A DNA stretch of 64,000 nt from Rhodobacteraceae bacterium KLH11. GTDB lineage: Bacteria; Pseudomonadota; Alphaproteobacteria; Rhodobacterales; Rhodobacteraceae. The DNA is taken from NCBI GenBank assembly GCA_000158135.1, contig DS999531.1:2398051-2462050 (forward strand), read 5' to 3'. Every line of letters starts with the position of its first letter. Position 1 is the stretch's first letter. The translations under genes and the position numbers were made by a program. The notes under the pieces are model-generated. The model did not search any database, was not told the DNA's origin, and saw nothing but the letters and a program-made list of their open reading frames with translations. Positions 1 to 64,000 of the stretch are shown one piece after another.

Positions 1-2220
1 TTCGGCCAGTTCAGCACTCAGTTCCTCCAGCACGAAATCGCCATCATATTCCGGCGCAACCACGTGCCGGTCGAACAGACCCCCGGCGATGGGTTCGGTG
101 ATGTTGGGCCGATCTTCCCACGGGATGATCTCAAACTGAACACGGCCCACGGTATCGGCCGGGGCAGAGGCACCGCCGTTGTTCTGGTTCAGCCCGCCTT
201 CGCCTGCAAAGGCAAAGACGTTGATCACCGCCGGGTGGGCGCTGATCACGCGCTCGGCTTCCTGGACCATCTCATCCTTTTCAGCCAGCGAAAGGTTGCC
301 GCGGGCCCGGACATAGGCGGTGGCCTGTTCGGGTTCGCTTTCAACAAAGAACTCAACCCCGCGCGCGTTCTGCGGAAACAGGATGAAGGCGATCCAGAAG
401 ACCAGTGCAAAAACAACGGCCACAGATACCACCGGCATCACGGGATTGCCGACGAGGAACTTGATGACATAGCCAAAGGGCGTGTGTTCCTTGGCGGTAT
501 GAACATGCTCATCCGGCGCACGTTCGATCTTTGCCGCGCTCAGCGTGACCGAGCCTGCAAAGGCCCCGAACAGGAACATGAGCGCGCCGGTAAATGCACC
601 GCCCGGCAGCAGGTAATCGGGGTTCAGAACCTGCATCGCGCCGAGGAAAATCAGATACAGCGACGGTGGTACCAGCAAGGCCCGCCCCCACCAGGGGAAC
701 CGCGCCCGCAACCAGTTCGAGCTGCGGTCAAAACTGCGGCTCATCCGGCCCGAAACACCACCCATGACCGGCAGGTAGATCAGCGCCACGATCAGCGAGG
801 CGGACAGAACGAAGATCAGCGTGACGGGCAGCATGCCCATGAACTCACCCGGAATGCCGGGCCAGAACAGCATCGGCAGGAAGGCACAGAGCGTTGTGGC
901 CGTCGACGAGACGATCGGCCAGAACATGCGCTGCGCCGCTTCGACATAGGCGTGCATGGGGCCTACGCCCTCTTTGATGCGCTTGTCGGCGTATTCCACC
1001 ACTACGATGGCACCATCGACCAGCATGCCAACCGCGAGGATCAGGCCGAACATCACGATGTTTGAGATGCTGACACCCATCACCGCTAGGAAGGCAAAAC
1101 ACAGCAGGAACGACGTTGGAATAGCAAAGCCCACCAGCAATGCTGCGCGGGTGCCCAGCGAGGCCAGAACCACGATCATCACCAGCGCAATCGCGGTCAG
1201 GACCGAGCCTTCCAACTGGCTGACCATTGAACCGACGATGCGGCTTTGATCATTTGAGGTGCCGACATCAACGGCGGCCTGCAACTCTGATGGCCATTTG
1301 GTCTGCGCCTCAGCAATGGTGGTTTTGACTTGCGCAACCGTGTCGATCAGGTTGAACCCCTTGCGCTTGACCACCTGCAGGGCCACCGTCGGCTCACCGT
1401 TGAAGCGTGCAGTGCCTTCGCGATCTTCGAACGTATAGTTGATCCGGGCAAGCTCGCCCAAGGTCACGACGCGATCGCCATTGACCTTGATCGGCAGGCC
1501 ATAGACATCCTGTGCGGTTTTGAAGGACGAAGGGATCTTGACCGAGAAGGTGCCCTGTTCGGTCTCAACCTCACCCGCCGCGATCAGCTGGTTGTTGTTC
1601 TGGACCACATTGATCAGCTCGTCAGCGGTGACGTTATAGGCCTCAAGCCGCAGCGGGTCGATCACCACCTCAAGCATTTCGTCGCGGTTCCCGGCGATCC
1701 CGGCCTCAAGAACAGAGTCCAGCGCCTCAAGCTCGTCCTGCAGGTCTTTGGCAACGCGGGCCATCGTGCGTTCGGGCACCGGGCCGGTCAGGTTGACGAT
1801 GACGATGGGGAATTCCGAAAAGTTGATCTCGGTCAGGGTGTATTGTTCCGCCCCTTCGGGGAAATCAGCCTGTGCGCTGTTCATCGCGTCACGCACATCG
1901 GCGGTGATCGCGGTTTTGTCCCACCCGAAATCGAACTCCAGCGCGATACCGGCATAGCTTTCGGCGGCGGTCGCGGTCATCTCTTTCAGGCCGTCCAGAT
2001 CCGCCAGTTCGGTTTCCATCGGTTTGATCAACAGATTTTCGGAATCCTCGGCAGAAATGCCCGGAAACGAGACCGAGACGAAGAGGGCGGGGATTTCGAT
2101 ATCCGGCTCGCCCTCTTTTGGCAGGCCGACATAGGCGAAACCGCCGATCACCAGCGAGATCGCGATGAAGGCCAGAACCATTCTGGCCCGGCCAGCGGCC
2201 CAACTGACGATACCCGTCAT
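1..2220 (-). CDS. RND-family efflux transporter permease (3' part outside window)
   Basis: Inner-membrane proton-driven pump subunit. The 740 visible residues read open to the window edge, so the C-terminal part lies outside. Seen: a first TM segment near residues 14-30, a periplasmic porter region, then a TM block with the TM4 motif LVDGAIVVVE. Asp402 is followed by Gly403, as in metal-type (HME) pumps, where AcrB-type pumps have Asp-Asp. After this block there is extra hydrophobic sequence around residues 510-570 before the second half, longer than in AcrB. The ATG overlaps the stop of the membrane fusion gene by 4 nt, so the two are co-translated. Substrate cannot be told from sequence. 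Confidence 0.93.
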   Translation of the reverse strand, partial: MTGIVSWAAGRARMVLAFIAISLVIGGFAYVGLPKEGEPDIEIPALFVSVSFPGISAEDSENLLIKPMETELADLDGLKEMTATAAESYAGIALEFDFGWDKTAITADVRDAMNSAQADFPEGAEQYTLTEINFSEFPIVIVNLTGPVPERTMARVAKDLQDELEALDSVLEAGIAGNRDEMLEVVIDPLRLEAYNVTADELINVVQNNNQLIAAGEVETEQGTFSVKIPSSFKTAQDVYGLPIKVNGDRVVTLGELARINYTFEDREGTARFNGEPTVALQVVKRKGFNLIDTVAQVKTTIAEAQTKWPSELQAAVDVGTSNDQSRIVGSMVSQLEGSVLTAIALVMIVVLASLGTRAALLVGFAIPTSFLLCFAFLAVMGVSISNIVMFGLILAVGMLVDGAIVVVEYADKRIKEGVGPMHAYVEAAQRMFWPIVSSTATTLCAFLPMLFWPGIPGEFMGMLPVTLIFVLSASLIVALIYLPVMGGVSGRMSRSFDRSSNWLRARFPWWGRALLVPPSLYLIFLGAMQVLNPDYLLPGGAFTGALMFLFGAFAGSVTLSAAKIERAPDEHVHTAKEHTPFGYVIKFLVGNPVMPVVSVAVVFALVFWIAFILFPQNARGVEFFVESEPEQATAYVRARGNLSLAEKDEMVQEAERVISAHPAVINVFAFAGEGGLNQNNGGASAPADTVGRVQFEIIPWEDRPNITEPIAGGLFDRHVVAPEYDGDFVLEELSAELAE

Positions 2221-3440
2221 TGCGATGCTTCCCTGTATGTTGGCGCGACCGTGACGCCGCGCGTGACGAATTCCTGCCCGATCACGATGACATCAGCAAT
2301 CTCGGGCAGCCCGTCGACCCAGACACCTTCGGCGGTGTCCCGCAGCAGGCGGATGGGCATAAAATCAACCACATTATCGGTGACCACGGTGCGCACCCCA
2401 AGCTCACCTTCGTTGTTCAGGGTCAACGCGGATTGCGGCAGCAGGTGCGCTTTGACACCTTCGGCTGCGATCTGGATATTTGCGGTCTGGCCGTCACGGA
2501 TCAGCAGTTCAGGGTTGGGAACGGTGATTTCGACCTCGAAAGTGCGCGTGGTTTCATCGGCTGAGCGGCTGAGGAAGGTCACCCGCCCTTCGACCTGCAA
2601 ACCCGTCACCAATTGAGCCGTCGCCATCGAGCCGACGATGATCCGGTTCACCTCGGTTTCCGGGACAAAGCCCACCAGCTTGATCGGATCAAGCTGGATC
2701 ACGGTGGCGCAAAGCGATCCGGGTTGCATCAGGCTGCCCAGTTCGGCGGTATCACTTTCCAACAGGCCTTTGAAGGGGGCCTCGATGGTCAGGCGATCCA
2801 TCTCGCGCCGGGCGGCGGCAACGGCGGCGGTGGCAGCCTCGATCCCGGCTTGTGTTGCTTCCAGACCGGCCTCGGCGGATTTTATGCCGGCTTTGGCGGT
2901 GCTCATCTCGGCCTCGCTTGAAATGCGGCGGGTCTCTGACCCGAACCCGGTCTCCGACAGCTTGCGGGCGGCTTTCAGGTTGATCTCGGCCTCGGCCAGG
3001 CGGGCATGGGCCTCTTGCAGCCGGGCTTCGGCCTCGGGCACGCGGCTTTCGGCCTCAAGCCTGGCGGCCATCGTTTCGGCCAGGCTGGCGGGGCGGGTGC
3101 CCGGGTCAAGCTCGCACAGCAGGTCACCGGCCTCGACAAATGCGCCTTTGCGCTTGGGCTCGGACAGAACGGTCGAGATGGTTTCGGCCAGAACCTCAAC
3201 CTGACGATTTGCCTTGGTCTGACCCCGCAATTGCACAGCGCTGCCAATCTCGCGCGCGGTCGAACGCAGCACGACGACACCGATCGCATTCTGGGTTTCG
3301 GCACCTTCCGCCACGTCGGCTGTGGCCTCAGCCGGATCGTCTGAGCGACCTGCAAATGCAAAAAGGGCGTCGCGCTCGAATACCAGGAAATACAGCGCAA
3401 CAATGACCAATGCGGCGTTAACGAATGAAATCAAGCGCAT
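2217..3440 (-). CDS. HlyD/AcrA-type membrane fusion protein of RND pump
   Basis: Periplasmic adaptor linking the RND permease to an outer-membrane channel. 407 aa from the ATG at 3440, which has GGAG about 9 nt upstream; an in-frame extension to 3509 lacks such a site. Seen: an N-terminal membrane anchor (residues 1-22), a biotinyl-lipoyl-like half (EVLAETISTVLSEP then GDLLCELD), a long Ala/Glu-rich coiled-coil hairpin (about residues 110-210), then beta-barrel strands. It is translationally coupled to the permease downstream. A possible repressor palindrome lies about 90 nt upstream. Confidence 0.92.
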   Translation of the reverse strand: MRLISFVNAALVIVALYFLVFERDALFAFAGRSDDPAEATADVAEGAETQNAIGVVVLRSTAREIGSAVQLRGQTKANRQVEVLAETISTVLSEPKRKGAFVEAGDLLCELDPGTRPASLAETMAARLEAESRVPEAEARLQEAHARLAEAEINLKAARKLSETGFGSETRRISSEAEMSTAKAGIKSAEAGLEATQAGIEAATAAVAAARREMDRLTIEAPFKGLLESDTAELGSLMQPGSLCATVIQLDPIKLVGFVPETEVNRIIVGSMATAQLVTGLQVEGRVTFLSRSADETTRTFEVEITVPNPELLIRDGQTANIQIAAEGVKAHLLPQSALTLNNEGELGVRTVVTDNVVDFMPIRLLRDTAEGVWVDGLPEIADVIVIGQEFVTRGVTVAPTYREASQ

Positions 3441-3525
3441 GCGGTGTGTTCTCCAGATCTGTTCGCCTGCCCGGATGTGGTACCTGTGCTTAGAAATGGG
3501 GGCAGGCACTGGGGTTTTCTATACT

Positions 3526-3544
3526 AAACTGAATAGTTCGGTTT
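3526..3544. promoter_or_regulatory. 19-bp imperfect palindrome upstream of efflux operon (TetR-type operator candidate)
   Basis: The sequence reads AAAC-n-GAA-n3-TTC-n-GTTT, symmetrical at 14 of 18 flanking positions about 3535. It sits 86-104 nt upstream of the membrane fusion start codon in an AT-rich patch that could hold the minus-strand promoter. RND operons are often controlled by TetR-family repressors binding such palindromes. No regulator gene is adjacent, so the role is inferred. Confidence 0.35.
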
Positions 3545-3666
3545 GGTTTTTTACGCAAGTCCCGGGTGTAAGGGGGCAAATGTGTAGATTCGAACCCTTG
3601 GCTTGGCCTGAACGCCGGGGTATGACATGGCGCTAGAAAAGCGGATACACGAGCCCGGGGGCCGGA

Positions 3667-4338
3667 ATGAGCGACGCCGACAGTTTTATTGAAGAGGTCA
3701 CCGAGGAAGTACGCCGTGACCGCATGTACCTGCTTTTGCGCCGCTGGGGCTGGGTTGGTGTGGTTGCCGTTGTGGCCATCGTCGGAGGTGCTGCTTTCAA
3801 CGAATATCGCAAGGCCCGCGATACCAGCCAGGCCGAGGCGCTGGGCGATGCGATTCTGTCAGCTTTGTCCGAAAACGGAGCAACCGAGCGGGTCGCGAGC
3901 CTGCAGGCGGTTGAACCGCAATCGGTCGGGGGCGATGCGGTTCTGAACATGCTGCTGTCAGCCTCGCAGATCGAGGCCGGATCTGAACAGGATGCGGTGA
4001 ACAGCCTCAACGCCATTGCCACACAAGGTGATCTGCCCGAAATTTACCGGGCGATTGCAAGTTTCAAGGCATTGTTGCTGCAAACCGATACGATGCCGGT
4101 TGCAGATCGCCGTCAGCAGTTCGAGGCGCTTGCGATACCCGGCGCGCCCCTGCGCCTGCTGGCCGAAGAGCAGCTGGCCCTGATAGATGTGGCCGAAGGC
4201 AACACTCAAGCCGCGCTGGATCGGCTGCAGGCGCTGCGTCAGGACGCAGAGGCCAGCGTCGACCTGCAACAGCGCGCGGCCCAGCTAATCGTGGCGCTTG
4301 GCGGAGAGCCCCAGCCCGTCGCGACACAGCAAGGTTGA
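3667..4338 (+). CDS. YfgM-like TPR membrane protein
   Basis: 223 aa. One N-terminal TM segment (about residues 28-46, VGVVAVVAIVGGAAF) follows a short charged cytoplasmic end with the consensus VTEEVRRDR, then a periplasmic helical region with TPR-like repeats. This matches the tetratricopeptide (TPR_21/YfgM) family, an ancillary subunit of the SecYEG translocon that associates with periplasmic chaperones. Gene order yfgM-bamB-der is the same as in E. coli, which supports the call. An ORF also exists on the opposite strand but is a shadow. Confidence 0.82.
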   Translation: MSDADSFIEEVTEEVRRDRMYLLLRRWGWVGVVAVVAIVGGAAFNEYRKARDTSQAEALGDAILSALSENGATERVASLQAVEPQSVGGDAVLNMLLSASQIEAGSEQDAVNSLNAIATQGDLPEIYRAIASFKALLLQTDTMPVADRRQQFEALAIPGAPLRLLAEEQLALIDVAEGNTQAALDRLQALRQDAEASVDLQQRAAQLIVALGGEPQPVATQQG

Positions 4339-4380
4339 TCTGGCAGAGAAACGGAATTTTACAGGCGAGTTCACAGGATT

Positions 4381-5703
4381 ATGGTAGCACGTTATTTCTC
4401 AGGCTTTGGATTGCCCGCTGCGGTGGTCGCCCTGACCGCGCTGAGCGCCTGTCAGGAACCCGAGGTTATTCTGCCCGGCGAGCGCGAGGATATTCGCGCC
4501 GCCCTCGACAATGAAACTGTCGAGACGCGTGGTGCCAAGCCGATCAGCCTTCCGGCCGCAAGCCGGAACGCGAATTGGTCGCAAAGCCCCGGCACGCCCG
4601 ATTTCCGCACAACCAACGCAGCGCTGAGCACCACACCACAGCGCATCTGGTCTGCCAATATCGGCAGTGGGGACAGCCGCAAACAGCGGATCACCGCGGA
4701 TCCGGTTGTTGCGGGCGGGTTGATCTATACGCTTGATTCCGGCGCAAATGTCTCGGGCGTCACGCCGCAGGGGCAGGTCGCGTGGAGCGTCAACCTGATC
4801 CCGCCCGGTGAAAAAGACGAAGATGCCACCGGGGGCGGGCTCGCCTATGCGGATGGCGTGCTTTATGTCTCATCCGGGTTTGGCCGCCTGACGGCGCTGG
4901 ACGCCAGAACCGGGGCGCAGAAATGGCAGAAACGTCTGAACGCAACCGGCAGCGGTGCGCCTCTGATCAGCGGTGGCATCCTCTATGTTGTCGCCGGGGA
5001 TGAGACCGGCTGGGCCGTGAATACCAAGGATGGCCGTATTCTGTGGCAGGTGAATGGCACGCCAAGCGTGGGCAATGTGCTGGGTGCACCGGCACCGGTG
5101 ATCGCTTCGGAGCTGTCTGTTTTTGCCTTTGGCTCGGGTGATATCGCGGCCACGTTCCGTCGCGGGGGCATCGGGCGCTGGAATGCCTCGGTTGCCGGTG
5201 GACGCCGAGGCCGGGCTGCGGCCCAGATTGTCGACGTGACCGCCGGGCCAATGGTGTCGGGCAACGCGATCCTGATTGGCAACCATTCGGGCCGCACGGT
5301 TTCCCTGGATGCTGGCTCGGGCGAACGGAACTGGACCGCACTGGAAGGGGCTGTCGATACGGTATGGCCTGCGGGGAACAGCGTGTTTCTGATCAGTGAC
5401 CGCAGCCAGCTGGTTCGCCTTGATGCCGCAGATGGTGCGATTGTCTGGGCCATCGATCTGCCGGGTTTTGTCAAGAACAAGCCGGGCCGCCGCGGCCCGA
5501 TTTTTGCGCATTACGGCCCGATCATGGCTGGCGGGCGGCTGGTAGTAGCCTCGAATGATGGCTATCTGCGCCTTTTCAACCCGGTTGATGGCGCGCTGGT
5601 CCATCAGGTTGAGGTCCCCGGTGGCGCGACCACGGCACCGGTTGTGGCGGGTCAGACGCTCTATGTCGTGTCGACCAAGGGTGAACTGCACGCTTTCCGT
5701 TGA
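4381..5703 (+). CDS. bamB: Outer membrane assembly lipoprotein BamB (PQQ-like beta-propeller)
   Basis: 440 aa lipoprotein of the BAM complex, which inserts beta-barrel proteins in the outer membrane. Seen: signal peptide ending in lipobox LSAC with Cys24, then repeated propeller blades with the PQQ-repeat signature (ALDARTGAQKW, AVNTKDGRILWQ, SLDAGSGERNW, RLDAADGAIVWA). It lies 42 nt after the YfgM-like gene and 49 nt before der, probably one operon. Length is slightly above the E. coli protein (about 390 aa), as usual in alphaproteobacteria. Confidence 0.93.
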   Translation: MVARYFSGFGLPAAVVALTALSACQEPEVILPGEREDIRAALDNETVETRGAKPISLPAASRNANWSQSPGTPDFRTTNAALSTTPQRIWSANIGSGDSRKQRITADPVVAGGLIYTLDSGANVSGVTPQGQVAWSVNLIPPGEKDEDATGGGLAYADGVLYVSSGFGRLTALDARTGAQKWQKRLNATGSGAPLISGGILYVVAGDETGWAVNTKDGRILWQVNGTPSVGNVLGAPAPVIASELSVFAFGSGDIAATFRRGGIGRWNASVAGGRRGRAAAQIVDVTAGPMVSGNAILIGNHSGRTVSLDAGSGERNWTALEGAVDTVWPAGNSVFLISDRSQLVRLDAADGAIVWAIDLPGFVKNKPGRRGPIFAHYGPIMAGGRLVVASNDGYLRLFNPVDGALVHQVEVPGGATTAPVVAGQTLYVVSTKGELHAFR

Positions 5704-5752
5704 TCACAAGATGCGTTAAAGGGCGCATCTTGAGTCTTGAAAGTTGAGTATC

Positions 5753-7216
5753 ATGTCGCTGACCCTCGCCATTGTGGGGCGCCCGAATGTGGGCAAATCC
5801 ACCCTGTTCAACCGCCTTGTGGGCAAACGACTGGCTCTGGTCGATGATCAGCCCGGCGTGACGCGTGATCTGCGCGAGGGCGAGGGGCGTCTGGGCGATC
5901 TGCGTTTTACGGTGATCGACACGGCAGGCCTTGAGGACGCAACAGATGACAGCCTGCAGAGCCGGATGCGTCGCCTGACCGAGCGCGCGGTGGACATGGC
6001 TGATGTCTGCCTGTTCATGATCGATGCCCGCGTTGGTTTGACCCCAACTGATGAGATGTTTGCCGAAATCCTGCGCAAACGCTCCAAACATGTGATCCTG
6101 GCGGCCAACAAGGCCGAAGGCTCGGCCGCGGATGCAGGGGTGCTTGAGGCCTATAATCTGGGTCTGGGTGAGCCTGTCCGCCTGTCAGGCGAGCATGGTG
6201 AGGGGATGACGGACCTTTACGCGCAGCTGATGCCGCTGGCGGATGCCGCAGCCGAACAGGCACAGGATGACAGCCCCGCAACAGATGTTGAGCTGGATGA
6301 GGATGATGAAGGCGAGGCCCCGCTGATCACCGACGCCAAACCCCTGCAAGTGGCTGTGGTGGGCCGCCCGAACGCGGGCAAGTCGACGCTGATCAACAAG
6401 ATCATGGGCGAAGATCGCCTGCTGACCGGCCCCGAGGCGGGCATCACCCGTGATGCGATCAGCCTCCGGGTTGACTGGGCTGATCCCGAAGGCGGCAGCA
6501 CGCCGATGCGTATTTTCGACACGGCTGGCATGCGCAAAAAGGCAAAGGTGCAGGAGAAGCTTGAAAAGCTTTCGGTCTCGGATGGTCTGCGCGCGGTGAA
6601 ATTCGCCGAGGTTGTTGTTGTTCTGCTTGATGCAGCCATTCCGTTTGAGCAACAGGACCTGCGCATCGCCGATCTGGCCGAGCGCGAGGGCCGTGCGGTT
6701 GTTTTGGCGGTCAACAAATGGGATGTGGAAGACAGCAAGCAGGAGAAGCTGCGCGATCTTAAGGAGTCGTTCGAGCGTTTGTTGCCGCAACTGCGCGGCG
6801 CACCGCTGATCACGGTGTCGGCCAAGACAGGCCGGGGGCTGGAGCGTCTGCGCGCCGCGATCCTGCGGGCCCATGATGTCTGGAACCGCCGCGTGCCAAC
6901 CGCTGCGCTGAACCGCTGGCTGACCGCAATGCTGGAACAACACCCGCCGCCAGCGCCTCAGGGTCGCCGAATCAAACTGCGCTACATGACGCAGGCCAAA
7001 ACCCGCCCGCCGGGCTTTGTGGTGATGTGTTCGCACCCGGACAAGATGCCCGACAGTTACTCACGCTATCTGGTCAACGGGCTGCGCGAGGATTTTGACA
7101 TGCCGGGCACGCCCATTCGCCTGACGCTGCGCGGGCAAGGCGACAAGAATCCCTATAAGGGCCGACGCAAGAAAAACGCGGGCGCGTTGGCCAAGCATCT
7201 CAAGGGCCGCGCGTAA
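5753..7216 (+). CDS. der: GTPase Der (EngA), ribosome assembly
   Basis: 487 aa, two tandem GTPase domains that act in 50S subunit maturation. Seen: first G1 GRPNVGKST near residue 8 and second GRPNAGKST near residue 204, G3 motifs DTAGLE and DTAGMR, G4 motifs NKAE (first domain) and NKWD (second), and a C-terminal KH-like domain. The ATG at 5753 is chosen over an in-frame TTG at 5744. Length agrees with E. coli Der (490 aa). The linker between domains is acidic ([10 protein letters not shown]). Confidence 0.97.
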
Positions 7217-7382
7217 CTGCGCCAATTTTCAGCATATTTGCTCTGAGGGCGTGACAGCCCTCTTTCATCGCGCTAGCATTCGGGCGCGTGCATTTGTTTT
7301 CCGCACGCGCTGCTTGTCTGCGGGATTTCCGCGCATAATTTTGGTATTGCAATTAACCGGACCAGCCTGGGGAGCGGGCGCG

Positions 7383-8369
7383 ATGGACCTGAGAGAATAC
7401 ACAAGACAATACGCCGTACAGGACAATAAGCTGGCCGCGCTCAGCTATTTCGGTACCTTCGCGGTGTATTTCACATCGCTGGCACTGGCGATCCGCTATG
7501 TCGATCAGTGGTATATCATGATCCCCGCCGGGATCGTGTTCGCCTTTGCCGCCGTGCGCCTTTATGTTCTGCAGCATGATTGCGGGCACCATTCCCTGTT
7601 CGAAACCCGCAAGCAGAATGAATGGGCCGGTCATGGGTTGTCACCGTTCACCTTCGCGCCGTTTGAGGTGATGAAGCAGAACCACAATCTGCATCATTCG
7701 GGCATCGGCAATCTTGAGCATCGTGAGACCGGTGAGATTCACACTATGACAGTGCGCGAATGGACTGCGGCGGATTGGAAAACACGTTTATTCTACAGGC
7801 TTTACCGCAATCCTTTCGTTCTGGTGCCTGTCGGGGCCCTGTTCACCTATTTCATTCGCTATCGCTGGCCCAAGAACACCTTGCGCTTTGGTGTGATGGG
7901 GGTGCTGCTTCATAACCTGTCGATCATCGTCTTTCTGGGGCTTCTTTACCTGATCGCAGGTGCCACGGGCATTCTGGTCTGGCTGGTATTTTCGCTGCTG
8001 GGGGGAATGCTGGGGGTGTTTCTGGTGTATCTGCAGCACAATTTTGAAGACACCTATTGGGATCGCCGCCCCGATCTCGATCCGAAACTGGCCGCATTGC
8101 AAGGGTCATCGGCGCTGGATTTCGGCTGGTGGTTTGACAACGCGGTGGCCTGTATCACGCTGCATGACATCCATCATTTCAATGCGCGTATCCCATCCTA
8201 CCGGCTGCGGGCCTGCCACTATAACCTGCCGCCCGAATACACGCCGCGCCGGATCAAGTTTCCCGAGGCGGTGGCGGCGCTGAACCTGAAGCTTTGGGAC
8301 GAAGACGCCAAGCGGCTGGTGCCATTTCCCGGCAAAACCGCAGACCACCGGTTGGCCGAAACCGGTTAG
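7383..8369 (+). CDS. Membrane fatty acid desaturase family protein
   Basis: 328 aa integral membrane di-iron desaturase. Seen: the three histidine boxes HDCGHH (about residue 63), HNLHH (about residue 99) and HDIHH (about residue 261), with paired hydrophobic segments between them, as in DesA/OLE1-type acyl-lipid desaturases. The start at 7383 follows a GGGGAG site; an in-frame extension upstream to 7251 has no initiation signal. Regiospecificity cannot be read; related enzymes act on phospholipid acyl chains or on small lipids. Confidence 0.9.
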   Translation: MDLREYTRQYAVQDNKLAALSYFGTFAVYFTSLALAIRYVDQWYIMIPAGIVFAFAAVRLYVLQHDCGHHSLFETRKQNEWAGHGLSPFTFAPFEVMKQNHNLHHSGIGNLEHRETGEIHTMTVREWTAADWKTRLFYRLYRNPFVLVPVGALFTYFIRYRWPKNTLRFGVMGVLLHNLSIIVFLGLLYLIAGATGILVWLVFSLLGGMLGVFLVYLQHNFEDTYWDRRPDLDPKLAALQGSSALDFGWWFDNAVACITLHDIHHFNARIPSYRLRACHYNLPPEYTPRRIKFPEAVAALNLKLWDEDAKRLVPFPGKTADHRLAETG

Positions 8370-8459
8370 GCTACACCTGAGGCGCCGGGACAATACCCTT
8401 GCCTGATTGTATATGCTGTGTATATACGAAATAGGGATGAGAGAACGAAAGGATCCGAA

Positions 8460-9050
8460 ATGACCGCAGTGACCGCCATGCGTGGCGTAGGACCGGCGTT
8501 GGCGCAGGTGTTGGGTGCAAATGGCTATAAGACGGCCGAAGCGGTTGCCAAGGCCAAGCCTGAGGAATTGACGAAGGTTCCGCGCATCGGCACGGCGCGC
8601 GCCTCAAATCTGATTGCGGCGGCGAAAGCGGCGGTTGAGGCTGGACCTGCTGCCAGCGCTCCGGCGCGTCGGGCTGCATCCCGAAAACCGGCAACGCGGC
8701 AATCGGCTGTCCGCCGTGTCACGGCAAAAACCAACGCGGCAGCTCGCAAGGCCGAGGCTGAACGCAAAGCCGCGCAAGAGCGTGAGGCCGCTGAACGGGC
8801 CGCTGCCGAAGCCAAGGCGAAGAAAAAGGCAAAAGCCAAAGCCAAGGCGGAAAAAGCGGCCAAAAAGAAATCCGAGATGGAGGCTGCGTTTTCCAAGGCC
8901 AAAGAAAAGGCTAAGAAAAAGGCTAAGGAAAAGGCCAACAAGGGCAAGAAAGACAAAAAGCCCAAAAAGGATGCCAAGAAGAAGGACGAAAAGAAAAAGT
9001 CCGATAAGAAATCTGGCGGCAAGAAAGATAAGAAAAAGGCGAAGAAATAA
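8460..9050 (+). CDS. Helix-hairpin-helix protein with long lysine/alanine-rich tail
   Basis: 196 aa in two parts. Residues 9-56 hold a helix-hairpin-helix pair (GVGPALAQVLGANGY then VPRIGTARASNLI), a fold that binds DNA non-specifically. From about residue 60 to the end the protein is almost only Lys, Ala, Glu and Arg, like histone H1 tails. ATG at 8460 follows AAGGA. It is a stand-alone gene closed by an intrinsic terminator. A nucleoid-associated role is an inference. The opposite-strand ORF over it is a shadow caused by low complexity. Confidence 0.8.
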   Translation: MTAVTAMRGVGPALAQVLGANGYKTAEAVAKAKPEELTKVPRIGTARASNLIAAAKAAVEAGPAASAPARRAASRKPATRQSAVRRVTAKTNAAARKAEAERKAAQEREAAERAAAEAKAKKKAKAKAKAEKAAKKKSEMEAAFSKAKEKAKKKAKEKANKGKKDKKPKKDAKKKDEKKKSDKKSGGKKDKKKAKK

Positions 9051-9074
9051 AATTTCTCCGCCTGATCCAATCCG

Positions 9075-9101
9075 AAACCGGCACCTGATCGTGCCGGTTT
9101 T
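9075..9101. terminator. Intrinsic terminator, HhH gene / serS (convergent)
   Basis: A perfect 10-bp stem (AAACCGGCAC / GTGCCGGTTT, loop CTGATC) flanked by A and T runs sits between two convergent genes, so it can serve both strands. Confidence 0.85.
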
Positions 9102-9103
9102 CG

Positions 9104-10396
9104 TCAGGCCAGCGTACCGTCGGCCTGCAAGGTCAGTTTGCCACCCAGATAAGGTGCCAGCACATCGGGCAGGGTAACGGTGCCATCTGCATTCTGGCCA
9201 TTTTCAAGCACAGCAATCAGGCAGCGCCCCACGGCCAGGCCGGAACCGTTCAGCGTGTGTACATATTCCGGCTTGCCGCCGCCCTCGGGACGGAAACGTG
9301 CGTTCATGCGCCGCGCCTGAAAAGCACCTGTGGTCGAGACCGAGCTGATCTCGCGATAGGCGTCCTGACCGGGTAGCCAAGCCTCGATATCAAACGTGCG
9401 GCGCGCACCAAATCCCATATCTCCGGTGCACAAAACGACGGTGCGATAGGGGATGCCCAATTGTTCCAGCAAATCCTCGGCGCAGCGCAGCATGCGTTTT
9501 TGTTCGGCGTCCGAATTGTCTGGATGGGTGACCGAGACCATCTCGACCTTCTCGAACTGATGCTGGCGCAACATGCCCGCCGTGTCCTTACCGGCGCTGC
9601 CCGCTTCCGAGCGGAAACAGGCGGTGTGGGCGGTCATACGGATGGGCAGGGCGGCCTCGTCCAGAATATCACCTGCAACCGAATAGGTCAGCGTCACCTC
9701 GGAGGTGGGGATCAGCCACCAGCCGTTGGTTGTCTGATAGCTGTCCTCGCCGAACTTCGGCAGCTTGTCGGTGCCGTACATCGCCTCGTCACGCACCAGA
9801 ACCGGGGTCTGCATTTCGGTCAGCCCGTTCTTGTCGATATGCGTGTCCAGCATGAATTGCGCCAATGCGCGATGAATGCGCGCGACGCCTTTCGACAGGT
9901 TCACAAACCGGCTGCCAGAGGTCTTGGCCGCCGTTTCGAAATCCATCGCAGCAGCAACCGCGGGGATTTCGTAATGTTCCTTGGGTGTGAACGAGAAGTT
10001 GCGCGGCGCACCCCAGCGGGTGACCTCAACATTATCGTCCTCATCGGAGCCTTCGGGCACGTCGTCGGCGGGCAGGTTGGCGATACGCGCCAATTGATCG
10101 GTGAGCAGCGCATCCAGATCTTTGGCCTCGGTCTGCATCCGGGCAATCTCGGCCTTTTTCTCGGCCACCAGCGCGCGCAGGCGTTCGAATTCGGCTTCAT
10201 CGCCACGCCCTTTGGCCGCGCCAACCTCTTTCGAGGCTTTGTTCTGTTCGGCTTGCGCTGTTTCGGCGGCCAGAATTTTGGCCCGGCGGCTTTCGTCCAG
10301 CCGCAGCAATTCTGACGACATCGGCGCATCCCCACGGCGCGCAAGGGCGGCGTCAAAAGCGGCGGGGTTTTCGCGAATGGCGCGGATGTCGTGCAT
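9104..10396 (-). CDS. serS: Seryl-tRNA synthetase
   Basis: 430 aa class II synthetase that charges tRNA-Ser. Seen: N-terminal coiled-coil tRNA-binding arm (about residues 27-105), motif 2 in the segment with [20 protein letters not shown], and motif 3 [12 protein letters not shown] near the C terminus. Length equals E. coli SerS (430 aa). It stands alone on the minus strand, 72 nt downstream of the MscS-like gene. Confidence 0.97.
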
Positions 10397-10468
10397 ATCT
10401 CAGATCCTTGAATACGTGAATCACTGAGACCGCTTATGCACCATCTGACGGGCAGGGTGTAGCACCGG

Positions 10469-12133
10469 TTACGGTTTATCACCGTCCTCGTGCGCTTCAT
10501 GCGCCAGATGACCATCCCAGTCTTCTGCCGGAATTTTCGGCTCGGGCGGATCAGCCATGTACGAAGGCGTCATGATCTGCACGTTATTTTCGTTGAACAC
10601 GGCCACGATATTGCGGTGCAGGTCGGATCTGATTTTCGGAATGATACTGCCGCGCGTGGTATATCCGTTGATCTGATAGTTGATCGCGTAGTCCGCCAAA
10701 GCGGTCCACAAAACAAAAGGTTCAGGCTTGGCCTTGATGCTCTTGGTGCGATGAGCTGCCTCAATCAGCATCGCCTCGACCTTTTCGGGCGGCTCTTCGT
10801 AGCCAATCCCGACGGTCGTGTGCAGCAACAGCCCGCTGCCATCGGTCTTCTTCGAGAAATTCACCACATCCGAGTTCATCAACTGCGCGTTGGGGATCGA
10901 GATCAGTTCATTCTTGATCGACTTCAGATGTGTCTCCATCAGCTTGATCTGAACGACATCACCGATGTGATCACCGATCTGGATGCGGTCTCCGATCGAG
11001 GTTGAACGGCGATAAATCACAAAAAGCCCGGCCAGCATGTTCGAGACAACCGAATTCGCGCCCAAGGACAGCATGGCCCCGACAAGAATGGTAAGCCCCT
11101 GAAACGCCGCCGAATCAGAGCCGGGAATATAGGGTACCGCAAATACCAGCGCGATCAGGATGACGACAACGCGGGCGATGTTGAAGGTCGGGTTCACCCA
11201 GTGACTTTCGAAATCGCCCATGTCGAACGTGCCGGCTTCGACCGCATCAAAGAAGACGCGCAAGCCTTTGATAACATACATGGTAACCCAGGTGATCAGC
11301 GCCAGCATGATCAGGTTGGGAATGTAGCTGATAACCCCCTTGAAGATCAGCAAAACCGGTTCGGTCAGATATGTCAGCAAAAGCTGTGCGAAATACCGCG
11401 TTTCGGCAAAGGCCAGAAGCACGAAGGACAGGTAGTAGTAAAAACCCAGAAAGAAGATCACCAGCAGGATAAAGTTCAGCCCATAACGAACGAGCGCCGC
11501 GATCGCCTCGGCCTGAACGCTTTTGGCGGTGGCGGTTTCCACATCTTTCAGGTGACGCGAGACAAATCTTAACGTGCGCCGCCGTATGCGACGATGCAGC
11601 CAAAGGATGATTACAATGAACAGGACAAAACCAACGGTCCAGGCAATGGCCTCGATCGCGCCAGACACGCGGGCCTGGTCCGTGCGGTTCGCACGATAGG
11701 CTATGATCGCTTCTTCGATGGCATTGCCGTGCAAAAAGCTGAGCACATCCAATTCCATCTGATCCAGTTCCGCATCCGCGACTGTGACCATCGAGATGGC
11801 CACGCCATCGACCAGAATGCGGGTCCCAAGATCGGTTTCTTCATATGTGATGGTGATGCCCGAACGATCCGAGGCCTCAGCCGCCTGGATGATGTTGTTC
11901 TGAACATCTTCGGCCCGCTCAGGCGCGGGCAGGGCGCTGGAGCCGCGCAGGAAGAACAGGGTTTCCCCGTCAACGATAACCGGGGCCTTGAACGTCTCGG
12001 ATTGCGCGGTGTCTGCTGCAGGGGGTTCGTCTGCGGCATTCTGGGCCCAGAGCGGCAGCGCCAGAAGACACAGGCAGACCGTCAGCCGGAACAGCCAAGC
12101 AATAGCGCCAAGGGTCTGGTTTGATTGAAACAT
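10469..12133 (-). CDS. Large MscS-family mechanosensitive channel with signal peptide
   Basis: 554 aa. Seen: signal peptide (residues 1-31, ending LPLWAQNA), a periplasmic segment of about 120 residues, then at least five TM helices and the MscS pore and beta domain (GANSVVSNMLAGLFVIYRRSTSIGD, then IGDHIGDVVQIKL and ISIPNAQLMNSDVVNFS). Much longer than MscS (286 aa), closer to YnaI/YbdG-type channels. ATG at 12133 follows GGGGGAGG; the ORF extends further upstream without a site. Likely role is release of solutes on hypo-osmotic shock, useful in a marine cell. Confidence 0.88.
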   Translation of the reverse strand: MFQSNQTLGAIAWLFRLTVCLCLLALPLWAQNAADEPPAADTAQSETFKAPVIVDGETLFFLRGSSALPAPERAEDVQNNIIQAAEASDRSGITITYEETDLGTRILVDGVAISMVTVADAELDQMELDVLSFLHGNAIEEAIIAYRANRTDQARVSGAIEAIAWTVGFVLFIVIILWLHRRIRRRTLRFVSRHLKDVETATAKSVQAEAIAALVRYGLNFILLVIFFLGFYYYLSFVLLAFAETRYFAQLLLTYLTEPVLLIFKGVISYIPNLIMLALITWVTMYVIKGLRVFFDAVEAGTFDMGDFESHWVNPTFNIARVVVILIALVFAVPYIPGSDSAAFQGLTILVGAMLSLGANSVVSNMLAGLFVIYRRSTSIGDRIQIGDHIGDVVQIKLMETHLKSIKNELISIPNAQLMNSDVVNFSKKTDGSGLLLHTTVGIGYEEPPEKVEAMLIEAAHRTKSIKAKPEPFVLWTALADYAINYQINGYTTRGSIIPKIRSDLHRNIVAVFNENNVQIMTPSYMADPPEPKIPAEDWDGHLAHEAHEDGDKP

Positions 12134-12285
12134 TAGGCCTCCCCCAATACGACTATATCCGACAGAACCGGTTTGCCTAGAACATATCTGCAACGCCAGC
12201 GGTTAAACCTTTCAACGTGATAAACGAAATAGCCGACGCGTTTGCTTGCAAACGCCTGATCCAAAGCATAGGTTCCCGCCAAATT

Positions 12286-12303
12286 TGCGGAGAGCCCTCC
12301 GCA
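12286..12303 (+). other. Perfect hairpin in yajC leader
   Basis: TGCGGAG and CTCCGCA form a 7-bp stem with loop AGCC, ending 23 nt before the yajC start codon and just upstream of its ribosome site AAAGGA. No T-run follows, so it is not an intrinsic terminator. A role in translation or mRNA stability is only possible. Confidence 0.35.
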
Positions 12304-12326
12304 GTATCAGAACAAAGGAATATCCC

Positions 12327-12614
12327 ATGGAAGGTGGCGCAATCGCCCAGTTTCTCCCGTTGATCCTGATTTTCGGGATCATGTATTTCCTGCTGATCCG
12401 TCCGCAGCAGAAGAAGGTCAAGCAGCATCAGGCCATGGTCGAGGCCGTGCGCCGGGGCGATCAGGTTGTCACTCAGGGTGGGCTGATCGGCAAGGTATCC
12501 AAGGTCAAGGAAGGCGAGAACGAGATCGAGGTTGAACTCGCCGAGGGCGTCAAGGTTCGCGTGGTTAAATCAACCATCGCGCAGGTTCTGAGCAAGACCG
12601 AGCCAGCGAAGTAA
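12327..12614 (+). CDS. yajC: Preprotein translocase subunit YajC
   Basis: 95 aa single-pass inner membrane protein of the SecDF-YajC complex. Seen: TM helix (about residues 9-24, PLILIFGIMYFLLIRP) followed by QQKKVKQHQ and a small soluble domain with GDQVVTQGGLIGKV, all typical of the family. ATG at 12327 with AAAGGA upstream; an in-frame extension to 12246 is discarded. 33 nt separate it from secD. Confidence 0.95.
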   Translation: MEGGAIAQFLPLILIFGIMYFLLIRPQQKKVKQHQAMVEAVRRGDQVVTQGGLIGKVSKVKEGENEIEVELAEGVKVRVVKSTIAQVLSKTEPAK

Positions 12615-12647
12615 TTTCGCACGACAATTCCTTGAAAAGGCAGGGTA

Positions 12648-14309
12648 ATGCTGCAAATTGATACCTGGAAGCGGGTTCTGATCTGGCTGGTCTGTGTGGT
12701 CGGTCTGTTCATGGCCCTGCCGAATGCGTTCTATACGCGTGTCGAACAATCGAACGATGCCAATACCGCGATCGAGCTTGGCATCGACACCCCTGAGATG
12801 CAGGCTCAGGCGGCACAATGGCCAAGCTGGCTGCCGTCATCTCTGGTCAATCTGGGCCTTGACCTGCGCGGGGGCGCTCATCTGCTGGCCGAGGTCAAGG
12901 TTGAGGACGTGTACGAGGCCCGGATGGAGGCCATGTGGCCGGAAATCCGCGATGCCCTGCGGGACGAACGCGCAACCGTGGGGACGATCCGAAAACAGCC
13001 TTCGGCCCCCGACGAGATTCGGGTGCGCATCAGCCAGCCCGAAGGGATGCCGCGCGCGCTGGAGGTGGTGCGCGGTCTGGCCCGTCAGGTGCAGACGCTG
13101 ACCGGGGTTGGTGCGACCGATATCGAAGCCCGTGCCGAAGGCGATATCATCGTTGTGCAACTGTCCGAGGCGGAAAAGCTGGCCTCGGATGACCGCACCG
13201 TCCGTCAGGCGCTGGAGATCATCCGTCGCCGGATCGACGAGGTCGGCACCCGCGAACCCACGATCCAGCGTCAGGGGGCCGATCGCATCCTGATTCAGGT
13301 GCCGGGCATTGGCAGCGCCGGAGAGTTGAAAGGTATCATCGGCACGACGGCTCAGCTGACCTTTAATCCGGTTGTTGGGCCCGCGAACAGTCTGGACGAT
13401 TCTGTACGACCGGGACAAAAAGTAGTTCCTTCGATTGAAGAAGGAGGGCGGCTTTACGTGATCACCTCTGCCCCCGTCGTAACCGGCGAGGAACTGGTCG
13501 ACGCACAACCTTCGTTTGACCAGAACGGCCGACCGGCGGTCAGCTTCCGGTTCAACACATCGGGCGCGCGCAAGTTTGGCGACTATACGCTGGAAAACAT
13601 TGGCGCGCCGTTTGCCATTGTGCTGGATGACGAAGTGATCTCGGCCCCGGTGATCCAAAGCCATATCCCGGGCGGGTCGGGCATCATCACCGGCGATTTC
13701 ACGGTCGAGGAAAGCACCAATCTGGCCGTTCTGCTGCGCGCCGGTGCGCTGCCTGCGGGGCTGGAGTTCCTCGAAGAACGCACCATCGGCCCTGAACTGG
13801 GGCAAGACAGCATCGACGCCGGTAAGGTGGCCACCATCGTGGCCTTCGTGGCCGTACTGGTCTTTATGGCACTCAGCTATGGTTTGTTCGGTATTTTCGC
13901 CAATATCGCCCTGATCCTGAACGTTGGCCTGTTGTTTGGCCTGCTTTCGCTGATCGGGGCGACCCTGACGCTGCCGGGCATCGCGGGCATTGTTCTGACG
14001 GTTGGTATGGCGGTGGACGCCAATGTGCTGATCTTTGAACGTATCCGCGAAGAGCTGAAATCGGCCAAAGGCCCGGCGCGCGCCATCGAGCTGGGTTACG
14101 AAAAGGCGCTGTCGGCGATTTTGGACGCGAATGTAACCACCTTCATCACAGCGACGATCCTGTTTGCGATGGGCAGCGGCCCGGTTCGCGGGTTCGCCAT
14201 CACTTTGGGTCTGGGCATTCTGACCTCGGTCTTCACCGCGATCTTCGTGACGCGCCTGATGATCGTGATGTGGTTCGAACGCCGCCGCCCGAAAACGATC
14301 GAGGTTTGA
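12648..14309 (+). CDS. secD: Protein translocase subunit SecD
   Basis: 553 aa proton-driven subunit that pulls secreted proteins through SecYEG. Seen: TM1 near residues 7-24, D1 motif NLGLDLRGGAHLL (about residue 66), the large periplasmic P1 domain, then five TM helices in the C-terminal third with GIVLTVGMAVDANVLIFERI. Length is in the usual range for alphaproteobacteria. It overlaps nothing and ends 2 nt before secF. Confidence 0.97.
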   Translation: MLQIDTWKRVLIWLVCVVGLFMALPNAFYTRVEQSNDANTAIELGIDTPEMQAQAAQWPSWLPSSLVNLGLDLRGGAHLLAEVKVEDVYEARMEAMWPEIRDALRDERATVGTIRKQPSAPDEIRVRISQPEGMPRALEVVRGLARQVQTLTGVGATDIEARAEGDIIVVQLSEAEKLASDDRTVRQALEIIRRRIDEVGTREPTIQRQGADRILIQVPGIGSAGELKGIIGTTAQLTFNPVVGPANSLDDSVRPGQKVVPSIEEGGRLYVITSAPVVTGEELVDAQPSFDQNGRPAVSFRFNTSGARKFGDYTLENIGAPFAIVLDDEVISAPVIQSHIPGGSGIITGDFTVEESTNLAVLLRAGALPAGLEFLEERTIGPELGQDSIDAGKVATIVAFVAVLVFMALSYGLFGIFANIALILNVGLLFGLLSLIGATLTLPGIAGIVLTVGMAVDANVLIFERIREELKSAKGPARAIELGYEKALSAILDANVTTFITATILFAMGSGPVRGFAITLGLGILTSVFTAIFVTRLMIVMWFERRRPKTIEV

Positions 14310-14311
14310 TC

Positions 14312-15280
14312 ATGAGACTGAAACTCGTACCGCAAAACACCTCGTTCGATTTTTTCAGCCGGTGGAAAATCTGGCTGGGCATTTCGGGCCTGATGATGGT
14401 GATCGCCTTCACCTCGTTCCTGCTGCAAGGGCTGAACTTTGGCATCGACTTCCGCGGCGGCACCACGATCCGCACCCAAAGCGCGCAGGAGATCGACGTG
14501 GGTGCCTATCGCGACGCCATCGCGCCACTGGAACTGGGCGATGTGACCATTACCGAGATTTTTGATCCGACCTTCGGTGAGGATGAAAACGTTGCGATGA
14601 TTCGTATCCAGGCGCAGGACGGAGCCGAGGCTGTGGCGGCCACAACTGTCACAGCGGTTGAAGAAGCGCTGACCGCCGCCGCACCTGATATCCAGTTCGT
14701 CTCGGTCGAATCCGTTGGCCCCAAGGTTTCGGGCGAACTGATCCAGACCGCTGTGATCGCTGTCGCCTTGGCGATCGGCGCGGTGCTTGTCTACATCTGG
14801 TTGCGGTTCGAATGGCAGTTTGCGTTGGGCGCGGTGGCCGCTCTTGTGCATGACGTGATCCTGACCATCGGCATTTTCTCGGAACTGCAGATCCGCTTTG
14901 ATCTGGCCATCATCGCGGCCTTGCTGACCATCGTCGGCTATTCGTTGAATGACACCGTGGTGGTGTTCGACCGGGTTCGTGAAAATCTGCGCAAGTACAA
15001 GAAGAAAGACCTCAAAGAGGTCCTGAATATCTCGATCAACGAAACGCTCAGCCGAACCGTGATGACCTCGGTCACCACGCTGTTGGCGCTGATCTCGCTT
15101 TATGTGCTGGGCGGGGATGTGATCCGCGGCTTTGTATTTGCGATGATCTGGGGTGTGATTGTCGGGACCTATTCGTCGGTCTTCGTGGCCTCGACCATCC
15201 TGCTGTGGCTGGGGGTCAAACGCGATTGGTCCAAGCCGTCGAATACGGCGGGCAACCAGTTCGCAAATATCGATGCCTGA
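14312..15280 (+). CDS. secF: Protein translocase subunit SecF
   Basis: 322 aa partner of SecD. Seen: TM1 then GLNFGIDFRGGTTIRT (D1-type motif), a short periplasmic domain, and TM helices with SLNDTVVVFDRVRENLR, which is diagnostic of SecF. ATG at 14312 lies two bases after the secD stop. Its 3' end overlaps the start of the next gene (TauE-like), implying one transcript. Confidence 0.97.
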   Translation: MRLKLVPQNTSFDFFSRWKIWLGISGLMMVIAFTSFLLQGLNFGIDFRGGTTIRTQSAQEIDVGAYRDAIAPLELGDVTITEIFDPTFGEDENVAMIRIQAQDGAEAVAATTVTAVEEALTAAAPDIQFVSVESVGPKVSGELIQTAVIAVALAIGAVLVYIWLRFEWQFALGAVAALVHDVILTIGIFSELQIRFDLAIIAALLTIVGYSLNDTVVVFDRVRENLRKYKKKDLKEVLNISINETLSRTVMTSVTTLLALISLYVLGGDVIRGFVFAMIWGVIVGTYSSVFVASTILLWLGVKRDWSKPSNTAGNQFANIDA

Positions 15281-16019
15281 TATGCTCGGCCAGACCACAA
15301 CCGGTCTGGCCGTCACGGTTTTTGCTGCACTGATCGCAGGTATCGTGCGAGGGTTCTCCGGCTTCGGCTCCGCGCTTGTATTCCTGCCCGTCGCCAGCCC
15401 TTATCTCGGCCCTTTCGGCGCGATCATTGCGCTGGCCACCATGGACATATTCGGGCCACTGCCCAACCTGCGGCGCGCCTGGGTGGCTGTAGACAAAGGG
15501 GATCTGGGCCGTCTGCTGCTGGGATGTGCACTGATCATGCCGATCGGGTTGTGGCTTCTGACCCAGTCCGAACCAGAACTGTTTCGCTATCTGGTCAGCC
15601 TGCTTTCCCTGTCCATGCTGGCCATTCTGATCCTCGGCTTGCGGTATCGCGGTGCGGTCCGGCGCAGTATGGTTACTGTGATCGGCGGTGCCGCGGGCCT
15701 GCTGGGTGGTGTGGCCGGGCTGCCGGGCCCCGTCGTTATCCTGTTCTACATGTCGCGGCCCTTGCCTGTTGAGATCATTCGCGCAACCATCCTGCTGTTT
15801 CTTTTCGCCTTTGATTTTCTGATCCTTGGCTATTTCGGCGCGATGGGCCGGTTGTCTGCGGCCAGTGTCGGGCTGGGGCTGGCACTTGCCATCCCCAATC
15901 TGCTGGGCAACTGGCTGGGCGGCTGGATGTTCCGCCCCGACCGAGAGAAGCTCTATCGCGCATCCGCCTATCTGGTGATCGCAGCCGCAGCCTTGTCTGG
16001 CTTGCCGCTTTGGGGCTAG
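15273..16019 (+). CDS. TauE/SafE-family sulfite/anion exporter-like permease
   Basis: 248 aa, about eight TM helices in two halves, with the family signature IVRGFSGFGSAL early and GGVAGLPGPVVILFYM in the second half. TauE/SafE proteins move organic or inorganic sulfur anions; the substrate here is unknown. The start is taken as ATG 15273, overlapping the end of secF by 8 nt; ATG 15282 is an alternative. In a DMSP-degrading roseobacter a sulfite or sulfonate role would fit, but that is inference. Confidence 0.82.
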   Translation: MPDMLGQTTTGLAVTVFAALIAGIVRGFSGFGSALVFLPVASPYLGPFGAIIALATMDIFGPLPNLRRAWVAVDKGDLGRLLLGCALIMPIGLWLLTQSEPELFRYLVSLLSLSMLAILILGLRYRGAVRRSMVTVIGGAAGLLGGVAGLPGPVVILFYMSRPLPVEIIRATILLFLFAFDFLILGYFGAMGRLSAASVGLGLALAIPNLLGNWLGGWMFRPDREKLYRASAYLVIAAAALSGLPLWG

Positions 16020-16028
16020 AAACAGCCC

Positions 16029-16382
16029 ATGCGCATGAACGAGATCACGTATACCAATGCTCTGCCCATCGACGGCTATGGCCCCGGTTTCTTTCGGATC
16101 GGCGGGCAGGTCCATGAAGGGGCGGTTATCACTGGCCCGACCGGAACAATGGCGTGGAACGGGTATGCCGAAACCGATACGCTTCTGGCCCTGTCTGACC
16201 ACATAGATGTCCTGTTTATCGGCACTGGCAAAGATCTGGCCCATATTCCGGCCACCTTGCGCACAACGTTGGAAGAGGCTGGCCTCGGCGTTGAAATCAT
16301 GAATTCCCCCGCCGCCTGCCGCACCTACAACGTTCTGCTCTCCGAAGGTCGCCGTGTCGGACTGGCGTTGATGCCGGTTTGA
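16029..16382 (+). CDS. Mth938-like domain (DUF498/NDUFAF3-type) protein
   Basis: 117 aa soluble protein of the DUF498 / Mth938 fold, related to mitochondrial NDUFAF3, a complex I assembly factor. Seen: central sequence VLFIGTGKDLAHIPATLR and C-terminal SPAACRTYNVLLSEGRRV, the two conserved stretches of the family. In many alphaproteobacteria the gene lies next to secF, as here. Molecular function in bacteria is not established. Confidence 0.8.
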   Translation: MRMNEITYTNALPIDGYGPGFFRIGGQVHEGAVITGPTGTMAWNGYAETDTLLALSDHIDVLFIGTGKDLAHIPATLRTTLEEAGLGVEIMNSPAACRTYNVLLSEGRRVGLALMPV

Positions 16383-16390
16383 AAATCCAA

Positions 16391-16444
16391 TCTTCATCTG
16401 GCCAGAAATATCCCGGGGAGCGCGAGGGGCTGGCCCCTCGCTCC
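16391..16444 (-). repeat. Dispersed palindromic repeat, copy A
   Basis: GCGAGGGGC-TG-GCCCCTCGC (16422-16441) forms a 9-bp stem with a two-base loop. On the minus strand it is followed by GCTCCCCGGGATATTT and an AGATGAAGA end. The same arrangement occurs at 20074-20118 and, on the other strand, at 38649-38700. It lies just after the Mth938-like gene. Such short repeats are common between genes in Rhodobacteraceae. Confidence 0.8.
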
Positions 16445-16526
16445 GACAGTGCCTTATAGGCCCACCTCACCGCTCTGCGGCAATTCTCGCCTTTTGCCAA
16501 CGCGTGCAATCGGCTAAGCGGACGCA

Positions 16527-17141
16527 ATGACACTGGTTGTAACCGATCTGGCCATCGCCCGTGGTGGTGTTCCTGTGCTTGAAGGTCTGAGCTTTAGGCT
16601 CGAACCCGGACAAGCGCTGATCCTGCGTGGCCCCAACGGGATCGGTAAAACAACCCTGCTGCGCACGCTGGCCGGATTGCAGCCGCCACTTGCCGGAGGG
16701 ATCGACGGGGCCGAGGATCAGATCGCCTATGCCTCTCACTCCGATGGTCTGAAGCCAACGCTGACGGTGGTCGAAAACCTCAGTTTCTGGGCATCGGTCT
16801 TCGGAACCCATGATATCCAGCCTGCGCTTGATGCGTTTGCCCTGACTGACCTGAGCGACCGTTACGCAGGAAACCTGTCAGCAGGGCAGAAGCGCCGCCT
16901 TGGGCTGGCGCGGATGCTGGTCACCGACCGCCCGATCTGGATGCTGGACGAACCAACCGTCTCGCTGGATAATACCGCGGTGCAGATGTTCGCCGATGCG
17001 GTACGTGCACATCTGGGGCAGGGCGGTTCTGCCCTGATTGCTACCCATATCGACCTTGGCCTCGACGCAGAGGTCCTGGATGTCGGCGCCAATAAGCCGA
17101 AACCAAGCCCCATCGACGGTTTTGACGGAGGGTTCCTGTGA
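16527..17141 (+). CDS. ccmA: Haem exporter ATPase CcmA (cytochrome c maturation)
   Basis: 204 aa ABC ATPase that with CcmB, CcmC and CcmD loads haem on CcmE. Seen: Walker [10 protein letters not shown] (about residue 35), signature [14 protein letters not shown], Walker B IWMLDEPT, switch His in ATHIDLG. Overlaps ccmB by 4 nt. CcmE, CcmF and CcmH are not in the window, so the maturation system is split in this genome, as in other roseobacters. Confidence 0.95.
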
Positions 17142-17794
17142 TCGCCCTGTTGCTGCGGGATCTGAAACTGGCCTTCCGCGCTGGCGGCGGGTTCGGTCTG
17201 GGGCTGGCCTTCTTCCTGATTGTCACCGTTCTGGTGCCGTTCTCGGTCGGCCCGCAGGCCGCATTGCTGTCGACCATCGCGCCGGGGATCCTCTGGCTGG
17301 GCGCGCTGCTGGCCTGCCTGCTATCGCTTGATCGCTTGCTGGCACTGGATTGGGAGGACGGATCGCTCGATCTGCTGGCCACTGCACCGCTGCCCCTAGA
17401 GGCGGTGGTCACCATCAAGGCCCTGGCCCATTGGCTCACCACCGGTCTTCCATTGGTTCTGGCAGCGCCCGTTCTGGGCGTGCTGTTGAATCTGCCGGCT
17501 CCGGGTTTCTTGTGGTTGGTCCTCTCTTTGCTGGTCGGCACCCCGGCCATGAGCGTCATCGGCACGTTCGGTGCCGCCCTGACCGTGGGTCTGAAACGCG
17601 GTGGCCTGTTGCTGTCACTTCTGGTCCTGCCACTCTATATCCCGACCCTGATCTTCGGGGCCGAGGTCGCCCGTCGCGGGGCCACTGGGATCGAGACACA
17701 GACGCCACTGCTGATGCTGGCCGGGATCACAGCCGCCACCATAGCCCTGCTGCCCTTCGCCAGCGCCGCCGTTTTGCGCATCAATCTTAGGTGA
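17138..17794 (+). CDS. ccmB: Haem exporter permease CcmB
   Basis: 218 aa membrane protein with six predicted TM helices, length as in E. coli CcmB (220 aa). Seen: N-terminal [15 protein letters not shown] and the central [20 protein letters not shown], the family's conserved part. Translationally coupled to ccmA (ATG in its last codons). Confidence 0.94.
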
Positions 17795-17855
17795 CGGGAA
17801 CAAAGATTGACCAAGGTCAATTGAGAAGCAAACCGAACCGGACTAGATAGGACCC

Positions 17856-18629
17856 ATGTCAATCGCCGCCAAAGCCAACGCCCTCTGGAAATACGCCAAT
17901 CCGCGCAAATTCCTCGCCACCAGCGAGCGGGTCTTGCCGTTCTTCTGGCTGACATCGGCTTCCTGTCTGGTCGCCGGGCTGGTCTGGGGGTTTTTCTTCA
18001 CACCGGATGACTACAAGCAGGGCTCGACTGTCAAGATCATCTATCTGCATGTGCCCGCGGCGCTGATGGCGATCAATTGTTGGCTGATGATGCTGGCCAC
18101 CTCGCTGGTCTGGCTGGTGCGCCGTCATCATGTCAGCGCGCTGGCTGCCCGCGCCGCAGCCCCGGTTGGCATCGTCATGACGCTGATCGCGCTGGCGACC
18201 GGGGCGATCTGGGGCCAGCCCATGTGGGGCACCTGGTGGGCTTGGGATCCGCGCCTGACATCGTTCCTGATCCTGTTCCTCTTCTATCTGGGCTATGTCG
18301 CGCTGTGGGAGGCGATCGAAGACCCCGATACGGCCGCTGATCTGACTTCGGTCCTGTGTCTTGTGGGTTCGGTGTTTGCGATCCTCAGCCGGTATGCAGT
18401 GAATTTCTGGAATCAGGGCCTGCATCAGGGGGCCTCTGTAATGCGCGCAGGGGCCGTAACCGGAACTGACACCGAAGAAAAAGTCAGCAACATCTATTTC
18501 TACCCGCTGCTTCTCTGCATCGTCGGGTTCGTATTGCTGTTCATCGCATTGGTGCTTTATCGCACGGGCACTGAAATCCGCGCCCGCCGCATCAAAGCGC
18601 TGCTGACGCGGGAAAGGGTAAACGGATGA
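17856..18629 (+). CDS. ccmC: Haem exporter protein CcmC
   Basis: 257 aa, six TM helices. Carries the tryptophan-rich motif WGTWWAWDPRLTS (about residue 124) that binds haem in the CcmC/CcmF family, with flanking histidines near HVPAALMA (about residue 62) and in the NQGLHQGASV segment (about residue 190). It holds haem in the complex that forms holo-CcmE. 61 nt after ccmB; its stop overlaps the ccmD start (ATGA). Confidence 0.96.
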   Translation: MSIAAKANALWKYANPRKFLATSERVLPFFWLTSASCLVAGLVWGFFFTPDDYKQGSTVKIIYLHVPAALMAINCWLMMLATSLVWLVRRHHVSALAARAAAPVGIVMTLIALATGAIWGQPMWGTWWAWDPRLTSFLILFLFYLGYVALWEAIEDPDTAADLTSVLCLVGSVFAILSRYAVNFWNQGLHQGASVMRAGAVTGTDTEEKVSNIYFYPLLLCIVGFVLLFIALVLYRTGTEIRARRIKALLTRERVNG

Positions 18630-18784
18630 TACCTGATCTGGGAAAATACGCGGATACGGTGCTGTCGGCCTATGCTGCATCCATCGTGCTGCTGATCGCG
18701 CTGGTTCTGTTCAGCGTCATCCGGGGGCGTAAAGTCCGGGCCGAGATGGAGAAGCTGGAACAAAGGATGTCGCGCCATGGCTAA
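18626..18784 (+). CDS. ccmD: Haem exporter small subunit CcmD
   Basis: 52 aa, found by reading the gap between ccmC and ccmG. One TM helix (about residues 16-33, AYAASIVLLIALVLFSVI) preceded by DLGKYADTVLSAY and followed by a basic end with RGRKVRAEMEKLE, the family pattern. ATG overlaps the ccmC stop by 4 nt and its 3' end overlaps ccmG by 8 nt. It links CcmC to the CcmAB ATPase. Confidence 0.9.
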   Translation: MIPDLGKYADTVLSAYAASIVLLIALVLFSVIRGRKVRAEMEKLEQRMSRHG

Positions 18785-19319
18785 AATCTCGCCTTTGATG
18801 ATCGCACCACCACTGATCTTTGGTGCATTTGCAGTGCTGGCCGGTATTGGAATGTTTCGCGATGACCCCGACGCTTTGCCTTCGGCACGTGAAGGGCAAC
18901 CTGCACCGCCCGTGGCCCTGACCGAGTTTCCAGGCAAGACATTGTTTGACGATGCAACCCTGCGCGACGGTACTGTAAAACTGGTCAACTATTGGGCCAG
19001 CTGGTGCGCGCCTTGCCGCGCCGAACACCCCAACCTTGAGGCGCTAAGCGATGAAGGCATCCCGGTCTACGGTATCAACTATAAGGACCAGTTGAACAAC
19101 GCCGAGGCCTTCCTGACCGAGCTGGGCGACCCCTACCAAGCCATTGGACGGGACGAACAGGGCCGTATGGCGCTGGATTGGGGCCTTTATGGTGTTCCCG
19201 AAACCTATGTGGTCGACGGCGAGGGCACGATCATCTTGCGCTTTGCCGGGCCAATCACCCAACGTGTGATCGAAAGCACGATCCGGCCCGCATTGGAACG
19301 AGCCGCCGGGACCAATTGA
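18777..19319 (+). CDS. ccmG: Thiol:disulfide interchange protein CcmG/DsbE
   Basis: 180 aa membrane-anchored periplasmic thioredoxin that reduces the CXXCH haem site of apocytochrome c. Seen: N-terminal anchor (residues 7-24), active site WASWCAPCRAEHPNL (CAPC), the acidic central part, and the cis-Pro loop GVPETYVV. Last gene of the ccm group; followed by a convergent SDR gene 6 nt away. Confidence 0.95.
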   Translation: MAKISPLMIAPPLIFGAFAVLAGIGMFRDDPDALPSAREGQPAPPVALTEFPGKTLFDDATLRDGTVKLVNYWASWCAPCRAEHPNLEALSDEGIPVYGINYKDQLNNAEAFLTELGDPYQAIGRDEQGRMALDWGLYGVPETYVVDGEGTIILRFAGPITQRVIESTIRPALERAAGTN

Positions 19320-19325
19320 TCTGGC

Positions 19326-20027
19326 CTATAAACGATAGCCCCCTGTCACGCCCAGAACCTCTCCGGTGATAAACGCGGCCGCATCAGAGATCAGAAATCT
19401 GACAGGTTTGGCGATATCTTCCGGTGCTCCGATACGACCCAGCGCCGTGTTTTCGACGAATAATGCAGCCAGACCGGCAGGCCGCGGCTCTTCGCGGATG
19501 TCGATTGCGCCGGGGGCAATGGCGTTGACGCGAATGCCTTCCGGCCCCAGCTCTTTCGCCATGGCGCGGGTCCAAAGGTTCAGCGCCGCTTTGCTGGCCC
19601 CATAAGTCACCGCATCGCGTGGCGGCAGGGCTGCATTCATCGATGAAATGCTGACAATCGAGGCCCCCCGTTCCAGATGAGGCAGGGCTGCGGCCAGCAG
19701 CGCTGCGGGTGTCAGCAGGTTCAAATCAAGGATGGCGCGGTGATCCGCTGCATTGAACGCGTCTTTGGGGGTCATGCGCACAAGCCCCGCGTTGTTCACG
19801 ATGATGTCGAGTCGGCCAAAGCGGTCAATCACCTGTCTGATGACAGCCTCGGGTTGGTCTGGTTCTGTCAGATCAGACCGGATCGCCAGAATGTTGCCAT
19901 CGGTCAGCATGCTGTCGGGTCTTGTCGAACACCAGGTGAAGGCCACCCGGTGATCACGGCGCAACTCCTCAACGATCGCCCGCCCGATACCGCGCGCGCC
20001 GCCCGTGATCAATGCAACCTTGCCCAT
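19326..20027 (-). CDS. Short-chain dehydrogenase/reductase
   Basis: 233 aa Rossmann oxidoreductase. Seen: cofactor loop TGGARGIG (about residue 8), NNAG (about 87), catalytic Ser in SISSMN, YGASK with Tyr and Lys, and PGAI. Substrate unknown. It ends 6 nt from ccmG on the other strand and starts 144 nt downstream of the acnA stop, separated by a palindromic repeat and a terminator, so it is transcribed apart from acnA. Confidence 0.9.
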   Translation of the reverse strand: MGKVALITGGARGIGRAIVEELRRDHRVAFTWCSTRPDSMLTDGNILAIRSDLTEPDQPEAVIRQVIDRFGRLDIIVNNAGLVRMTPKDAFNAADHRAILDLNLLTPAALLAAALPHLERGASIVSISSMNAALPPRDAVTYGASKAALNLWTRAMAKELGPEGIRVNAIAPGAIDIREEPRPAGLAALFVENTALGRIGAPEDIAKPVRFLISDAAAFITGEVLGVTGGYRL

Positions 20028-20073
20028 CCGCGCCTCCTGTACACATCACACTGGAAAAGGCACAACAATTCAA

Positions 20074-20118
20074 CTTCTTCTGTTTCCAAATACCTCGGAG
20101 CGCGAGGCAGAGCCTCGC
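20074..20118 (-). repeat. Dispersed palindromic repeat, copy B
   Basis: GCGAGGC-AGA-GCCTCGC (20102-20118) then, read on the minus strand, GCTCCGAGGTATTTGGAAACAG. Same order of stem, GCTCC, TATTT and GAAG end as copies A and C, with compensating changes in both arms. It lies between the acnA terminator and the SDR gene. Confidence 0.75.
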
Positions 20119-20121
20119 AAG

Positions 20122-20150
20122 AAAAAAGGACGCCCAAAGGCGTCCTTTCT
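20122..20150 (-). terminator. Intrinsic terminator of acnA
   Basis: On the minus strand GGACGCC-TTTG-GGCGTCC is followed by six T, 22 nt beyond the acnA stop. The plus strand reading also ends in a broken T-run. Confidence 0.88.
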
Positions 20151-20171
20151 TTCCGTCCGGGTCAGCAATGT

Positions 20172-22874
<2,703 letters not shown>

Positions 22875-22978
22875 CTTTGGCCTCCCTCTCAAATGACGTA
22901 GAAAATGGGATTCGCTAAGGGCTATCTGTATCACGTTTGGCTTTGGTTCAAGGCCTCGATCGCAGGAACGGTCATTTT

Positions 22979-22996
22979 TGTATGCCATCGCATACA
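22979..22996. promoter_or_regulatory. 18-bp inverted repeat between acnA and the DUF1223 gene
   Basis: TGTATGC-CATC-GCATACA is a perfect 7-bp dyad, 105-122 nt upstream of the acnA start codon and about 107 nt upstream of the divergent DUF1223 gene. The size and symmetry suit a dimeric regulator (GntR or LacI type). The regulator is unknown. Confidence 0.35.
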
Positions 22997-23102
22997 TTTT
23001 ACCGGGTCAACCTGTAAAACGGCTCTCAAGAAACCTTGATTGGCGGTTGAGTGATGAACGGGTTAGACCCGTTGTCACGCCTTACCAACCGAGATTGAGA
23101 AC

Positions 23103-23804
23103 ATGATCAGAACTGCAGCACTCACCGCGCTTGTTTCCCTTTCCCTGACAGCCCCGGCCATGGCCGAAGGCGATCCGGTTGTGGTTGAGTTGTTTACCTC
23201 GCAAGGCTGTTCATCCTGCCCGCCAGCAGACCGGATCATGCATGAGCTGGCCAAGCGGGATGATGTGATCGGGCTCGCGCTGCATGTGGATTACTGGGAC
23301 TATATCGGTTGGAAAGATGAATATGCCGATCCGGCTCATACCGACCGCCAGCGGGCGTATGCGCGCGAGGCCGGGCGGTCGATGATCTATACGCCCCAGA
23401 TGGTTATCAACGGGCAGCAAGATGTGATTGGCGCAAAGGGGCTTGAGCTTGAGCATCTGATCAACGCACATCTCACAGCCGCTCCCGAGGCAGAAGTCAG
23501 CGCGACGCGCAACGGCAACGAGGTAACCGTGGATGTGACCCCGGTCGAGCTGCCTGCAGATGAAACCTATGAGGTTCGGGTTGTGCAGTACTCACCCATG
23601 CGCCACGCGTCGATTCGGCGCGGTGAACTGGCCGGGCACGAGCTGGATTACGCCAACGTGGTCGAAAACTGGCAGGTGGCCGGGCAGTGGGATGGCGTCG
23701 CGCCACAGGAATTCAGGGCCTCTGTGCCACTGGATTTACCGGCTGTTGTTCTGGTTCAGCGTGCCGGGCACGGGCCGATCGTGGCTGCCGCCCGGGTTGA
23801 ATAA
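23103..23804 (+). CDS. Secreted DUF1223 thioredoxin-like protein
   Basis: 233 aa. Signal peptide with cleavage near AMA-EG (residue 21). The body begins with VVVELFTSQGCSSCPPAD, the CxxC of the DUF1223 family, which has a thioredoxin-like fold; HVDYWDYIGWKD follows and is also family-typical. Periplasmic redox role is inferred. It stands alone between divergent acnA and a convergent acyltransferase gene. Confidence 0.85.
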   Translation: MIRTAALTALVSLSLTAPAMAEGDPVVVELFTSQGCSSCPPADRIMHELAKRDDVIGLALHVDYWDYIGWKDEYADPAHTDRQRAYAREAGRSMIYTPQMVINGQQDVIGAKGLELEHLINAHLTAAPEAEVSATRNGNEVTVDVTPVELPADETYEVRVVQYSPMRHASIRRGELAGHELDYANVVENWQVAGQWDGVAPQEFRASVPLDLPAVVLVQRAGHGPIVAAARVE

Positions 23805-24770
23805 TCAGGGCATGTCCTTGGGCTGAACCCCCAGGCCCTTCCAGGCTTTCCAGCGGCGATGAATCCAGAACCATTGCCCCATGTGCTGACGCACCATCGC
23901 CTCAAGATCATCATTGGTGAACTGGGTCATGGTCTTGGCGTCGGTATGCGGGACGGGATCATGCAAAACGATCTCGAAATCGATCCCATTGGGCTGACGC
24001 ACCGCATAGCAGGGGATCAGGACCGCCTTGTACTTGATCGCCAGTTCCGCGTTCAGAACCGAGGTTACGGCAGGTTTGCCGAAAAAGGTCAGCTCTTCTC
24101 CGCCATGGGCGTGCAGGTCTGACACAATGGCGATGATGCCGCCCTTCTTGAGGGCACGCACCATTTCAACCATGCCCCGGCGACCCTGTTCGAACATGGG
24201 CGCACCGGTCTGGTAGAACGCATCCACATACATGTCATTGAAATAGGGGTTTGCCATGCGGCGATAGAGGCAACCGATGGGTTGGCCACTGCGGGCCTGC
24301 AATGCGACGCGCGCGGCGAGGTAGTGCCCGAAATGAGCGGTGATCATCATCACCGGCCGCCCCTCGGCAACCGCAGCCTCAAACGCCTCGATCCCGGGGC
24401 CTGACACCTTGGCCTTGCTTTGACGGTCAATGAAACCATCCGCCGAGAAATGCTCCATGATGGCGCGCCCGGCATTGTCTGGTACGGCGCGGCAGATGCG
24501 TTTGACCTCTGCCTCGGGCAGATCGGGGCAGGTGAGCTTGAGGTTGCGGCGCACCCGCGCATTGAACCCGACCAGAGGCGCAAGCCAGCGCATCAGGGTG
24601 CCCATTGCCCCGATGCGACGCTCATAAGGTAGCAGACGCATGCCGTTGATCACACCAGCCAGAAACAGGTTGGCAACGTAGTATTTTCCAAGCTCAAATC
24701 GGCTCAGTTCCGACTTTTCCACGGGCATGGGGAAGGGCACCTGGGTGTTGTGAATTGCGCGACCAGACAT
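23805..24770 (-). CDS. Lipid A biosynthesis-type (LpxL/HtrB) acyltransferase
   Basis: About 321 aa inner-membrane acyltransferase that adds a secondary acyl chain, most likely to lipid A. Seen: an N-terminal hydrophobic stretch (VANLFLAGVINGMRLL), catalytic-type motif ITAHFGHYLAARVAL, LYRRMANPYFND, and C-terminal QWFWIHRRWKAW, all LpxL-family marks. Start is uncertain: ATG 24770 or ATG 24728, neither with a good site. Related ornithine-lipid or lysophospholipid acyltransferases cannot be excluded. Confidence 0.82.
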   Translation of the reverse strand: MSGRAIHNTQVPFPMPVEKSELSRFELGKYYVANLFLAGVINGMRLLPYERRIGAMGTLMRWLAPLVGFNARVRRNLKLTCPDLPEAEVKRICRAVPDNAGRAIMEHFSADGFIDRQSKAKVSGPGIEAFEAAVAEGRPVMMITAHFGHYLAARVALQARSGQPIGCLYRRMANPYFNDMYVDAFYQTGAPMFEQGRRGMVEMVRALKKGGIIAIVSDLHAHGGEELTFFGKPAVTSVLNAELAIKYKAVLIPCYAVRQPNGIDFEIVLHDPVPHTDAKTMTQFTNDDLEAMVRQHMGQWFWIHRRWKAWKGLGVQPKDMP

Positions 24771-24811
24771 ACAGGCCCGATCATGCGACCACAAGTGGCC
24801 GCTGTCGCAGG

Positions 24812-25906
24812 TTATTCTTCGGTGCCCTCCGGCTCGACAAGTGTGATCGCGCCATCGTCGAGAAGGGCGCGGATCGCTGCCACGATCTGAGACATCGCCT
24901 CTTCGGTGTCTGCTTGCTTGACCTTGCCACGCTCTGCCATTTCTTCGCGCAGGTTGTCAGCCATGCGCGTGGACATGTTGGACAAAAGGAACTCTGCCGC
25001 GGCGAGGTCATCCCCGGTGCTGGCCCCGGCCAGTGCGGTGACAAGGGCAGGCTGGTCGACGCCGCGCAGGATGGCGGGGATATCGCGCGGCTGAATGCGG
25101 GCAGGGATATGGGCGAAGATGAAGATCGATTGCCGCACGGTATTGGCAAAATCAGCGTCCTCCTCATCCAGTGCCGTCAACAGACCATCGCGTGTTGTCG
25201 CCGCTGATTGGTTGAGGATGGCACCCACGCGCGCGCCGGGGCCATCCCGAAAGGCAGGGGTGGGACGCTGATCAAGCTGTGCAGCCAGAGACCAGCCAAT
25301 CCGCTCCACCGCTTCGGGCGTGACATTGGCGGTTTTGGAAACCGCATAGGTGATCCGCCGGGCCGTGGGGCCGGGCAGATGACCCAGCAATTGTGCGGCC
25401 TTGGCGGTTTCAAGCTTTGATAGCATCACGGCGGCAATTTCGGTGCTTTCGGCCTTGGCCATTTCAGCCAGATCTTCGGCAGGCACCTCACGCAGGCGCT
25501 GCCACGGATCACCAATCTGGCGCACACCGGCAACCTTGCGCAACCGGGCTGCGGTGGCCGGGGCGATCTTGCCGTTCACCGCATCCAGCGCGCCCGCCAG
25601 CCCATGCGGGAAAGACAGGCCCACACCGTCCAGCGCATCGGCAAATTCCTGGGCGACAGCGGCCAGTGTCACCCGGTCGACCAGACCCATTTTGCCAAGC
25701 TGATGTGTCAGTTGTTCCTGCAGGGGATCGGGCAACTCCTCCAGCGGGATATCCGCGCCGTCGTTCAACAGCAACCGCACGACAACGGCAGCCTTTTCGC
25801 GGTTATTGAGAGGGCGCGGGACAACGCGCGCTGCGTCGCCATCCTGATCTGGCGCCGGAACCTGAGCGTCCGGCGCCATCTGTACCAATAGGTTTGTATC
25901 CTGCAT
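24812..25906 (-). CDS. fliG: FliG-like flagellar motor switch protein
   Basis: 364 aa. The C-terminal 110 residues match FliG-C: a hydrophobic stretch SIFIFAHIPARIQPRDIPAI, then LRGVDQPALVTALAGA, LLSNMSTRMADNLREEM, and an end with a conserved IVAAIRALLDDGAI. The middle LETAKAAQLLGHLPGPTARRI resembles FliG-M. FliG-C carries the torque-generating ridge that meets MotA. The N-terminal part (ELPDPLQEQL) is weakly conserved. No other flagellar gene is in the window. Downstream is the acyltransferase, 41 nt away. Confidence 0.75.
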   Translation of the reverse strand: MQDTNLLVQMAPDAQVPAPDQDGDAARVVPRPLNNREKAAVVVRLLLNDGADIPLEELPDPLQEQLTHQLGKMGLVDRVTLAAVAQEFADALDGVGLSFPHGLAGALDAVNGKIAPATAARLRKVAGVRQIGDPWQRLREVPAEDLAEMAKAESTEIAAVMLSKLETAKAAQLLGHLPGPTARRITYAVSKTANVTPEAVERIGWSLAAQLDQRPTPAFRDGPGARVGAILNQSAATTRDGLLTALDEEDADFANTVRQSIFIFAHIPARIQPRDIPAILRGVDQPALVTALAGASTGDDLAAAEFLLSNMSTRMADNLREEMAERGKVKQADTEEAMSQIVAAIRALLDDGAITLVEPEGTEE

Positions 25907-25972
25907 CTGCCTGCAATGTCTTGGTTGCGTTGCAGGCAGAATAAGGAGAGTCGGGTAAAGAAACCCTGAAAC

Positions 25973-26515
25973 TCAGTAGTTGTAGGTCAGCCCGGTGCTG
26001 ATGGCCTCGCGCAGAGAGGCCTCGGCCCAGGTACCTTCACCGCCGCGCGCCTTGATCTCGCGCCATTGTGCGATTGCCAGATCGGTTTTGCCTTCAGCAA
26101 CAAAACCCTGACCCATATAACTGCGGGCGAGGATGTTGTCGGGGTTGTTCTCGATGGCTTTCTGATAGAACGCATTGGCCAGCTCCAGTTTGCCCATCTT
26201 GCGATAGGTGAAGCCCCAATAGGTCTGAACCCGGTCGTCTTCCTGATCCATGATGCGCAGGATGCCCTGTGCGTTCTCGTATTGCCCGTCATAGGCCAGT
26301 TCGCGCACGGCATCATACAGCTGATCTTCGGTGAAATTGGTTTTGTTGGGTTTCACGCAGCGCCCGGCGGCTTCGTCGTAAACACGCCCGAACAGGCATT
26401 TCTTGCTGGTATTGGTCGGCTTGGGCGGATTACCACCCCCACCGCCTGCCGCGATGGCCATAGGGGCAAAGGTGAAGGCCTGAAGTGCGATGGCCGAGGC
26501 GAGTACGAGGCGCAT
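25973..26515 (-). CDS. Secreted TPR protein
   Basis: 180 aa. Signal peptide (residues 1-22, ending IAAGG), a Gly-rich linker, a short cysteine pair (KKCLFGRVYDEAAGRCV), then TPR helices (residues 65-160; WGFTYRKMGKLELANAFYQKAIENNPDN is a standard TPR). Probably periplasmic; the two cysteines could form a disulfide. Function unknown. Next gene on the same strand, fliG-like, lies downstream-to-upstream with 66 nt between. Confidence 0.8.
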   Translation of the reverse strand: MRLVLASAIALQAFTFAPMAIAAGGGGGNPPKPTNTSKKCLFGRVYDEAAGRCVKPNKTNFTEDQLYDAVRELAYDGQYENAQGILRIMDQEDDRVQTYWGFTYRKMGKLELANAFYQKAIENNPDNILARSYMGQGFVAEGKTDLAIAQWREIKARGGEGTWAEASLREAISTGLTYNY

Positions 26516-26646
26516 GTTGTGTCTCCGTTGATTGAATGCTTGGATAAATCATAGCGTGTTCTGTACAAATGCTAACAACCGGCGGCTCGCTTTTATTCAC
26601 GATCAGGAAAGCGGGTGCGTGATTTCCCCAAGGCCGAGACAAAACA

Positions 26647-26679
26647 GCCCGCGCAGATTGCTCTGACGCGGGCCTTTTT
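26647..26679 (-). terminator. Intrinsic terminator of purB
   Basis: GCCCGCG and CGCGGGC form a 7-bp stem with a 13-nt loop, 20 nt past the purB stop. Read on the minus strand it is followed by TGTTTTG, and on the plus strand by CTTTTTG. Confidence 0.7.
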
Positions 26680-26698
26680 GAACAGGTTTTTCCGGGGT

Positions 26699-28003
26699 TT
26701 ATTCGCCGAACACCCGCGCGAAAATCGTATCCACATGTTTGGTGTGATAGCCCAGATCGAACTTTTCTTCGATCTCTTCAGCGCTGAGCGCCGCAGTCAC
26801 GTCGGCATCTGCCAGCAGTTCTTCCTTGAAATCAGTCCGGTGTTCCCAAACCTTCAGCGCGTTGCGCTGAACCATGGCATAGGCATCTTCACGGCTGACG
26901 CCGGCCTGTGTCAGTGCCAGCAGCACCCGCTGGCTCATCACCAATCCGGGGAACTTGTTCATGTTTTCCAGCATGTTCTCGGGGAAGATCAGCATCTTGT
27001 CGATCACGCCCGTCAGACGGGCCAGCGCAAAATCAAGTGTGATCGTGGCGTCCGGCCCGATCATCCGCTCGACCGAGGAATGCGAGATATCGCGCTCGTG
27101 CCACAGCGCCACATTTTCCATCGCCGGGATCACGGCTGCACGCACCACGCGGGCCAGACCGGTGAGGTTTTCCGTCAGCACCGGGTTCTTCTTGTGCGGC
27201 ATGGCCGAGGAGCCTTTCTGGCCCATCGAGAAAAACTCGGCCCCCTCCAGCACCTCGGTCCGCTGCATGTGGCGGATTTCGATGGCGATGTTTTCGATGC
27301 TGCTGGCGACGACGCCCAGCGTGGCAAAGAATGCTGCGTGGCGGTCGCGCGGGATGACCTGTGTGCTGATCGGCTCGGGCACCAGACCCAGTTGATCGCA
27401 GACATGTTCCTCGACACGCGGGTCGACATTGGCAAATGTACCAACCGCGCCACTGATCGCGCCGGTGGCGATTTCCGCGCGGGCGTCGCGCATGCGGGAC
27501 AGGTTGCGATCCATCTCAGCGTAGAAGCGCGCGAAAGTCAGGCCCATGGTGGTGGGCTCGGCATGGATGCCGTGGCTGCGGCCGATGCGGACGGTGTCTT
27601 TGTGTTCTATCGCCCGGCGTTTCAGGGCCGCCAGCAGACCTTCGAGATCGGCGATCAGGATATCGGCGGCACGGGTCAGTTGCACGTTGAAGCAGGTGTC
27701 GAGCACATCCGATGAGGTCATGCCTTGATGCACAAAGCGCGCCTCGTCACTGCCGACATGTTCGGCCAGATGGGTCAGGAACGCGATGACGTCATGCTTG
27801 GTGATAGCCTCGATCTCGTCAATGCGGGCCACGTCGAATTCCACGTCTTTGGCCTTCCACACAGCCTGCGCGTTTTCGCGCGGGATCACGCCCAGATCGG
27901 CCATGGCATCGCAGGCATGGGCCTCGATCTCGTACCAGATGCGGAATTTGGTCTCGGGCGACCAGATAGCAACCATGTCAGGGCGGGAATAGCGGGGAAT
28001 CAT
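26699..28003 (-). CDS. purB: Adenylosuccinate lyase
   Basis: 434 aa purine-synthesis enzyme (SAICAR to AICAR and adenylosuccinate to AMP). Seen: fumarase/ASL signature GSSAMPHKKNP (about residue 261), HQGMTSSDVLDT (about residue 92), SHGIHAEPTT with the catalytic-base His region (about residue 143). The start MIPRYSRPDM at 28003 is the family's usual start; the open frame upstream to 28840 is not coding. Length matches B. subtilis/alphaproteobacterial PurB (about 430 aa). Confidence 0.97.
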   Translation of the reverse strand: MIPRYSRPDMVAIWSPETKFRIWYEIEAHACDAMADLGVIPRENAQAVWKAKDVEFDVARIDEIEAITKHDVIAFLTHLAEHVGSDEARFVHQGMTSSDVLDTCFNVQLTRAADILIADLEGLLAALKRRAIEHKDTVRIGRSHGIHAEPTTMGLTFARFYAEMDRNLSRMRDARAEIATGAISGAVGTFANVDPRVEEHVCDQLGLVPEPISTQVIPRDRHAAFFATLGVVASSIENIAIEIRHMQRTEVLEGAEFFSMGQKGSSAMPHKKNPVLTENLTGLARVVRAAVIPAMENVALWHERDISHSSVERMIGPDATITLDFALARLTGVIDKMLIFPENMLENMNKFPGLVMSQRVLLALTQAGVSREDAYAMVQRNALKVWEHRTDFKEELLADADVTAALSAEEIEEKFDLGYHTKHVDTIFARVFGE

Positions 28004-28315
28004 TGGCGGCAGCACCTTTTTGTGATTGGGATGAGGCGTTGGCGCGGGGTTTAGCCGCGCAGGTCTGCGGGAACAAGGCGTGAGTAGAGGTCTGAGACGG
28101 TTTGCCCTGATTTTATTGCTCTGGCCCGGCATTTTGGGCGCAGATGGGCCCGGAACACTGACGGGGGTAAGATCAAACTGGCTCTTTCTGGCCAAAAGCG
28201 CGGCTATGGGCTGGCCGCCATCGACCCTTTGGGCCTGCCATGAGACCCGGAGCAACAGCGATATGATCCGCTTTGTAAACAAGCCGGGTGAAACCGCAGA
28301 CGGGATTTGTATCGA
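28004..28315. other. Intergenic stretch between purB and the DUF6314 gene
   Basis: 312 bases upstream of divergent purB (minus) and the DUF6314 gene (plus). It must hold the purB promoter; the region 28010-28080 is the nearest candidate but has no clear -35/-10 pair. A weak plus-strand ORF (28080-28319) covers most of the rest. Confidence 0.5.
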
Positions 28316-28319
28316 GTGA
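28080..28319 (+). CDS. Possible small exported protein (doubtful)
   Basis: 79 aa from a GTG. The start looks like a signal peptide (RRFALILLLWPGILGADG), and its stop overlaps the GTG of the DUF6314 gene as GTGA, a pattern seen in coupled genes. Against it: no recognisable domain, poor start site, and an opposite-strand ORF over the same bases. It could equally be noise. Confidence 0.25.
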   Translation: MSRGLRRFALILLLWPGILGADGPGTLTGVRSNWLFLAKSAAMGWPPSTLWACHETRSNSDMIRFVNKPGETADGICIE

Positions 28320-28738
28320 GTTTGCCCGCAGTCCTGTTTGATTTCGAAGGAGAATGGCTCCTTTCCCGCCTCATACGTGATACCAGGGCGGGGCAGCATG
28401 TTCAGGCGGATGGTATCGCGGTTCTGCGGCGCGATGGGGACGGGCTTGTCTACGACGAAACCATCACGCTTCGCATACCCGGACAGGCCGAGATGACGGG
28501 GACGCGCCGTTACCTGTGGCGCGATGCGGGGGATCACATCGCCATTCATTTTGAGGACGGGCGGTATTTTCATGCCTTGAGGTTGGGTCAGGCCAGTGCC
28601 CGGGATCATCATGACTGTCCGCCCGACAGCTATGATGCCGTATATGAGTTCTCGGGATGGCCAATCTGGACAGTGCGCTGGGCCGTGGCCGGGCCGCGAA
28701 AATCCTATCAGATGGAAACCAGATACGCCTTGAAATAG
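28316..28738 (+). CDS. DUF6314 family protein
   Basis: 140 aa soluble protein. Seen: FEGEWLLSRLIRDTRAGQ at the start, ETITLRIPGQAEMTGTRRYLWRD in the middle, and EFSGWPIWTVRWAVAGPRKSY at the end, which I associate with DUF6314, a small beta-barrel family frequent in Rhodobacteraceae. Start codon uncertain (GTG 28316 chosen; TTG 28307 and TTG 28322 also possible). Function unknown. Confidence 0.7.
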   Translation: MSLPAVLFDFEGEWLLSRLIRDTRAGQHVQADGIAVLRRDGDGLVYDETITLRIPGQAEMTGTRRYLWRDAGDHIAIHFEDGRYFHALRLGQASARDHHDCPPDSYDAVYEFSGWPIWTVRWAVAGPRKSYQMETRYALK

Positions 28739-28874
28739 CGGCGTTCCCTTGCCGCGGTTGTCCTCAGCGGAGATGGCCGGGCAAAGCTCTTTTATGCCGA
28801 CAAAACAGGAAGCTGGACAAAACCGGTTTACTTGGGTCAATCTGAGACAAGAAAACGGATCAGGTTATTGAGAT

Positions 28875-29435
28875 ATGCATAGTTTATTAAGTTTGGGGTT
28901 CAGGGCCTGTGCTGTGGCGACTTGGCTGATGGGGGCGCAGGCGCAGGCGGATACGCCCGTGACCTATACCGACCAGGGGCGGGCGCTGTTCCGCTTTGAG
29001 GTGCCCGACTTCTGGACCCTGCGCACCGGTGGCCCGCGCGAGCTTGAGGATACGGCGTTGGGTGACGCCCGTGCGGTATCCCGCGTGATGGGCATCCGGC
29101 CGGTCACGGATGATAATGTCTGGATGGGGTTTGTCTCGCCATCCCGGGTTTCCAGCATTCAGGGCGGTCTTCGCTATCTTGAGGATATCGACAAGTTTCT
29201 GGTCAAAGACCCCACCGTAACCAGCACCAGCGATACCCGGATCGGCGGGCTGCCTGCGCATGTTGTCCGGGGTACCGGCAATCGGGATGGGCGGGGCGTG
29301 AATTTTACCGCCACCGTGATTGACCTGCCGCGTGACCGCGTGGCGATCGGGGTTGCGATCCTGCGCGACGGGGCCGACCCGTCTTATGTTGATGCGCTGA
29401 ACGCCGTTTTCGCGTCGTTCCGGTCTTTGCAGTAA
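28875..29435 (+). CDS. Secreted protein of unknown function
   Basis: 186 aa. Signal peptide ends near AQAQADT (residues 1-25). The mature part begins YTDQGRALFRFEVPDFWTLRTGG, similar in layout to proteins that guard or modify an outer surface, but no family is recognised. 10 nt before the next lipoprotein gene, so both are probably co-transcribed and exported. Confidence 0.8.
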   Translation: MHSLLSLGFRACAVATWLMGAQAQADTPVTYTDQGRALFRFEVPDFWTLRTGGPRELEDTALGDARAVSRVMGIRPVTDDNVWMGFVSPSRVSSIQGGLRYLEDIDKFLVKDPTVTSTSDTRIGGLPAHVVRGTGNRDGRGVNFTATVIDLPRDRVAIGVAILRDGADPSYVDALNAVFASFRSLQ

Positions 29436-29445
29436 GGAGGCTCGG

Positions 29446-29790
29446 ATGACCCGCAAATTGATGAAACGCTCTGTACTTGCGCTGGGGCTTGGGGCCGCAA
29501 GCTTTACACTATCCGCCTGTGATGGCGTCTCGTTCGGCGTTGGATATGGCTATGATCCGTTCTACGATTCGATGCTGTGGAACGATTACTACCACGATCA
29601 TGACGTGGATATTGACGTGGATGTGACCCGCCCCGACCGGCCTGACAGGCCCGATCGACCGGAACGGCCGAACCCTCCGGCGCGACCCAAGCCGCCCATC
29701 GCAAAGCCACCTTCGCGGCCCAAGCCACCCACGGCGCGGCCTCCGGCGGCGCGGCCTCCGATCCACCGGCCATCCCCGCGTCGGCGCTAG
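29446..29790 (+). CDS. Proline-rich lipoprotein
   Basis: 114 aa. Lipobox LSAC (Cys24) after a signal peptide, a Tyr/Asp/His-rich part (GYGYDPFYDSMLWNDYYHDHD), an alternating Asp-Val run (DVDIDVDV), then a tail of Arg-Pro-Asp and Pro-Lys/Arg-Pro repeats to the end. The tail is likely extended like a polyproline spacer and could reach or cross the peptidoglycan. AGGAGG precedes the ATG. No family recognised. Confidence 0.72.
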   Translation: MTRKLMKRSVLALGLGAASFTLSACDGVSFGVGYGYDPFYDSMLWNDYYHDHDVDIDVDVTRPDRPDRPDRPERPNPPARPKPPIAKPPSRPKPPTARPPAARPPIHRPSPRRR

Positions 29791-29875
29791 AACAACAAAT
29801 GGGTCGCGATTGCGACCCGCTCTGTCTTTGGTGAAATGCTGGCGGCAGTTGTCGTTACGTGTCGCGATGTCAGAA

Positions 29876-31090
29876 TTAGGTAATCAGTTCCGTCGTGATC
29901 TGGGCGGTCCCTTCCAGAGTGCGGTGTACCGGGCATTTATCTGCGATTTCCAGCAGTTTGGCCGTTTGTTCCGCATCCAACGGCCCCTCCAGATGGATTT
30001 TACGGCGGAACAGGTCGACTTTGCCTTCAGTAAGCAGACCCGCATCCTGCGCATGTACCTTGTTGTGGCAGACATCGACGCGAATCCCGGACAAAGGCCA
30101 GCGTTTGCGGCGGGCATACATGCGAATGGTCATCGATGTGCAGGCCCCGAGGCCGGAGGACACGAACCCGTAAGGCGACATGCCCCGATCCGTCCCACCA
30201 TACGAGGCGGGCTCATCCGCGACCGCATGGTGGCGCGGGCCGGACTGGATATCCTGCAGGTATCCTGAGGGGTCGACCTCGGTCACGCGCACGACGCCTT
30301 CGGGTGTGCCGGGCGGTGGCGCGGGTGGGCTCAGTTTGACATATCGCGAAACCCAGGCCGCGATGACACCAGCCGCATAGTCGGCATCAGCCGCCCGCGT
30401 GATCAGGTGATCGGCGTCATCAAGGGTAACAAAGCTTTTGGGGTGTTTTGCAGCCATAAAGATGGTGCTGGCATTGTCGATGCTGACCGTGTCATCGCGC
30501 GGCGCATGCAGGATCAGCAGGGCCGCCTTCAGGTCGGCGATGGCCGGGCCCAGTGCCGTTTCCGAGATGTCATCGACAAAGGCTTTGCGAATCTGGAACG
30601 GGCGCCCGCCAAGCGAAACCTCGGCGCTGCCTTCTGCCCGGATCTCGGGCAGGGCGGCTTCGAACAGGTGTGCAACATGGGCCGGATCCGCTGGCGCGCC
30701 AAGGGTCACGACCGCCTTGACAGATGGTATCCCCGCACGCGCCCGCAGTACGGCAGCACCGCCAAGGGAATGGCCGATCAGCAGGGCCGGAGCCATATCG
30801 CGCCCCGCAAGATAATGCGCGGCGGCGATCAGATCCTCGACATTCGAGGTGAAGGTCGTGTTCGCAAACTCACCATCTGAATGGCCAAGCCCGGTGAAAT
30901 CAAACCGAAGAACGGCAATACCCATCGCCGCCAGACGTGCCGAGATACGCCGTGCTGCCGGTATGTCTTTGGAACAGGTAAAACAATGTGCAAACAAGGC
31001 CGTTGCCAGAACCGGCCCGTCCGGCAGATCAAGCCGCGCGGCAAGTTGGCTGCCGTCGTGACCGGCAAAGGTAATGCGTTCGGTGGGCAT
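29876..31090 (-). CDS. Alpha/beta hydrolase - OsmC fusion protein
   Basis: 404 aa bifunctional protein. Residues 1-255: alpha/beta hydrolase with nucleophile elbow GHSLGG (about residue 106), acid and His in the APRDDTVS and DDADHLI segments. Residues 270-404: OsmC/Ohr domain, with Cys in SSGLGACTSMTIRMYARRK and DKCPVHRTLE, the peroxidatic cysteine pair. OsmC proteins reduce organic hydroperoxides; the hydrolase partner's substrate is unknown. The fusion is a known architecture in proteobacteria. Monocistronic. Confidence 0.93.
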   Translation of the reverse strand: MPTERITFAGHDGSQLAARLDLPDGPVLATALFAHCFTCSKDIPAARRISARLAAMGIAVLRFDFTGLGHSDGEFANTTFTSNVEDLIAAAHYLAGRDMAPALLIGHSLGGAAVLRARAGIPSVKAVVTLGAPADPAHVAHLFEAALPEIRAEGSAEVSLGGRPFQIRKAFVDDISETALGPAIADLKAALLILHAPRDDTVSIDNASTIFMAAKHPKSFVTLDDADHLITRAADADYAAGVIAAWVSRYVKLSPPAPPPGTPEGVVRVTEVDPSGYLQDIQSGPRHHAVADEPASYGGTDRGMSPYGFVSSGLGACTSMTIRMYARRKRWPLSGIRVDVCHNKVHAQDAGLLTEGKVDLFRRKIHLEGPLDAEQTAKLLEIADKCPVHRTLEGTAQITTELIT

Positions 31091-31348
31091 GGGAATTCCT
31101 TGGTATTCGAAGTTTGGCTTATACTGTGGGCTGCGGCCAATTGGCTCAACCCTTATGTCGAAGGCGTAACGGGAAGGTGAGCGTCAGCGGCGACTTTGCA
31201 CGTTTATGTAGCACGTGGTGGAGGTATCATTCCAATACATGCGCAAGAAATCAAAATACGTGATGATTTACTGCATAAACATTCATTTTACTTATGGGTG
31301 AGGGATGCGCATTTTGCAGATATCCCACTAACCAAAGCGGAGGCCAAA

Positions 31349-31543
31349 ATGGCACATACGACATCTGCACCGCTCAGCCCGACGCTCAGCCCCGGTATTC
31401 TGGCTGTGATCCTTCTGACTGGTGTGATTGGCTTTGCACTGGGGCAGAATTGGCCGCTCAGGGGGTCTTTGAAGGATGCTCCGGCTGCCATCCCGTCCGA
31501 AGACTGGCACGGCAATATCAGGCGATCCCACCGGACGCACTGA
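31349..31543 (+). CDS. Small single-pass membrane protein
   Basis: 64 aa from ATG 31349, which has GGAGG 5 nt upstream. One TM segment (residues 15-32, PGILAVILLTGVIGFALG) with a short N-terminal end and a polar C-terminal end. No family recognised. It is the last gene before convergent dddP, 9 nt from its stop. Confidence 0.55.
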   Translation: MAHTTSAPLSPTLSPGILAVILLTGVIGFALGQNWPLRGSLKDAPAAIPSEDWHGNIRRSHRTH

Positions 31544-31552
31544 GCGGGGCAG

Positions 31553-32896
31553 CTAGGCAAGCCCCATAAGCTGTGCGTCGAACGGATATTTCGTAAGGTT
31601 TTCATAGCCGTCTTCCGTGATCAGCACCTGATCTTCCAGCTTGATCGAGAAGTCGCCGCCAACCTCACCAACCGCCGCTTCGACGCACAGAACCATACCC
31701 GGTTCCAGCGCATAGTCATACGCCCCTTCGACGGCCTGATCAGGATAGGCCACAAGGGGCCATTCATCGCATAATCCCACGCCATGCATCAGGCAGCCGT
31801 ATTTTTGCGCCTGAAATTTGTCATCCAGCGTATGTGCGTTTGCGGTCAGTTCGGGGATCGTTACACCGGGTTTCAACATGTCCATATTGGCCATGATATG
31901 CTCATGCGCGTGCTGCATCGCATAAATCATGTCAGCGCGCGGTTTCTGATCGCCGATCCACCATGTGCGCGAGATATCAACGCAAATCCCGTAGGATCCG
32001 ATCAGGTCGGTATCAAAGGCGATGATCTCGTTCTGCCGGGTGATGCGCGGGCCGCATTCCTGAAACCATGGGTTGGTGCGCTGGCCCGAGGCAAGCAGGC
32101 GGGTTTCGATCCACTCTCCGCCGCGCCGGATGTTTTCGGCATGCAGGACGGCCCAGATATCATCTTCCGAGGTCTTGCCATCGCCCACATTGGCGCGGGC
32201 GAACCGTTCCATTTCGGCCACTGCCAACTCGCAGGCATGGCTGGCACAGCGCATGGCCAGAACCTCGTCAGGGCCTTTTATGGCACGGGTCTTTTCGGTA
32301 AGCTCTTCGCCTTCCAGAACGTCAAACCCTTGCGCCTCAAGCGCGCGCAGGCCGTGCAGCATGATCTTGTCGACCCCAAGCCTTGTGTTGCCGCCGCCAT
32401 GTTCCCCGATCAGGGCGCGCACCTCATTCGAGAACACATCCGCTGCCACATCTATCTTGTCGCCGCGATCAAAGTAGAACAGATCCGCGCCTGACCGTTG
32501 TTCGCGCACCAACGGGTTGAACCTGGACAGGAACGGTGCGTTCTTGTAATCCCAGATCACCATATAGCCATCGGCGCAAACCAGTACGGCCCGGAACGGG
32601 TTATGCGTGTTCCACAGCTGCATATTGGTGCTGTCCGTTGCATAACGGATGTTGAGCGGGTCAAACAGCAACACGCCGCCCCAATCCCGATCTACGATAC
32701 CTTTAGTCAGCCGGGCCCAGCGATATTCGCGCATCCGCTCCAGATTAGGCAAGGTCAAACCGGCCGCGGCCCATTCGTCGAAAGCAAGCTGTGTCGGGCC
32801 AATCTCGATCCGGTCATTGTCGTTCGGGGTTCCGTCCCCGAGTGTTGTGCCTCGGGCCGGGTCGATCTTGCGGGTGTCGCGATAGGGTGTGTTCAC
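31553..32896 (-). CDS. dddP: DMSP lyase DddP (M24 metallopeptidase-like fold)
   Basis: 447 aa. DddP cleaves dimethylsulfoniopropionate to dimethyl sulfide and acrylate. I recognise it from near-identity of long stretches with Roseobacter DddP (FDPLNIRYATDSTNMQLW, then NTHNPFRAV, YGCLMHGVGLCDEWP). With GTG at 32896 (GAGAGG 7 nt upstream) the numbering gives Asp295, Asp297, Asp307, His371, Glu406 and Glu421, the six iron ligands known for DddP, all present. A GTG six bases further upstream is possible. It belongs to the M24 fold but is not a peptidase. No other ddd/dmd gene is adjacent. Confidence 0.95.
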   Translation of the reverse strand: MNTPYRDTRKIDPARGTTLGDGTPNDNDRIEIGPTQLAFDEWAAAGLTLPNLERMREYRWARLTKGIVDRDWGGVLLFDPLNIRYATDSTNMQLWNTHNPFRAVLVCADGYMVIWDYKNAPFLSRFNPLVREQRSGADLFYFDRGDKIDVAADVFSNEVRALIGEHGGGNTRLGVDKIMLHGLRALEAQGFDVLEGEELTEKTRAIKGPDEVLAMRCASHACELAVAEMERFARANVGDGKTSEDDIWAVLHAENIRRGGEWIETRLLASGQRTNPWFQECGPRITRQNEIIAFDTDLIGSYGICVDISRTWWIGDQKPRADMIYAMQHAHEHIMANMDMLKPGVTIPELTANAHTLDDKFQAQKYGCLMHGVGLCDEWPLVAYPDQAVEGAYDYALEPGMVLCVEAAVGEVGGDFSIKLEDQVLITEDGYENLTKYPFDAQLMGLA

Positions 32897-33019
32897 AGGC
32901 ACGCCTCTCTGCTTGCCGGTTCAACCTGCATAATCGGTGGCACCCCGTCTAATGATTTGCGACCGGTTGCCGGTCGTTTTTTGACCGACAACGCCCTGAT
33001 CGGGTGCTATGCCTCGGCC

Positions 33020-33763
33020 ATGGCAGTGATTTTGCAACACAGCATCCCATATGATCCGCTGGCACCGAATCCGTTGCCGGGAATCAAACCCGCTGATCCC
33101 GAAAACTGGTTGCATTGTGATGAGGCCTTCGCGGCGCAGATGCAGCACCGGGCCGAGCTTTTGATCCATCGCAAACAGGACGTTCTGGCCCAGAGCGCGG
33201 GTGCATTGGAGCCGGCGCAAGAGCTGTTGGAACTTGTTTTGAACCAGAGCTATCGCGGTGCGACAGATCAGGTTTCGCGGCCTGATGGGGTTACGGTTCG
33301 GATCGACAGGGCGCGCCCGCTGGAAACCTTGTGCCAACTGGTGCAGGAGGATTTCTGTATCCTGCAAAAACAAGGGGATGAGCATGTTCTGACCGGCGCG
33401 ATCCTGTGTTTTCCCGCAAGCTGGATGCTGTCCGAGAAGTTCATGCGCCCATTGATCGCGATCCACATGCCGGTGGATGTCTATGACGTCGATATCGCCC
33501 GCAGGGTTCAGCGTTTGTTTGATGGGATCCAGCCGGGTCGGCCGTTATGGCGGTTCAACGCGCTTTGGTATCATGACGCCGAATTGTTCCAGCCCCGCAG
33601 CGCCCATCAGCGGCGCGCGCACGAGGATCAGAGCTCGGCCCGCTATCTGCGCAGCGAACGCCAGACCTTGCTGCGCCTGCCGCAGACAAGAGCGGTGGTG
33701 TTTGCAATCCATACCTATGTGCTGGCTGCCAGACAGGTCCTGAAATTGGAAAACCCCGCCTGA
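33020..33763 (+). CDS. Haem-dependent oxidative N-demethylase-like protein (DUF3445)
   Basis: 247 aa soluble protein. Seen: WMLSEKFMRPLIAIHMPVD and LFQPRSAHQRR, then SSARYLRSERQTLLRLPQ and RAVVFAIHTYVL near the end, which are the conserved parts of the DUF3445 / HODM alpha-like family. Characterised relatives use haem to oxidise N-methyl groups. Start ATG 33020 chosen; the frame opens upstream over dddP. It is divergent from dddP with 123 nt between, so the two may share control sequences. Confidence 0.78.
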   Translation: MAVILQHSIPYDPLAPNPLPGIKPADPENWLHCDEAFAAQMQHRAELLIHRKQDVLAQSAGALEPAQELLELVLNQSYRGATDQVSRPDGVTVRIDRARPLETLCQLVQEDFCILQKQGDEHVLTGAILCFPASWMLSEKFMRPLIAIHMPVDVYDVDIARRVQRLFDGIQPGRPLWRFNALWYHDAELFQPRSAHQRRAHEDQSSARYLRSERQTLLRLPQTRAVVFAIHTYVLAARQVLKLENPA

Positions 33764-33798
33764 TGGCGGGGCTCCAAGGAGGGTCTTCGGTAATTTGG

Positions 33799-34749
33799 TT
33801 ACATGCCAAGGGCGTTGACGACCCCGGCAAAGGCATTGGTGGTGTTCAGGCCAAAAAGCGCGGTTGTGAAGGCCAGCACCTGCGTATTCAGGCGGAAATC
33901 CTCACCCCGGATCAGGTTGACGGCGGCCATGGAAATGGCAACCGGCGCCGATATGCTGGCAACAGCCCCGGTCATCCCCCAACTGCTCAGTCGCAGAATG
34001 TCACTTGGGCTTTCGATCTGATCGACAACCGGCCCGAGGTCTTGCGCAGCAGGAACATCGGTTTCGGTCCGGAACGCGATGCTGAGCAACTGGTCATCGC
34101 TCAGTCGGATCGGCCGCGGCTTTGATTGATGGGGGTTTGAGCGGCGGGGCTCGAACGGTTCAGCGTCAGCTTCGGGCAAATCCAGCCCGGCGAACGGCCC
34201 GACAACAGCTTCAAAAATCTGTTTGCGATCGCGGGATTTACGGGGGGCAATGGCGTCAAATGCGCTCATGAACTGTTCGATCGTCAGCACTGTTTGAGGC
34301 GACAGCCACTCGACACGCCGCGTCGTGCAGATATCGACCATCCGATACAGGATCACAACCAGCATCAGCTCGGAAATCTCACTGTCATCCAACAGGTTCG
34401 AGACCGGACAGATCGAGATGGTCAAGCGATTGTCCGGCGGGGACACGGCAGGCCGCACCATGGTTTTGAGGCCAGCCGTCCTGTCCATCCGTTCATGATG
34501 GTTTTGCGCGGCCTTGGAGGGGGTCGTTTCCAAGGTCAGGCGTACAAGATACTGGCTGGTGACGATGCTGGCCTCGGATGTGCTGAGCAGCGTCTTGCGC
34601 TCGACAAGATGCCCGTAATCCCCAAGCGTGGTCGCCACAACGTCGCTGAACCGCTGGAGCGCACCTTCTGTGGGGCCGTCGAACTGCAGACCACCATGGT
34701 ACATGTGTTTTTCAGTCACAGCATGTTCCTTTGCCGTAATAATCTTCAC
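33799..34749 (-). CDS. Conserved protein of unknown function with C-terminal hydrophobic segments
   Basis: 316 aa. No family recognised. The first 200 residues are soluble (a hydrophobic core around SELMLVVILYRMVDICTTRRVEWLSP), then a Pro/Arg/Asp-rich linker (about residues 185-215), then a C-terminal 60 residues that are Ala/Val/Gly-rich with two hydrophobic stretches (GAVASISAPVAISMAAVNLI; FTTALFGLNTTNAFAGVV). It could be a membrane-associated protein. It ends 36 nt from the convergent DUF3445 gene. Confidence 0.7.
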   Translation of the reverse strand: MKIITAKEHAVTEKHMYHGGLQFDGPTEGALQRFSDVVATTLGDYGHLVERKTLLSTSEASIVTSQYLVRLTLETTPSKAAQNHHERMDRTAGLKTMVRPAVSPPDNRLTISICPVSNLLDDSEISELMLVVILYRMVDICTTRRVEWLSPQTVLTIEQFMSAFDAIAPRKSRDRKQIFEAVVGPFAGLDLPEADAEPFEPRRSNPHQSKPRPIRLSDDQLLSIAFRTETDVPAAQDLGPVVDQIESPSDILRLSSWGMTGAVASISAPVAISMAAVNLIRGEDFRLNTQVLAFTTALFGLNTTNAFAGVVNALGM

Positions 34750-34916
34750 AACAGATTAACGGGGGAAATGGTGCAAAATTTGACGGGAATGGAAAAAAGT
34801 CAGTTTTTTCGATTATTGATTACGCTCTGGAAACCAAGGAAATGAGCACTTCTCTTAATATCTGTGGCGGGAATGTGGCGGAAAAGCGGAGCGCAGGTGC
34901 CGTATTTCAGGCTTGC

Positions 34917-35711
34917 TCAGTTATCGATTCGCCAAGCCATAATGGCGATGGATTGCTGATAGACCGATGCAGCATTCCATTGCTGTATCACCGCGAAATT
35001 CGGCTCGCCGGGCTGGTAGCCACGACCGGGTTTCCACCCTTTCTTGCGTAAGAAATTCGCGGTCGAGGCCAGCGCGTCGGTCAGGTTGTAGAAATCCACC
35101 TGCCGGTCGCCTGTGGCGTCGACCCCATAGGTCAGCGCGTTGCCGGGCAGGAACTGGGTATGGCCCAGCTCGCCATGTTTTGCCCCTTTTGTCGCCACGG
35201 TAATGCTGCCCTGATCCACCAGTTTCAGGGCCCCGATCGCGTGAGGAATGAAGAACTCGGACCGGCGACAATCATAGGCCAGCGTCGTGATTGCGGAAAC
35301 AACCTGACTATCACCCATAAAGTTGCCAAAGCCGGTTTCCATGCCATGGATAGCGATCAGGACGCCTGCAGGCACCCCGTACTGACGCTCCAGCGCGGCA
35401 TAAAACTGGGGGTTGCGTGCTTTGCGTTTGCGCCCTTGCGCCACGATGGTATCAGCACCGCGCACCTGCATGAATTTGTCGAGTGAATATTTGAAGCTTT
35501 TCTGATTGCGATCTGCCGCTATCGTGCGCGTGGCGTATTGGGTCTGCGCCAGCGCCTGCAGCCCTTTCTTTTTCACACCAGCCCGTTTGGCGGTTTTGGC
35601 AAAGTCAGCCTTCCAGGCTTCGAACCCGTTACTGGTGTTGCCGCAAGGGGCAGAGAAGGCCAGCGACGGCAAGAGAACGGTAAGGGTGAAGAAGAGGGTC
35701 AGGCGCAGCAT
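34917..35711 (-). CDS. Lytic murein transglycosylase (MltB-type, SLT_2)
   Basis: 264 aa periplasmic peptidoglycan lytic enzyme. Signal peptide ends near AFSAPC. Catalytic Glu in AIHGMETGFGNFMGDSQVVSA, then GHTQFLPGNALTYGVDATGDRQVDFYNL, typical of family 3 lytic transglycosylases. Shorter than E. coli MltB (361 aa) and without a lipobox. Next gene (FMN-binding) is on the same strand, 67 nt away. Confidence 0.92.
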   Translation of the reverse strand: MLRLTLFFTLTVLLPSLAFSAPCGNTSNGFEAWKADFAKTAKRAGVKKKGLQALAQTQYATRTIAADRNQKSFKYSLDKFMQVRGADTIVAQGRKRKARNPQFYAALERQYGVPAGVLIAIHGMETGFGNFMGDSQVVSAITTLAYDCRRSEFFIPHAIGALKLVDQGSITVATKGAKHGELGHTQFLPGNALTYGVDATGDRQVDFYNLTDALASTANFLRKKGWKPGRGYQPGEPNFAVIQQWNAASVYQQSIAIMAWRIDN

Positions 35712-35778
35712 AAAAGAAATCCGTTATATGAATAGACAAACATCAGCCTACGTCGTGTCGGGCAGGCGACAAAAGAGT

Positions 35779-36426
35779 TTAATACAGGTCAAGTTCGCCT
35801 GCCTCTTTCAAAGTCTCAAACCAGTCCTCGGGGGTTTTGTTGATCTTGGCATGTTTGACCATCATTGCGTTCATGTTGGCCAAATGAGAGGCATCCGGCC
35901 ATTCGGAAGGTTGCCACAGGTTTGAACGGATGATGCATTTGGGACAATGTGCAAAGACGGTTTCAACGTGGATCAGCAATGCCAGTTTTGGCGCGTGCTG
36001 CCCGATGGCCATTCCGGAAAGCAGGTCGGAATCAGCGCTAATCCTTGCAGACCCGCGCAGGCGCAGCGTTTCCATTTTACCGGGAACGAAGAAAATTACG
36101 CTGACGCGTGGATCCTTCAGGACATTGCGAAACGTATCCACGCGTTTGTTCCCGGGCCGATCCGGGATCGCGATCATGGTGTCAGAGAGGGTTTGAACAA
36201 ACCCCGCAGGATCACCGCGCGGCGAGATATCCAGATGCCCATCCGGATTGGCCGAAGCGATCAGACAGAAAGAGGATGCCGCGATAAAGTCGCGGCACAT
36301 CTGATCCAGCGCTGACAGTTCCTTGGCAACGATTTGCGGCAGAGGCTGACCGCAAATCTGCTCAAGCTCTTCGTCAGATGTGATCAGGTTACTGAACTCG
36401 GAAAAGTCTGCGTGGCGGGCAGGCAT
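35779..36426 (-). CDS. Pyridoxamine 5'-phosphate oxidase-like FMN protein (MSMEG_1061 type)
   Basis: 215 aa split-barrel flavoprotein. Seen: SSFCLIASANPDGHLDISPRGD (early strand and loop), IAIPDRPGNKRVDTFRNVL (FMN phosphate binding), FFVPGKMETLRLRGSA. This is the pattern of the PPOX family subgroup called MSMEG_1061. Activity unknown; relatives reduce cofactor F420- or FMN-linked substrates. It lies on the same strand as the lytic transglycosylase. Confidence 0.85.
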   Translation of the reverse strand: MPARHADFSEFSNLITSDEELEQICGQPLPQIVAKELSALDQMCRDFIAASSFCLIASANPDGHLDISPRGDPAGFVQTLSDTMIAIPDRPGNKRVDTFRNVLKDPRVSVIFFVPGKMETLRLRGSARISADSDLLSGMAIGQHAPKLALLIHVETVFAHCPKCIIRSNLWQPSEWPDASHLANMNAMMVKHAKINKTPEDWFETLKEAGELDLY

Positions 36427-36500
36427 GAGAATACTCCGCTGAGAACAATGCTCCGAGTTTGAAAGATTGCGGCTCGCCAGTCAATTTGACATGGGTGATG

Positions 36501-36526
36501 AAAAAGGGCGCCCATCGGGCGCCCTT
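36501..36526 (-). terminator. Intrinsic terminator of glnA
   Basis: Minus-strand GGGCGCCC-GAT-GGGCGCCC followed by TTTTT, 28 nt past the glnA stop. A second, AT-rich hairpin, GAATTTTC-GTC-GAAAATTC, lies nearer the stop at 36531-36549. Confidence 0.85.
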
Positions 36527-36553
36527 GTGAGAATTTTCGTCGAAAATTCTTAG

Positions 36554-37960
36554 TCAGCAGCTGTAGTACATGCCATACTCTACTGGGTGTGGCGTGTGCT
36601 CATATGTTTCCACTTCTTCCATCTTCAGCGCGATATAGCCATCGATCTGGTCTTTGGTGAACACGTCGCCCTGCAGCAGGAAGTCGTGATCGGATGCCAG
36701 CGCCTCCAGGGCTTCACGCAGGCTGCCACAAACGGTGGGGATGTCGGCCAGCTCTTCAGCGGGCAGATCATACAGGTTCTTGTCCATGGCTTCGCCCGGG
36801 TCGATCTTGTTCTTGATGCCGTCCAGACCAGCCATCAGCAATGCCGCGAAACACAGATAGGGGTTGGCGGCCGGATCGGGGAAGCGGGCCTCGACACGTT
36901 TGGCTTTCGGGCTTTCGGTCCACGGAATACGCACGCAACCTGAACGGTTACGCGCGGAATAGGCGCGCAGAACCGGGGCCTCAAAGCCGGGGATCAGACG
37001 CTTGTAACTGTTGGTCGCCGGATTGGTGAAGGCGTTCAGGGTTTTGGCATGTTTGAGAACACCGCCAATGAACCACAGCGCTTCGTCCGACAGATCGGCG
37101 TATTTGTCGCCCGCGAACAGAGGCTTGCCGTCTTTCCAGATCGACATGTTCACGTGCATGCCAGTGCCGTTATCACCTGCGATCGGTTTCGGCATGAAAG
37201 TGGCCGATTTGCCGTAGGCATGCGCCACGTTGTGGATGACGTATTTGTATTTCTGCAGCTCGTCGGCCTGTTTGGTCAGGCTGTCGAAAATCAGGCCCAG
37301 CTCATGCTGGCATGACGCAACCTCGTGGTGGTGCTTGTCAACCTTCATGCCGAGCCGCTTCATGGTCGACAGCATTTCCGAACGCAGGTCCTGCGCCTCG
37401 TCGATCGGGTTAACCGGGAAATATCCGCCCTTGACGCCCGGACGGTGACCCATATTGCCCATCTCGTATTCGGTGTCGGTGTTCCAGGATGCGTCTGTAG
37501 CATCAACTTCGTAAGATACCTTGTTGATACTGTTTGAGAAACGAACATCGTCAAACAGGAAGAACTCGGCTTCGGGGCCCATATAGGCCACATCGCCGAT
37601 GCCCGATGCCTTCAGATAGGCCTCGGCTTTTTGCGCGGTGCCGCGCGGGTCGCGCTCATAGGCTTCGCCGGTGTCGGGTTCAACAACCGAGCAATGCACA
37701 CAGATGGTTTTTTCTGCGTAGAACGGATCGACATAGGCGCTGTCAGTATCGACCATCAGTTTCATGTCTGATGCTTCGATCGATTTCCAGCCCGCGATGG
37801 ATGAGCCATCGAACATGAAACCTTCTTCCAGAAAGTCCTCGTCGACCTGATCGGCTATCAGGGTCACATGCTGCAACTTGCCGCGCGGGTCGGTGAAACG
37901 AACGTCGACGTATTCGGCGCCTTCGTCCTTGATCAGCTGAAGAACTGCGTCTTTGCTCAT
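36554..37960 (-). CDS. glnA: Glutamine synthetase, type I
   Basis: 468 aa, same as E. coli (469). Assimilates ammonium into glutamine. Seen: beta-Grasp start, [10 protein letters not shown], catalytic [16 protein letters not shown] site [19 protein letters not shown] and the adenylylation site with Tyr in MDKNLYDLP, so it is regulated by GlnE. It follows glnB by 33 nt on the same strand: a glnBA operon that couples sensing and synthesis. Confidence 0.97.
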
Positions 37961-37993
37961 TCTCTTGTTTCCTCTGATTTGAAGATGGATGTG

Positions 37994-40092
<2,099 letters not shown>

Positions 40093-40389
40093 GCGAAGAT
40101 CGGCCGATCCACGATAAAAGTGGCGAGGTTTCGCCGTTATGCCTTGATCAATTCACCTCGGGTGTTTGCAAGCTGCCGGGCGCCGCGTCAGACTTGAGTT
40201 CGAGGGCCGTCGGGTGCCTCTTTGATGTTTGATGTAACATATTGATCAACATTTATTTTCACAGCGCATCCCGGCGATCCTGCGGCTGAAATGCAATGCC
40301 TGCCCGAATAGATCAGTGAGCACTGGGACCCTCACGTTTCGTGGGCAAATGGGCGGTATCTGAAACCTGAACCATTGGGGGTGAGTGAC
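40093..40389. other. Intergenic region upstream of porin
   Basis: 297 bases, more AT-rich toward 40220-40260. It must contain the porin promoter. TTGATCAA occurs twice (near 40146 and 40233), but the spacing is not that of an Fnr site. No gene is seen. Confidence 0.5.
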
Positions 40390-41514
40390 ATGACAGTGAA
40401 TTCCAGGCTGACTTTGGCGACCGCCGCGCTGACTGCGACAACCGCGTTACCGGCCGCCGCCGAGCTGAAATATGAAAACAAGACCGGCGGCTATGTGATG
40501 TTGTACGGTCAACTGAACCCGGCCCTGATCTCGGTCGATGACGGGGAAGAGACCGAAACCCGTGTGCTGGACAATGATCTGTCGAACAGCCGGGTAGGGC
40601 TGCGCCTGATGCAGCCATATGGCAATAACGAGTTCACGTTCCGCCTTGAAACCGGGCTTGGCTTGCCGAACTCGGCCGAGTGGAGCCAGCTGGGGACCGA
40701 TTTCAGCGGCTGGACGCGTGAAGATATCCGCCATGTTGATTTTGCACTTGCGGGCGGCTGGGGTAAATTCTCGGCCGGGCAGGGCAGCATGGTCGCGGAT
40801 GGCGCTGCCGAGGTGGATCTGTCTTATGTCGGAACTGCGCTCTATTCCTTTACCAACGATGAAAACGGCGGCTTTTTCTATCGCGGCACGGATGGCATCC
40901 TGAGTGATATCACGGTTGGCGATTCAAGCAGCAACTTTGATGGCAGCCGCCGCGGTCGCGTGCGCTATGATACGCCAAACTTCAGCGGATTCTCAGCCGG
41001 GATTGCCTATGGTCAGAACATCCTGTCCAGCAGCGATGATGATGACTATTACGATATCGGGGTGAGTTACGAGAGCACCTTTGCCGGTGGGGTCGAGTTT
41101 GCTGCGGCGCTGGCATATTCGGTCCGCTCGGCTGATGACGGATCGGGTGATCGCAAGGATACCCTTGGGTCGGCCTCGGTTCTGCTGCAGAACGGGGTAA
41201 GCTTTACGGTTGCTGCGGGCACCCGGGATGACGATGCCGATGGTGCGTCCGATCCCAACTATGTCTACGGTAAGATTGCCTATGAAGATCAGTGGTTGTC
41301 CTGGGGCAAGACCGGCATCGGGATCGACTACTACTCCGGCTCTGATTTTGTGAATGACGGATCCAGCACGGATGCCTGGGGGATCGCTGTTGTGCAGCGC
41401 ATCGACAGTATCAACACCGACGCCTACCTGAAATACCGCAACCATGATTTCGAAGATGGCGCATCGTTTGACAACAACGAGGCCTGGGTGCTGGGCGCAC
41501 GCTGGAGGTTCTGA
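40390..41514 (+). CDS. Gram-negative porin
   Basis: 374 aa outer-membrane beta-barrel. Signal peptide ends AAA-EL (residues 1-25). It starts with a porin strand (YENKTGGYVMLYGQLNPALIS), has an alternating strand pattern throughout, an Asp-rich loop (SSDDDDYYD), and ends in Trp-Arg-Phe, the C-terminal Phe recognised by the BAM complex. Start ATG 40390 with GGGGTGAG upstream. General diffusion channel for small solutes; no selectivity can be read. Confidence 0.92.
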   Translation: MTVNSRLTLATAALTATTALPAAAELKYENKTGGYVMLYGQLNPALISVDDGEETETRVLDNDLSNSRVGLRLMQPYGNNEFTFRLETGLGLPNSAEWSQLGTDFSGWTREDIRHVDFALAGGWGKFSAGQGSMVADGAAEVDLSYVGTALYSFTNDENGGFFYRGTDGILSDITVGDSSSNFDGSRRGRVRYDTPNFSGFSAGIAYGQNILSSSDDDDYYDIGVSYESTFAGGVEFAAALAYSVRSADDGSGDRKDTLGSASVLLQNGVSFTVAAGTRDDDADGASDPNYVYGKIAYEDQWLSWGKTGIGIDYYSGSDFVNDGSSTDAWGIAVVQRIDSINTDAYLKYRNHDFEDGASFDNNEAWVLGARWRF

Positions 41515-41538
41515 TTTCAAATCGCCGTGAAGGTGCAG

Positions 41539-41566
41539 CGCACCGGCCTGATCCGGGGCGTTTTTT
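41539..41566 (+). terminator. Intrinsic terminator of the porin gene
   Basis: CGCACCGG pairs with CCGGGGCG (one mismatch), loop of six, then six T, 25 nt after the porin stop. Confidence 0.85.
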
Positions 41567-41699
41567 CGTCTGATATACCGGCAAAACCGGGCTGATCGGG
41601 GCTTTGCCCCTTGCACGCGGGCGGCAGGGCAAATAGAAGGCGTCAAATTTGCCTGGCGCGCCCGTTTTGCGCGCCCCGAATCCTATGGGGACTACCAAA

Positions 41700-43031
41700 A
41701 TGCAGGTTACCGAGACGCTGAACGAAGGTCTGAAACGCGGCTACAACATCACTGTCACCGCAGCCGAGCTGGACGACAAGGTCAATGAAAAGCTGGTCGA
41801 AGCCCAGCCCGAAGTTGAGATGAAAGGCTTTCGCAAGGGCAAGGTGCCGATGGCGCTGCTGAAAAAGCAGTTTGGCCAGCGGCTGCTGGGCGAGGCGATG
41901 CAGGAAAGCATCGACGGTGCGATGAACAAGCACTTTGAAGACAGCGGTGAGCGCCCGGCGCTGCAGCCCGAGGTCAAGATGACCAATGAGGACTGGAAAG
42001 AAGGCGACGATGTCGAGGTCGCGATGTCCTATGAGGCGCTGCCCCAGATCCCCGAAGTTGACCTGAAATCGGTCGAGCTGGAGAAGCTGGTTGTCAAAGC
42101 CGATGACGCAGCGGTTGAAGAAGCCCTGAACAATCTGGCGGAAACCGCGCAGAATTTCAAAGGGCGCCGCAAGGGTTCGAAAGCCAAGGATGGCGACCAG
42201 ATTGTGTTCGACTTTGTTGGCAAGGTTGACGGTGAGGAATTCGAAGGCGGTTCGGCCGAAGACTATCCGCTGGTACTGGGCTCCAACAGCTTCATCCCCG
42301 GCTTCGAAGAGCAGCTGGTTGGCGTGAAGGCCGAGGAAGAAAAAGACGTCAACGTCACATTCCCCGCCGAATACGGGGCCGAGCATCTGGCCGGCAAGGA
42401 TGCCGTGTTCACCTGCACCATCAAAGAGGTGAAGGAACCGGTCGCCGCCGAGGTTGATGATGAGTTGGCCAAGAAATTTGGTGCTGAAGATCTGGCTGCG
42501 CTGAAAACCCAGATCGCCGAGCGTCTGGAAGCGGAATATGCAGGTGCGTCACGTGCTGTCATGAAGCGCGGGCTGCTGGATATTCTGGACGAGAAAGTCT
42601 CGTTCGACCTGCCGCCCTCGCTGGTCGAGGCCGAAGCCAAGCAGATTGCGCATCAGCTGTTCCACGAGGAAAACCCGGACGTTGAAGGCGAAAACCATGA
42701 GCCGGTTGAACCCACCGACGAGCATAACAAACTGGCCGAACGCCGCGTGCGTCTGGGCCTGCTGCTGGCAGAGCTGGGCCAGAAAGCCGAGGTTGAGGTG
42801 TCGGACGCCGAGATGACCCAGGCGATCATGAACCAGGCGCGCCAGTACCCGGGTCAGGAACGCCAGTTCTTCGAATTCGTGCAGCAGAACGCGCAGATGC
42901 AGCAGCAGCTGCGTGCTCCGATCTTTGAAGACAAGGTTGTCGACTACATTGTCGAGCTGGCTCAGGTCGCGGATAAAGAAGTCAGCAAAGACGATCTGCA
43001 AAAGGCCGTTGAGGCACTGGAAGAGGAATAA
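41700..43031 (+). CDS. tig: Trigger factor (ribosome-bound chaperone)
   Basis: 443 aa. N-terminal ribosome-binding domain with signature [17 protein letters not shown] (about residue 42), PPIase domain ([18 protein letters not shown] then [16 protein letters not shown]), then a helical C-terminal chaperone domain, acidic end. ATG 41700 follows GGGGAC; an upstream in-frame ATG exists at 41685. Length near E. coli (432 aa). Confidence 0.96.
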
Positions 43032-43040
43032 TCCTCTTCC
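43019..43040 (+). terminator. Hairpin over tig stop
   Basis: GGAAGAGGA-ATAA-TCCTCTTCC overlaps the tig stop codon. A perfect 9-bp stem with only a weak T-tract (ACCCTTCTTTCC) after it. Confidence 0.55.
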
Positions 43041-43061
43041 ACCCTTCTTTCCGGAGGGCAC

Positions 43062-43098
43062 AAAAAAGCGGAGCCGCCTGTAAATGAGACGGCTCCGC
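43062..43098 (-). terminator. Intrinsic terminator of luxI
   Basis: GCGGAGCCG and CGGCTCCGC form a 9-bp stem; on the minus strand six T follow. It ends the minus-strand luxI transcript and lies opposite the tig end. Confidence 0.85.
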
Positions 43099-43129
43099 GT
43101 GGGTGGCTTTGTGCTATGAGGTGAGGGGG

Positions 43130-43984
43130 TCAGGCCTCATGAGCAAAAGCACGGGGGGTCTGTAACAGAGCGGTCTTTTGCTCTGGGGTGAATGTGTCGG
43201 ACAGGGCCTCGATCAATCGCAGCACCGCCTGTCTTTCCTGTTCGGTCTTGGCAGCACTCATCTGTTCGACAAAGTACTTTTCCAGATCGGTAAGCGGCTT
43301 GTGGTCCTGATTTGCAGGCTTGAGTTCGCCAGCCTTTTTGGCCTCAAACATTTCCAGCGCCTGTTCTTCTTCGACAAAGACATCGTGGTGGATGCCCGCA
43401 AACTCACGAAGGCCTGAAATCCGTTCTTCGCTGCAGTCGAGCAGGGCGGCCATCGCAGGGACCTTGCCCATCGGAACGGTTTCGCCCACATAGTCGTAAG
43501 GCGCGCAGTTCGATCGTTTCAGGACACGGTTCATAACCGGGTCGATCACGGTAATGATGTCTTCGATCCCTGCGTTGCGGCAGTATTCGAGCGACCCGAT
43601 CATCAACTCGCAGGTCGCATAGGACACCGAGTTCTTTTCCTTGCCACGGGTCAGGCGTTGCGTGTCAACGCAGAAGCGGGTCGATTCCCACATGGTGGCG
43701 CTGCGCATCGGTGCTTCGCCGCACAAGATGTCTGAGAACACATCCGAAAGCATGTGTGGTCCGGTGGTCTGGAGTGCACGTACAGCGGCGACGACATTCC
43801 CCTCATCGTCGAGGCCGATTACGTATGCAGGATCCAGATGGTCGAACTGGTCGATTTCTTTTCCGTCTTCGATATTGACGTCCCAACCAAGTCGCCCGCC
43901 AAAAACCCGAGCGCGCAGTTCGAACATTTCGTCAAGTACTTCGGTGAACAGATGTCTGTTCAGCCCATCAACTACCAAAATCAT
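43130..43984 (-). CDS. Acyl-homoserine-lactone synthase, LuxI family
   Basis: 284 aa. Makes AHL from SAM and acyl-ACP. Conserved LuxI residues are all there: Arg24 and Phe28 (ELRARVF), Trp34 (LGW), Asp45 and Asp48 (EIDQFD), Arg69 (VRAL), Glu100 and Arg103 (WESTRF). After about residue 205 there is an extra 80-residue tail (EEEQALEMFEAKKAGELK then a helical end) not present in typical 200-220 aa LuxI. It follows luxR on the same strand, 118 nt away, with a candidate lux box between. Acyl-chain length cannot be read. Confidence 0.95.
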   Translation of the reverse strand: MILVVDGLNRHLFTEVLDEMFELRARVFGGRLGWDVNIEDGKEIDQFDHLDPAYVIGLDDEGNVVAAVRALQTTGPHMLSDVFSDILCGEAPMRSATMWESTRFCVDTQRLTRGKEKNSVSYATCELMIGSLEYCRNAGIEDIITVIDPVMNRVLKRSNCAPYDYVGETVPMGKVPAMAALLDCSEERISGLREFAGIHHDVFVEEEQALEMFEAKKAGELKPANQDHKPLTDLEKYFVEQMSAAKTEQERQAVLRLIEALSDTFTPEQKTALLQTPRAFAHEA

Positions 43985-44046
43985 GTTAACCCCCTTCGAG
44001 TGATCTGTCTGTGAATAAGACGTTACTCGGATTTCACAGCGAATCT

Positions 44047-44065
44047 ATTGGGGGTTTCCCGTAAT
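44047..44065. promoter_or_regulatory. Candidate lux box upstream of luxI
   Basis: ATT-n2-GGG-n3-CCC-n2-AAT type interrupted dyad in the luxR-luxI gap, ending 63 nt upstream of the luxI ATG. Location and symmetry suit a LuxR-type site; sequence is far from the V. fischeri box, so this is a guess. Confidence 0.3.
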
Positions 44066-44102
44066 ATTGGCTTTTTCTGGCTCAATTTTGGGAGTTTTGG
44101 TT

Positions 44103-44804
44103 TTAACCTGGGTAGATTAGCCCAATTCCAATGGCGCGTCCGACGGCCTGAGGTGTGGTTAGTGCATTAAGCTTTTCCCGTGAGGAACGCAAGTGCACTT
44201 CAACCGTGCGGTGTGAGATTGACAGGATATCGCCGATATCCTGCTGCGATTTGCCCGCGGCGGCCCATTGCAAAATCTCAAGTTCACGGCTTGAGAGGGT
44301 CGGGTGGTACAACATCCGACTGATCGTATCGGACGTCATGACATTGTCATGAATGTGTACAGCCAGCGATTGCAGGTCTTTGATTACGTTCGGAACCAGC
44401 TTTTTCCATTCGTCCCGACTGCAGCCGCGCGTGGCGCTCAGCAGGCCGATATCGCCATACGGTCCTCTTACAGGGATGGTAATCCCCTGATCCGGAATGC
44501 CAAAATCGTGGGCGTCGCGAAATACGCGCTGGAAATCCTTGCCGCGCTCAAGGCGGCTCCAATCCACCGGCGCGATGCTGCGCTGGCTCATATGGAGGGT
44601 CGGGTCGATCAGATGCAGGCCTTGCTCCTGATAGTGGTTCTTCCAGTCGTCACCATAGGTCACATGGCCATGAATGGTGCCGGCCGCCGGATTCATCCCC
44701 GCATAGGCCGCATGGTCCATTTCGTACTTGTCACAGACCTGACGCAGGAACTCGTCATACCGAGTATCCTGTTCGGGGAGGGTGCTGAGATCAACAATAT
44801 CCAT
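44103..44804 (-). CDS. LuxR-family AHL-responsive transcription regulator
   Basis: 233 aa. N-terminal AHL-binding domain with the family's invariant residues (Trp54, Tyr58, Asp67, Pro68, Trp82) and C-terminal HTH (SSRELEILQWAAAGKSQQDI; Glu174, Leu178, Gly184 present). ATG 44804 chosen; longer frames to 44915 have no site. It precedes luxI and probably controls it. A large dyad with a third half-site lies 91-149 nt upstream of its start. Confidence 0.94.
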   Translation of the reverse strand: MDIVDLSTLPEQDTRYDEFLRQVCDKYEMDHAAYAGMNPAAGTIHGHVTYGDDWKNHYQEQGLHLIDPTLHMSQRSIAPVDWSRLERGKDFQRVFRDAHDFGIPDQGITIPVRGPYGDIGLLSATRGCSRDEWKKLVPNVIKDLQSLAVHIHDNVMTSDTISRMLYHPTLSSRELEILQWAAAGKSQQDIGDILSISHRTVEVHLRSSREKLNALTTPQAVGRAIGIGLIYPG

Positions 44805-44894
44805 ACGGTAACGACCAGCTAGACCCGAGTGAGCGGGCGGATCCCTTTGATCAGGAAAATAGGTACTGCCTTCCCTGACGTCAGCCAACACATC

Positions 44895-44953
44895 ACATTT
44901 CCTGCATCTACACAAGAAGATGTAGGAAATGTCTGCCTTTTAAAGGGAAATGT
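44895..44953. promoter_or_regulatory. Inverted repeat plus third half-site upstream of luxR
   Basis: ACATTTCCTGCATCT (44895-44909) and AGATGTAGGAAATGT (44918-44932) are 15-bp arms with one mismatch and an 8-nt spacer. A third copy of the end of the arm, GGAAATGT, lies at 44946-44953, 21 bp from the second, that is two helical turns. No T-run follows on either strand, so it is more likely an operator than a terminator. Which protein binds is unknown. Confidence 0.5.
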
Positions 44954-45085
44954 GCCTTTGATGCACACTTATTTCGCGCCCTTTGATAACGTTGTTGTCA
45001 TAATGGCAGCATGTATCATGAGATACGACGCCGCTGGTGAGTGGTTATGCATGTACCTTACAGGGTAAATGCGCAGTAAAAATGC

Positions 45086-45571
45086 CTAATTTGTGGCGGA
45101 AACCAGACCGGTTTCGACCAGCATACCTCGTTTCTTCGCCTCAGGGTAGTAACCTTTGGCATAGAGGAAGATGGCGCGCTGCTGATCTCCGTCTGACAAC
45201 AGCCAGGCCCCGCGCAGGTATTTGCCCGCAAACTCCAGATTGGTATCAGCATCCAGCAACCCCTGGGCATTTCCGGTGTACCCCATCGAGCGCGCGGTGG
45301 CCGGAAGGATTTGCAGCAGCCCGTAATAGGGGCGGTTTACCGCCCATGGCCGGTGCGTGCTTTCCCGGATCGCAAGCTTGTGCACAAGTTCGCGCGGCAA
45401 TTCATAGTGGTCGGCCCACTTGTTGATCGATGCGCGCAGCTCTGGCGTTTCATTGGGGTAAAGGGGGGGATCGAATGTATCACCCGAGCGCGAGACATCC
45501 GGGCCACCACAGGCAGCGAGCGGGGCGGCCAGCACCAGGGCCAGAACGTTGCGACGAAGGAGAGGGGTCAT
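45086..45571 (-). CDS. SLT-domain lytic transglycosylase lipoprotein
   Basis: 161 aa. Lipobox LAAC followed by GGPD. SLT catalytic core: KLAIRESTHRPWAVN with catalytic Glu, YYGLLQILPATARSMGY, and a C-terminal FLYAKGYYPEAKKRG. ATG 45571 has AGGAGC 6 nt upstream. Cleaves peptidoglycan glycan strands from the outer membrane side. It is transcribed toward luxR, with 281 nt between. Confidence 0.9.
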   Translation of the reverse strand: MTPLLRRNVLALVLAAPLAACGGPDVSRSGDTFDPPLYPNETPELRASINKWADHYELPRELVHKLAIRESTHRPWAVNRPYYGLLQILPATARSMGYTGNAQGLLDADTNLEFAGKYLRGAWLLSDGDQQRAIFLYAKGYYPEAKKRGMLVETGLVSATN

Positions 45572-45674
45572 GTAAATGCTCCTGAATGCGAAGGGGGATG
45601 ATATGAAACCTTCGCCTGATCGCAAGCCTGATCGCGAAACCGGGCCAAATTTCGCCTGTATCGGGGCAGAAAAG

Positions 45675-45702
45675 AAAAGGGCCACGCCAGGCGCGGCCCT
45701 TT
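45675..45702 (-). terminator. Intrinsic terminator of rpsF-rpsR-rplI
   Basis: AAAGGGCC-A-CGC-CAG-GCG-C-GGCCCTTT, ends in a T-run on the minus strand, 22 nt beyond rplI. Confidence 0.82.
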
Positions 45703-45724
45703 GATCTGTAAAAGCTCAGCGCGC

Positions 45725-46348
45725 TCAGGCTTTGGCTTGGTCTTCCTCAGCCGGAGCTTCTTCAGCGGGAACCAGATCGTCGTCGTCCGACGCGGCCGAG
45801 CCGATATCGTCGAACAATTCGGCGATTTCGAATTCAGCGGCTGCTTCTTCTTCAGCGGCCAGTTCCTGAATCGATTTGCCCGATGCCTGCAGTTCGGCTT
45901 CTTCTTCCGAACGGGCGACGTTCATCTTGATCTCGACCTCGACCTCGGGGTGCAGCTTGACCGCCAGCGAGTGCAGGCCCAGTTCCTTGATCGGGGCGAT
46001 CAGGGCAATCTGTTTCTTGTCGACGGTGAAGCCTGCTTCGGTCGCGGCATCTGCGGCGTCACGCGGGGTGACCGAGCCGTACAGAGCACCGGCATCCGAT
46101 GCCGAGCGAATCACGATGAACTGCTGCCCATCCAGCTTTTCAGCCAGTGCTTCAGCTTCTTTCTTGGTTTCCAGGTTGCGGGCCTCAAGCTGCGCTTTCT
46201 GGGCTTCGAACGACGCGATGTTGGCGTTCGATGCGCTCAGCGCTTTGCCCTGAGGCAGCAGGAAGTTGCGGGCGTAGCCGGGCTTGACGTCAACGACGTC
46301 GCCCATCTGACCCAGTTTCGCAACGCGTTCCAGAAGGATAACTTGCAT
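45725..46348 (-). CDS. rplI: 50S ribosomal protein L9
   Basis: 207 aa. The first 150 residues are L9: [35 protein letters not shown] at the start (signature), then two helical parts. The last about 55 residues (from [13 protein letters not shown]) are an acidic tail not found in E. coli L9 (149 aa). Last gene of the S6-S18-L9 operon. Confidence 0.96.
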
Positions 46349-46360
46349 GTCAGTCTCTCC

Positions 46361-46588
46361 TTACTTCACGGCGTAGGGCAGCAGGGCGAGGAAGCGGGCG
46401 CGCTTGATCGCACGGGCCAGCTCACGCTGCTTTTTCGCCGAAACGGCGGTGATGCGCGAAGGAACGATCTTGCCACGCTCAGAGATGTAGCGTTGCAGCA
46501 GACGGGTGTCTTTGTAATCGATCTTCGGCGCGTTGTCGCCCGAGAACGGGCAGACCTTGCGGCGGCGGAAAAATGGTTTTGCGGCCAT
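46361..46588 (-). CDS. rpsR: 30S ribosomal protein S18
   Basis: 75 aa. [42 protein letters not shown] is the S18 core. It binds 16S rRNA with S6. 12 nt upstream of rplI. Confidence 0.97.
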
Positions 46589-46616
46589 GGTTTAATGTCC
46601 TTTCGTCAGGCGTTGA

Positions 46617-46970
46617 TCAACGGCGCTCGCGGCGGCCTTCGCGCTCGTCGCGCTTCTGCATCTGGACCGAGGGGCCCTCGGCATGCTCGTCGACCTTGAT
46701 GGTCAGAACGCGCATAACGTCGTCATGCAGGCGCATCAGGCGTTCCATTTCCTGAACGGCGCCAGCGGGGGCGTCGGTCTTCAGGAAGGAATAGTGACCC
46801 TTGCGGTTCTTGTTGATCTTGTAGGCCATTGTCTTGACGCCCCAGTACTCGCTGTCGACGACGTTGCCGCCGTTGTCAGCCAGAACGGTGCCGAAATGTT
46901 CGACAAGGCTTTCTGCCTGCGCGTTGGACAGATCCTGACGCGCGATCATTACATGCTCATACAGTGGCAT
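46617..46970 (-). CDS. rpsF: 30S ribosomal protein S6
   Basis: 117 aa, ending in the acidic/basic tail RDEREGRRERR. Start ATG 46970 with AGGAG 5 nt before; an in-frame GTG two codons upstream would leave no room for it. The MPLYEHVMIARQDLS start is the family's. First gene of the operon; a large hairpin is predicted in its leader. Confidence 0.97.
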   Translation of the reverse strand: MPLYEHVMIARQDLSNAQAESLVEHFGTVLADNGGNVVDSEYWGVKTMAYKINKNRKGHYSFLKTDAPAGAVQEMERLMRLHDDVMRVLTIKVDEHAEGPSVQMQKRDEREGRRERR

Positions 46971-47007
46971 GTGCACTCCTGTTTATATCAAGGCGCATTT
47001 CAAAGGC

Positions 47008-47078
47008 GGGGCCATATGGTCCTTCGCGACCCTGCCACGAGAGGCTGCGCGATTCATCTGACTGCGAAGGATGGCCCC
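47008..47078 (-). promoter_or_regulatory. Large hairpin in the rpsF leader
   Basis: In the minus-strand RNA GGGGCCA-UCCUUCGC (47078 to 47064) can pair with GCGAAGGA (47027-47020) and, beyond a five-base bulge CCAUA, UGGCCCC (47014-47008): 15 base pairs around a 36-nt loop, 38 nt before the rpsF start. Many rpsF leaders bind S6-S18 for autocontrol; this may be such a site, though the exact binding motif was not identified. Confidence 0.4.
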
Positions 47079-47237
47079 ATATACACGTTTGAGCGCGCGG
47101 GGCAAGGGCTGCCACACCTGCCATGGTGAAGTCGCCCAATTTCCTTTAGGGTGCCCAATTGCTGACGCTTTTCGCCCCGAGGTTGTTCATGAAGCCCGGA
47201 GAACCCGGGTACCGGAAAACACAGACAGGGCAAGACA

Positions 47238-47756
47238 ATGGCCGTCATGAACACAAACACTTTTGAACACGCAGCACCCAATACTGCATTTGAGAAATCT
47301 GTTCCCGTTCTGATTACTTTCGCGCCGAACTGGCGCGCCCGGATGATCCTTATGCGGGCCGTCGGGGTCTTTTTCATTATATCGGCCTTTTCGATGTGGC
47401 TGATCCCCGGTTCGGTCATGAGCGCCGAAGTGTGGCCGCTTAAACTGGTTGCATCACTGGCATTCCTGATCGTTGGCGTCAGCCTGCTGACAATCGAGGT
47501 GATGGATGCACGCCCCGATGCCTATTTCGACCCGATCCGCCGCGAGGTCCGCATTCTGCAAAAGAATGAAAACGGACGCCCGCAAACGGTTCTGCGCCGC
47601 AGCTACGACTCGCTGGGTGGTGCACGTTTTACCGATGATCAGGTGGAACTGTTCGACGTGGATGGCAGCCTGCTGATGAAACTGCCGCTGGAATCGGCGG
47701 ATGTCAGCTCAGCACTGAAGGGCCAACTCAGCCAAAACGTGACGATTTTCGCCTGA
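47238..47756 (+). CDS. Hypothetical inner-membrane protein
   Basis: 172 aa. Two TM segments (about residues 38-56 and 65-86) with a polar loop between, then a C-terminal cytoplasmic domain of about 85 residues (EVRILQKNENGRPQTVLRR, DDQVELFDVDGSLLMKL) that looks like a small beta domain. No family recognised. It has its own transcript, divergent from the ribosomal operon and 126 nt ahead of the YceI gene. Confidence 0.75.
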   Translation: MAVMNTNTFEHAAPNTAFEKSVPVLITFAPNWRARMILMRAVGVFFIISAFSMWLIPGSVMSAEVWPLKLVASLAFLIVGVSLLTIEVMDARPDAYFDPIRREVRILQKNENGRPQTVLRRSYDSLGGARFTDDQVELFDVDGSLLMKLPLESADVSSALKGQLSQNVTIFA

Positions 47757-47881
47757 AGTCTCTTCTGTTCAAAAAGGAACAGAATTTGTGAATCGAAAAC
47801 ACTTGTGTGCCGCCCTGGGGCGGCACATTTTGGTTTGCGAGCAACCCAACCGGTTGCAACAACACCATTGCGGAGATTGTT

Positions 47882-48454
47882 ATGAAATCCACTCTTCTTG
47901 CTGCTGCTCTGGCCGTATCGGCAACCACAGCTTTTGCCAGCGCAGAGAAATACGTTCTAGATCCCAGCCATAGCCAGGTTATCTTTAACTACAACCATTT
48001 GGGCTTCTCGACCACCTATGGCATGTTCTCGGGCTTTGAGGGCGAGATCATGTTCGATCAGGAAGATCCCGCCGCATCCAGCGTGACGGTATCAATGCCG
48101 GTTGTTGAGATGTTCACCGGCTGGAAGCCGCGCGAAGATCATTTCATGACCGAAGATTTCTTTGGCGTCGCCGAAGGTGATCTGGTGACCTTCACCTCGA
48201 CCGGTATCGAGGTTACCGGTGAGAACACCGCCAATATCACCGGTGATCTGACCATGAACGGTGTGACCAAATCCGTGGTTCTGGATGCCAAGCTGAACCA
48301 GGTCGGAGAACATCCGATGGCAGGCAAGCCATGGGCCGGTTTTGATGCCACCACCACGCTGGTGCGCAGCGATTTTGATCTGGGTCAGTTCGCCCCCTTC
48401 GTCAGTGACGAGGTTGAGGTGCGTATCTCGGTTGAGGCACAAAAGGCCGAGTAA
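47882..48454 (+). CDS. YceI family periplasmic protein
   Basis: 190 aa. Signal peptide (ATTAFASAEK). The lipocalin-like YceI barrel starts with YVLDPSHSQVIFNYNHLGFSTTYG and continues with the repeated TGDLTMNGVTKSV. YceI-type proteins bind polyisoprenoids, here possibly ubiquinone. ATG 47882 follows GGAG. It ends in an intrinsic terminator and faces a b561-YceI fusion on the other strand. Confidence 0.93.
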   Translation: MKSTLLAAALAVSATTAFASAEKYVLDPSHSQVIFNYNHLGFSTTYGMFSGFEGEIMFDQEDPAASSVTVSMPVVEMFTGWKPREDHFMTEDFFGVAEGDLVTFTSTGIEVTGENTANITGDLTMNGVTKSVVLDAKLNQVGEHPMAGKPWAGFDATTTLVRSDFDLGQFAPFVSDEVEVRISVEAQKAE

Positions 48455-48479
48455 ACCACGAACCGCACATTGCGCCAAA

Positions 48480-48510
48480 CCGCCGGAGGCATCTCCTCCG
48501 GCGGTTTTTT
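48480..48510 (+). terminator. Intrinsic terminator, YceI gene
   Basis: CCGCCGGAGG and CCTCCGGCGG form a 10-bp stem with a five-base loop, followed by six T. Confidence 0.88.
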
Positions 48511-48516
48511 GTTGTT

Positions 48517-49743
48517 TTACTCGCTGCGTGTTGCGGTGAGATCGACGCCAACTGTAACGGCAAAACCCAGCGAACCTTCGGTGGGCTGGGATGTACCTAC
48601 GCCAAAATCCAGCCGGTTCAGATCGACCGACCCGGCGACGCGGGCAGTGTTGCCTTCCATCTCAAGTGTGAAGGGCAGGGCGATATCCAGTGATTGTCCT
48701 TTGATGGTCAGCGGTCCGCGCGCCTCGTACCCGTTCTCCGTCTTGAACAGGTCAGCCTTGAACTGCGCGGTCGGGAACTGAGCATTGTCAAAGAAAGCCG
48801 CCCCCATGGCCTGATCCGTCACGGTGCCAAGGCTGAGCGAGCCAATGGCGATCGTGACATCCACGGTGCCGGCCAGGCCGGGCTCTGCCGGATCGTCGAA
48901 GGCAATTGCGGCGGTCCAGTCGGCAAAGCTGCCGGTGACCGGGCCGCCCAACTGGGTGATGGTGATGGCCAATGTGCCGTCCTGCACCTGCCAGTCCGAC
49001 TGGACCTCGGTCAGCTCTGTAGTGCCAGCGGCGGCCTCTGAGTGATGTGAGAACATTCCGAGTGACCAGCCCCCCGCCAGAACAGCGGCCCAAACCGCCA
49101 GCGCCGCAACAGCGGGCACCATCGAGTGGTGTTGTGCAGGCGGTTCCGGGGCCTCTGCATCGCCCGGCAGCATCCGGCGCAGCGTGCTGTCTTTGTCAAC
49201 GACGTGGTGTTTCAGTGCGCCAAGGATATGCAGCGCCAAGGACCCGCCCAATGTCCAGACAAACAGCCAATGCAGGCTGGCGGTAAACTCGGCCAGTGTT
49301 GCGGATTTGGGAACTAGAGGCAGGTTCTGACCAAATGGCCACAGGATCGGGGCAAAACCTTCGGCTGCGGCGTGGTGTATCCAGCCGGTCAGCGGGACAA
49401 GAACCAGTGAGCCGTAAAGCAGCCAGTGAACGGCCTCGGCGGCAAAGGCCTCGGGCTTGTTATCAGCGTTAAGCAGGCCGGGCTTGGTTTGTGTTATCGC
49501 CCAGAGGATTCGCGCCAGTGCCACGAAGAACACCGTGACCCCAATGGTTTTATGCAACGAAAACAGGCGCGCCGCGCGGGCAATGTCGCTTTCGGTGGTG
49601 GCGATATCGGGGTCATAGATCGCATGGGCCAGTTCGTTTGCGAACCATCCCAACGGAAAGGCGGTCAGGATCAGCAGGGCTGTCAGCCAGTGAAAGGCTT
49701 TGGTTACGCTGCCATAGCTGGATTCTGTGTTGGTCAGAGACAT
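48517..49743 (-). CDS. Cytochrome b561 - YceI fusion protein
   Basis: 408 aa. Residues 1-185: cytochrome b561 domain, four TM helices with the paired histidines (FHWLTALLILTAFPLGW; SLHKTIGVTVFFVALAR; VHWLLYGSLVLVPLTGW; LALHILGALKHH). A further TM follows (VAALAVWAAVLAGGWSLGM), then residues about 230-408 are a YceI domain (QDGTLAITITQLGGPVTG, DLNRLDFGVG). A haem b quinone oxidase-reductase tied to a quinone-binding-type domain is an attractive reading but unproven. ATG 49743. Confidence 0.9.
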   Translation of the reverse strand: MSLTNTESSYGSVTKAFHWLTALLILTAFPLGWFANELAHAIYDPDIATTESDIARAARLFSLHKTIGVTVFFVALARILWAITQTKPGLLNADNKPEAFAAEAVHWLLYGSLVLVPLTGWIHHAAAEGFAPILWPFGQNLPLVPKSATLAEFTASLHWLFVWTLGGSLALHILGALKHHVVDKDSTLRRMLPGDAEAPEPPAQHHSMVPAVAALAVWAAVLAGGWSLGMFSHHSEAAAGTTELTEVQSDWQVQDGTLAITITQLGGPVTGSFADWTAAIAFDDPAEPGLAGTVDVTIAIGSLSLGTVTDQAMGAAFFDNAQFPTAQFKADLFKTENGYEARGPLTIKGQSLDIALPFTLEMEGNTARVAGSVDLNRLDFGVGTSQPTEGSLGFAVTVGVDLTATRSE

Positions 49744-49917
49744 CGTGTTCGCACTCCGGGTTTGGTAGGCTGAGTGCAAGGTAAAGGGATGGTGCCGGGA
49801 CACAAGTCAGAGAAATGCACAATAACGGTGTTCCAATGCAGAACGCAGGCAGTGCTTGTGCCGCGCTGTCAGTCAGTTTACACCCCGCCAAAACCTGACC
49901 AAATGCAAGAGGCACCA

Positions 49918-50856
49918 ATGACACGCGCGTTTGTTTTCCCGGGGCAGGGCGCCCAAACCATCGGAATGGGCAAGGCTCTGGCCGAGGCTTATCCGGCTGC
50001 TCGGGCTGTTTTCGATGAGGTTGATGAGGCTTTGGGCGAAAAGCTGAGCGATCTGATCTGGGACGGCGACATCGCCGATCTGACGCTGACGCAGAATGCG
50101 CAGCCTGCGCTGATGGCAACCTCGATAGCGGCGCTGCGCGCGCTTGAGGCCGAGGGGGCATCGATTTCGATGGCGTCTTATGTGGCCGGGCATTCGCTGG
50201 GTGAATATTCGGCGTTGGCTGCTGCCGGGGCTTTGTCGGTTGCAGATACCGCGCGGCTGTTGCGGACACGCGGACAAGCCATGCAAAGCGCCGTGCCCGT
50301 GGGCGAGGGCGCGATGGCGGCCATTCTGGGCCTTGACCTTGAGGCTGTGCGCGCTGTTGCCGCCGAAGCCGCGCAGGGCGAGGTCTGTCAGGCCGCCAAT
50401 GACAACGATCCGACGCAGGTTGTGGTTTCGGGCGACAAGGCTGCTGTTGAACGCGCGGCTGAGATTGCCAAGGAGAAAGGCGCCAAACGCGCGATTATGT
50501 TGCCGGTAAGTGCTCCATTTCACTGTGCGCTGATGCAGCCTGCTGCAGATGTAATGGCAGAGGCTCTGGCTGCTGTTGAAATCAAGGCACCCGCCGTGCC
50601 GCTGGTTGCAAATGTGCGGGCAGAGGCCGTGAGTGACCCGGACACGATCCGGCAATTGCTGGTGGAACAGGTCACAGGTGCGGTGCGGTGGCGCGAGAGC
50701 GTTCAGTACATGGTCGCGCAAGGCGTGACCGAAGCCTGGGAAATTGGTGCGGGCAAGGCGCTGTCGGGCATGATCCGCAAGATTGATCGCGCCCTTTCCT
50801 TTCAGGCTGTGGGGTCGCCCGAAGACGTGCAAAAAGCCGTCGCGACTGGCGAATAA
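49918..50856 (+). CDS. fabD: Malonyl-CoA:ACP transacylase
   Basis: 312 aa (E. coli 309). Moves malonyl from CoA to ACP. Catalytic Ser93 in GHSLGEYSALAAAG, His in SAPFHCALMQPA, N-terminal FVFPGQGAQTIGMG. ATG 49918 has AAGAGG upstream. First gene of a fatty-acid block with fabG, acpP and fabF. Confidence 0.97.
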   Translation: MTRAFVFPGQGAQTIGMGKALAEAYPAARAVFDEVDEALGEKLSDLIWDGDIADLTLTQNAQPALMATSIAALRALEAEGASISMASYVAGHSLGEYSALAAAGALSVADTARLLRTRGQAMQSAVPVGEGAMAAILGLDLEAVRAVAAEAAQGEVCQAANDNDPTQVVVSGDKAAVERAAEIAKEKGAKRAIMLPVSAPFHCALMQPAADVMAEALAAVEIKAPAVPLVANVRAEAVSDPDTIRQLLVEQVTGAVRWRESVQYMVAQGVTEAWEIGAGKALSGMIRKIDRALSFQAVGSPEDVQKAVATGE

Positions 50857-50899
50857 GAGTGAATAGCTGCCGGTGGCGGCAGCCAGAGAGGGACAATTG

Positions 50900-51637
50900 A
50901 TGTTTGATTTGACAGGTAAGAATGCGCTGATCACGGGCGCTTCGGGTGGCATTGGCGGCGATATCGCCCGCGCGCTCTATGAGGCCGGTGCATCGGTCGG
51001 CCTATCAGGAACGCGGGTTGAGCCGCTTCAGGCGCTGGCCGACAGTCTGGGTGATCGCGCGCATGTTCTGCCCTGTAACCTGAGCGACCCGGAATCGGTG
51101 GAGGCGTTGCCGAAACAGGCGGCCGAGGCGATGGGATCGGTCGACATACTGGTCAACAATGCGGGCATCACGCGCGACAACCTGTTCATGCGGATGTCGG
51201 ATGAAGAATGGCAGAGCGTGATTGACGTGAACATGACTGCCACCATGAAGCTGTGTAAAGGCGTTATCCGGGGTATGATGAAGGCACGCTGGGGCCGGAT
51301 CGTGAATATCTCGTCCGTTGTGGCGGCGATCGGCAATGCCGGTCAGGCGAACTATGCGGCCTCCAAGGCCGGTATGATCGGCTTTTCCAAGGCACTGGCG
51401 CACGAAGTTGCAACCCGTGGTATCACTGTAAACGCTGTGGCACCGGGCTTTATCACCACCGCTATGACCGAGAAACTGACTGGGGAGCAGAAAGAAGGCC
51501 TGCTGCGCAAGGTTCCGGCAGGCCGGATGGGCGATCCTGAAGAGATCGCAGCGGCTGTATTGTATCTGGTCAGCCCCGAGGCGGGATACGTTACCGGAAG
51601 CACCTTGCATGTGAACGGCGGTATGGCCATGTTGTAA
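50900..51637 (+). CDS. fabG: 3-oxoacyl-ACP reductase
   Basis: 245 aa NADPH-linked SDR of type II fatty acid synthesis. GASGGIGG cofactor loop, NNAG, catalytic NISSVVAAIGNAGQANYAASKAG (Ser, Tyr, Lys), and NAVAPGFI. ATG 50900 follows GAGAGGGA. 43 nt after fabD. Confidence 0.97.
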   Translation: MFDLTGKNALITGASGGIGGDIARALYEAGASVGLSGTRVEPLQALADSLGDRAHVLPCNLSDPESVEALPKQAAEAMGSVDILVNNAGITRDNLFMRMSDEEWQSVIDVNMTATMKLCKGVIRGMMKARWGRIVNISSVVAAIGNAGQANYAASKAGMIGFSKALAHEVATRGITVNAVAPGFITTAMTEKLTGEQKEGLLRKVPAGRMGDPEEIAAAVLYLVSPEAGYVTGSTLHVNGGMAML

Positions 51638-51845
51638 TCGCAATTCGGGGCGGGTGCGAAAGCGTTTGCCTTGCGCGTCGTCTGTGTTATAGGCGGCGCG
51701 TATGCGCAGGGACCGGTCGAAAGGTCGTTCTCTGATCTCCCGGTGACCCGGGATTTAAACCGCCCGGAACGGGCAAACTAAAGCCAAGCCGAACGGGCAA
51801 GGGCAGAACCGGGCGGACCGCCCTGAAATGAAATGAGGAATAGAC

Positions 51846-52079
51846 ATGAGCGACGTCGCAGATCGCGTTAAGAAGATCGTTGTTGAGCACCTGGGTGTTG
51901 AAGAGGACAAGGTTGCTGAAAACGCCTCGTTCATCGACGACCTGGGCGCAGACAGCCTGGACACCGTTGAGCTGGTTATGGCTTTCGAAGAAGAGTTCGG
52001 CATCGAGATCCCTGATGATGCAGCCGAAACCATCCAGACCTTTGGCGACGCCGTCAAATTCATCAGCGAAGCCTCCTAA
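51846..52079 (+). CDS. acpP: Acyl carrier protein
   Basis: 77 aa acidic protein. Phosphopantetheine Ser37 in [10 protein letters not shown]. Carries the growing chain and also donates the acyl group to LuxI. About 208 nt after fabG, so probably with its own promoter, and closed by a terminator. Confidence 0.98.
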
Positions 52080-52101
52080 ACCCTTCGCATCCAGACAAAA
52101 G

Positions 52102-52137
52102 CGGCGCTTCCGGGCAACGGAGGCGCCGTTTTTTTTA
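52102..52137 (+). terminator. Intrinsic terminator of acpP
   Basis: CGGCGCTTCCG pairs with CGGAGGCGCCG (loop GGCAA), then eight T. Stable, 22 nt after acpP. Confidence 0.92.
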
Positions 52138-52219
52138 CCCTGCCTTAATTCGTGCTTGCCTAGATGAGACAAGCGTTTGCACTGTGACGCTTGAGGCAAA
52201 TAATCGAGCGGGCAAGGGC

Positions 52220-52759
52220 ATGATAAGATCCACCCCGATGATAAACACGTCGCGTCTGACCTTGTGTGCGATGCGTCCCGAGGATTTCAACCGGTTCGCC
52301 GAGATATGGCGCAACCCCGAGGTTGTGCGCCATATCGGTGGCACGCCGAAGACACGGGGCGAGGCGTGGGATTCGTTTCTGCGCAATGCCGGGCATTGGC
52401 AGATGACCGGGTTCGGCCAATGGGGTGTGGTTCTGCAATCGAATCGGACGCTGATCGGGCAGGCCGGGTTTTTCTATGGCAACCGTGCATTGGGCGAAGA
52501 TTTTGACGGCTTCCCCGAGGCGGGTTGGGTACTGGACCCCGACATGCAGGGGCAGGGATACGGGCGCGAGGCTGCGCAGGCCGCGCATGACTGGTTTGAT
52601 CGGGTTATTCCCGGCCCGTTGGTTGCATTGATTGAGTCAAGCCACACCGCATCGCAACGACTGGCCGAGGGGCTTGGGTATGAGTTGATCCGCGAGGCAG
52701 AGTATCAGGATGCTCAGGTCCATCTGTTTCGGCGAAATGGTCCTCCGGCGCGGCGGTGA
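52220..52759 (+). CDS. GNAT-family N-acetyltransferase
   Basis: 179 aa, RimJ/RimL-like. Seen: TSRLTLCAMRPEDFNRFAEIW at the start, GWVLDPDMQGQGYGREAAQA (acetyl-CoA loop, Q-x-G-x-G/A), and SSHTASQRLAEGLGYELI. Substrate unknown. Start is uncertain (ATG 52220, or ATG 52238, or an upstream GTG at 52184). Lies inside the fatty-acid block. Confidence 0.85.
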   Translation: MIRSTPMINTSRLTLCAMRPEDFNRFAEIWRNPEVVRHIGGTPKTRGEAWDSFLRNAGHWQMTGFGQWGVVLQSNRTLIGQAGFFYGNRALGEDFDGFPEAGWVLDPDMQGQGYGREAAQAAHDWFDRVIPGPLVALIESSHTASQRLAEGLGYELIREAEYQDAQVHLFRRNGPPARR

Positions 52760-52881
52760 AATCTTTCAGCTGAGATGATGCCGCAAACAGCATCTACTGT
52801 GCCGATCCCGGAAGTGATGGGGCAGCGCGCGGCGATATGGTATCGTGGTATAGCCATTTGAGTGGGCGGAGGAGAAAGCTC

Positions 52882-53625
52882 ATGAGAATTTACCCCACGA
52901 TGGAATTGCGCAATGGTCGTTGTGTCACGCTGGACAAGGGGCGTCTGGACGAGGCGATGGTCTGGCATGTGAACCCAACCGAAACGGCGCGCAGCTGGTC
53001 TGCGGCCGGTGCCAACTGGATGCAGCTCACTGATTTCGATGCAATCGAAGGGCGCGATACCAATGCCGCATTGATCGAAGAGATCATCCGGACGGCAGAG
53101 ATGTCCGTGCAATTGGCTGGCGGTATGCGGAGCCGAGAGCAGGTTGAACATTGGATCGACAAGGGCGCAGGTCGAATCGTAATTGGCACTCTTGCTGCGC
53201 GGGATCCGCAACTGGTGAAGGAACTGGCCCGGCTGTATCCCGATCAGATCGTTCTGGCCGTGGATGTCTGGCAGGGATATGTGATGACCGAAGGCTGGCG
53301 CACCCAGAGCGCCTTTACGCCCATGGCCTTCATCGAAGCGTTTGCAGACACGCCATTTGCGGCCATTCTGGTCACCGATATCGACAGCGACATGGAAGAT
53401 GTCGAGGCGCAGCTGGGTCTGATTTCGGGCCTTGCGGAAGCATCGCGCACGCCGATCATCGCCAGCGGTGTGGTGCGCGTGACGGATGACATTTCCCGCC
53501 TTGCCTATATCCCGAATATCTCGGGCGTGTTGGTGGGGCGGGCCCTGTTCCGCAAAACCGTTGATCTGGGCGAAGCGCTGGAGGTCGCGAAATCGGCCCA
53601 TGAGCCGGTTGCCGCGTTCCAGTAA
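52882..53625 (+). CDS. HisA-like TIM-barrel protein, catalytic Asp to Glu
   Basis: 247 aa. Two-fold HisA fold: MRIYPTMELRNGRCVTLDKG at the start, LTDFDAIEGR, QLAGGMRSREQVEHWIDKGA, LAVDVWQGYVMTEGW and ASGVVRVTDDI. The first catalytic Asp of HisA (Asp8) is Glu8 here; the second (in AVDVWQG) is kept. It lies in the fatty-acid block far from other his genes, so it is a paralogue, not the ProFAR isomerase of histidine synthesis. ATG 52882 with GGAGGAG upstream. Reaction unknown. Confidence 0.85.
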   Translation: MRIYPTMELRNGRCVTLDKGRLDEAMVWHVNPTETARSWSAAGANWMQLTDFDAIEGRDTNAALIEEIIRTAEMSVQLAGGMRSREQVEHWIDKGAGRIVIGTLAARDPQLVKELARLYPDQIVLAVDVWQGYVMTEGWRTQSAFTPMAFIEAFADTPFAAILVTDIDSDMEDVEAQLGLISGLAEASRTPIIASGVVRVTDDISRLAYIPNISGVLVGRALFRKTVDLGEALEVAKSAHEPVAAFQ

Positions 53626-53695
53626 TCCGCGACTATACGCCAAAGATGCGTGTGAACGAGCTGTTGTCCGGGTCAGAATCTGCTGTTGCTCTTGC

Positions 53696-53715
53696 CCCCG
53701 GCCCCCGGGCCGGGG
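53696..53715. other. GC-rich perfect hairpin upstream of fabF
   Basis: CCCCGGCC-CCCG-GGCCGGGG, 8-bp stem, 43 nt before the fabF ATG. No T-run follows, so it is not a standard terminator. Possible leader structure. Confidence 0.35.
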
Positions 53716-53757
53716 TATGAGCGGTTCTCATAACAGGAAGCAGGCAAGAGGCATTTC

Positions 53758-55023
53758 ATGCGCAGAGTCGTTGTAACCGGTCTTGGATTGGTCACTCCTT
53801 TGGCCAGTGGGGTCGAGGAAACATGGTCACGGTTGCTGGACGGAGAATCCGGCGCTGGCCCGATCACGCAGTTTGATGCCGAAGGCAGCGGGGTCACCAC
53901 GACCTATGCCTGCGAAGTGCCGCGCGGCGATGGAACCGATGGCACGTTCAACCCTGACGACTGGATGCCGCCGAAAGAGCAGCGCAAGATCGAGGATTTC
54001 ATCCTCTATTCCATCGCTGCTGCTGAAATGGCCTGTAAAGACGCCAATTGGCTGCCCGAGGACGAAGACGATCGCCTGCGCACAGGCGTTCTGATCGGGT
54101 CCGGGATCGGTGGGCTTGGCTCGATCGCCAACACGGCGAACCTGATCCGCGACAAGGGCCCGCGCCGTGTGTCGCCATTCTTTATCCCCGGTGCGCTGAT
54201 CAATCTGGCCTCGGGTCAGGTCTCGATCCGGCATGGGTTCAAGGGCCCGAACCACTCGGTTGTGACGGCTTGCTCAACTGGCGCGCATGCCATCGGGGAT
54301 GCCAGCCGCATCATCCGTGCGGGCGATGCGGATGTGATGGTTGCAGGTGGCGGTGAAGGCTGCATCTGCGAGATCGGTATCGCGGGTTTCAACGCCTGCA
54401 AGGCTTTGTCTACCAAATATGCCGACAACCCCAAGGCAGCCAGCCGCCCCTATGACGTTGATCGCGATGGATTCGTCATGGGTGAGGGCGCGGGTATCGT
54501 GGTGCTTGAGGATTACGAACACGCCAAGGCGCGGGGTGCGAAGATTTACGCCGAGGTGCTGGGGTATGGCATGTCTGGTGATGCTTACCATATTACCGCA
54601 CCGTCAGAGGATGGCGATGGTGCCGAGCGCTCGATGAAGGCCGCGCTGCGCAGTGCGGGGCTGGAGCCGAAGGATCTGGACTATATCAATGCGCATGGCA
54701 CCTCGACCATGGCGGATACGATTGAGTTGGGCGCGGTTGAGCGCCTGCTGGGTGACCATGCCAGCAATGCGACCATGACATCGACCAAATCGGCCACCGG
54801 TCACCTTTTGGGGGCTGCAGGCGCGATTGAGGCAATCTTCTCGATCCTCGCGATCCGCGATCAGGTGGCGCCGCCAACGATCAATCTGGACAACCCGGCT
54901 GTTGAAACGCCGATTGATCTGGCCCCCAATGCCAAGCGTGAGCGTGAGATCAACGTAGCCCTGTCGAACTCGTTCGGCTTTGGCGGGACCAATGCCAGTG
55001 TGATCTTCGGAAAGGCCAGTTAA
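53758..55023 (+). CDS. fabF: 3-oxoacyl-ACP synthase II
   Basis: 421 aa condensing enzyme. Catalytic Cys in TACSTGAHAIG, His in NAHGTST and TKSATGHLLGAAG, and C-terminal NSFGFGGTNAS. The length and triad mark the FabF (KAS II) family. The stop is followed at once by the mltG ATG. Confidence 0.97.
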   Translation: MRRVVVTGLGLVTPLASGVEETWSRLLDGESGAGPITQFDAEGSGVTTTYACEVPRGDGTDGTFNPDDWMPPKEQRKIEDFILYSIAAAEMACKDANWLPEDEDDRLRTGVLIGSGIGGLGSIANTANLIRDKGPRRVSPFFIPGALINLASGQVSIRHGFKGPNHSVVTACSTGAHAIGDASRIIRAGDADVMVAGGGEGCICEIGIAGFNACKALSTKYADNPKAASRPYDVDRDGFVMGEGAGIVVLEDYEHAKARGAKIYAEVLGYGMSGDAYHITAPSEDGDGAERSMKAALRSAGLEPKDLDYINAHGTSTMADTIELGAVERLLGDHASNATMTSTKSATGHLLGAAGAIEAIFSILAIRDQVAPPTINLDNPAVETPIDLAPNAKREREINVALSNSFGFGGTNASVIFGKAS

Positions 55024-56181
55024 ATGTGGCGGGCCTTGGCATCGAATGCGCTGACCGTTCTGGTGGTTGGCCTGTTCCTGATGGGGGGCGTTATTCTCTG
55101 GGGCCAGTCGCAATATAAATCCGAAGGACCGCTGGAAACAGCAATTTGCCTGCAGGTCAAACCGGGCTCGAACATGACCCGTGTCAGCCGTGATCTGGAA
55201 GATCAGGGCGCGATCAGCAGCGGTTTGATTTTCCGTCTGGCTGCGGATTATGCGGATAAAGCCCAGCAGTTGAAAGCAGGCAGCTTTCTGGTGCGCGAAG
55301 GCGCGACGATGGAACAGATCGTTGATGAGATCACCAGCACTGGCGCGAGCACATGCGGAACCGAGATCGAATACCGCATTGGCGTGACCCGGACGCAGAC
55401 ACGCGTGCGCGAGCTGGACCCGGCGACTCTGGATTTCGTCGAGGTTGCGTCATTCGAAGTTGGTGACGGAGACGTTCCTGAAGTATACGGAGAAAAGCGG
55501 GGCGAGGCAGATACTCGCTATCGGATTTCTCTGGCTGAGGGTGTGACCAGCTGGCAGATTGTAGAGGCGCTGAAATCCTTGGAATTGCTGACTGGTGAGG
55601 TTGCGGAGCTACCCGCAGAGGGGGTTCTGGCACCGGACAGTTACGAGGTGACGCCGGGTACTGACCGAAATGCCCTTCTGGACGATATGAAGGAAAAACA
55701 ACAGCTTAGGATTAATGCGGTTTGGGAGGGGCGGCAGGACGGATTGCCGCTGAACAGCCCGGAAGAGATGTTGATCCTGGCGTCGATCATCGAGAAAGAG
55801 ACCGGCCTGCCAGACGAGCGTGGGCAGGTGGCGAGCGTGTTTGTGAACCGGTTGAATCAGGGGATGAAGCTGCAAACGGACCCAACGGTGATCTATGGTG
55901 TCACCAAGGGGCAAGGCACGCTGGGCCGGGGGTTGCGGCGGAGTGAGCTGCGCCGTGCAACGCCCTGGAATACCTATCTGATCGACGGTTTGCCGCCGAC
56001 ACCGATTGCCAATCCGGGGCTTGCCAGCCTTGAGGCTGCGGTGGCACCGGACGAGACCAGCTTTGTGTTCTTCGTCGCGGATGGAACCGGAGGCCATGCC
56101 TTTGCCGAGACCTTGCAGGAACACAATCGCAACGTCGCCAAGTGGCGCGAGATTGAGGCTGAGCGGAATTCAGGGAACTGA
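55024..56181 (+). CDS. mltG: Endolytic transglycosylase MltG
   Basis: 385 aa. One N-terminal TM helix (about residues 9-29), a LysM-like part, and the YceG domain with MLILASIIEKETGLPDERGQVASVF (catalytic Glu), QTDPTVIYG, and NTYLIDGLPPTPIANPG. Cuts nascent glycan strands and helps end their growth. Its start codon follows fabF with no gap. Confidence 0.95.
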   Translation: MWRALASNALTVLVVGLFLMGGVILWGQSQYKSEGPLETAICLQVKPGSNMTRVSRDLEDQGAISSGLIFRLAADYADKAQQLKAGSFLVREGATMEQIVDEITSTGASTCGTEIEYRIGVTRTQTRVRELDPATLDFVEVASFEVGDGDVPEVYGEKRGEADTRYRISLAEGVTSWQIVEALKSLELLTGEVAELPAEGVLAPDSYEVTPGTDRNALLDDMKEKQQLRINAVWEGRQDGLPLNSPEEMLILASIIEKETGLPDERGQVASVFVNRLNQGMKLQTDPTVIYGVTKGQGTLGRGLRRSELRRATPWNTYLIDGLPPTPIANPGLASLEAAVAPDETSFVFFVADGTGGHAFAETLQEHNRNVAKWREIEAERNSGN

Positions 56182-56261
56182 ACCGATCTTCTGTGTTGTA
56201 CAGGGCAGAAACAGCGTTTTATCCGTGTTGTACAACTTGAAACTGTTGCCCCAAACGACAG

Positions 56262-56290
56262 CGGCCCGGTCAATCGACCGGGCCGTTTCT
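56262..56290 (+). terminator. Intrinsic terminator of fabF-mltG
   Basis: CGGCCCGGTC-AATC-GACCGGGCCG, then TTTCTTGTT. It reaches the stop region of the convergent helicase gene. Confidence 0.85.
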
Positions 56291-56293
56291 TGT

Positions 56294-57553
<1,260 letters not shown>

Positions 57554-57879
57554 ATAACTATCCTTTACAGCCCGGGGCAGTAGCCCACGGGCAAGTTTTG
57601 ATGGGCCGCATCCGCGACCAACAGGGGTTGTGCGAGACCTCGGGACACGCAGGCGTTTCCTGCAGCATCTGGTCGTCGCGTCAAGAACCCTGCGTGAAGG
57701 GGAACTATGGGATGAATCGGGCGCTGTGGGGCGGGTGGGCCCGCCGATGCTCACGCGTCAGCGCTGTTTGAGGGGCACATGCGCCTTGCGGGCGCAATTG
57801 TCAAGCTCCGGGTCGGCGATAAGCTTGCAGAGGTCGCATGTTTGCCAGATACCGATTGTCAGGTTTTGCAGGATAGGCC
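57554..57879. other. Intergenic stretch, helicase promoter region
   Basis: 326 bases between divergent helicase and EamA genes. It must contain both promoters. GCGCC and GGCGC (57781-57795) form a small hairpin. A minus-strand string with two CxxC-like pairs (57767-57879) was examined and not called. No repeat or RNA gene is recognised. Confidence 0.5.
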
Positions 57880-58767
57880 ATGACGTTCAGAGCATTACAG
57901 GGGGCGGATATGAGGACCGCCAGCATCGCCCTTGTCATCGGCGGGATGATGTGGGGCCTGTACTGGATTCCGGTTCGGTATTTCGTCGCTCAGGGGCTGG
58001 ATGGTCCATGGCCGGGGATCGTGATGTATACTTCGGCGCTGATCGTGTTGACGCCTTTCCTGATGCGAGAGTGGGAAGCGCTGTTGAAAGACTGGCGTGG
58101 GCTGATCTTCAGTGGCATGTTCACCGGCGCGGCGTTCAGCCTGTTTACCATCAGTCTGGTTTATACGGATGTCGTCCGCGCGATCCTGCTGTTCTATCTG
58201 ACGCCGGTCTGGGGAACGATCCTTGGGATGGTGTTTCTGGGCGAACGTCTGGGCCCGGCGCGCGTGCTGGGGCTGTTGTGTGGCCTGGGCGGCATGGTCA
58301 TCGTGCTGGGAGCAGAGCAGGGGTTCCCATGGCCACGCAACACGGGGGACTGGCTGGCGCTGATCTCGGGGATCACCTGGGCATTGGGGTCGCTGGGGCT
58401 TTATCGGGCGTCCGGCATTTCGGTTCCGGGGCAGGTCTTTGCCTTTATTTCCGGGGCTTTGATACTGTCTTTGGTGAGCCTACCGTTTGGTGATGGTTTG
58501 GCCTCTTCCGAGGTGATCGGTGAGATGGTTATACGCATTGGCCCGGTTGCGCTGCTGTCTGTGCTTTATACATTGCCGATGTTCTTTCTGACCATTTGGC
58601 CCGCGACCAGACTGACCCCCGCACGTGTCGGTCTGTTGCTGATGAGCGAGGTTGTGGTGGGCCTGATCTCGGCTGCGGCTTTCTCGGGCGAGCCATTTGG
58701 GATGCGAGAGCTTGTTGGTGCGACGCTGATCGTAAGTGCTGCGTTTCTGGAGGTCATGCGGGGCTGA
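57880..58767 (+). CDS. EamA/DMT-family transporter
   Basis: 295 aa, ten TM helices in two EamA repeats (residues 15-130 and 155-290), with ERLGPARVLGLLCGLGGMVIVLG at the end of the first repeat and SGEPFGMRELVGATLIVSAAF at the end of the second. Exports small metabolites such as amino acids; substrate unknown. ATG 57880 has AGGATAGGCC upstream; ATG 57910 is also possible. Confidence 0.88.
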   Translation: MTFRALQGADMRTASIALVIGGMMWGLYWIPVRYFVAQGLDGPWPGIVMYTSALIVLTPFLMREWEALLKDWRGLIFSGMFTGAAFSLFTISLVYTDVVRAILLFYLTPVWGTILGMVFLGERLGPARVLGLLCGLGGMVIVLGAEQGFPWPRNTGDWLALISGITWALGSLGLYRASGISVPGQVFAFISGALILSLVSLPFGDGLASSEVIGEMVIRIGPVALLSVLYTLPMFFLTIWPATRLTPARVGLLLMSEVVVGLISAAAFSGEPFGMRELVGATLIVSAAFLEVMRG

Positions 58768-58815
58768 TCGTTAACGAACCGCACGTTGGGCGTTGCATGC
58801 ATGTTGCGTAAGGCA

Positions 58816-58844
58816 TTGACTTTGCGCACTTTTGTGGATATACC
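58816..58844 (+). promoter_or_regulatory. Sigma70-like promoter upstream of GTA remnant
   Basis: TTGACT (58816) and TATACC (58839) with a 17-bp spacer, one of the best matches to a housekeeping promoter in the window. Transcription would start near 58851, about 20 nt before a strong terminator. Confidence 0.55.
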
Positions 58845-58870
58845 TTGTGCCATGCTAGAAGAAGTGGGCA

Positions 58871-58901
58871 ACGGCCCCGGGGCAACCCGGTGGCCGTTTT
58901 T
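58871..58901 (+). terminator. Intrinsic terminator between promoter and GTA gene 1
   Basis: ACGGCC-CCGGG stem, GCAA (GNRA) loop, CCCGG-GGCCGT, then five T. With the promoter just upstream it would make an RNA of about 50 nt, or act as an attenuator for the genes after it. Confidence 0.75.
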
Positions 58902-58947
58902 CGTTTCTCTCGTGCGGAAAAACTCACGCATGAGGTCACAGGCAAAC

Positions 58948-59292
58948 ATGACTTTGATTACCCCGGAAGAGCGGATTTCCCAGACGGCTGATTTGTTGCA
59001 GTCGCTGGAAAGGTCCATTCGCGATCTGCGCCAGGCAGCGGAAGAACTGCGTAGGCAGATCGGTGCCGGGGAGGATGCAGACCTTGCCGGAACAGGCAAG
59101 CAACTGGGTCAGCTAGAGGGGCTGATCCGCAGTTGCCAGAAAGTGGAGACAAGCTTTGTCGAACAACATCACAGACAAGCCGGAATTGCCCAGGGGGGCT
59201 ATGCGCTCGACCTTGATCGGGCACGATCTGAGATCGGGTGCAGGCTGGCTCGCCTCCGCGCCTGTTGCGGTGCAGGACAGGTTTCTGAGTGA
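58948..59292 (+). CDS. GTA gene 1 (small terminase-type) protein
   Basis: 114 aa. The start MTLITPEERISQTADLLQSLERSIRDLRQAAEELRRQ is a coiled-coil like the first protein of Rhodobacterales gene transfer agents (RcGTA g1, shown to act as small terminase). It stands immediately before, and overlaps, the large terminase fragment, as in that cluster. In-frame ATGs at 58852 and 58930 are alternatives. Intact in itself. Confidence 0.7.
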   Translation: MTLITPEERISQTADLLQSLERSIRDLRQAAEELRRQIGAGEDADLAGTGKQLGQLEGLIRSCQKVETSFVEQHHRQAGIAQGGYALDLDRARSEIGCRLARLRACCGAGQVSE

Positions 59293-59812
59293 GATCGGGG
59301 AGGGGGGGCTGTGTGCCCTCCCTTTCCTGTTCGAGTTCTGGGCACTGCCGCATCAGTTGCCGCCCGATGGGGACTGGCGGTCGTGGGTGATCATGGGCGG
59401 GCGTGGGGCTGGCAAGACCCGTGCCGGGGCTGAATGGGTTCGGTCGATGGTTGAGGGGTCTTTGCCTTTGGATAAGGGCGAGGCGTGTCGCGTGGCCTTG
59501 GTGGGTGAGACATTCGATCAGGTGCGCGACGTGATGATCTTTGGCGATAGCGGGATTTTACAGTGCTCGCCGCCGGATCGACGGCCGGTGTGGAAAGCCT
59601 CTGAACGCAAGCTGGTCTGGCCCAACGGGGCCGAGGCACAGGCGTTTTCGGCGCATGACCCGGAGGGGTTACGCGGCCCTCAGTTCGATGCCGCCTGGGT
59701 GGATGAGTTGGCCAAGTGGAAGAAGGCGGGCGAGACCTGGGACATGTTGCAATTTGCGTTGCGGTTGTGCGCCGGTGCATTTGCGGGTGTCTGCATCGGG
59801 TGCCGGAGATGA
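59201..59812 (+). pseudogene. GTA large terminase (gene 2), truncated after the ATPase core
   Basis: 203 aa open frame; ATG 59201 with AGGGGGG. Seen: adenine part FWALPHQLPPDGDW, Walker A GGRGAGKTRAGAEW, Walker B FDAAWVDELAKW, up to GETWDMLQFALRL. The family continues with a Gly and TTTPR and then a nuclease domain; here, after base 59767, the frame goes into 15 unrelated residues and a stop. The nuclease domain is missing, so DNA packaging cannot work. Sequence after the junction is gene 15. Confidence 0.85.
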
Positions 59813-60077
59813 TATTTCGTGGATACGGCGCACCCGGATTGATGGGGATGACTGGGGCGGGCTGGAAGTGCCGTTGGGTGAAGAGAGCGAATCCTATCTG
59901 ATCCGTGTATTCTCTGCCGGGGCTCTGCTGCGGGAGGCGGTCGTATCCGGCACCAACTGGCAATATTCTGCGGTGATGCAGGCCGAGGATGGTCTGACCG
60001 GCCCCTATGACCTTGCTGTTGCGCAGGTGTCGGCCACCTATGGGCCGGGGGCTTTTGCCCATCTGGCGGTGGTATAA
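59769..60077 (+). pseudogene. GTA gene 15 (tail-tip/host specificity) 3' fragment
   Basis: About 102 codons with no start, in a frame other than gene 2. Reads APVHLRVSASGAGDDISWIR, then RIDGDDWGG, and ends YDLAVAQVSATYGPGAFAHLAVV, which is the C-terminal end of the Rhodobacterales GTA gene 15 protein (about 1300 aa in full). Only the end is present, joined directly to gene 2. Confidence 0.82.
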
Positions 60078-60086
60078 GAGGCTGCC

Positions 60087-60383
60087 ATGCGCCCGGTTCT
60101 ACATGGCGATATCAGCGCAGCGGCGCGGGCTTTGCTGGCCGCGCCGCCGGCCGAGCGCAGGCGTTTATGCGCCCGCATGATCGCCGAGGCAGAACTGGCC
60201 GATCGCCATATGTGCGCAACAGGGCGGTTGCATCCGGTCCTGGGCAATGGCTCGTTAATGGCAGCTGCGCGCAACCGAGTGCTGGCGGATGAGCCCGGTT
60301 TCGATGATCTGAGCTATTGCCAGTGTTTTGAGATGGTTCTGCACCTTCTGATCCGGTTTCACCTTAGCCAGAAGCACAGCTGA
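60087..60383 (+). CDS. Small conserved protein after GTA gene 15
   Basis: 98 aa. DISAAARALLAAPPAERRRLCARMIAEAELADRHMCATGRLHPVLGNGSLMAAA is helical and, in other Rhodobacterales, such a gene follows GTA gene 15. ATG 60087 follows AAGAGG. It is 9 nt after the gene 15 fragment. Function unknown. It probably marks the old right end of the GTA block. Confidence 0.65.
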   Translation: MRPVLHGDISAAARALLAAPPAERRRLCARMIAEAELADRHMCATGRLHPVLGNGSLMAAARNRVLADEPGFDDLSYCQCFEMVLHLLIRFHLSQKHS

Positions 60384-60702
60384 CGCATTTGGTCGCGGCC
60401 AGATCCAGTTCAAGACGCCCGTGGGCGATAGGCTCACCGCAATCTTCGCAATAGCCGAATTCATCCTCATCCATGCGGGTCAGGGCGGTTCGAAGCCGGT
60501 GGACCTCGGTATCCCTCCGGGTTTGTTGGGCCTTCGCCATGGCCTGGTTTTGCAGCGCATCCATACGGCTGAGCCGACCCACCGCCTGCTGATCCAGCTC
60601 TACTACAGACTGGGCGTCCTGCCCGGCGGCGGATTGCGCCTCAAGCTCACTCAGGCGCTGGTGGATGAGGTGTTGGAAATGTTCCAGCTCGGCTGTGTTC
60701 AT
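60364..60702 (-). CDS. TraR/DksA-family zinc finger protein
   Basis: 112 aa. N-terminal coiled coil, then zinc finger GYCEDCGEPIAHGRLELDLAATKCVSC (two CxxC). DksA-type proteins bind RNA polymerase in the secondary channel with ppGpp. Shorter than E. coli DksA (151 aa), as in other alphaproteobacterial paralogues. Overlaps the 3' end of the previous gene by 20 nt on the other strand. Confidence 0.88.
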   Translation of the reverse strand: MNTAELEHFQHLIHQRLSELEAQSAAGQDAQSVVELDQQAVGRLSRMDALQNQAMAKAQQTRRDTEVHRLRTALTRMDEDEFGYCEDCGEPIAHGRLELDLAATKCVSCASG

Positions 60703-60788
60703 TTTTCGTTGTAATGCCCATCAAGGGTTTGCGTTTGGTGTTTTTCACACTAGATGGCTATTCTAAGCGTAGCAAAGGAAGAAAAGCC

Positions 60789-61598
60789 ATGTTTGAAACG
60801 CGCAGCCATGTGACACCTGTGGACCCGGTCTGGGACCGTATCACCAACGAGGCGCATGAAGCCGTTGAGAAAGAGCCCCTGATGGGGGGTTTGGTGCATG
60901 CCTGTATCCTGCATCACCGCAATCTTGAGCGTGCCCTGTCTTATCGTGTCGCGGCCAAGCTGTGCTCGAACGAGATGTCAATGATGGTGCTGCGCGAGAT
61001 CGTGGACGAGGCCTATGCCGATGAGTCCTCGTTGCTCGAAGCGGCGCGGGCGGATCTGATGGCGGTGTATGAGCGGGATCCGGCCTGCCACCGCCTGCTG
61101 CAGCCGATCCTGTATTTCAAGGGCTATCAGGCGATGCAGGCCTATCGCGTTGCCCATTGGTTGTGGCGCAAGGGTCGGCATGATCTGGCGTATTTCTTCC
61201 AGATGCGATCCTCGGAGATATTCGGGATCGACATTCATCCGGCGGCCCGGATCGGTAAAGGCATCATGATTGATCATGCCCATTCCATCGTCATCGGTGA
61301 GACCGCCGTTGTGGGTGACAATGTGTCGATGCTGCATTCGGTGACATTGGGTGGAACCGGCAAGGAAGAAGAGCAGCGCCATCCTACGATTGGTGATGGC
61401 GTGTTGATCGGTGCCGGTGCCAAGGTTCTGGGCAATATCGAGGTTGGCCATTGCAGCCGTATTGCCGCCGGTTCGGTGGTGCTGCAGGAGGTGCCTGCGT
61501 GCACGACAGTTGCGGGTATTCCCGCAAAGATCGTGGGTGAGGCAGGATGTGATCAACCGTCCATTTCGATGGATCACATGCTGGGCAAGGATCAGTAA
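60789..61598 (+). CDS. cysE: Serine O-acetyltransferase
   Basis: 269 aa (E. coli 273). First step of cysteine synthesis. N-terminal helical part with LMGGLVHACILHHRNLERAL, then left-handed beta-helix with hexapeptide repeats (HPAARIGKGIMIDHAHSIVI, ETAVVGDNVSMLHSVTLGG). Catalytic Asp/His in DIHPAA and IDHAH. ATG 60789 follows AAGGAAG. Confidence 0.96.
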   Translation: MFETRSHVTPVDPVWDRITNEAHEAVEKEPLMGGLVHACILHHRNLERALSYRVAAKLCSNEMSMMVLREIVDEAYADESSLLEAARADLMAVYERDPACHRLLQPILYFKGYQAMQAYRVAHWLWRKGRHDLAYFFQMRSSEIFGIDIHPAARIGKGIMIDHAHSIVIGETAVVGDNVSMLHSVTLGGTGKEEEQRHPTIGDGVLIGAGAKVLGNIEVGHCSRIAAGSVVLQEVPACTTVAGIPAKIVGEAGCDQPSISMDHMLGKDQ

Positions 61599-61599
61599 C

Positions 61600-61845
61600 C
61601 TAGTTTGAGGAGCGGTTGTTGCGTCTCTCCAACCGCTTCCTCCGCCGTTCTTCACGGCGTTGCTTGCGTAGCTCGATCCGCTTCGCCCGTTCCGCTTTTT
61701 GCTGTGCAATCGCTTCAGGGTCCGAGGATTTGAACCTGGAATTCTCGCCGGGATAGCTGTTGGGTTTGGCATCCGCGACAGCGGGCAAGCTCGTGGCCGT
61801 TATGGCAACCAGGAGTATCGTTTTGGTGAGGTCTGAGAAGCGCAT
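61600..61845 (-). CDS. Small exported basic protein
   Basis: 81 aa. Signal peptide (residues 1-26, ending AVADAK), then a short charged mature part ending in KRIELRKQRREERRRKRLER, extremely basic and helical. Probably periplasmic. No family recognised. It converges on cysE and lies downstream of pdhC. Confidence 0.65.
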   Translation of the reverse strand: MRFSDLTKTILLVAITATSLPAVADAKPNSYPGENSRFKSSDPEAIAQQKAERAKRIELRKQRREERRRKRLERRNNRSSN

Positions 61846-61953
61846 GAACCACCTGTGGTTTTGTTAACCATATGTTCAGAAGGTGGTTGGGTTTGGGTGA
61901 TCGAGCAACCTTATGCGGGATCACACCTGCTCACATCATGGTGGTGATGTTTG

Positions 61954-61983
61954 ACCCCCGCCGCGGTTAGACGCGGCGGGGGT
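61954..61983 (-). terminator. Hairpin at end of pdh operon
   Basis: ACCCCCGCCGCG pairs with CGCGGCGGGGGT (12 bp, loop of six), seven nt after the pdhC stop. T-run on the minus strand is weak (CAAACATC), so termination is likely but not certain. Confidence 0.65.
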
Positions 61984-61989
61984 GTTTGA

Positions 61990-63285
61990 TCAGGCCAGCA
62001 TGACCATCGGGTTTTCCAGATTTTCAACGATGGCCTTGAGCAGCTCTGCGCCAAGGGCACCATCGATGACGCGGTGATCGACCGACATTGTCACGGACAT
62101 GACCGTGGCAACTGTCAGCTCTCCGTCATCGCCAACGACCGGCTTCTTGACGCCGGTGCCGACGGCCAGAATACCCGCGTGGGGGGGATTCACGATCGCG
62201 TCGAAATTGTCGATCCCGAACATGCCCAGATTCGACACAGCGAAGGTGCCGCCCTGATACTCATGCGGGGCCAGTTTGCGCTCGCGCGCGCGGCCTGCGA
62301 GGTCTTTCATCTCGGACGAAAGGGCTGAGAGCGACTTGGTGTCGGCATCCTGCAGCACCGGCGTGAACAGACCGCCTTCGATGGCGACAGCGACGGCCAC
62401 GTCCGAGGGTTTGAGTTGCAGCACCCGATCACCGGCCCAGACGGCGTTGCATTCGGGAACCTGCTGCAGCGCATTGGCCACGGCTTTGATGATGAAGTCA
62501 TTGACGCTGAGTTTGACGCCGCGGCCTTCGAGTTGCTTGTTCAACTGGCTGCGGAATTTCAGCAGGGCGTCCAGCTTGATATCCCGGCGCAGATAGAAAT
62601 GCGGGATGGTCTGTTTGGCTTCGCCCAGACGCGCGGCAATGGTCTTGCGCATGCCATCAAGCTGGATTTCCTCGTACTCGCGACCCTCATACATACGGGC
62701 CACCATGTCGGCGGAGGGGCCAGCAGGCGCAGCGGCGGGCGCTGGTGCAGCCGCAGGGGCGGGAGCTGCTGCCGGAGCCGCCGTGGCGCTTTCCACATCC
62801 GCTTTGACGATCCGGCCATGCGGACCGGAACCGGCGATCTGCGCCAGATCCAGACCTTTCTGTGCGGCAATCCGACGGGCCAGTGGGGAGGCAAAGATAC
62901 GGCCGCCATCCGCTTTGACCGGCGCTGCCGGAGCGGGGGCGGGCGCCTCGGGTGCCGCTGGCGCGGCAGCCTCGTTGCCCGCGGCGGCTGGCGCCGCCTC
63001 AGGGGCCTTGGCAGGCGTGGCCGCGATATCATCAGCGCTTTCGCCATCTTCCAGCAGAACCGCGATGGCGGTGTTGACCCTGACCCCTTCAGAGCCTTCG
63101 GGGATCAGGATCTTGCCAATGGTGCCTTCGTCAACAGCCTCGAATTCCATCGTGGCCTTGTCGGTTTCGATCTCGGCCAGCAGGTCACCGGAGGAGACGG
63201 TATCGCCTTCCTTGACCAGCCATTTGGCAAGTGTGCCTTCCTCCATCGTGGGTGAAAGGGCGGGCATCAGAATTTCGGTGGGCAT
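61990..63285 (-). CDS. pdhC: Pyruvate dehydrogenase E2 (dihydrolipoamide acetyltransferase)
   Basis: 431 aa. One lipoyl domain ([16 protein letters not shown], Lys43), an Ala/Pro-rich linker, an E3-binding domain ([20 protein letters not shown], about residue 131), a second Ala/Pro linker, and the catalytic domain with [17 protein letters not shown] at the end. Makes acetyl-CoA. 14 nt after pdhB. Confidence 0.96.
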
Positions 63286-63299
63286 CTGTCTGTCGCTCC

Positions 63300-64000
63300 T
63301 TACCGGTAGGTCACTTGTTTGACGGCTTCGATCACCTCATCCGTGGTGATCAGCGCCAGCTTTTCGAGGTTCGCCGCATAAGGCATCGGCACATCCTTGC
63401 CGGTGCAGTTGATGACCGGCGCGTCGAGATAATCGAACGCTTCCTGCATCACCACCGAACTGATGTAATTGCCGACCGAGCCTTGTGGCCAGCCTTCTTC
63501 GACGGTGACAAGGCGGTTGGTTTTCATCACCGAATTGAGGATCGCGCCGGTGTCCATCGGGCGGATGGTGCGCAGGTCGATCACTTCGGCGCTGATGCCG
63601 TCTTCGGCCAGTTTGTCAGCGGCTTCCAGCGCGTATTGCATGCCGATGCCGAAGCTGACGATGGTCACGTCCGAGCCTTCGCGCCAGATGCGGGCCTTGC
63701 CCAGCGGGATGGTCAGGTCATCAACCTGTGGCATGTCGAAAGAGCGACCGTAGAGGATTTCGTTTTCCAGAAACACCACCGGGTTGGGATCGCGGATCGC
63801 TGATTTCAGCAGGCCTTTGGCATCGGCGGCCGAATAGGGCATCACAACTTTCAGGCCGGGGATCTGCATGTACCATGCCGTGTAATCCTGACTGTGCTGC
63901 GCAGCCACGCGGGCGGCGGCACCGTTGGGGCCACGGAATACGATGGGGCAACCCATCTGACCGCCGGACATATAAAGCGTCTTGGCAGCGGAGTTGATGA
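63300..64000 (-). CDS. pdhB: Pyruvate dehydrogenase E1 beta subunit (5' part outside window)
   Basis: At least 233 residues of the C-terminal part; the frame is open at the right edge. Seen: [66 protein letters not shown] and [12 protein letters not shown], which are the E1-beta transketolase-like C-domain. Operon with pdhC. Confidence 0.96.

Follow-up and report, generated by a model that had tools for sequence, protein, structure and literature searches.

Probable recent loss of a gene transfer agent through one large deletion in a Ruegeria genome, and a terminase-megatron join that recurs in its relatives

The window, by which the whole analysed stretch of 64,000 nucleotides is meant, contains what is probably a recently inactivated gene transfer agent (GTA) of the RcGTA type, lost through a large non-producer deletion beyond the size that a GTA particle could repair. 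As read from the sequence, the deletion is clean, measures about 13.7 kb and has no homology at its join. Comparable collapses recur across Ruegeria, where a second, in-frame join of the large terminase (gene 2) to the tail-tip protein or megatron (gene 15) is common to many genomes and is also found in other genera of the Rhodobacteraceae.

The remnants in the window (Table 1) are homologous to RcGTA-type genes and lie at the conserved chromosomal place. The DUF7742 gene and the downstream gene that we take to be a serine acetyltransferase gene (cysE-like) likewise lie 3' of intact clusters. Gene 1 is complete; of gene 2 about 45% is left, and of gene 15 8% (tblastn). By tblastn, the terminase frame at 59156-59767 and gene 2 of the intact relative G030 are 93.9% identical over 212 residues, in an alignment that extends 8 past the join. 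Bases 59769-60074 match positions 1197-1297 of 1299 in the NCBIfam GTA_megatron profile (E 4e-27) in a frame other than that of gene 2; the portion of gene 15 left, its last 102 codons or so, is joined to gene 2 out of frame. A sequence-only reading of this locus had held that the terminase is correct up to base 59767 and is followed by the end of gene 15 in another frame, and both the profile matches and the sister alignment agree with it. The terminase, portal, capsid, tail and baseplate genes are not found together in one cluster here. Gene 1 is regarded as the small terminase by analogy with R. capsulatus (PMC6854486, in excerpt).

Table 1. Features of the collapsed locus and its flanks, in window coordinates
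Feature	Position	Strand	Evidence
EamA-type transporter gene, intact upstream flank	57880..58767	+	Pfam EamA, E 2e-25
Terminator-like hairpin and T run before gene 1	58862..58912	+	-25.8 kcal/mol, z -3.2
GTA gene 1, 114 aa, intact	58948..59292	+	98% identity to gene 1 of intact relative G030
GTA gene 2 fragment: N-terminal 204 of 471 codons, ATPase part of the large terminase; remainder lost	59156..59767	+	Pfam Terminase_6N, E 3e-18
Deletion join; parent sequences without a common base	59767..59768	.	Alignment to sisters
14 foreign codons and stop that now close the terminase fragment (218 aa in total)	59768..59812	+	Frame reading
Gene 15 (megatron) C-terminal remnant, frame shifted relative to gene 2	59769..60077	+	NCBIfam NF048004, positions 1197-1297 of 1299; 83% identity to G030 gene 15
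DUF7742 gene, intact, 3' of gene 15	60087..60383	+	Pfam, E 2.5e-36
DksA/TraR-type zinc-finger gene, downstream flank	60364..60702	-	Pfam zf-dskA_traR, E 6e-8
Presumed serine acetyltransferase gene, downstream flank as in intact relatives	60789..61598	+	95.5% identity to the gene after the G030 intact cluster

When the locus was aligned to the related clusters of three sister genomes, the left match stopped at 59767 and the right match started at 59768, which confirmed the join. The bases between the two join points number 13,678 in G030, 13,716 in G052 and 13,804 in G019, so that the deletion is nearer 13.7 kb than the 12-13 kb first proposed. The distance from gene 1 to the DUF7742 gene is 1.1 kb in the window vs 14.4-16.8 kb in intact clusters (measurable on one contig in 33 of the 36 complete Ruegeria clusters), which bears out a real internal deletion with the intervening genes gone. 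A single homology-free event of 13.7 kb would have removed all sequence between the middle of the large terminase gene and a point close to the end of the tail-tip gene, and would make both DNA packaging and particle building from this locus impossible. The view that particle production from the locus has ended is supported by the loss of the rest of gene 2 through most of gene 15; the window genome has lost producer function, one of the traits expected of a putative cheater lineage.

No phage portal gene was found by Pfam in the whole genome (4.49 Mb in 6 contigs, 99.9% complete), by a search that did detect one in 4 of 14 control genomes. The GTA gene-5 capsid gave no match across the same 4.49 Mb; relocation is excluded as far as these portal and capsid searches reach. 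Among 160 IMG/VR loci, none was a near-identical intact contig for this genome. A misassembly, or another artefact of the data sets, is highly improbable as the source of the collapsed loci. The carriers of the common join do all come from assembled genomes, and the named records of a second collection are probably the same assemblies, but the window join sits inside a 3.1 Mb contig, the common join is present in the one-contig genome G107 and in seven named Ruegeria records of that second collection, and events of the same kind are seen in many relatives.

Genes for DUF6456 (387 aa), DUF2793 (398 aa) and GTA_holin_3TM (199 aa) are unlinked to the locus and have open frames in the window genome; the first presumably encodes a GafA-like activator and the second, we assume, a GTA fibre. 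The terminase fragment has a dN/dS of 0.04, equal to that of the intact sister branch. Since these GTA-associated genes are open and the terminase evolves like that of its intact sister, the loss was probably recent, and the open remnants therefore say little about function. Most likely they are without function and have had only a short time to decay. It is quite improbable that gene 1 and the terminase fragment have been kept for a function of their own: both frames are open with low dN/dS, and 17 of the 18 collapsed Ruegeria loci keep gene 1 and the start of gene 2, but open frames are expected after so recent-looking a deletion, gene 1 or terminase parts are damaged in G029 and G037, and G005 is without the whole 5' end and the adjoining transporter.

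The promoter-terminator pair that had been described in front of gene 1 was recovered by half. The terminator-like hairpin is present, and a consensus scan of 58600-60800 gave no sigma-70-like promoter. A crude pattern places a similar GC hairpin with a T run no more than 130 bases before gene 1 in 47 of the 53 Ruegeria genomes that have gene 1, and it might serve attenuation or antitermination control of GTA transcription.

The 54 Ruegeria genomes were scored gene by gene. GTA genes are present in 36 (split across two contigs in G036 and G046), and the cluster has collapsed in the other 18: the window genome, seven genomes with joins of their own (G002, G004, G005, G008, G027, G032 and G048) and ten with one common join. 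The sequence-only reading had called the loss unexpected on the ground that roseobacters keep their GTAs; for Ruegeria this expectation fails. Complete GTA clusters are described as best conserved in Rhodobacterales (PMC9836097, in excerpt). The window's own join is an event separate from the common one, best read as a further independent large loss. For the 17 deletions open to measurement, comparison with the shortest intact span gives a loss of at least 7.1 kb, and comparison with the median gives 7.6-14.0 kb. The deletion in G005 (L035) is not measurable by span comparison; remnants of genes 1-14 and the EamA-type gene are missing there between upstream helicase-side genes and the gene 15 remnant, and it seems to extend outside the cluster and to have removed the transporter as well. 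Small lesions were found in only two of the 36 complete clusters (gene 4 in G015, gene 2 in G022). Of the remaining flagged stops, those in four genomes precede the likely start of gene 6 and that in G016 precedes the likely start of gene 4; in three genomes the stop falls four codons short of the end of gene 1.

Unlinked GTA genes, counted as broken when they had an internal stop or a clearly short frame, are broken in 5 of the 8 genomes with other deletions, 2 of the 36 intact genomes (3 of 36 if the 255-aa DUF6456 frame of G003 is included) and 1 of the 10 carriers of the common join. By Fisher's test, the first group differs from the intact genomes (p 0.001) and from the carriers (p 0.04), and carriers compare with intact genomes at p 0.53. 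In G049 (G049:C49:284150-284560) the DUF6456 gene has an internal stop despite a complete cluster, a possible regulatory non-producer. Between genes 2 and 3, G015, G043 and G045 (L045, L074, L076) have incomplete repeats of the 3' end of gene 2, as if DNA had been inserted with duplication. In two of the 54 genomes, G030 (L060, oriented 2846-3544) and G009, a further gene of about 232 aa that looks lipoprotein-like by eye separates gene 2 from the portal gene.

The collapsed loci are read as putative non-producer ("cheater") alleles. GTA producers lyse, so that non-producers that still receive DNA should gain in the short run. A defect below about 4.4 kb could be overwritten by DNA from producing neighbours, whereas a gap of 7-14 kb could not be refilled from a single particle; this difference would explain why nearly all of the losses are large deletions. 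Passages of PMC6209664 put the load of an RcGTA particle at about 4.4 kb and hold that GTA DNA could restore defective alleles, which suggests that lasting non-producers are those whose gap exceeds the particle load. Against the repair-size view, Redfield and Soucy held that transduction restores too rarely to maintain GTA genes (same passages of PMC6209664). The pattern could also be plain mutation bias, since 14 kb of dispensable genes gives room for large deletions. Recurrent pseudogenisation and loss of GTAs, with cheater lineages, have been proposed (Kogay and Zhaxybayeva, 2024; PMC10883770, in excerpt), so that recurrent loss and the cheater idea are already published.

The common join runs from terminase residue 185 to about megatron residue 676, in frame, in 10 of the 54 Ruegeria genomes; nine of the ten frames are open, at about 835 aa, and that of G037 is broken. 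A query of 120 residues spanning the join was recovered over its full length in at least 16 of 394 family genomes, in at least 16 genera (one match being the Ruegeria genome G042), and in 4 of the 62 genomes of genus g55, one of them already counted in the family search. Carriers overall number at least 28 genomes, ten of Ruegeria and at least 18 of other Rhodobacteraceae genera (at least 15 genera). Among the matches listed, 24 of 28 carriers have an open frame of at least 827 aa; besides G037, the frame is broken in G107, and it is short in G365. In 15 non-Ruegeria loci that were read out, similarity to the terminase stops at reference residue 185 (184 in G390) and similarity to the megatron begins at 672 (666 in G107). 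The genera around G144 and G189 were represented by only one and two searched genomes. In a class sample of 385 genomes, taken whether or not they had both halves, only the family member G107 was matched end to end. A megatron match at G560:C1:1672912-1673097 falls within an open frame of 32,612 aa, which is probably an odd record or masked sequence. There were no exact pattern matches to the fusion in IMG/VR, a collection that may not class such loci as viral. Among the titles and abstract starts of the open-access papers listed, none concerned the common join or GTA collapse in Ruegeria.

A second GTA copy in the collapsed genomes was ruled out by a whole-genome search of 36 genomes, in which gene 5 of the GTA type (more than 90% identical) was confined to the G032 and G048 remnants and three intact controls. 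We take the capsid matches at 29-36% identity in the carriers G025, G122, G144, G196 and G390 to be other phages.

Both states appear to exist within one species. When the fusion genome G038 is compared with a 14,654-base IMG/VR contig that has genes 1-15, the two differ at 1 of 777 positions before the join (99.9% identity) and at 3 of 1968 after it; the gap between them is 11,909 bases, and only the bases GA are shared at the join. The flagged gene 6 stop of this contig sits where other intact genomes have one. A second IMG/VR contig, compared only from gene 13 to the end of gene 15, is 99.1% identical to G038 after the join. From this identity we infer that G038 and the intact contigs belong to one species. 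The IMG/VR loci L306-L465 are cellular GTA clusters listed as viral contigs, several of them 100% identical to the Ruegeria clusters used here.

The carriers do not form one clade, and their flanks follow host lineages. When the 54 genomes are placed on an rpoB-rpoC tree, the ten carriers in Ruegeria require nine changes; on trees of the flanks they require nine (left, 50 genomes) and eight (right, 48 genomes), and a single carrier clade is rejected for the two flanks (p-AU 1.5e-4 and 2e-46). In a tree of those 25 of the 62 g55 genomes whose terminase loci were analysed, the four carriers stand in four places, with four changes of which three are forced (single clade p-AU 5e-6). A family terminase tree, built from few columns and without G037, which lacked the motif, gave 17 changes, four of them forced by strongly supported branches. 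Close to the join, most carriers resemble each other no more than they resemble intact genomes. Over the 150 bases next to it, another carrier is the nearest genome for 1 of 10 carriers on the left side and for 3 of 10 on the right side, and most of these cases come from the sister species G038 and G039. Recent horizontal spread of the deletion along with its flanks was discarded, since a single clade is rejected and carriers share little sequence next to the join. Partial exceptions are these sisters and one part of the gene-15 tree that holds G042, G051, G038 and G039, together with three intact genomes and G032.

The DNA around the common join, where homology is slight, gave no reason for a hotspot. 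Across 34 intact clusters, the matching run at the join has a median rank of 8,987 among about 9,200-11,600 offsets and a best rank of 939th. Within their respective genes, the two join sites have synonymous diversity at the 61st and 11th percentile; with synonymous sites there free, a conserved DNA site at the breakpoints was ruled out. In g55, intact terminases read DE[LIM] and intact megatrons TEY (four of five) or TEF (one of five), and the four fusions read DEY. Since the residue after Glu differs and the fusion has that of the megatron, the two parents have, by residues, little beyond the Glu codon in common. No hidden similarity between the two proteins was found at the join by blastp, and a long phmmer extension was taken as spurious.

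Signs of selection on the fusion are mixed. Carrier dN/dS is similar to that of intact sisters where computable, several gene-15 values being saturated. The gene-15 parts of G038 and G039 have a dS of 1.3 and a dN/dS of 0.06, with the same join in both. The WxDE Walker B residues are kept in all carriers read, and the P-loop is changed in G039. In the family terminase tree, every one of the five long end branches belongs to a carrier, a hint that constraint has relaxed in some of them. In the predicted fusion model (mean pLDDT 74), residues 184-218 and 256-293 fall below pLDDT 50 and the chain is disordered after the join, with no chimeric fold; the central and fibre-binding part of the megatron (domain assignment from PMC7296036, in excerpt) is well folded.

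Among readings of the common join, one old allele is placed first, with modest odds. One non-producer allele may have persisted beside intact clusters through many speciations, its flanks overwritten up to the join and its 12 kb gap not refillable. A codon-identical join in at least 28 genomes, both states within one species and unlinked GTA genes that are as seldom broken in Ruegeria carriers as reported above all point this way. The old allele must be reconciled, however, with carriers that form no single clade by either flank or in g55 and with a nearest genome near the join that is rarely a carrier; the scant surviving shared flank has to be explained, and recombination must reach to within two bases of the join in nearly every lineage. 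Trimming of incoming single strands where homology ends would spare the join itself. More tentatively, the allele would be an ancient 12 kb GTA-minus state kept as a social polymorphism, its flanks refreshed up to the join by GTA transfer from producers and its gap larger than the 4 kb of GTA DNA.

A rather unlikely explanation is a site-specific process that repeatedly excises 12 kb at the Glu codon of each gene. It would account for carriers scattered over trees, for codon precision where G038 shares only GA and for g55 parents with little but a Glu codon in common, but there is no DNA-level conservation at either site and no candidate enzyme; the absence of GTA-type gene 5 anywhere in carriers also leaves no kept circle or moved block. 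More doubtful is that a useful chimeric protein led selection to favour the identical join each time. The mostly open frames, the dN/dS values and the conserved Walker B residues fit such a protein, whereas the disorder after the join, the broken or short frames, the altered P-loop, the dissimilarity of the two proteins around the join and the long carrier branches speak against it. Imperfect direct repeats as a deletion hotspot are barely tenable: 7-8 bases match around GAACTGG in some Ruegeria, but the low match ranks, the two bases shared in G038 and the g55 residues led to the rejection of microhomology, and this reading is close to refuted.

The persistence of a suicidal trait such as GTA production is an open question. 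With a third of the Ruegeria species genomes analysed here without a GTA, deletions beyond the particle repair size and the same join in at least 15 other sampled genera, these bacteria offer a natural experiment that allows competition between same-species producers and non-producers and a direct test of the repair-size rule.

The nearest known system is the RcGTA head-tail cluster of Rhodobacter capsulatus. The window genome resembles it in having homologues of genes 1, 2 and 15, with cluster order and flanks as in intact Ruegeria, and unlinked fibre-, holin- and activator-type genes; unlike it, the window is without genes 3-14 and most of genes 2 and 15 and would yield no particle from this locus. 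The pseudogenised or lost alphaproteobacterial GTAs of the cheater model (PMC10883770) resemble the present case in recurrent loss from scattered, proposed non-producer lineages, but the excerpted passages of that source mention no recurrent codon-exact join, deletion size rule or observed same-species coexistence. Trans-species polymorphism under balancing selection is for the fusion at best one possible reading, its age and selection being putative; the likeness to the cases described in excerpts for animals, plants and fungi is that two states are scattered and the flanks follow the species.
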